This document shows, piece by piece, positions 1 to 64,000 of a stretch of DNA of 64,000 nucleotides. Source of the DNA: Diphasiastrum complanatum (lineage: Eukaryota > Streptophyta > Lycopodiopsida > Lycopodiales > Lycopodiaceae); NCBI GenBank assembly GCA_029204225.1, contig CM055096.1, positions 33,672,571 through 33,736,570 of the forward strand, read 5' to 3'. Both the position numbers and the translations under genes were made by a program. Numbering within the stretch: position 1 is the first letter of the stretch; each line of letters starts with the position of its first letter. Under the pieces are notes generated by a model. That model ran no database searches, was not told the DNA's origin, and saw nothing but the letters and a program-made list of their open reading frames with translations.

Positions 1-115
1 AAGCATTTTTTCAAGTGAAGATAAATGATTAGATTGGTCACGATTTGACCCTCATTGAAAAATAGGGGCTAAAACATTTATCATGACAGTACCGTTTTGC
101 TTGTTTTCTTTGCAG

Positions 116-268
116 TGACCACATGTGCAGCGGCAACTTCCGCTCTTGATATGCTCAGACAAAATAAAAACCGATTTGACCTAGTTATAAGTGATGTGTA
201 CATGCCAGACATGGATGGTTTCAAGCTTCTTGAGCTTGTTGGACTGGAGATGGACCTTCCTGTCATCA
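116..268 (+). CDS. Receiver-domain exon of type-B response regulator
   Basis: Acceptor tttgcag at 109-115 and donor gtaagt at 269. It starts with two bases of a split codon and ends with one base of the next. It encodes [15 protein letters not shown] followed by the phospho-acceptor loop [12 protein letters not shown] and ends in DLPVI. The first Asp of that loop is the expected phosphorylation site. Confidence 0.9.
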
Positions 269-3200
269 GTAAGTGTGTAGGTTTGGCTGCTCTAAAGAGA
301 TGTTCAACGGTTTAACAAAAAAGATTTGTTAGCATTTTCTCAAGTAAGATGTTCCAGAGACGAATAAAAACACGACATAGAAGAGCTTCAGGAGAGAACT
401 ACTATTTTGTCATTAAGTTATGAAGTTGAGAAGTAGGATGGTATAAGGTATCTGTTAAAAGAAATGAAACTTCTCCTTTCACGTTGGAACATAGAATTGT
501 GTTCTGAAGCGTAAATTGCTTGATTGAGTTGATTATGCAAAATATTTGCTGTAGTTTATCAAAAAGCATGCGATAGTATAAAGATATATCAAATACTAAA
601 TTTCTTTTTTGTAGCATATGATAAACGTCTGTTTACAACTGCCCTCCAGACTCCATTCAAATCTGTTGTGTCCCTAATTTGGAGTCTTTTTTTATGAAAG
701 CTTGAAGAAAATGATTCTCATATTGCTAGCTGTGTGTTGGGAGTTACTTTGAATGACGTGCTTGCTACTAATTTTTGTTCTTGGCCTCAGAATGAGTCTA
801 GGAACAAATTCTCACTCTGCAACTTCATCAGTGGCAGGCGTTGAGTTTCATTAGATTAAGAAAGTGATGACCTTATACAGCTTTTCTGGTCAATACTTGG
901 AGAAAAAGGCTAGATGAAGACAGAAAAATGGGATAAACCTGCAAGAGCATGTTGTAATCAACACCTAGATACACAGAAGGAAATAAGTGGAAATCTGACA
1001 GTAACAAAAACCAATTTTCTAAATTTTCAGCTGATGGTAGCTTTGTTTTGAAAATATTATGCATTTGAAGGACTGCAGGCAGGATGTAATTTGCTGTCCT
1101 TTTGTGAGTGTCCCGTGCTTTTATTATGTGTATTTTTACACCTTCTGACAAACTGCCTCTTCCTGAGCATTGCTATCATATAGACCTGATCAATGTAGAC
1201 GTAGTATGTATCCATGTTCTCTCACAATGTCCAAATCACTTTCTTTGTCCCTTTGAACTCAAAGTGTCTAACCGCAAGCACAATCATGAATGATGCTGCA
1301 CATTTTATTATCAGCACCTTTTAGTTGTCCAGATTATGTCAGATCATATCCTGCTCTGTAGTCTGGGGGATTCTGGGTTTGAATCTCAGACTGAAAATGG
1401 GTGATGAGATAATCAATTTACAAGTGAATCAGCTATTATGGCTTATTCAGATGTCATGTTTGCCTTTCTACAAGCTTTTAGACTAGTTTCGCTTCTATGT
1501 TTCCTTCTCTTGACCCTTTTACGGCAATGTTCATTTTCAAGAAAATCTTAAAATTATTCATCACTGCAGTGATGTCAACTGATGGAGAAACAAGTGCAGT
1601 TATGAAGGGAATCACACATGGTGCTTGTGACTATCTATTAAAACCTGTTCGATTAGAAGAACTGAAAAACATATGGCAGCATGTTGTACGAAAGAGGAGG
1701 AATGAGGGCAAGGATGTAGAGCATTCTGCCAGCATTGAGGACAATGAAAGAAGTAAGAGGTTTATCGAAGATAATGAGCAGATTGGCCCTTTAATTTCAA
1801 AGAAGAGAAAAGATGTGAAGGAAGAGGACGACGACAATGATCAGGAAACAGATGACCCTACGGCCCCGAAGAAAGCTAGGGTTGTGTGGTCTGTGGAACT
1901 CCATCAACAATTTGTCGGTGCTGTCAATCAGCTGGGAATTGACAGTAAGTGCCTTGTACTGAAAGAATCTTTCTCATTAACTATGCTAATACATAGGTCC
2001 TGTTTCAGATTATAAAGCAGAGTTTTCTCAAACTATCTTGGTCTGCTCTTTAAGTTTCAAACTTTGCTGCATTTATGCAAAAATATCTCTTGATGGAGCT
2101 TAGCACTTACATTTTCGTGATAAATGTTGGAGTATGATTCTTTTCTTAGAGCATCTGTTACAATTTAGTGCATCACAAAGCTTTATATGATAGATGCTCT
2201 CAGTCCGATAGGTTACTAAATGTTACGTAGCAGGATAGTGAAATCACTGAAATGGTTCATCTTTTAAGGGGAAATCTGTCTATTCTCTGATACAAATTTA
2301 TCTTATTTTTGTCTGATGATTCAAAACTCTTAAAAACTGATTTGTCACGTCTTTGCCACAGAGGCAGTCCCAAAGAGAATACTTGAACTGATGGGAGTCC
2401 AAGGTCTTACGAGAGAGAATGTAGCAAGCCATTTACAGGTACCACCATCTCCTCTTGTGCTTCTGGAAAATCCGAAACATTTAAGTAGTTATGTGCTGAT
2501 TTATGACTGCTACTAACTTCATAATTTGCATGCTTTCAAAATTAGACTATCTTCTGTTCTTGCTATCTATTTATAGTTATGTTCACCTTATATGTAGTTT
2601 TGCATTGATGCATATGTTCAATCACCATCTAAACATGACTCAACAACTCCTTCAGAAGTATCGCTTATTCTTGAAAAGGCTCAGTGTTGCTCCGCATCAC
2701 AATCCTGTCAACCTACCTTTTTCTGGAGGCCAGGAATCGTCTGGAACTAATGATCTACGCTCTCTTACAACATCTGGTCATTTATCAGCACAAGCTTTGG
2801 CATCTGTTCATTCAGGCATTCCAGGCACTCTTGACAGTTCAGTTTGGTTACAATTAGCTGCACTCCAAGGTAGCAACTATGGTTCTGTAAGACAAAGGCC
2901 GCAGACACCATGGTTAAATGCTCAAGGAAACATTGTTCAGGCTCTTTCTGGAGGGGTTGATATAGATCACGTTGCTCAAACACAGCAAATAGCTGCTCTT
3001 GGTCAACAAGGCCTTTTGGTAGATAATTCAGCAGGAAAGAACTCAATGCAGAATCAGGTTTCTTTAAATCAACTTGGAAGAATGAGGTCTATGGCAAGCA
3101 TTGGGGATAGCGATTTTGATATTACAGGTAGCACTGCTTTGATGAGGCATCTGCTACATCAACACCAAGTTCAGAACAAAAGTGTTGTAGGCCCAAATTT

Positions 3201-6200
3201 ACCTGTGGGCACATTTTCAGGGCAAAACATGATTCCAGTAGAGATCAACTCTCATGTAGTTCAGTTGCCTAAAACTGGCAGCGCGAATTCTTGTTTCAGC
3301 AGCCAAGCTGGGAGTCTAGATCTAAGTTCTAGTGGTATGATTCCTGACAGTTGCATAGGCGTCAGGGGGTCTTCTGTTTCTCATGAGCTAGATAGCTTTC
3401 TAATCGCTTCCAATGCTGATAGCAAAAGCCACTGTTTATCAGGTGCTGATTTTCAAGCTATAAATGGTACGTATGCAAACACCCAAGTAGCTCCGACTGG
3501 CTTAACTGCTGCTGTGACTGAGTCGGGTACTCACCTTGTTAGCGTGAATGACAACTACAATTTACAGGCTATTGGGGGACCCAGGCCAAACTTCAGTGTC
3601 CTAGGAAATCTTAGTTGCAGAATCGGACCAGGCAGGCAGCCGAGGAGCTCAGGGTGGCAATGTCAAAATGCTGTTCAAGATCCTGTACAACCTTCACATC
3701 CCTTCGAAAGTACTTTCCATAGCCAAATCCTCAATGCAAATCAAGATATGAGTACTGTTTTTGGACAAAATCAAGAAGAGTACTTTGAGCTCCCAAGACC
3801 TGGTTTGGATTTCCCGAGGAATGCAGAGAGTAGTTATTCTAGACCTCCATTCAAAAGTACGTGTACAAAAATAGAGCAAGCCATTACAGAAAGTAATCAT
3901 AAACCAAAGGAAGAGTGGATGTTAGACTCTGCAAGCAAGAAGTTAGAAAGTGCAGTATCTATGTTCAGGGATTCATCGTCAGATGACCTAATGACACTCT
4001 TTATGAAGCAGGTATGACTGCTATTCTTTAGAAATAAATTTACTGAAGGAAAACTGTGGTTTACTCATTTCTTTCTAACTTGGTGATTCGTCAGTGGAGT
4101 AAATATTATTCACGTGTCTTGAAGTTGGCACAATCTATAACCAACTCAAGTGTAATTTGGTGTGCTTATTCATCTAGCAATGATAGACTGCCTTGCTTCT
4201 GATCTAGATAAGCTACATCATTGTTGGAAAAGTAACTGTCACTCTTTTATTAGTTTTTGTACCTTGTACTGCATATATGTTTGGAAGCCTTAATTCAGGG
4301 AAATCCGAATTGTTATCCAAAAGGACCACCTTGTTAAGCCAAAGTCTAATGAGATAATGCAGTAGCTCAATAGCACCCCTACCTTCTTGAAGTTTATCTA
4401 TGTTAATCATAGTGATCAGGGAGCGGGAACGTGTTCCAAAATGAGAACAAAAACATCCCCGAGAAAATGGAAATGGTAATAGGAAGCTAGAACAGGAATG
4501 CCAAGTTGACATAGTAACGTATTGTAAATACATATACATACACAAAAGAACTTCAAATATTTACATATTTTATTTTGGAGTTACACATTGTCACTCAAAT
4601 AATGAGTAGTGTATTTTGGTAGGCGCAGTATTTTCGTGCAAAGCTACCCTCTCACATATTGTGGATCTTTGTGCACTCCTAGTTGGTCAATCTTTAGAGT
4701 GTGTCAAATGCTTTTTAAAAGTCCCAAAAGGCTATTGATGAATACTTTGTCTCGCTTTTGAAACAGCTCTCAATGTGATCAAACAATACATTCTGGAATT
4801 CTTTCTTCGAAATTTTACATGTTCTAAACATAACCCTTATAGATTCCAACAAATTACTGTGTTTTTTTCCAGTTTATTTCCCATAGCTTTTCCAAAGTAT
4901 GTTCCCATCATGATGGTCCTATAGTTGGAGTGATTGTCCTCTCAAACATGCCTTTCGACCACTTATTGGGGAACATCTTTCAAAAGTAAATCACATGATT
5001 CTTCATTGTAAAAGAGCTACCACTTCTTTTTCATCTTTTATTAGTTTTTTTAAGCTTTCTTCCACATTTCCGTTACACTAATTTTTTTCTCTTGTGTGTA
5101 GGCTTGTCTCTTCCTCTTCTTTGCTTATGATAAAGCTTTGTTGCTTCCACCCTATTGACACTATGTTTGATCCTACTTCAGGCTCTTTGCATTTTTGGTC
5201 AGATCAAGTATTTTATCGAACTGCCCCCTTCTATGCTCGCTGAAATTGAAGGATTTTTCCATGCTTAAAATGATTGCTTTTCTAGAACCTTAATATTTGG
5301 GTTGTCATTGGCCGTGGGTTCGTGGTATAGTTGTAGGTTGTCTGCTAAGTATGTGGTATGTTTTTGTTGCTTGGCAGAGCAATTGGATCTTGACATAGTG
5401 GCGGCAATTTTCACATTAAACTTCAACAGAAATGGGTAGTGGTCTGATTTTAGATAAAGAGATCCCACTTTTGTATTTACAATAAAATAAGCGCCTTGAA
5501 GGAGGCTAAGCATATAATCTACCATCCTTTCCCCTTTCATGAATGAGCCAGTAGGTCATCGTCATAGAGCATTACAAGTACGAGATTCATGTGCAGTATC
5601 CACTGTTCTTAATTCCTTGCCAAAGTGTGTAATAGTGGTCAACATTTCTTAGACAAGCTTCTCTAGGTTGATGCGGGCAGTGAAAAATTCCACTAACCAA
5701 GGCGAGTTTCTTGCAACATCATATAGTATCAATTGTTCACACCCTGTTTTGTCAATGAAGTCGCTCGCTCATCAATATGAACTTTCCTTGTTTGAATTAG
5801 CAATGCCTTCGAGCTCAAATCATCAAATATCCTCACTATATGAATTCTTGTACTCGTAAAAGGTGAAGACTTTTGAAGTAAAAGGTCATATTGCTAGGAA
5901 GATTTTGTGCTACTTTGTCTCAGTTTTCATTTCAACATGTTGATCCTTTAGCCTTTGGATCATATTTGCCAACCTTAATTTGTTGTCAAGCAAATTGTGA
6001 ACATAGCAGAACTGCTATAGTAGTAACCTTTACGTTCAATGCTAAGTAAAGATGGTAACTATCGGTTTTTGATAGCTTATATGCTTTGAAGGAGGCTAGG
6101 GCCAAACTTAGAAGCTTTGTGCAAAAGGGATCATTCAATAAGTATGTGCTATAATTGAGAGGATCATATAGCCGTACTTTTTAGATACTAGCGGCTATGA

Positions 6201-9200
6201 AGGTGGAATATTCTATCCATAATTCAAAGAGAAAGCACATGAAGCATCAGTTGGAGTTGGCTGATGAAAGCTAGGACTTAAGAAAGGCTATCACTTTAGC
6301 CAAGAGGATGGAGTGTAACTTGGGTTTCCAAAAAAGGGGAAATTTCTTAGGAACAAGGACAAAAGATAAAAGAAGATGGATGATACCAGGAAGAGTCGTA
6401 AGGGCAAAAACCAAAACAATATCAACTTAAATGTAGGAATCCAGAATCAAGACTATTCATTAACACAAAGTATTCTCAAAGAGAAGAGAGAGATGGTTAG
6501 ATGACCCTCTTGTAGAAACTTGTGGACAGCCAATATGAACAGTAGATTGCTTAACAAAAGTGTGTCTCATACAAATGAATGGCTACATATAAGTAGTCCA
6601 AGATGGCTATCTACGTTCATGACTGTTTGCTGTCCAATAACTTAACTAATGGCTATCTAGCTACCATAAGTTACATAAAATAATCAAGTACCCCGAATAA
6701 CAAGTTAGGTACTTAATTCACATGTATAGGCCCTTGGTGGACCCACGAGTCCCTACAAGTTAGTTTCATACTAACTTGGGCCTAAAATATAAATGACCAT
6801 GGTTACACAGATCTCGACCTTTTGGGTCATAGTAACCTATGGCTTTTACATCATTTACATTTATTATTCTAACACCCTTCTTAAATGAAAATGACATGTA
6901 GAAATGACATGTATTCACTAAGTAAGAAAATCAGCATGTTGCTTTAAATTTAAAGCTTCACAAAGAGCTTTAAATCGAACTCTAGGCAATGCCTTAGTGA
7001 ACACATCTGCAATATTATCCTCCGTGGGACAATATTCAAGCGTGATGTCGCCATTATGAAGCTTCTCCCGAACAAAGTGATAGTGGATCTCGATATGCTT
7101 TGTTCTTGCATGAAATATTGGATTTCGTGCAATGGCAATGGCACTTTGACTATCCGTAAATAGGAAAGTAGCTGAGGGCTGGCCATGCTTCATATCGACA
7201 AGTAATTGTCTCAGCCATATACACTCCGTAGTGGCTGAAAACGTTGCTCTATATTCTGCTTCACTTGAGGATGTAGCAACGGTGGGCTACTTCTTGCTTA
7301 GCCAAGAAACTGCAGAATTTCCAATGAAAAAGCAATGACCACTAGTAGAGCGTCTAGTGTCTTGATCTCCACCCCAATCCGAGTCACAAAAACCAGCCAA
7401 ACATGCATCATCACTAGAAGGATAAAACAGACCAAGTGTTTTACTTCCTTGAAGATATCAAAGGATCCTCTTCAATGCTTTCCAATGTGATGTCAACGGA
7501 GCATGCATGAATTGACTCATGAGGGAAACACTATAAGATATGTCTGGTCTTGAGTTGCATAAGTAAATGAGACTTCCAACCGCTTGACAATATAGTGTAG
7601 TATCAAATGGTTCACCACCACTTTGATTACTTAACTTCAGGCCCGTCTCAATTGGTGTAGCAACTGGCTTGCAATCTTCCATTTTGAAACGCTTCAAAAT
7701 CTGCTCAATGTACCGTTGTTGGGTAATGAAGATTCCAGCCTTTCCTTGCAAAAACTCAAGACCAAGGTAGAAATGCAATTGGCCTAACCCTATGAATGAT
7801 ATATAACCTATCTAGAGTAGCCTACACACGTGGCAACATGGATTCACATGCGTGGAACCCACCTATGTACGAATTTACATGGTCAACTCTGTTTGTTGGA
7901 TAAATGAATACTTTAGAAGTGTCTTAAAAATTTAGTTACAAACAAAAAACTTTTGAGACTCTAATAGAGAATGATGTCCATGAAGAATCTTTCACCACCT
8001 CTTAAAAGATCCCTTACAAGTTGTTCCATAAATGTGTCTATATACAGGTAGCACACTTCAAAACTATACATCATACCAAGCTATGAATTTCAAGGCATCT
8101 TGTGCACTTGATGGTATACCAATTAAGTTATTAGGTGCATAAATAATGTTGCCAAATTCAACTTGCCTTGCTTGATTCATATGGGTGAGCCTTGATGGCT
8201 CCATCAAATGATGATGATAAACTCAGATGTATGCATGACATAAAGCGTAGATTCACTAGGACTGTTAGAAAACCCACGATCACAAAAGTATGTGTGTATC
8301 TTTTGATACCACATCCTTGGGGGAACCGCTTCTCTGAAAAGAAGACTCGTGCCTCATCTAAATCAGTAGAATTTGCTGATTTTTCTGATTTTGCTCTTAC
8401 ATCTATTGAGGATAGTGCAATAGAACCTGTTTTTTATGAGCAAGCCAGAGGAGTAAAATGTTGGGAGGACGCGATGAAAGAAGAGTATGACTCACTCATA
8501 AAGAACCAAACATGGGTTCTTGTTGATCTTCCACATGGTAGAAAGCAATTGGCTGTAAATAGGTTTATAAGATCAAGTACAAGTCCGATGGTACTGTTGA
8601 AAGGTACAGGGCAAGACTTGTTGCCAAAGGTTATGCGCAAAAGGAGGGATTGATTATGAGAAAACTTTTGCACCTACCGCACGAATAACTACCGTAAGGA
8701 TAGTCACTGCTTTGGCTGCCCATCATGGTTGGCGTATGCACCAACTTGACATAAAGTCAGCCTTCCTCAATGGTGATCTTAATGAGGAAGTTTACCTTCA
8801 GCAACCTGCTGGTTTTTTGGTTGCAGGTCAAGAAGACAAAGTGTGTCTTCTCAAGAAGGCTCTCTATGGACTAAAACAAGACTTTGTTGTCCTGCAAAGT
8901 CTGCAACAGCCATTTAGGGACTAGTTTAGGCTGTCCAACAACCTTACTTTGATCAACGCTTTGCTGTCCAAAGTGATCTGAATTGCCAACACTTTGCTGT
9001 CCAAAGTGCTTTGAAATTGGACTATGCTGTCCAAAGTTTTCAACAGGCCGTTCCTCTTCATAAATCTGCTCCTCTTGATGAATTATGGGTTGTTCGCTTG
9101 AAGAACTAGTGGGCTGTCCATTAGAGGATGATGGCAGTCCCTCCTCTTCAACATTAGATGGTGATACCAAATCATACCAAACTTCATAAGGAGTCAAAAT

Positions 9201-12200
9201 CTTCAAGGCTTTAGTCGGACACCGATTACTAATGTATGCCGCTGTAATAACCGCTTCAGCCCAAAACTTGCGCCCTTTGCCTTAAGCATGCAACGAGCCA
9301 TCTCCATGATTGTGCGATTTTTTCTCTCGGCAACACCATTTTGTTGCGGTGTGTAAGGTGTAGTCATTTGATGTAGAATGCCTTTGCTTTGAAAAAACGT
9401 GCTGAACGTACTTTTAATGTATTCCCCTCCTCGGTCGGTACGTAGTATCTTCAAAGTATGCCCAAATTGATTTTCTATCATAGCTAGAAAATCAAGTATG
9501 CATCCTTCGCATACATGTCCTTCGGGATGCTCCATATTTGGAATGCCTTCCACCGTGTTGAATTTCTTCAACATATTCAAACTTCCAAAATTGAGGTGCC
9601 CGTACCTCGCATGCCATAGTTTAGCCAACTCCAATGCATGTGAATTAGTAGCAACAAGACCAAAGGATGTCAAAGCTTTAGGTTCATAAATATCCAACAA
9701 AAACAAACCTCCTCGCAATGTTCCCGAAGCAACAATTAAAAGTGATCTCTTTGGGTCTTTTATAAGAAATTTGTCTTCTTTAAATTCTACAATCAATCCT
9801 TGATTCATGATTGTAGAGACCGAAATGAGATTTTTCTTTATCTTAGGAACATAAAGTACATTTCGAATGTACTTTTCTTCTCCATTGGGAAGAATGAGTG
9901 GTATAGATCCAATGCTTTCAATTGGATAGGAGGTGTTGTCAACACCTTGACCTTGCTTCCATCTTTGATTTTCATAAGCTTTGTGAAGACGTCTCTATGG
10001 TGAGTCATATGGCGTGTAGCTCCGCTATCAATCACCCAATCAATGGAAGAAAAAACAGCAACCTGCAAAGCTGAAGTAGTGCTGTTTTATGCTGAAAAAC
10101 CAGCAAGTCGAGAAGTGGTAGAAATCTCATTTTAATTAGAAATGAGATTGTTAGTGACAAAAGCAAAATCACCATTGAAAGAATCATCCTCCTTTTGATG
10201 TTCTAATGAAATCATGGCTGTATTTGTATCAATACCTTTCTCTTTATCCTTAGTAAGCTTCTTCCTACATTCCTTTATGTGGTGCCCAAACTTTTTACAG
10301 TAATGACACTTACCCTTCTTTTTGGATCCTTGATCTTGGCCTTCCTTGGATTTTTGATCCTTGGAAGAAGAAGGCTTACCTTTCCACTTGCCCTTGCCTT
10401 TGCCTTTGGTGAAGAAGGCTTGATCTTCTTGTTCACCAAAATTAATCCTTGTTTGCTCTTCTTGGAGAAGTAAGCCAACAAGCTCTTCAAAGGAGAGATT
10501 GGTTGTCCCCTAAGAGATATGCTTAAAGTAGACACAAATGGAAGATAGGAATGAGGAAGTGAATTAGGAGTAATTGAAACAAATTGAGAGTTCTCGACAA
10601 TTTCGTCAATGCTAAGAAGCTCTTTATGAAGATCCTTGATCTTCATTAAGTGATTTGAAAGCGTATCACCCTCTTGCATCGTCAATGTTGAGAGTTCATT
10701 ACGTAGAAAAAGCACTTTCGCCGTATTCTTCACTTGGAACATCTTGGCAAGTACTTCCCAAGCACTCTTGGAAGTCTTGCATGATCGAATGTGAGGTAGG
10801 ATTGATCTCTTCACGGATAGCGCTATGACCGAATGTGCTTGTGCGTCACGTCGATCCCACTTCTTTTGTTCTTCGTAAGACACCTCCACATATGTTCAAG
10901 AAGTAGCTCTTGACGGTGTAGTAGGTGCCAAACTAGGTGGCCTCTGTTCATCACCACTTACAACTTCAAACAAACCTTTAGCAATAAGGAGGTTTTTGAT
11001 CATGTAGCACCACAAGGAGAAATTAGTTCCATCCAACCTATCTTCATTGAACAAAGAACCTGTAGATTCAGATTCTTTAGCCATTTCTGAAAATTCAGCT
11101 AATAGTAGGTGGGAAAAACAGATTTTAGGCCAAAATCTACTAAAAAATCAGCAAGATCAAAGCTGAATTAATGAGCACTATAGATTGCAATACACCACAT
11201 GCAATAGCTCATTCACAAGAAGATATAGGTAGCTGTATTTTGTTGAAATAATAGAATACTAACTAATATGCAGGCTTCCAATGAAGCCAAAACCACAACC
11301 AGAACCTTTGTGGTAAAATGGTGTGCACTCACTGTGCTAATGGAGCAGATGGTAGGACCTTCTTCCAGGCTCAAAAACAGAAAAATTTCAGCCACTAAAA
11401 ATGTGTCAAAAACACATTTGTCTTCAAGGTAGATGGGCACCCTCCTCCAAGAAGAAAATCTGAAATTTGAAGCATGTAATCTGATTTCAATCACATGAAA
11501 ACTAGTTGAGCATGGGCGCCCTACTGCTGGCTCCCAAATGAGTGGAGGTTCCAAGCTTTTCCCTGCAATTTCCTGCACAAAAAACAAGGAGCCGAACAGT
11601 TCTCTCTTCACAAAAATCAGAAAAATAGATTGCATCTTCTAATGACGGAGTTGGCATTGGACCACAAAGATCGTTATGTACAAGATCTAGTACATGCTTT
11701 GTTTTTATGAACCAAAAGAGGAGAAATGTGACTGCCTATTGGGTGCCCTCCAGCAAGCAATCAATTCTGAAAAATGGCTCTGATACCATGTAGGAATCCA
11801 GAATCAAGACTATTCATTAACACAAAGTATTCTCAAAGAGAAGAGAGAGATGGTTAGATGACCCTCTTGTAGAAACTTGTGGACAGCCAATATGAACAGT
11901 AGATTGCTTAACAAACGTGTGTCTCATACAAATGAATGGCTACTTATAAGTAGTCCAAGATGGCTATCTACCTTCATGACTGTTGGCTGTCCAATAACTT
12001 GACTAATGGCTATCTAGCTACCATAAGTTACATAAAATAATTAAGTACCCCAAATAACAAGTTAGGTACTTAATTCACATGTAGAGGTACTTAATGTCAG
12101 CTGTTTATAGGGAAGAATGCATAGCATTTTGAATAAGATGACCAAGCTAAATGGTACCTCTCCTACATTTCCTTACCTAGCTGTAACTTTTTTAAGTTTG

Positions 12201-13157
12201 AGAGCACGTTTACAAATTTTGTACATATTTTTGAGGCATGCTATTGCTTGTGTTTGGAGGCATTTGTGAAGTGGGTTTTCCATAATTTTGATCTATCCTC
12301 AGTGTTATTCCCATCCGCTAGACATAGTGTGATAAATGCTTCTCTTAAACTGGCAGAGCTATGAGAGCTAAGACAAGGGACTGTGAGTTGCCTGAGAACT
12401 GGCATAGAAGCTGAAATTCACCAACAGGTGCATTTCTAAAGACAAATGCTGGACGAGATAATCAGTTGTCTTCTGGTATAAATCATTCCCTCTCAAAAAT
12501 AACTTGTCAGATGCTGTAGATAAATGCCACCTCTCTAAAAAAGCTATTCAGCTTTTTTTGTAAGGGTTTTTGATTTTGTAGAGAGTTCCATGCTCTGGTT
12601 TCACTCCAAAGTCTTATTTGCCCATGACTTGTCTTGGTTTTGCAAGATTCTAGAAGTTTGGAAGTACACATTTGTGTTGATGGTTGAAAATAACTTGCCA
12701 TTATGTAGCAAAAATTCATCAAGCACTTGCATTATCTTGTAGTTTTTGGAGGGACTTGTAGTTTTGCTTATGATGCCTTAAGTTGCATCTTGGAACATTC
12801 TTCCTGTAAAAGTGTTTATTTCGATGCCAACTTGAAAGAACAACTGTAACTCAGCTTCGAAGTTGAGCAAATGAAAGATTTGTTCATTTATTTTTCATAG
12901 ATTTTATCATTAAAATTTAGATCTGTTTTCATTTTTTACTTCTAACAGAAAATAAAAAATACAGATCACAGAAATGTATTAACTTCAAAGTATTGGAAAA
13001 CCGAAAACTGCTTGAAACGTGACCAATATGGTGAGCAAATGTTAATGTACATCTCACTTGACTTTTTCTTTGGATTTATGTGCAGCAACAGGGGATGATG
13101 GGTTTCACTGAAACTGATTCAGCATTGGATGGGTACGCTGCTGAGATTTGTTCGTAA
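116..13157 (+). CDS. Type-B response regulator (ARR-B-like) transcription factor, 5' end outside window
   Basis: Nuclear transcription factor that ends the cytokinin His-Asp phosphorelay: a receiver domain takes phosphate on Asp and a GARP (Myb-like) domain binds DNA. Visible exons are 116-268, 1570-1944, 2362-2438, 2656-4011 and 13086-13157; all introns are GT/AG and the phases agree (2 nt + 676 codons + stop). Seen: second half of the receiver with the phosphoacceptor motif [12 protein letters not shown] and conserved Lys in YLLKPVR, a basic/acidic linker rich in K, E and D, the GARP core [11 protein letters not shown]...AVNQLGID...[10 protein letters not shown]...[20 protein letters not shown], then a long Gln/Ser/Asn-rich activation region. 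The N-terminal receiver exon(s) with the first acidic residues lie upstream of base 1. The last intron is 9.07 kb and hosts an antisense Copia element. Family identity is firm; the orthologue (ARR1/2/10/12 type) cannot be set from the sequence alone. Confidence 0.93.
1570..1944 (+). CDS. Exon: end of receiver, linker and first half of GARP domain
   Basis: Acceptor cactgcag ends at 1569; donor gtaagt begins at 1945. The split codon restores M before [13 protein letters not shown]. Contains the conserved receiver Lys (YLLKPVR), the linker with KRRNEGKD and [14 protein letters not shown] (possible nuclear localisation signal plus acidic run), and the start of the GARP helix bundle ([19 protein letters not shown]) to GID. 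Confidence 0.92.
2362..2438 (+). CDS. Exon: second half of GARP DNA-binding domain (77 bp)
   Basis: Short exon flanked by gccacag (ends 2361) and donor gtacca (2439). It encodes [15 protein letters not shown] and [10 protein letters not shown], the recognition-helix part of the B-motif (SHLQKYR, completed by the next exon). Phase joins exactly to both neighbours. Confidence 0.9.
2656..4011 (+). CDS. Exon: end of GARP and long C-terminal activation region
   Basis: Acceptor ttcag ends at 2655, donor gtatga begins at 4012; 452 codons. Begins [13 protein letters not shown], completing SHLQKYR, then a low-complexity Q/S/N/G-rich region (for example [23 protein letters not shown]) as in the activation domains of this family, and ends [13 protein letters not shown]. 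An ORF reading begins further upstream at 2503, but 2503-2655 is intron. If the following intron is retained, only one Val is added before TGA. Confidence 0.92.
4012..6431 (+). other. Proximal part of the 9-kb last intron, no gene seen
   Basis: AT-rich sequence between donor 4012 and the Copia insertion. I see no coding exon, RNA gene or clear repeat here; ORFs are short and without recognisable motifs. Confidence 0.6.
6432..6874 (-). repeat. 3' LTR of Copia-A
   Basis: 443 bp bounded on the + strand by TGTAGGAATCC and ATTCTAACA (TG...CA). Its first ~295 bp match 11789-12083 almost base for base. Next to it, 6875-6882 reads cccttctt, the complement of a polypurine tract. Confidence 0.88.
6918..7785 (-). 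pseudogene. Copia-A pol 3' part: RT C-terminus and RNase H
   Basis: From 7785 down: [28 protein letters not shown] and [12 protein letters not shown] (end of Copia RT), then [11 protein letters not shown] and [14 protein letters not shown], followed after stops by the RNase H block with [42 protein letters not shown] and the terminal [11 protein letters not shown] motif. These are signature motifs of the Copia RT-RNase H region. At least two in-frame stops make it non-functional. The RT catalytic YVDD part is absent. Confidence 0.9.
7787..8190 (-). repeat. Fragment of family-B Copia 3' region and LTR start
   Basis: The reverse complement matches 17041-17530 of the element at 15170-18040 over the whole stretch (gatggagccatcaaggctc, cttaataacttaattg, gaatccatgttg, ctctagataggtt). 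It carries the untranslated region before the 3' LTR and the beginning of that LTR, but the first ~35 bp of the LTR differ. A foreign piece inside Copia-A. Confidence 0.75.
8192..8924 (+). pseudogene. Copia reverse-transcriptase N-terminal fragment, inverted inside Copia-A
   Basis: On the + strand, opposite to the surrounding Copia-[21 protein letters not shown] and [20 protein letters not shown] (start of the Copia RT domain), a frameshift, then [27 protein letters not shown] and KKALYGLKQ. Similarity stops abruptly at about 8880; the remaining codons are antisense of the Copia-A integrase tail. The block fills the place where Copia-A RT is missing, so an internal inversion of its own RT is likely. 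Confidence 0.85.
8871..9808 (-). pseudogene. Copia-A integrase (internally deleted)
   Basis: [17 protein letters not shown] with CEGC is the HHCC zinc-binding region; [12 protein letters not shown] and [18 protein letters not shown] are core DDE motifs. CEGC is followed within a few residues by [15 protein letters not shown], so the part carrying the first catalytic Asp is deleted. A frameshift at ~9206 leads into [13 protein letters not shown] and an acidic Ser/Gln-rich spacer (repeats of HFGQQSV) that precedes RT in this family. Confidence 0.9.
9838..11084 (-). pseudogene. Copia-A gag and protease start
   Basis: Start at 11084: [33 protein letters not shown]; after a frameshift at ~10890 the UBN2-type gag continues ([45 protein letters not shown]). 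The CCHC knuckle ([14 protein letters not shown], ~10270-10315) follows in another frame, then a stop-bearing linker and the aspartic protease motif [11 protein letters not shown] (~10020-10050). Several frameshifts and stops: not functional. Confidence 0.88.
11775..11788 (-). other. Primer binding site of Copia-A
   Basis: The - strand reads TGGTATCAGAGCCA directly after the 5' LTR; complementary to the 3' end of initiator tRNA-Met, the usual plant Copia primer. Confidence 0.9.
11789..12083 (-). repeat. Truncated 5' LTR of Copia-A
   Basis: 295 bp nearly identical to the 6432-6726 part of the other LTR; matching stops after cacatgta. The outer ~148 bp (U3 start on the - strand) are missing. 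Confidence 0.88.
12084..13085 (+). other. Distal part of the last intron
   Basis: About 1 kb between the truncated Copia LTR and the acceptor at 13085. No coding exon or RNA gene seen; ends with a normal pyrimidine tract and cag. Confidence 0.6.
13086..13157 (+). CDS. Distant last coding exon of type-B response regulator
   Basis: Acceptor tttatgtgcag ends at 13085 after a pyrimidine-rich tract (cttgactttttctttgg). In phase 0 with the exon ending at 4011 it encodes 23 residues beginning QQGMMGF and ending GYAAEICS, then TAA. The FTETD...LDGY pattern resembles the short Gln-rich, acidic, DGY-containing tail that many plant type-B regulators carry. It is 9.07 kb downstream of the previous exon. 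Support is phase, splice site and tail similarity; a transcript would settle it. Confidence 0.75.
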   Translation, partial: QQGMMGFTETDSALDGYAAEICS

Positions 13158-15169
13158 ACCAAGAACCAATTGGTCTTGTTATCATGATGAGGCACCTTTC
13201 CATATTAGCCAGTATTGCTTGGTCATTAATTTGAAAAGACTCCAAGCAGTCATTGATCCAGAAGAAAGCGCGGTGATCTCCCAATTTATTTTACCCGTTC
13301 AGGTTCGGAAAGCTTTATTTTTGCTTCAAGTCCTTTCCCAATATTATACAACACTGAAAGCAAGAAAATGATAGGGGCTTGTCGTTAACTGTAAAGCTTG
13401 GCATTTAATACTAGCTGATGTATGTTCACAAAGACTTTGGAGTTGAAGCTTCTTGTATAAGTTAGAATGCTAGTGAACAATGCTTCAATAAGTCGCAACA
13501 ACCATGACATTTAGATGCAAACTGTTCAAAGAAAAATGCATGTGATGTAGTATGACATGGTGTAGTATGCATGTGGTGTACTATGACATGGTTTCCATGT
13601 ATCCAATGTGACATGCATGTATTGTACCACTACAGGAGCACAAAATAATTGGTTTTGTTCTATTCACTTTCAGCTGCACTCAATAGCCAGCCGTTGGTTT
13701 GCTGTCTTATGGTGATCGTAGTGTTTTAGTACTATGTGCTGCAACACGAAGTACAAATTAGATGAAAATTTACCTACATGGACCCAAGTCATAAACTTCA
13801 CTGCTCTGATGTCAAGATCTATACATATTGATCATATTTTCAGATCTTGCATTTTGTTTGAAGCCCTACTGTACACATTTTTTCCGACTACTTTTGATGC
13901 TAGTTGATACAAAGCATTGCAACATATTGGCTAAGCTAATTTGTTTTAAACCATTCCTTTTTTATGAGCTGTTTAGAGAAGCTGAAGAGATGTGGCATGT
14001 GTTGACCAATCTATATTCCGGTGGACTGTACATTCAAAATCATAAAACACTATTTATATTCATGACAACTACTAGACATTTGATATATCCTTTTGAAAAT
14101 TATATCCTTTAACAATCAGTTTAACTTCTCTACAGCTGAACGATTGCAAAATACCCAAGCAACCAATATATACATGCCCTATGCTAATTAAAACTTATCA
14201 AACCAAATCTTACATGTAGGTAGTAGGGAAAAGTAGCATGTATGGAGTCATTAAAGTTTTCTTCTTCATTTGCATTCTGTTCATCCTTAGATAACAGAAG
14301 CTACCATAACACATCCAAGCAGTGAACTTAAGACATAAGTAATCTCTTCTCTTGCCCAGTGAATCAAACCAAAGTTTGCAAGCTATGTAACAGAAAGAGA
14401 CATGGATGCATTATGATAGTTGGTGATTGCAAGTGAATCACATGCATAATGACAATTGTACGGCCTAATGTTTTACGTAATCTAAGGATCATCCACTATC
14501 TATCCTCAAAAAATCAATCTATATTCTCTTGATGATGAAAATTTAACGATAATCGACCTTCTAAAGATCAAGAATCCTCGCACTTGTCATAGTAGATCAT
14601 TGGAATAATTTAAAACTCACTGGTATACTTTGCGAAGGTAACTTGTGTGAAGGTTGTCTAATTTGATGATTAGTACTTTTGGTGAAGATTCTTTTGAAGA
14701 ATTAGACATAAAACGCAAACAAATATCTCACTTTGATGTTCCTAGTCAAAATAACTTTCATAAGACTAACTGGAGATTCTGGTAACAAAATGAATATTTT
14801 TGTAGAAACTTTTTTGTAGGAATTAATCTTCACAAACTAGGCTATAGGAGGAGTATTTAGGATGACTGGCAAAGGTTGCATGAATGTTAACAGAAAGATA
14901 CTGATGTTTCTCTTGAAAGAGATTTGTTTCCTTGAAAAAAATGATCAGAATAAAAAAAAACCCTCACAAGACATGGATTTTGCAAACTAACCTTTGTAGA
15001 GACTTTAGGGAGTAATTTCAATATGAGAAAACTTCAGTGAGACTGGCAGGGGCTATCAACAAAAAAATTTGAAGGGTTTTTTTTTGTAATTTGTTCTTTT
15101 CTTGGCTATATCAAACACCACAAAATGCACATCTAACACTCTTGTGCAAAGACCAAGATGTCTAAATGA
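13158..15169. other. 3' UTR and gene-free interval downstream of the response regulator
   Basis: Sequence after the TAA at 13155-13157. The first few hundred bases should be 3' UTR; I cannot fix the poly(A) site. Around 13545-13620 there is a short imperfect repeat of tgtagtatgacatg. No coding frame beyond short AT-rich ORFs. Confidence 0.5.
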
Positions 15170-15847
15170 TATGAGAAATTGTCAAAATTGGCAAATCTAG
15201 CTTGATTAAACAGATAGTTTAGTGTACGTAGGTGGGGGTCCCACACATGTGAATCCATGTTGTCACTTGTCTAGGCCACCCTAGATAGGTTGCAATCATT
15301 CATAGGGTTACATAGATTTATTTGGTAATGATTTCTAAATTATAAGCACATAAATCATGGGGAAGGTTGATCTACCTAGCCACCAACTTGGCAAAACTCT
15401 AGGGTTAGGTAAGCTTGACAAATTAGTGAAAAAATAGTCAATTATCTTCCTTATTACATGGTGGATTTTCTCCTAACTTGAGAGGAGAAGAGCTCTCCCT
15501 ATTGTACATACAATCTATCATTCCATAGTGAGGAGACAAAAATTTTGGAGCACATTGGCAATCTCAAAGTTCCCTGCATTTGTCTTGTGTTTTTGTGAAT
15601 GCTTTTGAAACTAAAATTGATTACACTTTATCTCTGATAACATGCCATACTAGAGGCCATACCTCACACGTGTCGGAATTCAATGTTTGATCAATGCTTT
15701 TATTGCACTTGATTGTGGGATCCAGTATTGCCTTTCTATATCAAGATCTTGTGACTAATTTTGCAACAGATAGGTGTATCAATCAATCAATCACTCTTGG
15801 AGCCTTATGTAGGTTCATTTATGGTCTTTTGTACTATACTTTCAACA
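15170..15847 (+). repeat. 5' LTR of family-B Copia
   Basis: Starts TATGAGAAATTGTCAAAATT (other copies start TGTGAGAAAT) and ends tactttcaaca directly before the primer site. Long matches to 17392-18040, including ggttgatctacctagccacc and tggagccttatgta. Confidence 0.85.
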
Positions 15848-15861
15848 TGGTATTAGAGCCA
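15848..15861 (+). other. Primer binding site, family-B Copia
   Basis: tggtattagagcca directly after the LTR; differs by one C-to-T change from the standard TGGTATCAGAGCCA primer site for tRNA-Met. Confidence 0.85.
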
Positions 15862-16415
15862 CGTACAAGAGGATACTCATTGATCAAAGGACAATCCATT
15901 TTTAGCAAGTTGTTGCTAGAAAGCTAGTCTTGAGAGGGCGAGTTCAAATCATGTCTTAGGTTGAAGATTTGAGATCCAAACTTGGTGAGGGTCAATAGCT
16001 ATACTTCCCACATGTGTATGCATGTCTTTACTAGCATTAATCTTCATCTTTCACAAGATCCAAAAAATTTGAGTTTACACCACCTTGATGAGTTTTTTGG
16101 TGTTAGTACTATGAAAAGGTCTTGAAGAACCATGAAAAAGAGGGAGAGTTTAGCCATCTTAATTGTCCAAAACCTTGTAAAATTGACTTGATTTGATAGT
16201 TCTTTGATAGAATCTCATCTTATTTCCATTCTATCTTTGTGACGAGTGTGAGGGGTGTGACTAGAAGTCCAAAGAGAGGGCTAGAAGTCAAATTTGAGGT
16301 AATCAAGACAAGTGAAACTTTTGTGAGTTTCTAAATTCAAATCACTTCCAATTTTCTTGAGCATTGTTTTGTAGAAACCTTCCTAAGCAATGGCTTAGGA
16401 GATGAGTTCTCCAAT

Positions 16416-17039
16416 TTGGTTCAAAGTTTTGCCATCAAAGACACTTTGCCAACTATTGATAGTGTACTAGTGGCTGAAGAGTGTAGGATGCTCCATGCAA
16501 ATTTCTCATTCAAGGGCAAGAAGAAGACCAAGGGATCCAAGAAGAATCAAGCAAAGGAGGCCAAGGAGGAGGATCAAGCATCAAGTTCAAAGGGAAAGAT
16601 AGACAAGTCAAGGCTAAAATGTTTCTTTTGTGGAAAGAAGGGACATTTTGCATCCAAGTGCTACAAGAAGCAAAAAGCAAAAGAAGAGAGCAAACAAGGG
16701 AACCTTGCACATGAAGAGGAGGAGGATGTAGAAGAATTATCCTTGATGGCATCTACATCCTCACCAACAAGCAAGAGCAACTCAAGGGAGTCATGGTGGA
16801 TTGATGGTGGGGCTAGCTCCCACATGACTTATGTAAAAGACTTCTTCTCAATTCTACACTCTTTCAATAATGCTAAAAACTGTGTGTTTATTGCAAGTGA
16901 TGAAGAGTGTAGGATAGATGGTGTTGGTACCATCTCTTTATGTTTAGAATCTTCTAAAAGTATGGATCTAGACAATGTCCCTTATGTTCTATCAATGACA
17001 AAGATCTTGCTAACTGTTGGTCAATTAAACCTTATGTAA
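16416..17039 (+). pseudogene. Truncated gag-protease of family-B Copia (207 codons)
   Basis: Open from 16416 to a TAA at 17037-17039. Residues ~70-83 are the nucleocapsid zinc knuckle CFFCGKKGHFASKC, preceded by a Lys-rich stretch and followed by a Glu-rich linker. WWIDGGASSHM marks the aspartic protease; sister copies read DSGA, so Ser of the catalytic DSG is Gly here. It continues to LDNVPYVLSMTKILLTVGQL and is then cut by the deletion joining it to the 3' untranslated region. The N-terminal gag is largely gone. Not active as a protease by inference. Confidence 0.85.
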
Positions 17040-17391
17040 CAAGATGGAGCCATCAAGGCTCAGTCATATGAATCAAGCAAGGCAAGTTAGATTTGGCAAC
17101 ATTCTTTATGAACTTAATAACTTAATTGATATACCATCAAATGCACAAAATGCCTCAGAATTCATATCATGGCATAATGTATAGTTTTGAAGTTGCTACA
17201 TGTATATAGACACATTTATGGAAGATCTTGTAAGGGATCCTTTAAGAGATGGTGAAAGATCCTTCATGGACATCATTCTCTATTGGAGTCTCAAAAGTTC
17301 CTTGTTTGTAGCTGGATTTTTTAAGACACTTCTAAAGTATTCATTCATCAAGCAAAGAGAGCTGTAGATAGATCAAGCTAAATTTGAGGAG

Positions 17392-18040
17392 TGTGAGAAA
17401 TCGTCAAAATTGGCAAATCTAGTTTGATTAAACACAGTTTAGTGTACATAGGTGCCTCTCAGACATGTGAATCCATGTTTTCACATGTGTATGCTACCCT
17501 AGATAGGTTAGATATCATTCATAGGGTTGTATAGGTAGGTTTGATCATGCTTTTTTAAATTATATGACCAAATTCCTCAAATCATGGAGGAGGTTGATCT
17601 ACCTAGCCACCAACTTGGCAAAACTCTAGGGTTAGGTAAGATTGACAAATTAGGGCAAAAATAGTCAATCATCTTCCTTATTATATGTTGGATTTTCACC
17701 TAACTTGAGAGGAGAAGAGCCCTATTGTGCATACAATCTATCATTCTATAGTGAGGAAATAGAATTTTTGGAGCACATGGGCAATCTCGAGTTCCCTACA
17801 TTTGTCTTGTGTTTTTTTGAATGCTTTTGAAACTAAACGTGATTACACTTAATTTCTAATAACAGGCCATATTGGAGGTCGTACCACACATGTGTGGGGG
17901 TCGAAATTCAATGTTTGATCAATGATTTTGATTGCTCTTGATTGTGGAATCCAATATTGCTTTTCTAGATCAAGATCTTGTGACTAGTTTTGCAATAGAT
18001 AGGTGTATCAATTAATCAATCACTCTTGGAGCCTTATGTA
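17392..18040 (+). repeat. 3' LTR of family-B Copia, 3'-truncated
   Basis: Starts TGTGAGAAATCGTCAAAATT; parallels 15170-15811 to gccttatgta and then stops, missing the last ~36 bp present in the 5' LTR. Confidence 0.85.
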
Positions 18041-19100
18041 CCAATCATCACAATTATATTAACAAACTGAAAATAATGGCAGTTGCTCCTCAACAAGGGC
18101 ACTAAAATTGTAGGAAATTTTCTCATCCACCTTTAAACTCTATTTTCAAACAAAGATGATGCAAATAAGATAGGAAGTGGTTTTCTCTTTATGTCAAGTG
18201 TTAGTTCGGAGCAATGTCTATTCACAAGGTATTAGGCCAGTCTATGATGATATTTAGACCTCTAACATTCAATAACTCTAAATCTCCAATAATCAAACCT
18301 ACTTTTATCTCTTCTTCTTCTTTTTCACACAAATAGCAATAATAATTAAATCCAACAACAAGAAAATACCATAAATAACAAGATAGCAATAAACGTGAGA
18401 GAGATACAGGAGGAGAAGGAAAAGTAAGGACATCCAATGCCAAAATTGGTAGAGTATCAACTTTTTTTTTATTGAACGTAGAAAATGAGACACAATGAAC
18501 CACTATTTATAGTGGAGAGTGGGCATTTGGACTCGTTGGTTGTTGGCCAATTTTTACCTCCCTATTTATTTGAATTTTAAAATAGGTGGGAAACTTCTCT
18601 AACTTGATCTTTAGGCCTTTAATTGACTTAATTCTTGTAATGGCCTAAAAATCACTTTTATTTCTAACTGTTCATGAAATACCAATGTGATCATTGGGTT
18701 GGAGTCACAGACCCAAGGTGCTAGAGCCCTCACACTTATTAAACTGATCTAAGATCTATCATGTCTATATACAGGGTATGTACATGATTTATCTATGGTG
18801 TACTACCAAATGCCTAACATTTATATTTGATTCGATCGTGCATTTTGATTCGATCCTTGAGCTAGAAATCTTCTCTTTTGTATTATTGAAATTTTGTAGC
18901 ACTAATAACTTTGACTTGCATAACGCTCTAATTGTAGCTAAAAAATTATGTCATCTAACATATCATTGTCTGGCGAATTCCGGTACTCAGCACCATAAAA
19001 CTGAAGTGCTTTGTTAAAATCAACCGATATCTTCCAATTGTAGATCTGGTGAATGATGGGCCAATTTGGGGTGTGGATGCTGATTTGATCCAATGGCACG
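18041..19100. other. Gene-free AT-rich interval
   Basis: Only short ORFs with composition-driven hydrophobic translations; no motif, repeat or RNA gene recognised. Confidence 0.5.
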
Positions 19101-19123
19101 CCCAAATCTTTTCACTTATTGCG

Positions 19124-20841
19124 TCACAACATCGGTAAATAATAAGGATCTACTTGCAATTGGCGAGGGCTGGCAACGTAGCTCGTAATGGAATCCGGAG
19201 CTTTTTCGAAAACTATTTCTCGCCAAGCTGGCTGCTCTCCCAATGCTAGTAGTTTATCCAATTCTTTCTCTGCCTCTAACTCAGAGGTCTTGAACTTGAT
19301 AATCCCTCTACCCCTCGAGGACATATGCAGATGTTGATGCAAAAGATTTTGGATCTGGTCCTCGATGGTGATTGGTTTTTGAATCAAAATTTTGGTTCCC
19401 GATGAAGATGGACTGGCTTTAGCAGCTTGGAAATCTGTTGTATCTACGATTTTTGCTCCATCCAATCCTGTATCCATGCCTCCATGATCCTGGTGTTGAG
19501 GCAATAATTGCGATATTATAGGAACTGGAATCTGAGGCTCGGCTTCCAACACTTGAGCGGCTGTCTTTTTGTAATTCTTAATGATTGTCTTTGCCTTGCC
19601 AAGCTCAATGGTGGCCATACGTTTGAGTTTGTCGAATTTTTCTTGAAATCCTACCAGTGAAGTACGGTAGTTTTAACATCCAATTCACATTTGCGTTCAA
19701 GCTCGGCTAGGTCTAATTGTCCTGTCAACAACAACACTTGTTTTTTGAGTCCTGGACGTCTTTGTCCACTTGGTCTTGCACCGTCGTTAGTGAATTTTGA
19801 AGGCTCGCCACATAGTCTTTGAGGCGCTGAGCAGATTGGGTGGCCTTCTTCAATTCAGCTTCATACTTTGTCTCATGTTGTTTGGCAATCTTGAGCTCAC
19901 GGTTCAATTGAATAACCTTTTGGCTAATCAGTGTGTTTTCAGTCCCTAGCTCTGATATGCAATTATTCATATCTGTTTTTTCATCAATCATGGTCTGGAT
20001 CGCCCACGCGAGGTTTGAAACTAGACCTAGTATGTCACCAGAATCCATAGTGGTCATAACAGTAGTGGCAAGAGAAACGGGAACAACACCTATAGGAATT
20101 GTGCTGACTTGTCGCTGATGTCTGGCCGACTCTTTTTCTTCAAATATCTCTTCTTCTTCAAAGCCTTCTGGCAGCATGGCGTTGAACTACTTTGGAGACA
20201 GAACAACATGAGTGACCCTGATGTCTCCGGTGCCTTGATCTTGCTTGTTGATCTGGAAGGAGTCATCAAAACCAGTGGAGGTATCATGGAATTATTCGAA
20301 TCCTCTTTCAGGGGATTGGAGAACAAAGGGTCTTGGACTTTTGGGCTCTTAAAGATTTCATCTGGGACCAGCGGGTCGGAAGCATCGAACATATCCATGA
20401 ATGTTTGGGTGTAACGACTCGAATTTGTGAGGGTGAGAAGGCTTGGGAAGCTGTGATTGAAATGGTAGATCCAATGGTCACAGACTGACCCTGTGAGGAA
20501 GCAGAGGCTAGAAATGCTTCAGTAGATTGGGGGATGGATAGTTCAGTGCAAATTGTAGCAGGGGGTGGAAGTGCAAGAGTGGTTGGTTGCCTAGTACGAC
20601 GACATGACGCACAAGGTGAGTCAGTAATGTTGATCTCGCTACGTACATGATGACGACTATGTGAACTCGATGCTTGTTGAGAGAATTCAGCCGGGACTTC
20701 TTCATATATCAAAAGTACGGAATCCGTACTGAAGCCATGGATTTTATTATCAAGGTGGGAGGCTGCTAGGAGAGATAATAACTGATCGCCCGCCCGTGAA
20801 TACCCATTGTAGTGAGCAGAGGCTCCGCAAGGGTCATCCAC
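19124..20841 (-). pseudogene. Coiled-coil extra ORF downstream of Gypsy pol, frameshifted
   Basis: Four overlapping - strand frames run head to tail: 20841-20308, 20398-20090, 20177-19725 and 19618-19124. The overlaps and lack of stops within each suggest one ancestral protein of roughly 500-550 residues broken by frameshifts. The N-terminal part is Ser/Thr/Pro-rich; the middle (LISQKVIQLNRELKIAKQ, YEAELKKATQSAQRLKDYV) is heptad-like and likely a coiled coil; the C-terminal part has SSRGRGIIKFKTSELEAEKE. I recognise no catalytic domain. It lies ~740 bp downstream of a Gypsy integrase on the same strand, so it is probably an additional ORF between pol and the 3' LTR. A gag of another element or a captured host gene are alternatives. 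Confidence 0.55.
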
Positions 20842-21582
20842 TAAGTGATCATGCTTGTGCTAGGAAGTATCACGATGTCTGTTGCAAATGGGACATCACA
20901 ACGGATGGTGTATCGAGGCGAAAGAGAAGTATCGATAGAAGACATAATGGAACAAGGTCAGAAACTGAAAGTAGTTGGTGCGAGTGTATATCAGAAAGTA
21001 GTATAGATGGTTTGGAAAGTTTTGGTCGCTAAAAAAATTGGCAAGAGCTTCACTAGCACAAGTGAAAAATGAAATCAAATTCTGTCCTTTTATAGGCTAA
21101 TTTGGAGCTAGACAATGTACTAGTTTGGCTGCTCAATTCTGGACAAAAATATTGCAGGCATGTTCAATACTATGGAAATAGGTTGTAGAAATCTTGACGA
21201 AGGTTTCTGAGGTACTGAAATGATCCGATGAAGGTTTTTAAGATCTGGCGAAGGTTCAGCCTTTGCCCAAGGACATCCTTCGTATGGTACTATCATAAAT
21301 GCAAATTTTGATGATCTGATTTTGACATTCTGAATCCATATGTCAGGTCGACAAAGGTTAATAAGAATTGTAGGATGTTGTCGAAGGTTACCAAAATGGT
21401 AAGTCTCTGAACATTCACCTAACTCCAAAACATGTATTATCTCTAGGAAAGAACCTTCGCCCAACTTATTATAGGTATATCTGAGGTGGATGTATAGCCT
21501 AAAATGTTAGCGAAGGTTTCCAATATTGTATGTGCAAAATATAACCGAAACAATGATTTTCTAAGTCATTTTCCATAAAAAA

Positions 21583-22610
21583 TTATCGTCTGGAAATACT
21601 ATCCTTCCTCTTTTTCCACTTTGATGACTTTTTCTTTTTTAAAAAAAAGAAAAATTCACTCAAGTAATCAAAACAAGGAAATTGTAAAACAATCAAAGTA
21701 AAACTGACAAGGTGTTGGATCATTCTAGTTGAATTGGCTAATATGGCTGCCAAAACTTCCGTAGTTAGTTGCCATTCACCAGAGTGTCGAATTTTTTTTC
21801 CATCCAAATGTTCTAAAATAACCGCCCCATAGTTCAATATTTCTTTCACTCTATACGGACCTTCACCTATGAACTTCAATTTACCCTTAATCAGTTTTGT
21901 CTTATACATTAGTGCTAGATCTCCTTCCTTCAAATCTTTTTTGTGTAGTCGACGATCGTGCCATGCCTTGCGACGGGCTTTCTCTGCTACTAATGCATGA
22001 ACTGCTATCAATTTGGTCTCACAAAGCTTTTGTAAAGCCTCATGACGCATCTGGAAGGATTTCGCATCATCCAATCGTTCCGTTGCTGCTATGCATATAG
22101 ATGGTATCAAAAATTCAATCGGCATAACTGCATCTTGTCCAAAAATAAGTTGAAATGGCGTTTGATTCGTACTTCCTTTGTAAGCAGTTCTGAATGCCCA
22201 CAAAGCCGCAAAAAACTTATGTTTCCAATCAAAACGACTTGCTTCTACAGTTTTTGTCATAATGTTGCAGAGAATCTTGTTAGAAGATTCAGCTTGGCAA
22301 TTATCCCTTGGATAATACGGAGTACTAAACCGATGAATAAGAAAAAAGTTTTCCAATAGACACTTTATCATTTCATTCACAAAATGTATTCCGTGATCAC
22401 TAACGATCTCGATAGGATAGCCAAATCTACTAATCACGTTTTCATAGAGAAATTTAGCCATTGATTTTGTATCTGCAACTCAAACTACTTTTGCTTCAAC
22501 CCATTTGGTCATATAATCAGTTGCAACAATGATATATCTGGCTTGAGATCCTCTTGCCATAGGATGAATAGGACCAACATAGTCGAGGCCCCATTGTTGG
22601 ATTATTCTCC
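21583..22610 (-). pseudogene. Ty3/Gypsy integrase fragment
   Basis: From ~22610 down: WGLDYVGPIHPMARGSQARY (first catalytic Asp region) and YIIVATDYMTKWVEAK, an in-frame TGA near 22480, then from 22461 FGYPIEIVSDHGIHFVNEM (second Asp), YYPRDNCQAESSNKILCNIM (catalytic Glu in QAESSNK), WAFRTAYKGSTNQTPFQLIF, and the C-terminal GDLALMYKTKLIKGKLKF and EGPYRVKEILNYGAVILE chromatin-binding-like SH3 region. The order and motifs are those of plant Gypsy integrase. Stop-bearing and without neighbouring RT, so a remnant. Confidence 0.9.
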
Positions 22611-22639
22611 TTCTTATTGATCGAATAATCGGTTTTAAT

Positions 22640-23010
22640 CTTCATCCGTTGTTTATCCAGTTTTGCGGATTTTCCCATGTCTTTTCACAGTCTGTAGTTT
22701 TACAAGTGTTTTTACACAGTCTGTAGGAATACACGAAATTTACAACAGTGTCGTCTTACGCCTCTCAGGAATCCCGTTGAAAAATGTAGTGTCACCTTTC
22801 TCGCATTTTTTGCCTGATAGAAATCTCATGTAAAATCACAGTGTCGCATTTTTAACTTTTTTCAAAGAGCCTCAAATGCTAAGAAAATGACTCTGGCAAA
22901 GTGTGGGACAATCCTAAATGAGATTTAAGCTCACTGTCGTCTTTTTTGCATTTTTCACAAAAAATCCGACACTGTCGCCTTTTCGCGACAGTGTCGCCTG
23001 TGGTTGTTTT
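22640..23010. repeat. Region of iterated ACAGTGTCG motifs with a perfect hairpin
   Basis: The words acagtgtcg, cactgtcg or tagtgtcac recur about seven times in ~350 bp. At 22967-22978 and 22985-22996 a perfect 12-bp inverted repeat (CGACACTGTCGC / GCGACAGTGTCG) has a 6-base spacer. It lies just beyond the 3' end (on the - strand) of a Copia RNase H fragment, so it may be LTR or 3' untranslated sequence of that element. Confidence 0.6.
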
Positions 23011-23073
23011 AGTTCATTTTTGCAGAGCTACAATTTTGGTTCACTAATGCAAACAGAACATTTACGGCCAATT

Positions 23074-23335
23074 TCACCGCTTATCAGCAATCAATGACAA
23101 GGTACCGGATGGATGCCAACGGATACCAGCCAACTGACAATTGCAATTGATAGTACTGCAATCTGACCTCGTCACTGAGAACTTTGCTTCTGATGAAATG
23201 ATACTTCTGTTCAATGTGCTTACTCCTGGAATGAAATCTAGGGTTGGCTGATAAAGCGATGGCACTTTGATTATCACAAAATAATGTCGTCGGGGCATAT
23301 TGATTCAAACCGATATTTGAGAGTAAGTTCCTCAA
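23074..23335 (-). pseudogene. Copia RNase H C-terminal fragment
   Basis: The - strand frame reads LRNLLSNIGLNQYAPTTLF, CDNQSAIALSANPRFHSRSK and HIEQKYHFIRSKVL, the conserved end of Copia RNase H. It resembles the fragment at 42017-42290 (FWLRNLLSDVSLYQYSP), so both belong to one lineage. Frameshifted near the end (two frames overlap at 23084-23298). Confidence 0.85.
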
Positions 23336-23393
23336 TCAAATAAGATAGTTTTAGAAAATTTGAGACTCTTGCAAAATTTTGAGAGTAGATTTG

Positions 23394-23398
<5 letters not shown>

Positions 23399-23471
<73 letters not shown>
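23399..23471. repeat. (CT)n microsatellite
   Basis: About 73 bp of uninterrupted CT repeat, followed by a CA-rich tract and (AC)n at about 23579-23605. ORFs reading RERERE or SLSLSL here are artefacts of the repeat. Confidence 0.98.
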
Positions 23472-23473
<2 letters not shown>

Positions 23474-23577
23474 CCCGACACACACATAGACATACACACA
23501 CACAATTATATACACAAGCTTAGCTCTTGTTCTCTCTTAGATGCACACACAATGTATGCACCCAAATATGAATTTAT

Positions 23578-23609
<32 letters not shown>

Positions 23610-23699
23610 CTCACTCACAAACTTACCTAACTTGTTCTCTCTCTCACACATGCACACCCCAGTCGTATGTTCCGTACTGTGCTGCACGTTGAGACGAAC

Positions 23700-26600
23700 C
23701 CACTTATTTTGATATTAATATTCTTATTGGAATAAGGTAGTGACATTCTTCAGAACTGAACCCAGTTTATCTCATTGTTTAGGAAAATTGGAGATATTGT
23801 TAATAATTTCGTATTTTTCAAGGAATATTCAATATCTTTGATGAAAACGAGTTGGTCCTTGTTGACTCGTCTACTTGTCATTGGATTCCCAAGTAGTGAA
23901 CAAGATGAACTTGATAAGAATGAATCAAACAAATGATTTTATATTGTGTTGGATTTAATGATGTTTGAAAGCCTTAGAAATAGAGAGATACAAATTTAGT
24001 CTTCTAGAATCAAGATTTAATGTCCTACGTTCAAGGTTCATGATTTATGGTTCAATAGATAAAATATTGACATTCTTCAATACTAAAACTCAACTTGATG
24101 AACCCAATTCATCAAAATATCTCATTGTTTAGGATTTACGGATGTTTCACATTGAAGCTTTGGTAAGAGATTTTTTAAAAGCAAGATTAACAATTGATTC
24201 AAGCCATAGGCTCCTTTGAGTAGTTATCAAAATTCACAACTATTTTTACTAGGAAACCTCAAATGTATGCTATGAGCATCCTACACACTCTTGTAAACTA
24301 AATAAAGCAACTTAAAAAAATTAAGGGCTTTCTTAATTCATGCGATCTTGAAGCTAATGTCTTGTACAATGTTTGCATACCTTGCTCTGTTTCCATTTGA
24401 AGTTTTGGCTAGTAACAAACTAATATAGAGTTTTCGGAAGATATTACACTGCTTTTAATTCAATCTAAATAAAGGTCTTCATTTGTTTTGGTAGCTCCTG
24501 CATCCAATCCTGAACACAAAAATTGAACATGATAATGATTCTCTGATTTTGAAATTAAAAAATAGGGTTTTAAAGAGGCAAACAAAATTCTACGGAATTT
24601 TTAATCCCCAACAAAATTCTACATACATTCATCATCAATTCTTGAACATATTTAGCATAACTTTACTTTTGAGCATCATAACCATTTGATACTAAAAACA
24701 TTTACGCTCCTAGACATTCTTCATTGAGAAAATTATAAAAAGTCAACCATTGATTCAAGTTTTTCTTTCTAAAGAAGTCATGCCTAGAGAAACAATGGTT
24801 CTATGAACCAAGTTGATTATGTGTTAGATAGTTGATTAATGAGAAGTAAAATTTGTCACATAGCCTAAGATAGTCTGTGATCTGAGAAAAAGTCTTCATA
24901 TTCTATATTGACAAATTGGTGTGCACATGTGTGCCATTGATTAGCCATGCAAATTCATTATGATGTCGGAAGCTTGACAACTGGCCTTGAATAACTCAGA
25001 TTCATATTTTGTTAAGCTATAAAATTACAAGGCATATGCATGCATCCTATGTCAAAAAGTATCGAGCTGCAAAATTTATATGACTTGACACATAGAATAT
25101 TAACAACTTTGTAAGATGAAGATAATGCACCCACCTACAAGTAGCATACGTTGAGTGATAAAGAGCAAGATATTAGCACATAAGTGCTTTCACAGATCGT
25201 CAAGTTGAATGCCATTTCTCCTCTCTCTACTTGTCCATTGATTTCCCTAGGTTTGCTAGCCATGCATTGCAATGTTGAATGTACACAGATACATTGAAAC
25301 CCCAAAGGGAAACAGAAAAACACTACGATTTCATCTCCATGTCTTGAAAAATACTGATCCAGGAGGTTTTTTTATTCACTTTTGGACTCTAATAAAGATG
25401 AAATGATGTGACCAGCACAGACCAAGATTAAATTTTAAGAAGAACCTTTTGCAGTTATCGTCTCTTTTAAAACTAGTCATCACGTGGAATCACAATAACT
25501 AGACCAGTCCCCAAACTCTGGAGAGCTTACTTTTCATAACCTTTGAGTTCTAAAAGGCTGAATCTGCTCAATATGCATGCCTTTTCATAAAAACATGTAA
25601 ACCGGCCTCCTCACTAGGAAGGAAAACTCCCACGATAGTTCTCCTAAAACTAGCAAATATTGGTATACGGGATGTGCAATTTTTAGAGATATTAATATGC
25701 AAAATGGGTGCATTGTTCTTGAGTTGCTGAAAGGTGTAATATTGAGGGAGCTCCCCATAGAGACCTTCTTCCCTCTTAGCCTAGAAAGCTAAATCCTCAC
25801 TAGCCATAAAAATATGCAAATTTGATTTACCTACAGAACCACTGAGGGTGTTTGAAGGTAGTTCTTCTGAGAATATCATATCAAGCACCTACTGGATCAA
25901 AATACTTGGGGATCGATCAGTAAACATCACTCATTAATAATGGATAGCTAATAATGGATAGCCAATACCTTTGAGATCAAAGACTCCAAAAACTTGCATT
26001 TTGAAGTTTACAAAGCCAAAATCAGAAAGATGAAACAATTGAAAGACATTTTATAGTTACTGAAGATCCAAAACAATTGAAAGAAAGTTTTAAGATGCTG
26101 AAGACCAAAGAGTAAAGTCAAACAAAGAAGAGACTGCATTTTCTTTCCCAAAAACATTGATGAAAGAGAGTTTATAGTCACTGAACATTTGAGAATATGA
26201 AACAATTGAAAGAAAGTTTTTAGACGCTGAAAATAAGTCAAACAAATGGAAGAGACTGCGTTCTTTCTCAAAAACGTTCATGAGAGGACATGCTTGACAA
26301 AAAAGAAAATGATGAAATCATTTGATTGGGTGTAAAATCAGGGATTGGAGAGATTCATTGCCCAAGTCTTCTCCAAGACACTCTTAATCCTAGCGTTCAT
26401 ACTCACTTCATGGTCTTGCCGCTCACAATCCTTCATGGCAGCACTTAACACCTTCATTCTATTTTGAAGGCAGTGCTCAAGGATCATTTGTTGGCAATGT
26501 ACTCAACCAGCTGATTCCACGGCCCCCCAGCTGATTCCACAGAGCCCTAGCTGATTTTCAATTACTGATTCCACGGTCCCCCAACGATTCCAAGAACGTA

Positions 26601-27358
26601 ATCACTGATTCTAGCGCTCAAAAATCCTAGAGCAAAACCCCTTGCTCTAATCTGGTTTCCATCTATGAGTAGACTTTACATGGAACGATGGCAGCCAATA
26701 ATCACTCATAAGCACCCGAGCACAGTCAGCTTGAACGATTGATCAGCTTGCAATTGATGGGTACTTAGCAATGTAGATATCATGTGCATGAACGATCATG
26801 CATCTCTCAACTCAGGGATTTCAAACTTTCAACAAAAATAGATGAAGTGATGATTAGCAAGCAATCTTCTCAACTAGCGCTCTTCTCTTTAAAAACTGGT
26901 GACCTGTCATAGAATTTCCTACAAATATGGCCAGAAAACATAGCTAAAGGTCTGCTGTCTGGGCTCTTCTCAATGCATTAAAACATGCTGTGAGACTACG
27001 CAGGGCAAATATCTGAATGCTCAAATGCTCAGCTCCGCACAAGCATAAGAAAGTCATAGAACGCTGCAATTGCTACAAAAGAGAGAGGGAGATGCAATCA
27101 ATTGAGAAGTTATGCTCACGAGCTACATCACACTTTTTATTACCTACTGGAGACAAATTTGCGCTCTTATGAATATAGAGAGCAAACAATATGAGGATTT
27201 ACAAGATGGTTTTTGGCCAAATACTCGTTGGAGATATTCTACTATTCTTGAAAATGATGCAAATTCAGATGCAAATCTCCTTCCTCCATCTGCGTGCCAT
27301 CATGAGCTCCAAATTTGCGCTGCAATTCACACATTTCAGAAAAAATTGGCGCTCGGCA
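23700..27358. other. Gene-free interval with small tandem duplications
   Basis: About 3.6 kb of AT-rich sequence without a recognisable gene. At 26025-26290 a unit containing acaattgaaagaaagtttt and gaagagactgc occurs twice or more with a period near 130 bp. At 26506-26600 the word ctgattccacggccccc recurs. The ORF at 27112-27363 (83 codons) has no recognised family and runs into the next element. Confidence 0.55.
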
Positions 27359-27661
27359 TGTGAAAAATTGCCTACATTGGCAAATCTAGCCATGTAGAAT
27401 ATTGTACATTTTGTCAATATTATATGTTGGTTACTTGAATGGCCAAAGTACCATCACACCTAAAGTAAGCTACCACGAGTCAAGAGGAGTGGTTGTGTCC
27501 ATTTGGTAGTGATTCCTACTTTGTAGGATCTAGACCATGATTTATGATGAGATTTGTACCTACCATGCACCTACCAAGCATGACTCTTGGATCTAGGCTA
27601 GGGTTTTCACATTAGGGCAAGAAAGTAGAGTCTACTTCCTTATTACATGCTGGATTTTCAC
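27359..27661 (+). repeat. Left part of 5' LTR, family-B Copia
   Basis: The part from about 27415 onward matches 29257-29510 (gttggttacttgaatggcc, gtagtgattcctactttgta, ccttattacatgct). Broken at ttttcacc, where gag sequence begins: the LTR end, primer site and leader are deleted. Confidence 0.85.
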
Positions 27662-28154
27662 CAAAGACCAATGGCAAGAAGAAGCACTTCAAGTAGACCA
27701 AGGAGGAGGATGAGGCTTCAAGCTCAAAGGGCAAGATCAAAGACAAGTCAAAGTACAAATGTTTATTCTGTGGAAAGAAAGGACATTTTGCATCAGAATG
27801 TCTCAAGAAGAAGAAGACCCAAGAGAGCAAACAAAACAACATTGCACATCAGGAGGAGGAGGAGGATGAAGAATCATTCTTGATGGTTTCCAACAAACCA
27901 CCATCATCCAAGAGCAACACCAATGATTCTTGGTGGATTGATAGTGGGGCTAGTTCCCACATGATATATCAAAAGGACATATTCTCCACTTTACTTTCTT
28001 ACAATGATTTACATAGATCATTCTATATAGCAAGTAGTCAATAATGTAAGATAAGTGGAATAGGAACAATTCCATTGTATGCTGGATCATCCAAAAGGAT
28101 GAATCTTGATAATGCTCTTTATGTTCCTAAGTTAACCAAGAATATGCTTAGTTA
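27662..28154 (+). pseudogene. gag zinc knuckle and protease remnant, family-B Copia
   Basis: Encodes CLFCGKKGHFASECLKKK (CCHC), a Glu-rich linker, WWIDSGASSHM with an intact DSGA protease motif, and MNLDNALYVPKLTKNML. An in-frame TAA (near 28043) and a TAA after MLS (28153-28155) break it. Confidence 0.85.
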
Positions 28155-29172
28155 ATGGATAATGGCCTAGCTGTACAATCTAAGCATGGAGTTTGTTCCA
28201 TCCTTAGAAATGATGAATGTATAGCCAAAGGCTTTAAGCAAGGTAGATTGCTTAATCTTGATGCTAATGTTCCAGTGGAGAGTGTTAACTTGGCAAAGCT
28301 AGAGTTATCAAAGGTGGAACTATGGCACAAAAGGTTGGGCCACCCCAACTACAAAGCCATGGAATCTATGGTATCAAAGGAGCTTGCAGTTGGACTATCC
28401 AAGCATTTGTCAAAGTGTGGGAAGAGATGTGAAGCATGCAGCCTCTCAAAGGCTCACAAACTACCCTTCTCAAGATCTACATCAAGATCAAACTCTCCTC
28501 TTGAACTCATACATTCGGATGTTCATAGTTTTTCACATGAGTCTAATGGTGGTGCCAAGTACTATGTAATCTTCATTAATGACTATTCTAGATTTTGTTG
28601 GATGTACCTCTTGTCTAGCAAATCAATGGTGTTTGATTCTTTTGTAGAGTTCAAGACTTTGGTAGAAAATCAACTTAGTACCAAGATTAAGGTATTAAGG
28701 AGTGATAATGGAGGTGAATATATCTCCAATAAGTTGATTGACTTTTGTAGTTCTAATGGCATAAAGAGGGAGTTGTCATGTCCATACACCCCTCAACAAA
28801 ATGGAGTGAGTGAGAGAAGAAATAGATCTCCTTGTAAGTGTGCTAAGGCCTTAAGGCTAAATGCTTCTCTATCCAAACCATTTTGGGGTGAAGCAATAAC
28901 TTGTGCTAACTATTTGTGCAATAGATTGCCAAACCAAGCCATTGAATGAATCACACCATTTGAAGCTCTATTTGGAGAGAAGCCCAATCTCAAGGATCTC
29001 AAAGTTTTTGGATCCACTTGCTATGTACACCAATCCTTGGATAAGAGAACGAAGGATGATGCAACATCCATCAAAGGCATCTTTGTGGGATATGGTGAGA
29101 ATAGCAAAGGTTATAGAGTCTTCAATCCCATCACTAGCAAGGTGATAGTGAGTAGGGATGTCATTTTTTATA
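28155..29172 (+). pseudogene. Copia integrase, family B
   Basis: ORF 28155-28949 encodes KVELWHKRLGHPNYKAMESM and CGKRCEACSLSKAH (HHCC zinc domain), then LELIHSDVHSF, LRSDNGGEYIS and [16 protein letters not shown], which supply all three DDE catalytic positions. After a TGA at ~28949 the same protein continues: TPFEALFGEKPNLKDLKVFG and GIFVGYGENSKGYRVFNP, the usual integrase C-terminal block, to about 29172. RT sequence should follow but the element jumps to non-coding sequence and the 3' LTR. Best preserved integrase in the window, but interrupted. Confidence 0.9.
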
Positions 29173-29256
29173 AAGGACACTATCATTAGAGAAAATTGAG
29201 CACAAAAGGGGCCTTTCAAAAAGATACCTTTTATTTTTTCTCTCAAAAGTTTTATC

Positions 29257-29890
29257 AATATTATTTGTTGGTTACTTGAATGGCCAAAGTGCCACTTGTA
29301 CATTCACACCTAAAGTAGGTTACCACGAGTCAAGAGGAGTGGTTGTGTCCATTTGGTAGTGATTCCTACTTTGTAGGATCTAGACCATGATTTATGATGA
29401 GATTTGTACCTACCATGCACCTACCAAGCATGACTCTTGGATCTAGGCTAGGGTTTTCACATTAGGGCAAGAAAGTGGAGTTTACTTCCTTATTACATGC
29501 TATATTTTCACCTAACTTAGCAAAGAAAGTGTGTTTTACTATGTATTCTCATTCTCCATAGTGAGAAAATAGAAACTTTTTGGAGCCTCAAGGAGAAACT
29601 CGAGTTTCCTCTCATTGTATGGTGATTACTTTTGATTCCAATAAAACCCAGCTTTGGCACATTCTAAATATTGCCTACAGGCCGTACTATAGTCTCATTT
29701 GCACATGTGTGGAGTTGGATTATAGTTTTTGATCAATGCTCTGATTGTCTCTACTTGTTTTCTATCAAGCTGCTAAACTAGATCTTGTTTTTTGATGACC
29801 AGTTTTTGATAGATTGTTTAACAAGCACACAATCAACCTTGTGGATCATTCAAAGATCCATTTATGGTCCTTAGTACTGTACTTTTCACA
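29257..29890 (+). repeat. 3' LTR of family-B Copia copy
   Basis: Matches the 5' LTR part at 27415-27661 and, farther on, the end of the 15170-15847 LTR (atttatggtc...gtact.tactttcaaca versus cttttcaca). The first ~55 bp of the LTR are not recognisable. Confidence 0.8.
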
Positions 29891-29946
29891 TGGCACAGGG
29901 CAAAAAACAACACTCTTTTGTGAATATCGTGCTAAAGTTAAGTATA

Positions 29947-30063
29947 GGGGAAGGCCCCTGCCCGAGGGCCTTCCCCGATTTAAGGCCCTTGGGGCCCGAG
30001 GGCGTGAGCTCGAGGGCCCATGGCTTAAATCGGGGAAGGCCCGAGAGTGGGGGTCTTCCCCGG
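29947..30063. repeat. GC-rich foldback element
   Basis: Strong nested inverted repeat in an AT-rich setting: the inner arms CCTTCCCCGATTTAAG and CTTAAATCGGGGAAGG are perfectly complementary over 16 bp, and the outer arms GGGGAAGGCCCC and GGGGGTCTTCCCC pair with one mismatch. The left edge agtataggggaag recurs at 48788-48799 and a similar GC-rich foldback lies at 61531-61647, so this is a dispersed family. No coding content. Confidence 0.75.
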
Positions 30064-30229
30064 CACAATAAAGCACTTGTAAAAAAATTCTTTCTAAAAA
30101 TTTCTCAAAGTTTGAGAGTTACCTTTGGCCATTTTTACCGCATGCATTTTATCAGATGTTCAAGCATCATGCTGGCTATGGAAGGAGTAGCGTTGGTTAT
30201 GGAGCTCTAAATGTGTGTTGGAGCTCAAG

Positions 30230-30898
30230 AGCTCGTAATGAGGAGAGCGTGGCTGATGAATTGCATTGCATGAATGCAATACATCCCACAGAAAGCTCTG
30301 CTAGCTGATACTCCATCTCCTTTGGAACTGTTGAAAGAGCACGTACAGGGATATGATCCATACAAAGTTTATGGCCTAAGTCAGTGCTTCTTTTCATCTT
30401 TATCTCAGGTCGCTTGTGCTCGGGGCATCCAAAATGCAATTAACTAGACAAGCGTTGTCTGTCCAAATGCCAACTGAGTGCGCACACAGCCCACAAGGTA
30501 TACTCCTGAGTCTGCATGTCTCTTGATACGAGAACCGACAATAGTCGAAGAGGCACTCAGCCAACCAGACTCTGATCTCTGGAGAGAAGCTATGGATAGA
30601 GAGTATTCCTCTCTGATCAAGAATCAGACGTGGTCACTAGTCAAAGCTCCTATTGGCTACAATATCATTAATTGCAAATGGATCTTTAAGATCAAGTACA
30701 ATGCCAATGGAGCGATTGATCGAAGGAAGGCAAGACTGATAGCACAAGGATTCACTCAGATCCCCAACGTCAACTACAGTGAGACTTTTAGTCCTATGTC
30801 AAACATTCGTCGATCTGAGCGCTCCTATCATATGCTGCAGCTGTCGACCTCAAAGTGCATCAAGTTGATGTGCAAACAACTTATCTGAATGGAGTTAC
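30230..30898 (+). pseudogene. Copia-C pol, 5' half (integrase end and RT N-terminus)
   Basis: RT domain start: [63 protein letters not shown] and VNYSETFSPMS, then a frameshift in the stretch coding for the HQVDV...YLNG motif, where the solo LTR is inserted. Stops upstream (for example near 30445) show decay. It continues at 31719. Confidence 0.88.
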
Positions 30899-31718
30899 TG
30901 TGAGAAATTGGCAAAAATCTAGCTTGGTATTTTTTATGATAGAAGTTTGTAAGTGAATCTCACATGTATGGAGGATGTTCCCACGTGTGGAGAATTGTAA
31001 AGTAAATCAAAATGTTTGATATAGGGGTCTCATAGATTTTCATAGTCAAGCATTTAGGTGTAGGATGTTGATAGGGTCAAATTTGGCATAGATGGCAAAT
31101 TATCCATTTCCACTTGTAATGCCAATATTGAGCCAAAATAGAGCCAAACTTGTGCCAATTAGAGTGTAGACAAGTGTCATGCTTTTGTTTGATGAAGCTT
31201 AAGAGGTCCAATAGGATTTAGAGGTGGAACCTTGTGAGGTCCAATAGAAAATTGAGGTGTGCTTGAATATAGTCCAATAGAATTTAAAGGTGCATGGATC
31301 AATGGTCCAATAGGATTAAGAGGTGGCAAAGTGTGATCCAATCATAGTTAAGCATAGTGGTAGCTCATGAATCTATTAGTATCATTGTACTCCTCCTTTT
31401 GGATCTAATTGATTTTGAGATTGAGTGGATTTTGAGTGTCATTGAATTTCTAGCTTTCTCTCTCTACCCGAGAGCTCATGATGGTTTTTCTCTCTCTACC
31501 CGAGGAGAGCAGCTTGTTTTTACTTAGAATACTTTTGGAACACTTCCCACACGTGTGAGTGAGGGTTGGAAGTGATTGAATGCATGTAGTAGTGTGTTTT
31601 TGCCATAGAATCAAAGATAGATCTTGAATCTCAATCTAGTCTTGATCTTGGTGCATCTACACACCTTAGGAGATCACAAGTACATGTAGTGGACAATCCA
31701 CACGTGTGAAATTCAACA
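30899..31718 (+). mobile_element. Solo LTR (family-B related) inserted in Copia-C RT
   Basis: 820 bp with TG...CA ends: starts TGTGAGAAATTGGCAAAAAT, like the other family-B LTRs, ends gtgaaattcaaca. Flanked by gttac (30894-30898) and gttat (31719-31723), a 5-bp duplication with one change. Host RT sequence resumes immediately after. No internal domain, so it arose by recombination between two LTRs. Confidence 0.88.
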
Positions 31719-32490
31719 GTTATACAAAAAGACATCTACATGATTCAGCCCGAAGGATACGTTCTGGAAGGTATGAAGAATCATGTCTGTAAACTCCATA
31801 AAGCAATTTACGGATTGAAACAGTCTACCAGAGCTTGGGTTCAGAGGATCAACACATTCCTCATCGAACAAGGTTTCCAACCAAGCACTACTGATTGCAA
31901 TGTCTATTCCAAGTCGGTGCAGCAATCCTTCATTATCATCACCTTATATGTGGATGATACGTTGCTTTTCAGCAACAATACCAATTTAGTCAAGGATTCT
32001 AAACAAATGTTGTTTTTTGAGTTCGACATGACTGATCTGGGCGAAGCTCACTTCTGTTTAGGCATTCAGATCCACAGAGACAGATCGAGACAACTAATCT
32101 ATATCGCTCAACAAAGGTATCTTCACAATGTTCTTAACAGATACAATCTAATGAATTGTGAATTAGCTCACTCACCGATGGATCTAGGCCTGTATTTGTC
32201 GAAGGACCAATGTCCCCAGACAAAGCAGGAAGAGGAGCAGATGAGAGAGTATCATTATCAATTGATACTTGAATCTCTCATGTATGCAATGGTCTGTACC
32301 AGACATCTCTTTTGCAGTAAGCTCACTCAGCCAATATATGGCTAATCTTGGCATTACCCATTGGAAGGCTCTCATAAGAGTCGTGAGGTATATTTGAGCT
32401 ACCATGGACCAGTGCATCTGCTATGGAGAAGTCAGCAACGACAATCTTCATTAGCTCAGTGGATATTGTAATGCAAGCTGCGGAGGAGAT
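31719..32490 (+). pseudogene. Copia-C pol, RT core and start of RNase H
   Basis: Reads IQPEGYVLEGMKNHVCKLHK, AIYGLKQSTRAW, catalytic YVDD (31946-31957, LYVDDTLLFSNN), GEAHFCLGIQIHRD, IAQQRYLHNVLNRY and AHSPMDLGLYLSK, then after stops THWKALIRVVRYI and SGYCNASCGGD, where the frame is cut by the CACTA insertion. RNase H resumes at 42017. Confidence 0.9.
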
Positions 32491-32504
32491 CACAACTAGA
32501 AAAC

Positions 32505-32890
32505 TCTGTGTTTATCCACGCAGAGTATCCATGCGAGACCCAACACTTAGTCGATTTTTTGAAATTTTGTTTGCGTGGAACATCCACGCGTGAATTATCC
32601 ACGCCAAAAAAAATTTGAACACGCCTTTGGCCAGTTCACTGGTGTTTCTTTGACACGGCGCCAAAAAATTTATGCGCGTGGATTATCCATGCATGGATAA
32701 TCCATGCAAAATTGAATTTTGAAAATTCCGACAACTTTTTGGGAGAGAAGGTTGGCGGCACCGAAAAGCAGTTTTGGCATGGATAATTTACGCGTGGATT
32801 ATCCACGCAAAATTCAATTTGTTCACCGGACCAGACTGGAAGTTAAAGATATCCACGTGTGGATATCTTCTGCGTGGATTATCCATGCAT
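32505..32890. repeat. Left subterminal palindromic repeats of the CACTA element
   Basis: Repeated variants of GCGTGGATTATCCACGC and ATCCACGCGTG, for example at 32573-32605, 32674-32707, 32778-32809 and 32849-32889. Such short repeats in both orientations are the binding sites of the accessory transposition protein in En/Spm; here that role is inferred. Confidence 0.85.
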
Positions 32891-33707
32891 TCTTTTTTTG
32901 TTTTTTTGTTTTTTGCATGTTGATAATGACATGAAATTAGTTAAATTAATATATTTCTAAAGTGAATTATATTATGAGTAGGCTATATATATATATTTTT
33001 AAAGTGAATTATATTATGATGAGGTTTTTTTTTTTTTTGCATGTTCATAATGAAATGGAATCAGTTAAATAAATATTTTTCTAAAGTGAATTATATCACG
33101 GTGTTCCTAGGTGATTGGGATTTTTTATGAGGGCGGCCACCTACTTTTATAAAACAGTTGACTCGAGCTACCAAGAGGGTAATTATGCATGATCTAAGGC
33201 TTTGATAGCCAGGGGTTTAGGGTCTACCCTAATGGCACTCTACCTAATCTCATATCCGAGATCATTTGATATGGATTGAGAGCTCATTTTGTACATACTT
33301 CGAGAGATTATCAAGAGATGGTGATTTTGGCAAGTTTGCTCTTTGAAATTGATGAATGATGGATGTGATATTTTTTGTGTCTAATGAATAGATCTAAATC
33401 TGAACAAAGTATCATACTTTTCACGTGTGTGACAAGATGTGAAGATCAATTATTTCTAGTTTTATTATGGTGTTCAAAAGCTCTTGCCAATTAGATACAA
33501 AATAGGTTGAATTGTGTGCTAGTTTTCTATCTATTAGATATAAGTGAAACCTTTGATGCTTTTTCAAGGTTTTAGTATCCAAATGAGGTTCATAACCTTT
33601 GATTTTAACATGGTCTCAAAGCCCAAATGCAACCATCAAGGCTCAAATACAAGGAAGAGAGAAGCAATTACAAGTTGATGATTGTTTAATTTTTATTGCC
33701 CTTATTA

Positions 33708-36186
33708 CTACCTTAAGTTTGATGATGTTCCTTCAAGTGTGAATGAAACTGTAGCAACAAAAGAGTGATTTAATGTAATGAAAGGCAATGGCTCAAGATC
33801 ATGTGAACTTGAGGCCATGTGTCTACCTCTATTCTGACGTTGGCACTTTCTAGACAAGGTCCTCTCTTTTTTTTCTTCTTCATATAGTTCTAACCATTTA
33901 TCCATAACTCCACAATTATAAAGCATGAATGTAGAAATTTTTTCTTGTTGGAAGGGTGCCAACCTGTGGACCTTTCCCATCCCTTGAGGTTTTTTACTAG
34001 TTACCTCTTTGGCTTTCTCATCACGCCACAATAGTGGAGCAGATGGATGTAGTTGGCGCAAAATTTCAGTAACATAAAAGAGAGATTCATGTACTAACCA
34101 TCCCTCTGACATGCTACCTTCAGGCCTTGCCTTTTGACGCACAAAATCTTTTAAGACTTTCATGTACCTTTCCATAAAGGACATCCACCTAAAAAGTCGC
34201 AAATGGTTAAAAGTAAGTGTTTTATTTAATGAGTTCATGTATCAATTGATTTAGTTTAAATACACATGCAAAAGATAATTTATGCACTTATACCTAGTGT
34301 GCACTGGACCAGCAATAGAAACTTCTTCAACCAAGTGCACCAATAAATGCACTTGTGAGTCCATGATGGAAGTCGGAAAATATCTCTCAAACATGCACAC
34401 AATCTCCACCATATCCTCATGTCTCTTGCAAAGATCCAGCTCACGAATTTCTTTTGAACACATCCATCTACAACATATTCAATCCATTTTATGTCTATTT
34501 GAATTTTCAATCAATAAATACTAAATAAAAAAATGCACCGAGTACATGTAAATACCTCACAATGATTGATAGTTTGTATATGGTCTCACAAATATTTTTT
34601 CACAAGCACCCACAAATTGACAATGGATAGATAAATTGAATTATCTTTAGCCAATCATGAGATTTGAGACTTGCAACTTTCCATCCACTATGAATGATGA
34701 CCATAGAGAAAGGGCAAAACCAGTTGGTGTTCTAATGTCATGAATAATGGAGCACACATGGTTAAGCTCCTCCTTAGTGAATGTCCAAGGTACTTTTGGA
34801 GCATGATCTTCACAATCCTTTATCCAATATTATTTTTTGGTGTTTGATTCTTTTAGATCGTGCCTTGTAGCAATGGTATCTTTTTCACCAATCAAGTGTT
34901 TCCAAATACATTCACCCACATTTTTAAATATGTGCATGGAATCAAGTAGGTGATTAATCAAAAGGTTAATCCAATATTCCAAACGATGAAATATAGATAA
35001 TCCTCATACCATCGATTGGCTTTGCTTGAGATTCCTCCCATAGTATTTGCCAATCTTTCACGGACATCCTCTTTGGAGGCATCTCTCTCTCAACTCTTCC
35101 TCCAAAACCTCTTCTATGAGTGTCTCTGAATGGATGGCCTTCATCCAAGTATTTATGATGATTTTCATAAACCACTTTTTTGAGACTAAAAGAGTATCTT
35201 CCCACAAGATTTGGCTCGCACAAAAAACAAGCATTTTTTCCAGCTGTTTGAAAGCCTGCCCAACAAATGGATACTATCAATCACTATTAAAAAAAGTATA
35301 TGTCAAAGAATAATTATAGCCATTGTAGTATATCATGTAAATGTCAAGAATTACTAGTTGTATGTAACTGTAAACAAACTCCTATGTACACAAGATAGAC
35401 ATTGTTTGAATGATTACCTGAGCATTCACCTAATCCTGGATAGTCATGCATTATCCACATTACAATGACATGTAGTGTAAACTCCCTCTCATGTAAGGGG
35501 CGTGAAATCTCATATGCTTTTATCCCCTTCCACAAATCTTCCAACTCGTCAATAAGCGGCTCAAGATACACATCCATGTTTAACCTTGCAACCTTGCGTT
35601 TTCCAGAAATTAAAAGTGCCAACATAATGTGTCCCTTTTTTGTACTCAACCAAGGATGAATATTATAATTTACCAAGCAAACAGGCCAAATGGACCACGT
35701 AGTTGCTCGTACACCAAAGGGGTTCACACCATTTGTTGCAAGACCAAATCTCACATTTCTTGACTCATTGGCAAAGCTTGGATACTCTTTGTTGATGTGT
35801 TTCCATGTAGGTGAATCTGAAGGTACCCTCATCATCCCATCTGTAGAGGTATGGTGTGCATGCCAGTCCATAAGTTGTGCAAGAGATTTACAACGAAATA
35901 AATGTTGCAATCGTGGAATTACTAGAAAATGTTGTAAAACTTTGCACGGAATGGTTTCCCCTTGCAAATCATCTCTATATCAAGGAGTATCACAAATGGG
36001 ACATTTCTTGAGTGATTCGTACCTTCCTCGATATAAAATACAACCTTTTGGACATGCATGATATTGCTTGTAGTCCATCCCGATGTTAGACAACATCTTT
36101 CGTGCCTCATCTCTTGTCTCAGGCATGACATTCCCTTTTGGGAAAATTTTGTTTTTCAATAGTCTGTACATGACAAAAGAAGTCAT
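33708..36186 (-). pseudogene. TNP2-type CACTA transposase, C-terminal DUF4218 included, decayed
   Basis: Reading down from 36186: RLLKNKIFPKG...CPKGCILYRG and CPICDTP (zinc-binding-like), a stop at ~35979, then KVLQHFLVIPRLQHLFRC, AQLMDWHAHHTSTDGMMRVP, FGLATNGVNPFG and TTWSIWPVCLVNYNIHPWL (transposase family tnp2 core), LIDELEDLWKGI, and an intron to FQTAGKNACFLCEPN. Farther down come DSMHIFKNVGECIWKHLIG (~34950) and from 34463 the DUF4218-like block with RHEDMVEIVCMFERYFPTSI and HLLVHLVEEVSIAGPVH, split by an intron, then WMSFMERYMKVLKDFV to 33708. Several in-frame stops, so not functional as read. It encodes the enzyme that cuts and rejoins CACTA ends. Confidence 0.85.
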
Positions 36187-36683
36187 AGTAAAAAAGTTAT
36201 CACTCGATGTCCAAATTGTAAATTTTGTTTCAAAGCAAAAATGACAAGTAGATGAAAAAAAAATTACTCAAAAAGGTCCAAACCAGCCTTAGGAAAGTGT
36301 TCACTAGGCATGATCATGTACATTCGACCCCAATACGTAAATGGTGTTCCATTTAATGGTAATGGTGATTGGAGTGGCCAACACGAATATCTACTTCTAA
36401 TAAAATTTTTTACTAATGGTTGCAAGCTAGGTGGAAGAGGAAGGTCAAACAAAGAACCTAGAATGTCTTTTGACACATCAAAAGTGCGTAGTAATTTGCA
36501 ATTATCTTTCAAACTAGTCATAATACGTCCAAGACGTGTTCTCTTTTTTAAAGGGGTGGTCATGTTTGTGGAATCCACGTGGAGTATCGTGGAGGACTCA
36601 TGTGCAACATCTAGGATAGGTGCGGTTGGGTGGTAAGAATGTTCTAGAGATTTGTAGACATGGATTGAATCACAAGGCATTGA

Positions 36684-36816
<133 letters not shown>

Positions 36817-37165
36817 CATGAAACATAAATTAATATATAACACAAACTGTAAACCAGTAGCATGAAACACACACACAAACATACATAGACACACGCACGC
36901 ACACACACACCCACTCACACCGACCCTAAACACACATGAAGAGAAAAACAGAGAGAACATTATAGAGTGCTAATCAAAACTCTTGAACCACAGAATTATA
37001 TCCTACTCCAGAATGTCACCATATGCTCCCTCCCTGTGGCATTTGGGCTTTTTTGTGGAACTCATCTTCCAACAAAAAACATTTGAACCACGCCTTTAAC
37101 GGAAGAAAACAAGGGCTACACACCTTCCTAGAATTGGGAGTGTTGGTTACCTTTAACTCTTTCAT

Positions 37166-37292
<127 letters not shown>

Positions 37293-37337
37293 AACGTGAA
37301 CGAGAGGCTATTATGGGTGATTGAATATGGAAATCAA

Positions 37338-37510
37338 GATTAACTACATCTAATCATTCTATTTGGATTTTTTCTTTTAAAAGCAAGTGAGAGATTAACT
37401 TCATCTAATCATTCTATTTGGATTTTTCCTTTTAAAAGCAAGTGAGAGATTGACTTCATCTGAATATTCTATTTGGATTTTTCCTTTTAGAAGCAAGTGA
37501 GAGATTAACT
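37338..37510. repeat. 55-bp tandem repeat, three units
   Basis: Unit beginning gattaacttcatctaatc, containing ttctatttggattttt and aaaagcaagtgaga, at 37338, 37393, 37448, with the start of a fourth at 37503. Period 55 bp, few mismatches. Confidence 0.93.
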
Positions 37511-37588
37511 TCAAAGTATCGTGGCACTCATTCTATCGCTCAATATTTATTGGACAAACTATACTTGAAGTGTCATAAGGGTCAAAGA

Positions 37589-37958
37589 TTAAAGCATTTC
37601 CGAAAAACACTTTAACGAGTTTACCTCTCGTACTCTTGGATTCTCTGTGTGCACTCCATTGGCCCAAATATGATTGCTGACAATCCTCCTTGTCCGAATC
37701 CTAAGGCCTTTGCATTGTGTGCATGTACATGGTATCCTCTCAAAATATTTTGGTTGAAACTGGTCCAATAATCCAATTGCGAATTGCACAAATTCTTTCA
37801 ATGTCAGTCAAGTGAAAATTGACAAATTCTAACATGTGACGAATTGTAACATGTGACAAAAATTGACAAAATAGTCTTTGTACATTTAATGCATTTTCAA
37901 CCTTCATTTGTGATGGAGTGGTGTCTTGGCTTTCCAAAGAGCAATATACTCTATCCAA
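37589..37958 (-). pseudogene. Probable N-terminal (transposase-associated) segment of TNP2
   Basis: Two overlapping - strand frames: one starts near 37958 (DRVYCSLESQD), the other at 37801 reads EFVQFAIGLLDQFQPKYFER, IPCTCTQCKGLRIRTRR and VSNHIWANGV. The spacing C-x-C-x2-C followed by H resembles the transposase-associated domain found at the N-terminus of plant TNP2 proteins. Frame change at about 37800. It would be the first exon of the gene whose body is at 33708-36186. Confidence 0.5.
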
Positions 37959-39190
37959 AGAGCAAATCGGATTACATCACTATTACAAATAAAAAAATTA
38001 TGACATAAATCAATATACATACATGTGATGGATCAATAGGCAGTCTACGTCGACTGATGGAAGAGCTTGAAGATGAACCAGTCAATAGTTGTTCATTGTA
38101 CTTCAGTCTTGCTTGCTCCTTTTTCTGTGATAGAGCTCAATTCTTTTTTCTTTCTCTAAATCACATGGAGGTACGATAATTTCTCTGGAATTCATAATTC
38201 CAATCAATTGTCATTGTAAGAATAAATTTGCAAGAAAAATTATACACTCATATTCAAATAACAAATAAAGTGCAATTGATGTCAATATCAATAACAATAT
38301 ATACCTACTGTTGCGATCATGAGATGAATCGCTATCTGATGATGATGACATCATCGATGACATATACACACTGTAGCCAACTACTCTATACCACATCATA
38401 AGTAATCATTATGAGACCGTATGTACTGAACAAATATAATAAAATTTGTTAAAGACATGCCAACATGTAATTCATGTATATTCTACTTATGCTTAATGTA
38501 AATCTAATATTCTAGTAGCATTGCTATCAAGAAAATTGCTTGGGTGGGGCAACACATGACGAGCAATCAGAATGAGGTTCATATTGACAAATGTTAGACA
38601 TCAGTAGATAGTGCGTGCAGCCCTATCTCAACTAATTTAAAGACCACATAGCAGTCAATGTTCGAAGCTCTCAGTTTAAACTCTTGTGTAAGATGAGTGA
38701 TGATCTCACTCGATGTTTTTTTCAAGATGGAATAATCAAAATCAAACAATCAGTCATATATTCAATTGATTCATTGCCCACTCAATCACTCATTTGATTA
38801 ATTAATACTAGTTAGCTAAAGATAAATCTCTTTGGATTGGCCTAGTGTGCCATGGTATCTCATGATGAGCAATATGCATTCGCCCTTTCTATCTATGGTT
38901 GCTTTGAATGCAAGAAATCATATACTAGATAACACACCATTGATCAACATCTTTATTACAATGCTAAATGATATTCCAACTAATGACTATGATTTCATAT
39001 TAGGTTATATAGGTCACACACCAACAATTAAAAAGATTTATCATATAGGTCACATATCACTAAGGTCCTCAATATAACATAAATGCTTTTGATCATGAAT
39101 CTAAATGACCCCATGAAACCATTTAAGAGGCCACATGACAAAAGCAAAAAAAAAATTATTCGAGAGGGACCCTCTCACGTGCCAAGAGAG
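37959..39190. other. Central interval of the CACTA element between divergent genes
   Basis: AT-rich, no convincing exon. The - strand frame near 38340 has a Ser/Asp-rich stretch (SSMMSSSSDSDSSHD) that could be coding but lacks further support. Probably upstream sequence of the two divergent genes. Confidence 0.4.
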
Positions 39191-39199
39191 GAAAAAAAA

Positions 39200-39250
39200 A
39201 CGCGTGGAACATCCACGCGTGGATAACTTCTGCGTGGATAATCCACGCGA
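39200..39250. promoter_or_regulatory. Internal copy of CACTA subterminal palindromes upstream of ORF1
   Basis: The block starts cgcgtggaacatccacgcgt and continues gataacttctgcgtggataatccacgcg. GCGTGGAACATCCACGCGTG is identical to the left-end copy at 32573-32592. It lies ~340 bp upstream of the 39592 start codon. Role as an autoregulatory binding site is inferred. Confidence 0.65.
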
Positions 39251-39591
39251 AACTTGAATGCCAATAAAATAGCATTTCCGCAAGCATTCTTGCTCCTCTT
39301 CTTTTGCTTTCAAGTTTTATAGGTTTTCTAATCTAGTGTTTAGTGCTCTTGCTTGCTATTGCTCTTCTAAGCTCTATAGATCTTGCTTGCTTGCTTGCTT
39401 GCTTTTGGTTGCTCTTCATTGCTAGTGATCTTGCTCTTGCTTTTGCTTGCTCTATTGATCTTGTTTGTTCTTGCTTACTATTAATCTATTGCTTTCTATT
39501 CATTGCTTACTCTTCTAATCTAAAAGTCTTCAATACTCTTTCACTCCCATTCTCCACTACTTTCTAGCTTTTAAAGTTTTTCTTTGATACA

Positions 39592-40720
39592 ATGTCTTCA
39601 AGTGGTAGGTCAAGTGGAAGGTCAAGTGGGAGACCATCTAGGAGAAGAGCTCGTGAGGAGCCCAAAGAATATAATCAAGAGTGGTTTGAGAATCTATCTC
39701 CTCAACAAAGAGATAGAATAAAAAATCTTGTGTTATCTTCTTCAGGTGAATCATCTGAGAGAAGAGCTTCCGAAGATGCCCCTTCCCAAGAATCGTGTAG
39801 TGTGTATTCTGATCTTAATCCACGTGGTGGAGTTATAAAAAATACGCGTGGCAATGTAGTTCATGCCCGTTTGCGTGATTTAGTTGCTTTATATTTTGGT
39901 AAAGATTACATGATCGATTGGTCCTCCCAATCGCTTGAAGACAAAAATAAAATAATAGAGATTTTGTATTCTGAATTCCCTCAATATAATGCTTTTAGTA
40001 GGACTTGGGCCTTGAATACAATGTGCCTTTGGATTCGAAACAAAAGACAATTGATGAGAAGAGTCGTGAGGAATCCCAAGAATCCCACAAAGCCTAGATG
40101 GTGCTCCAAAAGGGTTTGGAGGAAGGTGAAAGAGGAATTGTTGCAAAACAATCCCCAAAAGTATGAACAACAACGTAGGGCTGCCGCCGAGAAGCTCTTA
40201 AAACATGGCCAAAGTCACTTGGGATCGGGAGGAAGGGGCAATCTAGAGGCCCAATTTGTAAGTGCAATATTTTTTAATATGATTCTATTTTTGTAGTGAG
40301 ATTGTTAATGTTTTTTATTGCTAAACTATGTTTTTTTGTTGAATGTAGCTTAGTGATTTTGGAAGACACGTGACCGCCGCGGAGTACAAGCAAGGTTACG
40401 GTCATGGATATGTCAGCCTTAAGGCTTTTATGGAATCCCATGGATTGCTTCCAATCGTGAACTCTTAACCTTTATTGTTTTGTGATTGTTTACTTTGTGG
40501 TTTACAAGTACGTTAATCTCAATTTAATTAAATCTTTGATTCTATTTTGTAGAGAGGCTCTACAACTTCAAGTGTTCGTGATGTGGAAGAAAATGTGGAA
40601 AATGTGGAAGAGAACGTGGAAGAGTACGTGAATGAGAGCAAAGGGGAGTTTGAAGATGTGGACACCAATGTACACCTACAAGATGAAGGAGGCGAGGAGG
40701 GAGGAAGTGATGATGAGTAG
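39592..40720 (+). CDS. CACTA accessory protein (ORF1/TnpA-like), three exons, intact
   Basis: Exons 39592-40257, 40349-40456 and 40553-40720 join in phase 0 with GT/AG introns to a 313-residue protein without stops. Exon 1 starts with a Ser/Arg/Gly repeat (MSSSGRSSGRSSGRPSRRR) and contains GGVIKNTRGNVVHARLRDLV, then WALNTMCLWIRNKRQLMRR and WCSKRVWRKVKEELLQ, as in the plant transposon proteins that accompany TNP2 (Transposase_24-like). Exon 2 reads LSDFGRHVTAAEYKQGYGHG; exon 3 is a very acidic tail (VEENVENVEENVEEYV...GSDDE). In En/Spm the partner protein TnpA binds subterminal repeats; the same role is inferred. It is transcribed away from the TNP2 gene. The second donor (atc|gtgaac) is weak. 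Confidence 0.75.
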
Positions 40721-41485
40721 AGGTTTTTAAATTAAATGTAAGGCCTTGTAGAAGTCAATGTAGGAAGAGAGAATTTATTCTCTCATCAATGTACTTTTTT
40801 TTAAATCAATCAATATAATGTTTTGGCATCACATCATTCTTGCAAAAATTTTGAATGCATATATTTTTAATTCATGAATGAAAATGTATAGTCTATTGAA
40901 TGCACATCTATTGATTGCAAATGTATCTATTGATGTATTCAATGCAATGTATAGTCTATTTAATGCACATCTATACAATGCAAATGTATCCATTAATGAA
41001 TTTAATGCAATGTATCTATTTTAGCACATGATTTGCATGCTAGAATGCACAATGGAAAGTAATGGAAAGCACAATGGAAAGTAATGGAAACCACAATATA
41101 ATGCATCAATAGATAACACATTAAGTTATCAGCTAAATATCAAATGAATCAAAATAAATGTGAATTTACCTTTACTATTGTATCTCCATTGTTTTGCAAT
41201 CTTTGCTTTTCCTTTTGCATGCACTTGATCTTTGAATCCTTTGCAATGAAAGCTCATTTTTCATTTTTCATATCCAAACCTACATCACAAACAAAAAAGA
41301 TCTTAAAACTTACAAAACACATACTATTAACATCCATCAATGAACTAAAAATTCTAAACACTATCAATCTTCCCACTCACATTCATCCTCATCTCATTCT
41401 CACTCCCATCTATACTCACACAACACAAAAATAGAAAGTCACCTCTAGTTTTGGAGCGAACCACATTTTGGTTCGCGCCAAAATT
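40721..41485. other. CACTA 3' interval with small tandem repeat
   Basis: Non-coding. At 40885-41020 a ~64-bp unit (gtatagtctatt.aatgcacatctat...caaatgtatc.att) occurs twice. 41044-41092 repeats caatggaaagtaatggaaa. The ORF 41144-41434 has no recognised motif. Confidence 0.5.
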
Positions 41486-41489
41486 TGCT

Positions 41490-41995
41490 TTATCCACGCA
41501 AATTCCAGAAACCTATCCGCGTGGATACCGTGTGGATATAAAAAAAAATCTATCCATGCGGTATCCACGGCCTCAACTCTTTGGATTTTGCATGGATAAA
41601 GCAAATTTTACATGGATAATTCACACATGGATAATTATCCACACAATATTCACGCGAAAGCCGAGCTTTTTTTATTTAATTTTTACTATGGTGTGAATAA
41701 TCCACGCGTGGATTATCCACGCGAAATTAGAATTCCTATTTTTGGCTCCGAATGTCAGAGGTTTGCTCGGCTGCCGGTAGTCAGACTTGGCATGAATAAT
41801 CCACGCGTGGATAATCCACACATTTTGAATTTCACAACATCCGGCCGATCTGCTGCTGGAAATGACATTTGCGTGGAACATTCGTGCATGGATAATCCAC
41901 GTGCTTGTATCCACGCGTATATCCACGCCAATCCACGGCTATATCCATGCAATTTTTTTTTTGACCGCGCGTCCTAGTTGTATTGTGCGTGGATA
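41490..41995. repeat. Right subterminal palindromic repeats of the CACTA element
   Basis: Many variants of ATCCACGCGTGGAT, for example 41698-41723 (aataatccacgcgtggatta), 41800-41820 and 41871-41935. They match the left-end repeats in sequence and in both orientations. Confidence 0.85.
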
Positions 41996-42016
41996 TTTGC
42001 TATATGTGTTCTTATG

Positions 42017-42290
42017 GATGTAGACAATCGTAAGTCCACATCTGGATTTACATTCTTCTTCAACGGCGGTCCTATCTCATGGAACAATCGTAAGCAAACC
42101 TCTATCGCTCTTTCTTCTATAGAAGCAGAATACATTGCTGCTTCCCAATCTATTAAAGAAGCGTTTTGGTTGAGAAATTTACTATCAGACGTTAGTTTGT
42201 ATCAATACAGCCCCACAATTATATTCTGTGATAATCAGAGTGCATTCTGTCTGACTTTCTTACTGCTTAATCTAGTAGTCTGCTCTTTGT
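42017..42290 (+). pseudogene. Copia-C RNase H, continued after the CACTA insertion
   Basis: Begins at the duplicated GAT and reads DVDNRKSTSGFTFFFNGGPI, SWNNRKQTSIALSSIEAEYI, AASQSIKEAFWLRNLL and PTIIFCDNQSAF, the central RNase H motifs of Copia (ALSSIEAEY with catalytic Glu, CDNQSA with catalytic Asp). Similarity ends at ~42255; the C-terminal HIE...F part is missing. Confidence 0.92.
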
Positions 42291-43000
42291 GAACTATTAT
42301 TAGTCTAGTTGTTCGCGACTAATATTTAGTCTTGCCTTTCGCGACTAATTCACGCCTGATAATTTGTCTAGCTATTCGCAACAAATTATCTTTCTGATGT
42401 TTTGTTGCTTAATGTTTGGCTACATAATCAGATCGAATGTGATTTCTATCACTAATGTTCTGTTCGAGTCTGATAGGCGTAGTCATGCTTAAGGAAAGAG
42501 TTAGATAGCTCATTCCACTGCGCATGAACATTCTCCATTTGAGTTCGTTTCTGTTCGAGCTATCCTTTCATTTTTCACACCCCTCTTTCCCAACAAGGAG
42601 AGTGCAGGATGGAGCATTACTAGCTCATTATCATCTAGTAGCATGAGGGTGTATTTTACTATATGTTTTGTAGTTTGTTGAGCATTTGTGTAATTGTCTT
42701 TGATGTCTTGTCAACGTTTATTAGATAGTGTTCATTTGTTTTCTACAGCTATTGACATACTTTTTCTTGGTTTTGATTCTAGGATTTTGATTTGAAGTTG
42801 GTTTGCAGTCATTTTGCTTTGCAAAAGGTTTGCAGCATTTTGTAATTAGATATTGTTCATTTGTTTTCTACGACTGTTGACATATTTTTGTACAGCTATT
42901 GTTGTGATTTTCTTGTTTTTTATTCTAGGATTATGCTTTGAACAAGGTTTGCAGTCATTTTGTTTTGAAAAAGGTTTCCAGCATTCTGTTTTTAGACTTT
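42291..43000. repeat. Non-coding Copia-derived sequence with a tandem duplication
   Basis: 42300-42360 repeats cgcgactaat/cgcaacaaat words. From 42720 to 42991 a unit of ~125-145 bp (gttcatttgttttctac, tattctaggatt, ggtttgcagtcattttg, ggtttgcagcatt) occurs twice. Possibly the 3' untranslated region or LTR of Copia-C; I cannot define the LTR ends. Confidence 0.5.
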
Positions 43001-43019
43001 ATGGATGTTGATAGTGAGG

Positions 43020-43843
43020 GCAGAGGTATTGCGTGTCCATCCTTTGATCTTCATTTATCTCAAGATGATAATGAGTCATAAGAAGAAGATCCAACCAAGG
43101 GAGACCAAGAATGATGATCAACCATCAAGCTCCAAAGGTGGAAAGAAAAACAAAGCCAAACTTAAGTGCTTCTTTTGTGGTAAGAAGGGACACTTTGCAA
43201 CCGAGTGTTACAAGAAAAAGAATGCACAAGGAGAGAGCAAGCAAAGCAACATCACCCTTGAGGAAGATGAGGATGAAGTGGATTCATCCTTGATGGCATC
43301 TACATCAACATCCAAGAGCTACTCCAATGACACATGGTGGATTGATAGTGGGGCTAGTTCCCACATGACATTCCAAAAGGATTTTTTCTCAACTCTTGTA
43401 CCTTTTGTAGGTTGTAAAAAGTCTGTTCTAACATCAAGTGATCAAGAATGTAGAATATATGGAGTGGGAACTATTCCCTTAAGTCTTGGATCCTCTAAAA
43501 GAGTAGATCTTGATAATGTACTCTATGTTCCTACACTCACTAAGAATTTGTTAAGTGTAGGACAATTGATGGATGATGGTTTAGATGTCCATTTTAAGCA
43601 AGGTGTTTGCTCCATAATGATGAATGACACTTGCTTTGTATAGGGATTCAAGCAAGGAAAGCTTTTCAAGCTAGATGCTAATGTTTTTCTTGAAAGTGTG
43701 AACATGGTGAAGGAGGAGCTCAATCAAGTGGAGCTTTGGCATAAGAGGTTGGGGCATCCCAACTTCAAATCAATCAAGATGCTATGCACCAAGGATCTTG
43801 CTCTTGGCCTTCCAAAGACACTCCCAAAGTGTGGAAAAAGACA
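43020..43843 (+). pseudogene. gag-protease-integrase start, family-B Copia copy (Copia-E)
   Basis: CFFCGKKGHFATECYKKK (CCHC), WWIDSGASSHM (protease DSGA), VDLDNVLYVPTLTKNLLSVG, HFKQGVCSIMMND, then a TAG at 43641-43643, after which the same protein continues with QVELWHKRLGHPNFKSIKML and LPKCGK (start of the integrase zinc domain). It breaks off at ~43840, where RT sequence begins. Confidence 0.88.
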
Positions 43844-44319
43844 AGGCAAGGTTAGTGGCAAAGGGGTTCTTGCAAACCAAGGGAGTAGATTTTGATGAAA
43901 CTTTTGCTCCTATTGCTAAACTAGTTTCCATAAGGTTGATAATTTCTCTTGCAACTAGTTTCAATTGGCCTCTATTTCAACTTGATGTGACTAATGCATT
44001 TCTCAATGGTTATTTGGAAGAGGAGATCTTCATGAGGCAACCCGAGGGCTTCATCAAAGAAGCTCAAGAAGAGAAAGTGTGTTTGTTGCTAAGAAGCCTT
44101 TATGGGCTTAAGCAAGCACCTAGAGCTTGGTACTCGAGGTTGAATGCTTTCTTGAACTCTATAAGATTTGTTGTAAGTGCTTATGATCCTTCTTTGTACT
44201 TAAGATTCAATGCTGGTAAAATCATCATTCTCATTTTGTATGTTGATGACATTATCCTTAGTGGAAATGATCATGATGGTATACAAGAAGTGAAAGTAGC
44301 ATTGTCTAAAGAGTTCTAG
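43838..44319 (+). pseudogene. Reverse-transcriptase segment of Copia-E fused to integrase start
   Basis: Frame of ORF 43798-44319: from KDKARLVAKGFLQTKGVDF through DETFAPIAKLVSIRLIISLA, FQLDVTNAFLNGYLEEEIFM, YGLKQAPRAWYSRLNAFL and catalytic YVDD (44239-44250) to the TAG at 44317-44319. An RT core with good motifs, directly joined to the integrase zinc domain: the integrase core and RT start are deleted. No LTR recognised on either side. Confidence 0.88.
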
Positions 44320-47300
44320 CATTGGCTGATATTGAGCACTTTAGTTCATGTTGCTCACCACCCACACATATTTGAATGACTGGCATTGCCCATACGTAAT
44401 TATCTACACTTAGAAGCCATGATTAAAAGAACTTGTTTGGTAGAAAAGTCCATTTGTGACACTATAGTAATTTTGGAAATCTCAAGTCTTAGTCTTCTTT
44501 GATGAGGTCCGATCTTGAACTTAAGTTCAAGCAAACAAACTTGAGAAAGAACTGATATCAAAAAAAAAAAATGATATCAATAAAATAGTCTTGATTTATC
44601 TAAAACATTTGTGTCAGTAGAAAAGGCTTTAAATTTTCTTATTTCCATCAGAAATACAACTTTTTGTACAACATGCTCAATTTATGGATGGCTACACTAA
44701 TTAAACTTGAAAAGATGGAAAATGACATCAATGAAAATTTATGGATACAATGGTAGTTATCATATTTTTTATTGTGCCAACAACAAACTGGCCAAGACCA
44801 TTCTACTCTACAAGGTTCCCAACAAGTATTTTGAGTCGTTATATCTAGAGGAGCACCTAAGCCTTTTTACAATTGAAAACAAAGTTTTTGGTGGATGAAG
44901 AAGTAGAAGATGAGCACTCAACAAGAGAAGCTGAAACGGAAAAATGTAGAATAGTTTGACTCATGATTTGTCAAAAATGTTCATTATTACTTTCTATGAC
45001 TTTACTGGTTTTCCATCTTAAGCAAAGGTCTTGGGCACTAGAGTTATGGGTGTCGAACTAAACGACGTGCTAGGATCTATTGCAAGAGGACAAGCCAAAA
45101 CATTGTGAATTTTGCTATGATGAGAGTGAGAGTAGTCATATTGCGATTGATTTGTTGTCTTTTGATGATCTTGAATTTATATGTTCAACTTTTCAGTAGT
45201 ATTCATCATTGTCCAAATTCAACTTGGATTCGATGTTACAACATAAAATCAATGAATGCAAAGTCAAACTTCACATAGTCAATTTCATCATAGGGTATAA
45301 CCTAGTCATGTAACAATGTGTGATGTGTTCAAATTTCACTTTGCTCACTCATAGCTCAATTTAGAAAATCATATTGCATTTATTTTGTAGTATGGGTGGT
45401 ATTTATGACTAATAGAAATAAAACACAACTCAACTAATGACACTCACAACTACATATCTACTCATAAAAAAGGCCGCACTCCATACAATCAATACTATTT
45501 AATCTAGAGTTTAACTTTATCTTTTAAAAACTTTATGTGGATTCTTTTCAAAACTTAAAAAATTTCATCACATAAATTTGTGTGTCAAGATTTAACTTTT
45601 TCTCCTAAAATGATTGCATTTCTTAACCTTTTCAATTAGATCTTTTTTATTGGATAAGATACAATACTACCTGTTTGTTTAGGCATGTGAACCATCCTAG
45701 TTCTGTGTACTTATTCTTGGTGACAACTTCACTTGGCTTGAAACATCCACTATAAGATGGAAGTTCATTTTTATATAATACTCCATGCTCTCTAATTGCA
45801 TCAAGATCTAGAAAAAGGCTTATATACATGTCCATACAAATCATGCATCATTAAATTCTCAACAATGATATTTTGCGAAGTCATTAATGTAAGCTGTCTT
45901 TAATGATTTCAAAATACATTCAAACTTTAGGTTTGTTAGAATACTTCAAGAATAGCATTGCTAAGTATCAACCCTTTCATGTGACTTTTACAAAGATTAG
46001 TTCATTAGTTCATACAATGATAGGGCAATAAAGTGAATGTACTAGGACCACATGCCATTGAGGTGGTCACATGTTATGGAGATTACAATGAAGCAAGGTT
46101 AGGAATTTGATTGCTCTATTAGTAGATGTAAGAAATGAAACTCATAGAAAAAGTACTCCTACTTGGATTCACAGAAGTTTAACTAGTTCATTTCTAAGGT
46201 ACAAGCTCATGATGCTAGAGGTAGGTTCAAAGTATGCAAGCAAAAAAACAAATAGGATGGATGACAATAAAATTGGTGTTGATAGACTACCAGCCAACAT
46301 TGAGAAATATAAGAACAATGCTTTGAAGGAGTCTTGTATTGCTTGGCCAACCATTCCTTTTGACTCATTTCTAATGCACCAAAATAGCTGTATATGAATC
46401 TTGACAAGACCACTTGGTGACTAATGAAAAAGATGAATTTTCAACCTCATCTCTTGAATATTTGACACTTGAGATGGCATATACGTGTATAGCTAAAAAG
46501 CGTCATTGAAGATGAGGAGAAACTTGCAATACCCTACTAAATTAAACAAAGTAATCAATACATTGCAAGAACCTTTGTCTCACAGGGGACAAAAGAATCA
46601 TCTAAAAATTAAAAGACAAAAAGAAAAAAAAAAACAAAGATTGCAATTTGGAATAAGTATAAAAGTTTGAAAACTCATTTTCAATGCTCAAACTCACCTA
46701 AGAGTGAAGTCATCTTCTAGCAAGTCATCACAATATTTTACGCAACAGCAACAAAGCTAAAAATATTCTTGTTATTGTGATGATGAAAAAATGATTTATT
46801 TGTTTGAGACTAGATGCAAAGTTTATCAATTCTTCTTATCAATGTGATGCATTATTCATTCTTGTTAGATATTATGATATTTGCAATAAGGTCAGTTACG
46901 TAGTTTGCAACAATATTTTTCACTTCTTTTAATGCTATTTCCAGAAAATGGTTACAATAAAAATTCTCAATTTTTTGATACTATTCTCTGGTAACAAATT
47001 ATATAAGTTCTAAGGAGATGTTATAATGTGTTTCTCGATCTTGGCACTTCTCGATGTCTCTAACAACTCAACATCTCCCAAAAGAAAACTTGCACTGCAC
47101 AATTAACTTTTGCTGTAAAACCGCATGCTCAGAAAGATAAGCCCATGTCACAAGATTGAACTAGATGCTGAAAACTCGAAATCTGTAGCCGTTTAGGACT
47201 AGTATTTTTTATGTTGGAACTTAATTGCTTTCAATTGAGTTATTTCTTCTGAAATTATCGCTTGCAGACACTTCAGTCATACAGGATCATCGGATACTGC

Positions 47301-47576
47301 TCATATATGAAACTAACTGTCTTATAATTACTTGTTTAAGCTTGAATTTAAACGTTATCGTCATTGATAACATTTTCAACAGTCTAGTTACAACTGATTA
47401 AAGGTTCAGACTTTGCTTCAGTACGCAAAGATCTCGATAATTCTGCAACAGTATATTTGATTGATATTCAAATGTAGAGCTTCCTTCAAGTTCTAATAGA
47501 TTGAATAAAGGCAGTACGAGCTTATTCTGTCTTTGAACTGTGAATAAACTGTGAAGGAGAGGAAAACCATAAAGGT
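44320..47576. other. Gene-free interval
   Basis: About 3.3 kb of AT-rich sequence. Short ORFs (44707-44898, 45647-45844, 46107-46397) show no recognisable family and look like chance or old remnants. No RNA gene or clear repeat seen. Confidence 0.5.
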
Positions 47577-48035
47577 TTAATAGCTACAATTTATAACTAA
47601 GTTATATGTGAATAACAGGGAATTGTCGGTAAGAGAAGGGAACGTCGGCGTTTTAGATTGGGCATGCTTGCGTATGCCGTGATTATTGCTGGTATTGATC
47701 TGTTGTCCCCTTTGTCCACTTGCATCAAATTTCCAAAAGAACTTGGCATGCAGCTCATTATTTTGACCACCGCTTTTCTGCTCCTTTGAGCTGTACCCGG
47801 AATTAAACGATCTGGTTGGGAAATTCACCTCTTTGCGAGTAGATCTGCAATTCTTAAAGCCGGGTAGCGTATTGGAGAGTTGATGAAGTGAGCAACCACA
47901 GTGTCGATGATAAGGGCCACTGTTTGATGCAAACTCTGAGGCGCAAACATGCATGCAATTGCAATCCATAAAACTGTGTGCACCGTTCATATTGCAGTAG
48001 TAAGCTTCCATGTTGGAATAGAAAAATGTTCTCAT
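47577..48035 (-). CDS. Unidentified protein or first exon, 152 codons
   Basis: Start taken at ATG 48033-48035 (MRTFFYSNMEAYYCNMNG); the longer frame to 48047 would need a TTG start. It contains a Cys/His-rich part (HSFMDCNCMHVCASEF, YHRHCGCSLHQL), then a Ser/Asn/Lys-rich part (KNCRSTRKEVNFPTRSF, KSGGQNNELHAKFFWKFD), and ends VINCSY. Amino-acid use is balanced and unlike the AT-driven ORFs nearby. In minus orientation a TATA-like ctaatatatag lies ~470 bp upstream. The sequence may leave the exon through a GT near 47614. I do not recognise the family; it may be the first exon of a host gene or a chance frame. Confidence 0.4.
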   Translation of the reverse strand: MRTFFYSNMEAYYCNMNGAHSFMDCNCMHVCASEFASNSGPYHRHCGCSLHQLSNTLPGFKNCRSTRKEVNFPTRSFNSGYSSKEQKSGGQNNELHAKFFWKFDASGQRGQQINTSNNHGIRKHAQSKTPTFPSLTDNSLLFTYNLVINCSY

Positions 48036-48498
48036 ATGTCCTTCCAAAAGGCGTCAACAAATCGTACCACTAAATTTGGCTCCGCCTAAACCTTTCTTTG
48101 TTCAGTAAGCTTGCGATGTAACGCTGCTCTACGCCTGCCAAACAGCAAACTCGTAACGAACTTCTCACTAAACAACTTGTGACGGATAGCTGAGTCAATA
48201 TCAACTGAGTATTTGTGCGTATGTGTTCGAGTTCCGAGCTTTCATTACATCGAGTTCTGGAGTATATTGGAGACTAAAACAGAGTCTTTTTAATAGCACA
48301 GTGCTAGCTCAATCCGCAACACCAGAAAGAAAGCAGTGTTGATTGAGTTCTTGCAGGTCCTAGCTACTCTGAAGGATTTGCCCCGCTGAAAGCTGAATGA
48401 GAGACAATGCAAAAGGGCTCTGGAAAGACTGGATGGAAGAGGAATTGTATACGCATATATGGGCAAGGACCCCATCTCTCCAATGGAAAGACACAGAG

Positions 48499-48507
48499 CT
48501 ATATATT
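48499..48507 (-). promoter_or_regulatory. TATA-like box upstream of the 47577-48035 frame
   Basis: The + strand ctatatatt reads aatatatag on the - strand, followed downstream by ~430 bp of C/T-richer leader-like sequence before the ATG. Suggestive only. Confidence 0.3.
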
Positions 48508-48785
48508 AGAAAGGCACGCCATCGCGATGATAGCATGATAGCGTGGGATCAGCGTGTGAAAGTTTGACCGATAGCACAAGGTACAGATCGTCGAACGCAG
48601 TCTTAATAAATCGCACCTACTTTACTTTACAACTGTACGCCTACCCATTGCACCGTGTAAAAGTAATGTCACGAAGAATAATGAGGACTCAGGACTCAGA
48701 AGCAAGGGCGTTGCATTTTATAGCCTTAAGCACATAAGGTTATGCCATGTGGAAGAGATCACATTGCAATGAAAGCCACTTAACT

Positions 48786-48840
48786 AAGTATAGGGGAAGC
48801 CCCCGTCAGGGCCTTGGCCCTTGGGCACGAGGGCGGCAGC
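48786..48840. repeat. Partial copy of the GC-rich foldback family
   Basis: aagtataggggaag is the same left edge as at 29940-29953, followed by cccccgtcagggccttggcc and ttgggcacgagggcgg. Only one arm is kept. Confidence 0.6.
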
Positions 48841-48926
48841 ACATTTCTAGTCGACGTGGAAGAAGAAGTTTTTGGACTCGGTTTTCTTTTTTATATTGTT
48901 CGTGAGGTTTTCACCGCCACTTTTAT

Positions 48927-49070
48927 GTAGGCTACAGGGCGATGGATGGGCACCATTTTTCTGCTGGTTGTAGGGCGATGGAGGGGTGATGAATGGGCGC
49001 AGTTTTTTGTAGGCTGTAGGGCGATGGAGGGGAGCCGTTTTGTGTTAGCTGCAACCTGGTAGAAGGGCGC
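48927..49070. repeat. Degenerate tandem repeat, about three units
   Basis: gtaggctacagggcgatgga, ggttgtagggcgatggaggg and gtaggctgtagggcgatgga recur at roughly 50-bp steps with gggcgcagtttt-like spacers. Confidence 0.65.
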
Positions 49071-49151
49071 ACAGTGGTTGTTTTTCTTTCTTATGGCAGT
49101 AGAGGGGCGGACATGTTCCACTCCAAATAAGCAAGCTGGAGTCGGCCAAGG

Positions 49152-49383
49152 AAGCCTGGGATCTCTTGAAGAGGCAATGCCAGAGGAAAGATACAGCTGC
49201 ACTTATGATGTTGTGATGAATAAGCTATTCAACCTCAACATGACTGGAACGGAGGACATGAATAGCTATCTACAACAGATTACTGACATGGTGGCTTAGT
49301 TAGAAGATGGTGGAGAGAAACTCAGCGAGAAACAAGTTATTTATGTAATTCTGAACAGTCTTCCTAGTAATTTTGTAATGTAA
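49152..49383 (+). pseudogene. Copia gag (UBN2-type) fragment
   Basis: AWDLLKRQCQRKD, a frameshift, MNKLFNLNMTGTEDMNSYLQ, QITDMVA, an in-frame TAG, then LEDGGEKLSEKQVIYVILNS and LPSNF. Spacing and motifs (L..L....M......Y......V..L...G......Q....L..LP..F) are those of Copia gag. No other part of the element is adjacent. Confidence 0.8.
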
Positions 49384-49815
49384 GATCTTTTACAGTTGGT
49401 ACAAAATGTTGGTAAAAATTTTCTCAATTTACCTCTGCGGTAAAACAGTCTCTGAGGAGGGCCCTTACGCAGATGTAAGGTTCCTCTGATGTGTTATGCA
49501 AGTTTTGCGCTGGCAGTTGTCAAATTATGCCATATAACAGGTCTTCTAAATACACACAAATTTTTTTATAGTGCTCTACGAGATCAATGACGGTAGTAAA
49601 ATTCTGTTTTCGCCCAACCAAGAGAAGAGAATGTAGAGAAAGAACAAGAGAATTAAAAAGAGAGACATGAATAAAAGAAATGATAAAAAAGAGAGCAACA
49701 AGGCAACCTAAACTCTAGTTGTCTTTGATCGAATATTTGATTGAAGCTTCCCTCCACAAATTCAAATGATGGAGAGCGATCATTTCTCATTTCGTTTAAT
49801 TAGGCAATAGGAAGC

Positions 49816-52130
<2,315 letters not shown>

Positions 52131-52169
52131 AACTCAATCCTGCCACAAGGAAGGACCATCATCCTCTGC
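52131..52169 (+). pseudogene. Gypsy RT fragment, left half (split by the LTR array)
   Basis: Encodes KLNPATRKDHH and the next codons of a Ty3/Gypsy RT (Y-R-x-L-N...T-x-K-x-x-x-P-L-P-F region). The frame is cut at tctgc by the element starting at 52170 and resumes at 60916. Confidence 0.8.
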
Positions 52170-53378
52170 TGTTGTAAAGCTACCTTTACAAGCTTTACTT
52201 CCGGCGCCATCAGCGCCAGCTATGTCCCCGGCGCCAGCAGCGCCCCTGCTGCTCCCGGCGCCACTGTGACCAGAATCCAGCCGGCGCCAAGTTCCTATGG
52301 CTGAAAATCTTTGATCGGTTCTAGCGGAGTCCAGATCGATGTGCAATCACCTCACATGATCTAGGCACGATTAAAGGAAGCCTGGGGATCAATAAAATCT
52401 AGAGAGAGAAAATGACTTTCTAGAAAGAGAAAATCCTAGAGAGAGAAAAACGTGCTTTACCAGCTTGGGTAGAGTGCTTGGTATGAGGGGGGTGCCGAAT
52501 CACACCAATACTATAGGGGAGTGCGGGTTGCGACTCAGGGCGAGCTCCAACCAAGTCTCAGCCACCCTTGCTGGAATGTTGTCATGGCTCTCGCCTTGGC
52601 ATGCTAGCGCCCCGGAGACTAGGGTCGGTCACACACTTGAAATGTAACCTTCTCAGATTTATCAATAAAGTGGGATTTTCCTCAAACTGACTCTGATTAC
52701 CTTCTGGGTTTCAGTGTTCGGTAAAAGCGCCAGTTGTAAGGCCGCTTTCAAAATTTTTAACTTGGCACATAGCTGAGGGTCGTATCCCGGGACGCCAGCG
52801 GTATGCCGTCGGGACCATTCCGTCCGTGACGCCAGCGGTATGCTGTCGGGACCATTTGGTCCAGGAACTGGTTGTTTCCATATCTGTCGCGGCTTGTGGT
52901 TCTGAGTGTTCCTTGCATGAACGTGAATGGGTTAAGCTCTTGGGGAACGGGCTCTAACCTGTCGGCTGAGTTGGATGGCTTGCTTGGGTGGATGTTACCT
53001 GTTTATGGCTGTCCAGTCTGGCGTGGCGCCAGGTTGGCTTCCAGCGCTCGTGACGAAGCTTTCAGTTGGTTAAGTCTGATGTAAGTCAGACCGCTTGCTT
53101 GGAATGGATGTTACTCGTTTGTAACGAAGCTTCGAGTTGGTTAAGTTTGATGTATGTCGGGCGGCTTGCTTGGAGGGAAGTCACCCACATCGGGACCCCC
53201 GATCTGGCATGGCGCCAGGTTGGATCTCAATGTTGGTTTTCGGAACTTCAAGTTGGTTAAGTCTGATCGTTGTTGGCGAGTTGGCTGCTTGTATGTCAAG
53301 TGGGTTTTGGATGGCAAGAGTTGAAGGCTGGGAAGCTAAGTCGTGGTTCCCGGCCCCCTTTGGGATGCCTGCGCTACA
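52170..53378 (+). repeat. LTR 1 of the array
   Basis: 1209 bp, TG...CA. GGCGCC-rich start, two AATAAA signals (atcaataaaatc ~52390, atcaataaagtgg ~52663), and a 38-bp near-tandem repeat (gacgccagcggtatgcygtc, 52792 and ~52830). The 3' part repeats gttggttaagt(c/t)tgat. Shorter than LTR 2 and 3 because part of the GGCGCC block is missing. Confidence 0.9.
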
Positions 53379-53380
53379 TG

Positions 53381-53393
53381 TGGTATCAGAGCC
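53381..53393 (+). other. Primer binding site, first internal domain
   Basis: tggtatcagagcc, two bases after the LTR end, complementary to initiator tRNA-Met. The second internal domain has the same site at 57101-57113. Confidence 0.9.
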
Positions 53394-53468
53394 GACTGGC
53401 CGGTCAGCTATGCGGATCTCACGGAAATGGCTACGGTTTGAGGTTCATCAAGACAACTGTTGTGCAAG

Positions 53469-53856
53469 GTGCTGCCCACAGTGTAAGCACGGGTGCGTCC
53501 ACGGTCGGGGTGGTCGGCAGAACGGGGGACTTGATGAGTCAAAGTGCTGCCCTTGAGGTGTAAGCACGGTCAGTTCTCGCGGTTCGGGCCTGGCGCTGTC
53601 TGCACGTAGGACAGATGAGGCAGTGTGCTGCCATTAGGTTGGTGTAAGCACGGTCTGTGCCTTGTGGGGTGCGGGGCGACATATTTGAACTGTACGGGTT
53701 AACCATTGATACAGAGATGCTGCTCGAATTCGGGTGTAAAGCACGGGTGGTTAGCTGCTGGTGCGGGATAGCTGCCGATCGTTTAGCTATAAGGGCTATC
53801 GACCAAAAAGTGGTGGGGCGTGATTGAGGCAATGTGCTGCTTAATGGTGAAAGCAC
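53469..53856 (+). repeat. Five iterated GTGCT...AGCAC stem-loops in the leader (copy 1)
   Basis: Stem-loops at 53469-53490, 53544-53567, 53625-53651, 53717-53744 and 53834-53856. Each has gtgctg(c) or atgctgc, a variable 8-17-base centre usually ending ggtgtaa, then agcacgg. They start ~75 bp after the primer site. Spacing is 75-117 bp. Confidence 0.85.
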
Positions 53857-54132
53857 GGATAGTTGGAGGGGTGTCCTATGTGGGCTGATTCCGTGATCGA
53901 TTTGTATGGGCGCGGCCAGGCAAAGGTCCGTTGGCAGGACCATCTCAAAGGGGGACCTTGTCTTTGTTACTTGTTAGTAAACCTGCCTGAGTGTCTTACT
54001 TGTACGTATTCGTGGTGAGTCTTAGTACTCGTGCTTTGCCTGGTTTGCATGATTGCTTGTGATACAAGGAGCTGATGGCTCGAGAAGGAACCTTTTCTTT
54101 TGAAGGCTGATACCATCAAACAAAGAGGACTA

Positions 54133-54632
54133 CAGAATCTGTGGGGCGGATTTGCAGTTCAAGTACTCACACGTGAACGACAACGAAACGACTCAATGTT
54201 TGCAAAGGATGGATGGCTAGCCTGTCTCTTGGGTTAGTTTCATTTGCGACAACGCCCACCAGATGCAAGCAGGAAGTCAAAAGTTGGAAAGGGCCATTTC
54301 AGGGGAGATCTTCTATGGAACAGTTGGTCTTCATTTTGGGGCCACCTTCAGAACTGAAACTCACTGAGCATGGGCGATATCCAGAATCTGTGCGGCGGAT
54401 TTGCAGTTCAAGTACTCGCACGTGAACGAAAACGAAATGACTCAATGTTTGCAAAGGATGGATGGCTAGCCTGTTTCTTGGGTTAGTTTCATTTGCAACA
54501 ACGCCCACCAGACGCAAGCAGGAAGTCAAAAGTTGGAAAGGGCAATTTCAGGGGAGATCTTCTATAGCAGATGGTCTTCATTTTGGGACGGCCACCTTCG
54601 GAACTGAAACTCACTGAGCATGGGTGATATCC
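54133..54632 (+). repeat. 249-bp tandem duplication in internal domain 1
   Basis: The unit starting cagaatctgtg.ggcggatttg and containing caatgtttgcaaaggatgga and caggggagatcttctat occurs at 54133 and 54382. The same duplication is at 57834-58337 in the second domain (period 252), so it predates the array. Confidence 0.92.
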
Positions 54633-55751
54633 AGTATCAGTTGGGTTTTTCCTCAAAGGGGAAAAGACTAGGATCCTCTTCAGAGATTGGCAACAAGTTG
54701 GATCAAGCCATAATCCTAGCAGATGGGAAGCAAAGTGTTGGAAAGGCTTTTTGTCCGAAGAACTCTACTCTAAGTCCGATCAGCTGATTTACTAAGTGGA
54801 GGGGAACTATCACACACACCTCTCTCTTGGGGCAAATTTTGAATGAAAGTTGATCAAAATGGGGGCAAATTCAAGGTGACCTAGCCATACTCACACGAGG
54901 AGACTGGCGAACTTTGGACCTAATAAGTTGACAAGTTTTTGTTGTGGAAAGAAAAGTTTGTTATAGGCTTTCTCTAGATCAGCAATGATGAGAAAACATA
55001 TGAGTACGCTGGCTTGTGTTACGTGTAAGACAACTGATCAATGAAGGAACTATGAAAGTTGAGTCTTGCATGAGAGACTTGGTATTTCGAACGGACGCTA
55101 AGGGACAGTTCGCGTTGAGATCGGACTAGTGCAAACTCTGGGTGCATGTGTCTGATTCAAAGAGAGCTACTTGAAGCCAAGCTCGATGTACACTTCTTGT
55201 TTTGACTGTGAGGCAACTGACCAATGATGGAATTGTGAAAGTCAAGTTTTGCACGATGGACATGGTGCTTCAAACAAATGCGAAGAGATAGTTCGGATGC
55301 GGATCAAACTGGTGCGACCCTTTGGCATTCCACAAGGTCAATGGTTACATTTGGGCTGATTCAAAGAGCTACTTCAAGCTAAGTGAGAGGTGCATTGCGG
55401 AGTACTCAATCTTTGCCTACCTTAAAGAGCCAAGATGGAAAAGTATCAAGATCAGGCTGGGACAAGGAGAGAAATCAAGGTGCAGAAGCAACAAGGCACG
55501 GAGTGGACCATAAAGTGGGCAATCAAACGATAAATCCTTCGCCTCAGGGAGCCTTGATACCTGTGCGGAACTGAACAAATCTGGAGCTCAGGGAGCTCAA
55601 CACAAAGTGCATCAAGGACAAATCAGGAGCTCAAAGGAGTTCCAAAGTCGAAAGTCAGAAGCGACAGGGGCCTACATTTCAAAGAAAGGCCTCTGTCACC
55701 AGTTAATAAGGTTCTCGGGTTTTACGAAAGCGATATCAAATCTACGCTTTT

Positions 55752-55857
55752 TGTAGCGCAGGCATCCCAAAGGGAGCCGGGAACCACGACTTAGCTTCCC
55801 AGCCTTCAACTCTTGCCATCCAAACCCACTTGACATACAAGCAGCCAACTCGCCAAC
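55752..55857 (-). repeat. Inverted 106-bp LTR 3' end abutting LTR 2
   Basis: Exact reverse-orientation copy of the last 106 bp of the LTR (tgtagcgcaggcatcccaaa ... agttggcgag reversed), placed directly before the TG of LTR 2. It replaces the 3' end of the first internal domain. Confidence 0.92.
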
Positions 55858-57098
55858 TGTTGTAAAGCTACCTTTACAAGCTTTACTTCCGGCGCCATCG
55901 GTGCCATTTATGTCCCCGGCGCCAGCAGCGCCCCTGCTGCTCCCGGCGCCAACGGCGCCGGCGCCGCTCCCGGCGCCACTGTGACCAGAATCCAGCCGAC
56001 GCCAAGTTCCTATGGCTGAAAATCTTTGATCGGTTCTAGCGAAGTCCAGAGAGCTCAGATCGATGTGCAATCACCTCACATGATCTAGGCACGATTAAAG
56101 GAAGCCTGGGGATCAATAAAATCTAGAGAGAGAAAATGACTTTCTAGAAAGAGAAAATCCTAGAGAGAGAAAAACGTGCTTTACCAGCTTGGGTAGAGTG
56201 CTTGGTATGAGGGGGGTGCCGAATCACACCAATACTATAGGGGAGTGCGGTTGCGACTCAGGGCGAGCTCCAACCAAGTCTCAGCCCCCCTTGCTGGAAT
56301 GTTGTCATGGCTCGCCTTGGCATGCTAGCGCCCCGGAGACTAGGGTCGGTCACACACTTGAAATGTAACCTTCTCAGATTTATCAATAAAGTGGGATTTT
56401 CCTCAAACTGACTCTGATTACCTTCTGGGTTTCAGTGTTCGGTAAAAGCGCCAGTTGTAAGGCCGCTTTCAAAATTTTTAACTTGGCACATAGCTGAGGG
56501 TCGTATCCCGGGACGCCAGCGGTATGCCGTCGAGACCATTCGGTCCGTGGCGCCAACGGTATGCTGTCAGGACCATTTGGTCCAGGAACTGATTGTTTCC
56601 ATATCTGTCGCGGCTTGTGGTTCTGAGTGTTCCTTGCATGAACGTGAATGGGTTAAGCTCTTGGGGAACGGGCTCTAACCTGTCGGCTGAGTTGGATGGC
56701 TTGCTTGGGTGGATGTTACCTGTTTATGGCTGTCCAATCTGGCGTGGCGCCAGGTTGACTTCCAGCGCTCGTGACGAAGCTATCAGTTGGTTAAGTCTGA
56801 TGTAAGTCAGACCGCTTGCTTGGAATGAATGTTACTCGTTTGTAACGAAGCTTCGAGTTGGTTAAGTTTGATGTATGTCGGGCGGCTTGCTTGGAGGGAA
56901 GTCACCCACGTCGAGACCCCCGATCTGGCATGGCGCCAGGTTGGATCTCAATGTTGGTTTGCGGAACTTCAAGTTGGTTAACTCTGATCGTTGTTGGCGA
57001 GTTGGCTGCTTGTATGTCAAGTGGGTTTGGATGGCAAGAGTTGAAGGCTGGGAAGCTAAGTTGTGGTTCCCGGCTCCCTTTGGGATGCCTGCGCTACA
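55858..57098 (+). repeat. LTR 2 of the array
   Basis: 1241 bp, same ends as LTR 1; it has the extra GGCGCC units and agagctcag absent from LTR 1. Followed by tg and a primer site. Confidence 0.9.
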
Positions 57099-59669
57099 TG
57101 TGGTATCAGAGCCGACTGGCCGGTCAGCTATGCGGATCTCACGGAAATGGCCACGGTTTGGGGTTCATCAAGACAACTGTTGTGCAAGGTGCTGCCCACA
57201 GTGTAAGCACGGGTGCGTCCACGGTCGGGGTGGTCGGCAGAACGGGGGACTTGATGAGTCAAGGTGCTGCCCTTGAGGTGTAAGCACGGTCAGTTCTCGC
57301 GGTTCGGGCCTGGCGTTGTCTGCACGTAGGACGGATGAGGCAAAGTGCTGCCTAGGGAGGTGAAAGCACGGTCTGTGCCTTGTGGGGTGCGGGGCGACAT
57401 ATTCGAACTGTACGGGTTAACCATTGATACAGAGATGCTGCTCGAATTCGGGTGTAAAGCACGGGTGGTTAGCTGCCGATCGTTTAGCTATAAGGGCTAT
57501 CGACCAAAAAGTGGTGGGGCGTGATTGAGGCAATGTGCTGCTTAATGGTGAAAGCACGGATAGTTGGAGGGGTGTCCTATGTGGGCTGATTCCGTGATCG
57601 ATTTGTATGGGCGCGGCCAGGCAAAGGTCCGTTGGCAGGACCATCTCAAAGGGGGACCTTGTCTTTGTTACTTGTTAGTAAACCTACCTGAGTGTCTTAC
57701 TTGTACGTATTCGTGGTTAGTCTTAGTACTCGTGCTTTGCCTGGTTTGCATGATTGCTTGTGATACAAGGAGCTGATGGCTCGAGAAGGAACCTTTTCTT
57801 TTGAAGGCTGATACCATCAAACAAAGAGGACTACAGAATCTGTGGGGCGGATTTGCAGTTCAAGTACTCACACGTGAACGACAACGAAACGACTCAATGT
57901 TTGCAAAGGATGGATGGCTAGCCTGTTTCTTAGGTTAGTTTCATTTGCGACAACGCCCACCAGACGCAAGCAGGAAGTCAAAAGTTGGAAAGGGCCATTT
58001 CAGGGGAGATCTTCTATGGAGCAGTTGGTCTTCATTTTGGGACGGCCACCTTCAGAACTGAAACTCACTGAGCATGGGCGATATCCAGAATCTGTGCGGC
58101 GGATTTGCAGTTCAAGTACTCGCACGTGAACGACAACGAAATGACTCAATGTTTGCAAAGGATGGATGGCTAGCCTGTTTCTTGGGTTAGTTTCATTTGC
58201 GACAACGCCCACCAGACGCAAGTAGGAAGTCGAAAGTTGGAAAGGGCAATTTCAGGGGAGATCTTCTATAGCAGATGGTCTTCATTTTGGGACGGCCACC
58301 TTCGGAACTGAAACTCACTGAGCATGGGTGATATCCAGTATCAGTTGGGTTTTTCCTCAAAGGGGAAAAGACTAGGATCCTCTTCAGAGATTGGCAACAA
58401 GTTGGATCGAGCCATAATCCTAGCAGATGGGAAGCAAAGTGTTGGAAAGGCTTTTTGTCCGAAGAACTCTACTCTAAGTCCGATCAGCTGATTTATTAAG
58501 TGGAGGGGAACTATCACACACACCTCTCTCTTGGGGCAAATTTTGAATGAAAGTTGATCAAAATGGGGGCAAATTCAAGGTGACCTAGCCATACTCACAC
58601 GAGGAGACTGGCGAACTTTGGACCTAATAAGTTGACAAGTTTTTGTTGTGGAAAGAAAAGTTTGTTATAGGCTTTCTCTAGATCAGCAATGATGAGAAAA
58701 CATATGAGTACGCTGGCTTGTGTTACGTGTAAGGCAGCTGATCAATGAAGGAACTGTGAAAGTTGAGTCTTGCATGAGAGACTTGGTATTTCGAACGGAC
58801 GCTAAGGGACAGTTCGCGTTGAGATCGGATTAGTGCAAACTCTGGGTGCATATTTCTGATTCAAAGAGAGCTACTTGAAGCCAAGCTCGATGTACACTTC
58901 TTGTTTTGACTGTGAGGCAACTAACCAGTGATGGAATTGTGAAAGTCAAGTTTTGCGCGACGGACATGGTGCTTCAAACAAACGCGAAGAGATAGTTCGG
59001 ATGCGGATCAAACTGGTGCGACCCTTTGGCTTTCCACGAGGTCAATGGTTACATTTGGGCTAATTCAAAGAGCTACTTCAAGCTAAGTGAGAGGTGCATT
59101 GCGAAGTACTCAATCTTTGCCTACCTTAAAGAGCCAAGATGGAAAAGTATCAAGATCAGGCTTAGACAAGGAGAGAAATCAAGGTGCAGAAGCAACAAGG
59201 CACGGAGTGGACCATAAAGTGGGCAATCAAACGATTAATCCTTCGGCTCAAGGAGCCTTGATACCTGTGCGGAACTGAACAAATCTGGAGCTCAGGGAGC
59301 TCAACACAAAGTGCATCAAGGACAAATCAGGAGCTCAAAGGAGTTCCAAAGTCGAAAGTCAGAAGCGACAGGGGCGAACATTTCAAAGAAAGGCCTCTGT
59401 CACCAGTTAATAAGGTTCTCGGGTTTTACGAAAGCGATATCAAATCTACGCTTTTCCCAGACAAAGATATATTTTCAAGTTATGTGATTTTCAGTACAAA
59501 GAGCTGAGCCTCCAACTTGTGGTGTGCCAGCTTCAATGTTAATAAAAAGTGGCCAGTAAATTGAGTACTGTGCCAAGTAGCTTAAATGTATAGTTATTTT
59601 GATTGGGAGACACCTTTACTTTAATCTGACATCTGATGAGGACATCAGATTTTATAAAGGTGGGGTGGA
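57099..59669 (+). other. Second internal domain, non-coding, with complete 3' end
   Basis: Parallels the first domain to 59456, then adds 213 bp (cccagacaaagatatatttt ... ) ending in the polypurine tract. No retroelement protein motifs. Five leader stem-loops at 57189-57210, 57264-57287, 57345-57369, 57435-57462 and 57535-57557. Confidence 0.85.
59656..59669 (+). other. Polypurine tract
   Basis: aaaggtggggtgga directly before TGTTGTAAAG of LTR 3; the usual second-strand priming site. Absent before LTR 2. Confidence 0.88.
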
Positions 59670-60915
59670 TGTTGTAAAGCTACCTTTACAAGCTTTACTT
59701 CCGGCGCCATCGGCGCCAGCTATGTCCCCGGCGCCAGCAGCGCCCCTGCTGCTCCCTGCGCCAACGGCGCCGACGCCGCTCCCGGCGCCACTGTGACTAG
59801 AATCCAGTCGGCGCCAAGTTCCTATGGCTGAAAATCTTTGATCGGTTCTAGTGGAGTCCAGAGAGCTCAGGTCGATGTGCAATCACCTCACACGATCTAG
59901 GCATGATTAAAGGAAGCCTGGGGATCAGTAAAATCTAGAGAGAGAAAATGACTTTCTAGAAAGAGAAAATTCTAGAGAGAGAAAAACGTGCTTTATCAGC
60001 TTGGGTAGAGTGCTTGGTATGAGGGGGGGTGCCGAATCACACCAATACTATAGGGGAGTGCGGGTTGCGACTCAGGGCGAGCTCCAACCAAGTCTCAGCC
60101 TCCCTTGCTGGAATGTTGTCATGGCTCTCGCCTTGGCATGCTAGCGCCCCGGAGACTAGGGTCGCTCACACACTTGAAATATAACCTTCTCAGATTTATC
60201 AATAAAGTGGGATTTTCCTCAAACTGACTCTGATTACCTTCTGGGTTTCAGTGTTCGGTAAAAGCGCCAGTTGTAAGGCCGCTTTCAAAATTTTTAACTT
60301 GGCACATAGTTGAGGGTCGTATCCCGGGACGCCAGCGGTATGCCGTCGGGACCATTCGGTCCGTGGCGTCAGCGGTATGCTGTTGGGACCATTTGGTCGA
60401 GGAACTGGTTGTTTCCATATCTGTCACGGCTTGTGGTTCCGAGTGTTCCTTGCATGAATGTGAATGGGTTAAGCTCTTGGGGAACGGGCTCTAACCTGTC
60501 GGCTGAGTTGGATGGCTTGCTTGGGTGGATGTTACCTGTTTATGGCTTTCCAGTCTGGCGTGGCGCCAGGTTGGCTTCCAACGCTCGTGACGAAGCTTTC
60601 AGCTGGTTAAGTCTGATGTAAGTCAGACCGCTTGCTTGGAATGGATGTTACTCGTTTGTAACGAAGCTTCGAGTTGGTTAATTTTGATGTTTGTCAGGCG
60701 GCTTGCTTGGAGGGAAGTCACCCACATCGGGACCCCTGATCTGGCATGGCGCCAGGTTGGATCTCAATGTTGGTTTTCGGAACTTCAAGTTGGTTAAGTC
60801 TGATCGTTGTTGGCGAGTTGGCTGCTTGTATGTCAAGTGGGTTTTGGATGGCAAGAGTTGAAGGCTGGGAAGCTAAGTCGTGGTTCCCGGCCCCCTTTGG
60901 GATGCCTGCGCTACA
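59670..60915 (+). repeat. LTR 3 of the array (true 3' LTR)
   Basis: 1246 bp from TGTTGTAAAG to GCGCTACA, followed at once by the TCTGC duplication and Gypsy RT sequence rather than a primer site. Confidence 0.9.
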
Positions 60916-61035
60916 TCTGCCCTTCACTGATTCCACCTTATATCAGGTTGCTGGTCAAGAGCGTTACAGTTTCTGTGACGGATTTTCTGGATATAATCAG
61001 GTTGGAGTGCGAAAGGAGAATCGTATTATTTTAAT
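60916..61035 (+). pseudogene. Gypsy RT fragment, right half
   Basis: After the array the frame reads PFTDSTLYQVAGQERYSFCD and GFSGYNQVGV, the conserved F-x-D-G-x-S-G-Y-N-Q motif of Ty3/Gypsy RT. It continues the codons cut at 52169. Similarity fades after ~61030. Confidence 0.85.
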
Positions 61036-61202
61036 CGTTTGCATTTTTTTTAGGTTATCTATTTTTAACAATTGCTGCATGAAAATCCTAAGATAAAGAC
61101 TCTTGTCAAAGTAATGTCTTGTGCTCAGGTGTCCTTTGTATTTTGGGACCACCTCCAGGAGCATAATGTCCATCCAATTTTCTCTCTCTTAGGAATCTAT
61201 CA

Positions 61203-61292
61203 TTCTCTCTCCTCTCTCCGATGGAATTCACTTTCTCTCTCCTCTCTCCAGTGGAATGCACGTTCTCTCTCCTCTCTCCGGTGGAATGTGCA
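61203..61292. repeat. 30-bp tandem repeat, three units
   Basis: ttctctctcctctctccrgtggaatgcac-type units at 61203, 61233 and 61263, exact 30-bp period with few changes. Confidence 0.93.
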
Positions 61293-61399
61293 TGTGCTAT
61301 GTGGTAGCCCGTCATTGGCTGTCCACATCCACATTCCACCACAAACGTAAAAAAATTTGCAAAAAGAAAAACTGCAAAAAACTGAAAAAGAAAAAAAAT

Positions 61400-61484
61400 C
61401 GGTCCACGTGTACGGCCGTACGGTACCGTACTAACAAAAAAAAAAAAATTGGTCCACGCGTACGGCCGTACGGCCGTACCGTAC
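61400..61484. repeat. Two copies of a palindrome-rich unit (GTACGGCCGTAC)
   Basis: tcggtccacgtgtacggccg (61399) and ttggtccacgcgtacggccg (61449) start two units 50 bp apart; each contains the self-complementary GTACGGCCGTAC and ends ccgtac. Separated by poly(A). Confidence 0.8.
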
Positions 61485-61530
61485 AACCAAAAAATGGAAA
61501 AAAAAAAAAACCTTCGCACAATGGCATTAC

Positions 61531-61647
61531 GTAGGGGAAGGAAGCCCTTGGGCCTTCCTTGCTGGTCGAGGCCTGCCCTCGGGCCCCGCCCTCGGGCAAG
61601 GGCCCTCCCAGCAAGGAATACCCTCAAGTAAGGCCTTCCCCCCCACT
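61531..61647. repeat. GC-rich foldback, third copy of the family
   Basis: Starts gtaggggaaggaagccc and ends aaggccttccccccccac; inner arms ttccttgctgg and ccagcaaggaa pair (one-base bulge) around ccctcgggccccgccctcgg. Resembles 29947-30063 in edges and composition. Confidence 0.65.
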
Positions 61648-62717
61648 AAAGTTTTCCAAATGCTACATTGTGTCAATAAATATGGTATTCATACATAAGT
61701 GAGCAAGCTCAGCCACAAATTTTGCTCATAATGGCCTACAGAGCTTGTCCAAGCATAGATTATGCCCACAAAAGTTTGGACAAACAAAAAAGATCAAAAG
61801 CCCTCTCATTGTTTGTGCCAAGGTAAAGGTGCCCTCAGGCACAATGCTTTAATCCCCTTTAGGGCCTTGCCATAGAGCTCCCACACATATAGCCTCTGCA
61901 TCACAACTTAGTCATGTACAAAAGATTAAGAGATACCTATAAACTGTAAGGTGTATTTCTAATGTTTGAATTTTTAAAAGTCTTGTGATTTTTTCCCCTT
62001 AAATTCCTGCATATCCTAGATTCATAAAAAAAAACTAAACTTTTGTAGGATTTCATGTGTTATGAATTTAAAACTAATGTATATTACATACTAGAAAACT
62101 TGGATTAAAATCCCTATAAATATATTTGTTAAACATGAAATTTCCTATAATTAAAAAATGTCAAATTTTTAAGTCAACATCCTTCACATTTTTTGGGAAG
62201 CTGATTCTTCAAGAAAGATGTTGATTCCAATCTCAAACTTTGTTGTTTTTGGTACCAACAAGAGGGCCACATGTTACCTGGGGACCAGATTATATGTAGT
62301 AATGGCCCTCCCAATGACCACTACTTACTACAAACAACTTTTCTCGAATTCACTTGTGGCCTATATCATTTGTGGCAACCACAAGATGACAATTTATGGA
62401 GGTCATGGGCTTCTTATGAAGTAGGTTTATGACCACACATGATTGAGTTTACTAACATATGTCTAGTTGTTTTGTAGCAATAAAAAAATGGTTTTTTATT
62501 TGTAAACAATGTTGGGCGGCTACTTGATTTTGTTGCAACTAACTGCAGGTTATCAATTTAGTCATGCATACATAAAATGTCGGAGATGAAAAAACCAAAA
62601 AAGTGAGATCGTTCGCAACTGCAAGAGGTTCCTCCAAAATGGAGTTTGAACATTATGCGAGTGAAATTTTGCAAGTTTAATGAATTAATTTATTTTTTAA
62701 ATATAGGTTGTTAAGAA
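61648..62717. other. Gene-free interval
   Basis: AT-rich; no recognisable coding or repeat structure. The 68-codon ORF at 62218-62424 has no known motif. Confidence 0.5.
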
Positions 62718-63190
62718 TCAATGCTTCAAGCACATTTGATGTTGACATCTCAAGAAGTATGAAATTATATTTTTATTGTAACAAAAAGCCAAATCAATGG
62801 TGTCTTGTCTAGATAACCCCATAATGCAAATAAAACGTTGTAGTTTATCACCAAGTACAAGTTGCTTGCTGGTAGATATGGCTGCTTTATGAGCCTTGGT
62901 CATCACCATACAACTGCGATCTACGAATGCAGCATCAAGACTTCTTAAGGTAACAAGTATGTCTTCTATGGAGTCGTCACACTTCAGAACTCTAATAAGC
63001 TCTGCCAGTTCTTTGGAAGTTCTAGAGATTCTATAATTCTGAAGACTGAGCTGATTGGCTGTTTTCTTATTAGCCTCTATCTTTGCCTAACATTGATCTC
63101 CTGAATGACCATTCTTACCACAAATAGTACATTTCAGGTTAGGACAATCTCTGGTCATGTGAGCTCCTTTGCAATATCGGCAAGAAACGT
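62718..63190 (-). pseudogene. CCHC zinc-knuckle protein fragment
   Basis: The - strand from ~63190 reads CRYCKGAHMTRDC (near CCHC, one residue short) and CTICGKNGHSGDQC (perfect CX2CX4HX4C), a TAG, then an open frame to 62718 with ELAELIRVLKCDDSIEDILV, LRSLDAAFVDRSCMVMTKAH and KAAISTSKQLVLGDKLQRF. The knuckle pair is typical of a retroelement nucleocapsid; the helical part after it is not one I can name. The ATG at 62909 is probably internal. Confidence 0.55.
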
Positions 63191-63300
63191 CACTCGCCTT
63201 ATCAGTGATTTCTATCTTCTAGCTATTTCTAGATGTGCAACCAAATTTGGCTAAGATCTTGTTGATCCATCAAGCATTTTTAGGATCTGATTTTTTCACA

Positions 63301-64000
63301 TGGTATCAGAGCAGGTTTCAGGCCAAAGTTGGTGGATTTTCCAAATCTAGAGGTTGATTTGAGGGCGCCATAAATTCAATGTGGATTTGGAGGTGTTTCT
63401 AGCTAGAGTTTGGATCTTTATGATATTAAAATCATTTCAGGTCAAAACACTTGTATTAGGACGATTTTTGAAACCACTTATTATATTGTGGAGACAAAAA
63501 TTGCTTATGGTTGTGGATGCTACATTCTATTAGATAATGTACCAAGATTCTAGCTTTTGCATATAGATTTTGCTTGATTCAATATTTTGCATTTTTGGAG
63601 TAACCCTAAATTTGATGGGATCTCTTGATTTTAAGTTGATGGACTTTTTCAAGAGTGTGTTTCAATCTTAGATGTTGGCAAAATTTCATCATATTGTGTT
63701 TAGATCTATTGTGATCAAGAAATCAACATTCTATGTGCTAGGATTAACTAGAAAAGAGAAAAATGAGAGGCTAGATTGTTTCCATATCTTTGTGATTTCT
63801 TCTTGAGTTTCATTTGTTGATTTTCAAGGGAGTGATAAGTGCATTGGAACAAGTTCAAAGAGAAGATCAGAATACTGCAACATGGCAACCTCAAGTTGCT
63901 TCGTGTTGAAAAGGCAATGATAGGCTTACCTCAACATATTATTCTACTTGGAAAGGTGAGGATGGAATCTTTGTATGAGATGAATGATTTGATGGATATT
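63301..64000 (+). mobile_element. Primer-site and leader of an LTR element leaving the window
   Basis: gattttttcaca (LTR-like CA end at 63300) is followed by tggtatcagagcagg, a tRNA-Met-type primer site. The next 700 bp lack a long frame, as expected for a leader. The LTR itself is not delimited: a - strand gag-like fragment lies only 110 bp upstream, so it is truncated or short. Confidence 0.5.

Follow-up and report, generated by a model that had tools for sequence, protein, structure and literature searches.

A five-unit hairpin array shared by the leaders of a non-coding LTR element and a gag-encoding family in Diphasiastrum complanatum

The 64-kb stretch of the Diphasiastrum complanatum genome analysed here (the window) contains a tandem non-coding LTR element at 52170-60915, in which two internal domains lie between three LTRs (Table 1). 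The element is LARD-like and is repeated in the 1.74 Gb genome of this plant. It has LTRs, a primer binding site (PBS), a polypurine tract (PPT) and a target-site duplication (TSD, TCTGC), and its internal domain of 2.57 kb exceeds the 2 kb expected of a LARD and carries no protein domains. No 100-aa stop-to-stop frame was found within 53974-55695 or 57284-59669, Pfam matched none of the four ORFs submitted, which came from LTR and leader sequence, and Rfam gave no match at gathering score in the 64-kb window. Internal domain 2 is also present at full length in three other loci (L135, L139 and L142). TSDs were found for three of the four further LARD elements checked (L135, L137 and L139) and not for the fourth, L142.

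Table 1. Features of the tandem element, in window coordinates
Feature	Position	Strand	Remarks
Target-site duplication TCTGC, left	52165..52169	.	Direct reading; = 60916-60920
LTR 1 (TGTTGTAAAG...GCGCTACA)	52170..53378	+	Self-comparison and sequence
Internal domain 1, non-coding	53379..55751	+	3′ end (PPT) absent
Primer binding site TGGTATCAGAGC, copy 1	53381..53392	+	
Shared module, 397 nt	53464..53860	+	No position lacking a shared letter (20 LARD vs 17 gag-family leaders)
Hairpin unit 1, copy 1	53469..53490	+	
Hairpin unit 2, copy 1	53544..53567	+	
Hairpin unit 3, copy 1	53625..53651	+	Allele CATTAGGTTGGTGTA
Hairpin unit 4, copy 1	53717..53744	+	Outermost pair A.C; scored weakly by the model (17 bits)
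Hairpin unit 5, copy 1	53834..53856	+	
Inverted 106-nt copy of LTR 3′ end	55752..55857	-	Replaces PPT region of internal domain 1
LTR 2	55858..57098	+	
Internal domain 2	57099..59669	+	Complete form
Primer binding site, copy 2	57101..57112	+	
Hairpin array copy 2	57189..57557	+	Units 57189-57210, 57264-57287, 57345-57369, 57435-57462, 57535-57557
Unit 3 of array copy 2	57345-57369	+	Allele CTAGGGAGGTGAA
Polypurine tract AAAGGTGGGGTGGA	59656..59669	+	Direct reading
LTR 3	59670..60915	+	
Target-site duplication TCTGC, right	60916..60920	.	Direct reading

Each internal domain carries five hairpin units of the form GTGCT-GC...G(T/A)A-AGCACGG. The pattern TGCTGCN{5,18}AAGCACG matches 10 times in the window, five times per internal domain, and 0 times in 100 dinucleotide shuffles. 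This result confirms the five inverted repeats per internal domain described in the initial annotation and shows that the repeat is no shuffle artefact. The repeats had been placed within 390 bp after the PBS; 390 nt is indeed the span of the copy 1 array with its closing GG (371 nt in copy 2), but the array starts about 77 nt 3′ of the PBS and in copy 1 ends about 466 nt 3′ of it. Likewise, the GTGCT start holds for four units, whereas unit 4 begins with ATGCT in both copies, making its outermost pair A.C. In our model a unit has a 5-bp outer stem (GUGCU/AGCAC) and a 3′-side bulge of 3-4 nt, G(U/A)A; its inner stem measures 2-5 bp, its loop comprises about 4-6 nt, and GG follows. The other PBS-like sites of the window (11777 on the minus strand, 15848 and 63301) have no array, and only a 10-bit chance match was seen, at 7120.

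Across the five units of a single element, arm sequence (15 positions) is 91% identical, and positions more than 12 nt outside the units are at random level (identity of 0.24 and 0.29 vs 0.27 expected). Accordingly, the units look like old duplicates in which mainly the hairpins were retained. Tandem gain of units is seen in three loci with expanded arrays (L134, L136 and L138).

The initial annotation had suggested looking for the same stem-loops in an autonomous partner, and we found them in a gag-encoding family, here called LTR′, with the same five units between the PBS and the gag ATG. The LTR of this family is almost unrelated to the LARD LTR, with a common stretch of only 42 nt at 83% in addition to the tips, TGTTGTAAAGCT and GCGC(T/A)ACA. 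The gag-protease ORF is intact in both copies read. L154 consists of LTR′, PBS, five units, an ORF of 646 aa, PPT and LTR′, flanked by the TSD CCGAC, and its LTR pair is identical at 909 of 920 positions (98.8%). L175 has an ORF of 737 aa, the TSD CCTGT and an LTR pair identical at 920/920 positions (100%); with the PBS at about 983, the units at 1072-1459 and the ATG at 1814, its array lies in cis between PBS and gag start, where a packaging or dimerisation signal is expected. Both families are thus shown by their TSDs to be mobile, the gag family recently.

The L154 and L175 ORFs contain Retrotrans_gag and aspartyl protease domains, so that both partner elements read are LTR elements with gag plus protease only, as in TR-GAG elements. 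RT and integrase are absent from both copies, and a third element must therefore supply them; among the elements read, no full gag-pol copy carrying the array leader was found. The sequence 5′ of the gag frame in locus L130 looked unusual because part of LTR′ falls in that reading frame.

We compared 20 LARD with 17 LTR′ leaders. Positions without a shared letter number 14/70 on the 5′ side of the array, 0/397 inside it and 12/75 on the 3′ side; fixed differences between the families thus total 26 in 145 flanking nt, and the 397-nt array has none. A first leader set (14 and 4), scored by majority rule, gave 15, 0 and 17 differences before, inside and after the array. Because the differences vanish between edges that coincide with the first and the last hairpin, the array is a discrete module common to one element that is non-coding and another that encodes Gag.

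The array spacers are as identical between the families as the hairpins are, and recent exchange alone could therefore yield 0/397 without selection on the hairpins. In three loci, L131-L133, the LTR, leader and internal sequence are LARD-like and are joined to a pol region that has LTR′ on its 3′ side, which indicates that the LARD and LTR′ kinds recombine. These chimeras represent a single lineage in near-copies, with identical leaders in two of the three. We also considered them as the autonomous partner and rejected them: no gag was found, and LARD sequence extends up to the protease region.

The stems are well kept in genome copies, as the initial annotation had asked to be checked. In units 1, 2, 3 and 5, the 20 LARD leaders retain 398 of 400 outer-stem pairs and the 17 partner leaders all 340; the corresponding counts for unit 4 are 83/100 and 65/85. 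The accompanying idea of kept stems and free loops is true between units and for unit 3, but not across copies, where the loops of units 1, 2, 4 and 5 are conserved as strongly as the stems. In a set not selected by the hairpin, the arms are less variable than the spacers (p = 0.07; our Fisher p values assume independent columns or cells), and the inner-GC and bulge positions are more variable than the spacers (12/525 vs 93/5733 cells, including one bulge position at which the unit-3 alleles differ). Between the L131-L133 lineage and the LARDs, differences were counted in 17/264 spacer, 3/44 loop and 0/80 arm, inner-GC and bulge columns and in 1/10 columns of the GG; the comparison of conserved hairpin columns with spacers gave p values of 0.052 and 0.083.

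These counts bear on whether the array has any function. Its units could be old tandem repeats that hitch-hike and are kept alike between the families by recent recombination, in line with the spacers being included in the 0/397 and with inner-GC and bulge positions that are at least as variable as the spacers when copies are compared, the inner GC likewise in the hairpin-biased first set (5.4% vs 4.9%). However, the arms of the five units are still 91% identical with the spacers between them at random level, and the 0/80 vs 17/264 columns of the L131-L133 lineage (p = 0.052) point the same way. We consider an array without function very improbable.

Folding, proposed in the initial annotation along with a search for compensatory changes, gave ordinary energies. 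The whole-leader folds of the two window leaders are not better than those of shuffles (z of -0.53 and -0.37), and single units folded alone (6 from the window and 5 from the partner) have z values from +1.33 to -1.81. For the best single-unit fold (copy 2, unit 3), 9 of 200 shuffles did equally well or better. The expected hairpin is in the lowest-energy local fold for 4/5 partner units; such folds lack the inner stem in unit 1 and the outer stem in unit 4 of copy 1. No model pair is altered on both sides and the outer stems are invariant (8 rows, 2 with assumed flanks), so compensatory changes were not seen there. A test of the inner helix gave p = 0.018 against shuffled centres, and p = 0.16 and 0.30 with the halves exchanged between centres. 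Self-complementary loops, compared post hoc, gave p values of 0.0037 for partner alleles, 0.46 for LARD alleles and 0.26 for all; the palindromes are striking in partner units 2, 3 and 4 but not in LARD alleles, and we treat kissing loops as no more than a lead.

Unit 3 differs between the two window copies at its centre: inside the unit there are 3 substitutions and a gap of 2 nt, and 2 further substitutions lie just 5′ of it. This difference, observed previously with both arms kept, is real, but it is a family-wide polymorphism (12 vs 8 of 20 copies) and not an event of the window. Among the 20 LARD leaders, 12 carry CATTAGGTTGGTGTA, 7 CTAGGGAGGTGAA and 1 CTAGGTAGGTGAA, and the last allele is found in 14/17 LTR′ leaders. 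ATTAGG-type alleles are present in 12/20 LARD and 2/17 LTR′ leaders. By direct reading and in the folds, the alleles retain 4 inner pairs with A-U swapped for U-A, a single case.

A role at the DNA level, whether as repeated dyad-symmetric targets to which a transcription or chromatin factor binds or as a recombination-prone repeat, would suit arms that are conserved in sequence with no covariation, as well as the tandem gain of units. Nevertheless, the array lies 3′ of the PBS, in the transcribed leader and outside the LTR, and the four inner pairs kept in that one unit-3 exchange would not be needed for DNA binding. We judge such a role distinctly unlikely.

L129-L146 are 18 of 75 places found with a pattern that fixes unit 3 and were chosen by eye as look-alikes, so that unit-3 arm counts from this set are biased. 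The hairpin-biased arm/spacer and loop comparisons, the L131-L133 comparison and the first-set leader comparison omit the expanded arrays and partial copies. A further leader set comprises 20 of 40 scored places (2850 first-look candidates), from which L157 and L163 were dropped for having no PBS string, and a second comprises 12 of 40 scored places (3174 candidates), which share 99% or more with the query and stand for few lineages. Viral contigs with a two-unit pattern (at least 120 stretches) are chance hits: at the 128 inspected loci, made up of the viral-search loci and 8 genome loci, the listed double matches are overlapping TGCTGCTGC, 3 nt apart, and none has two separate units.

Taken together, we think it probable that the array acts in cis as an RNA module within the 5′ leader of a small group of Ty3/gypsy-type retroelements, most likely for recognition, packaging and/or dimerisation of the element RNA by the group's Gag. 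The findings would be best explained if the Gag of the partner packaged or dimerised the RNA. The array RNA would fold as hairpins in the cell and be bound by the group's Gag, and the non-coding element would retain array, PBS, PPT and LTR tips because they would give its RNA access to the particles that the gag-protease family forms. The two RNAs would recombine, as expected of co-packaged templates and presumably by template switching, and this would keep the array alike in both families.

Another RNA-level role in the leader seems rather unlikely to us, be it in controlling strand transfer or the start of reverse transcription, in stabilising or exporting the RNA, or in handling ribosomes ahead of gag. 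That the array of L154 and L175 sits after the PBS and ahead of the gag ATG agrees with it, and a review of Ty1/Ty3 describes several signals as common in such leaders (PMC4974528). Five near-identical units, by contrast, suggest a repeated binding site and not one structural element, and a pure role in gag translation is disfavoured because the array is retained in an element without an ORF, where translation control alone is not expected to persist.

Building on the packaging reading, we tentatively picture a three-tier community of non-coding, gag-protease and pol-bearing chromovirus-lineage elements, possibly held together by one exchangeable leader cassette, a clean-edged row of near-identical hairpins that recombination would carry from family to family although their LTRs are unrelated. 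The number of units (five, or more in expanded copies) and the unit-3 allele might then form a packaging code common to parasite and helper.

Arguments on how gene-less plant elements are copied usually rely on a lack of alternatives. In the present case, the common part comes down to a cassette of 397 nt, the partner has an adjacent intact gag ORF and natural unit-3 alleles can be compared, so that what Gag recognises in the parasite RNA becomes a question for direct binding and structure probing.

Compared with known systems, the window element resembles LARDs in its LTRs, PBS, PPT, TSD, internal domain of more than 2 kb without recognised coding capacity and many copies, and differs in its defined array of iterated hairpins common to a gag-encoding family. 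TR-GAG elements contain gag, or gag plus protease, only; here, the leader of a gag-only family is common to a non-coding family with an otherwise unrelated LTR. The BARE1/BARE2 pair is Copia and nearly full-length, whereas our parasite has no recognised coding region, the LTRs of the two families differ, and what they have in common is a hairpin array with defined bounds. In that barley pair a Gag-less parasite has its RNA packaged in the partner's particles, with dimerisation and packaging signals conserved, according to the available part of the source (PMC3735527); the likeness lies in a parasite without its own Gag, for which packaging is suggested here by sequence. Well-conserved RNA structures have been attributed to LARDs, and the accessible portion of that work describes no such array (PMC7215508). 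Finally, the cis-acting packaging and dimerisation sequences of Ty1/Ty3 are confined to the initial several hundred nt of their RNA, and the part of that account at hand mentions no iterated near-identical hairpins in these 5′ regions (PMC4974528), in contrast to the five or more units found here.

The window carries the PBS of plant LTR elements, copia and gypsy fragments and a weak response-regulator match, and by this content it is plant DNA (the genome assembly comprises 1.74 Gb in 5176 contigs). Its LARD-like element has a higher GC than its surroundings and contains two internal domains that differ by 46 substitutions over ~2,354 aligned positions. In domain 1 the 3′ end is missing and an inverted copy of the LTR end stands in its place; domain 2 is complete and finishes in a polypurine tract. 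Candidate origins of this inverted copy are self-integration and aberrant plus-strand priming. Inverted LTR 3′-end pieces of ~210-223 nt also adjoin LTR or internal sequence at three other loci of the genome (L129, L136 and L137); in L129 and L137 they lie next to an insertion of a second LTR type, LTR′. TSDs are found in three of the four further LARD-family elements checked. Elsewhere in the window, two ORFs may belong to a gene for a type-B cytokinin response regulator.

Features of the window, the hairpin units and the LTR′ elements
Feature	Position	Details
Tandem LTR-internal-LTR-internal-LTR element	52170-60915	TSD TCTGC on both sides
Inverted LTR 3′-end copy, 106 nt	55752-55857	Exactly abuts LTR 2 start; replaces PPT region
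Tandem duplication, ~250 bp, in each internal domain	54133-54638, 57834-58342	93-95% alike
27-nt GC-rich repeat near each LTR start	52201-52263, 55915-55978, 59727-59790	CCGGCGCCAGCAGCGCC type
Response-regulator-like ORF, then another ORF	1482-4017	Weak Pfam match, below cut-off
Unit 1 inner stem		GC/GU
Unit 2 inner stem		GCC/GGU
Unit 3 inner stem		GCCA/UGGU or GCCU/AGGU
Unit 4 inner stem		GCUCG/CGGGU
Unit 5 inner stem		GCU/GGU
LTR′ weak hairpin match	L130:5796-5829	14.5-15.3 bits; alike in L131, L133, L136, L137
LTR′ element L154		TSD CCGAC; LTR pair 909/920 identical
LTR′ element L175		TSD CCTGT; LTR pair 920/920 identical

Downstream of both PBS copies lies an array of five hairpin units, as the initial annotation had proposed, and all 10 units have the form (A/G)TGCTGC, centre, G(T/A)A(A), AGCACGG. 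The outer stem has its full 5 bp in four of five units per array, unit 4 being without the outermost pair, and the centre can close 2-5 pairs of an inner stem (direct reading; local folds). Across the five units, identity is 91% over the 15 arm positions; the 12 nt nearest to the arms show some similarity (0.36 and 0.46), and sequence further out is at chance (0.24 upstream and 0.29 downstream; 0.27 expected). With such arms and flanks, the units look like old duplicates of which mainly the hairpin has been retained since. Unit gain is still going on: the arrays of L134, L136 and L138 hold six units by string pattern (TGCTGCN{5,18}AAGCACG) and eight by hairpin covariance model, with tandem copies of the unit-5 region. 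Centres in these expanded arrays read CTAACG, CTAATG, CTAATA and TTAATAATG.

Searching the genome with the leader sequence gave 2850 first-look candidates, and the 40 of them that were scored are 97-100% identical. In 21 copies picked without regard to the hairpin, outer pairs of units 1 to 5 are kept in 105/105, 104/105, 104/105, 87/105 and 105/105 cases. Minority letters in this set occupy 0.86% of arm cells versus 1.62% of spacer cells (p 0.07); their share is 0.77% for the unit 1, 2, 4 and 5 loops and 2.29% at inner-GC and bulge positions. The corresponding figures from an earlier set of 21, which is biased, are 2.1% for the arms of units 1, 2, 4 and 5, 1.6% for their loops and bulges, and 5.4% for inner GC versus 4.9% for spacers. 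The suggestion that stems are spared relative to loops holds in part: broken stems are rare, yet in units 1, 2, 4 and 5 the loops show equal conservation from copy to copy. The unit-3 centre difference between the window copies, previously taken as a hint of selection on structure, is real and arises because unit 3 has two allele types common in the family.

The leader RNA shows ordinary stability on folding, with 31/100 and 37/100 shuffles at least as stable. Single units have ordinary energies, the best of eleven (unit 3, copy 2) being matched by 9/200 shuffles. As for compensatory changes, the outer stems are invariant in an 8-row alignment and so give no covariation signal. The inner stems are mixed: with 16 recurrent centres they exceed shuffled centres (sum 18 vs 10.2, p 0.018) but fail to exceed a control with exchanged halves (p 0.16; p 0.30 with all 25 centres). 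Because of the latter result, the two unit-3 alleles in which A-U is exchanged for U-A make up a single, suggestive case.

At L130, L129 and L137, the same leader stands behind LTR′ (916-920 nt), which has only 42 nt at 83%, plus the tips, in common with the window LTR. Two whole elements, L154 and L175, run LTR′, PBS, five hairpin units, one ORF, purine tract and second LTR′, and the ORF contains Retrotrans_gag, a CCHC knuckle (direct reading) and an aspartyl protease. The partner found is a gag-protease element with the same five units; no full gag-pol copy carrying the array was found among the loci examined. A published rule (PMC6022998) defines TR-GAG elements as having GAG, or GAG and AP, only, and both of the copies read, L154 and L175, fall under it. 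Their TSDs and LTR-pair identities indicate that the LTR′ family has been mobile in recent time. A search with LTR′ end plus leader gave 3174 first-look candidates, of which 40 were scored, all at 99-100%. LTR′ insertions also lie inside LARD-family LTRs: L136 has a lone LTR′ there, and L154 and L175 are whole elements in such a position, which could reflect target preference or simple abundance. LTR′ itself has weak matches to the hairpin model, reading GTGCTTTCT(A/G)GTAAAGCAC, near the sole stretch it has in common with the LARD LTR; these might represent a hairpin of related type close to the promoter or the R region.

Between 20 LARD and 17 LTR′ leaders, positions without a shared letter number 14/70 before the array, 0/397 within 53464-53860 and 12/75 after it. 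By majority rule, the first set (14 LARD, 4 LTR′) has 15, 0 and 17 differences before, in and after the array. Outside the array, the closest majority differences fall at 53463, 6 nt ahead of the first arm, and at 53861, 3 nt past the last-unit GG. The leaders of window copy 1 and L175 differ at 10/397 array positions (3/134 inside hairpins) versus 31/149 in the flanks. Majority letters differ between families at 7/397 array columns, none fixed. The unit-3 allele CTAGGTAGGTGAA occurs in 1/20 LARD versus 14/17 LTR′ leaders, and ATTAGG-type alleles in 12/20 and 2/17, both LTR′ cases coming from the first, pattern-chosen set. In the leader tree the four LTR′ rows group together with full support, so the two families are separate lineages, and against this background the array was either exchanged between them or held identical in both.

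Evidence bearing on this choice comes from L131-L133, where RT, integrase and chromodomain are flanked on one side by LTR (88%), leader and internal sequence of LARD-like type and on the other by a purine tract and LTR′. These loci are near-identical chimeras within 180 kb (C13, ~1.47, 1.55 and 1.64 Mb), protease included. They establish both that there are pol-bearing relatives and that LARD and LTR′ kinds recombine. In their lineage, spacers changed at 17/264 columns, compared to 0/80 arm, inner-GC and bulge columns, 1/10 GG and 3/44 loop columns (hairpin versus spacer, p 0.052). Because spacers can change, their identity in LARD and LTR′ arrays favours exchange.

The ORF-less LARD retains the parts that have to act in cis: the tips of the LTRs (for integrase), the PBS, the PPT and, as the most distinctive of them, the array, which in the LTR′ family lies between the PBS and the ATG of an intact gag gene. 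What is shown is confined to this anatomy and sharing. In the simplest account of them, the array is a candidate multivalent Gag site for packaging and/or dimerisation, LARD RNA would enter the gag family's particles, and the cassette would stay common to both families through template switching among RNAs packaged together.

In open-access literature listings and in passages of PMC7215508, PMC4974528, PMC3735527 and PMC6022998, no hairpin array common to a LARD and a gag-only family is described; those of PMC12786077 add nothing on packaging signals. Taken singly, the parts all belong to known kinds, and what is new is the bounded, exchanged hairpin cassette. The nearest precedents for the proposed mechanism are barley BARE2, with an RNA that is taken up into BARE1 particles (PMC3735527), and Ty1/Ty3, where the cis signals are located within the first several hundred nt (PMC4974528).
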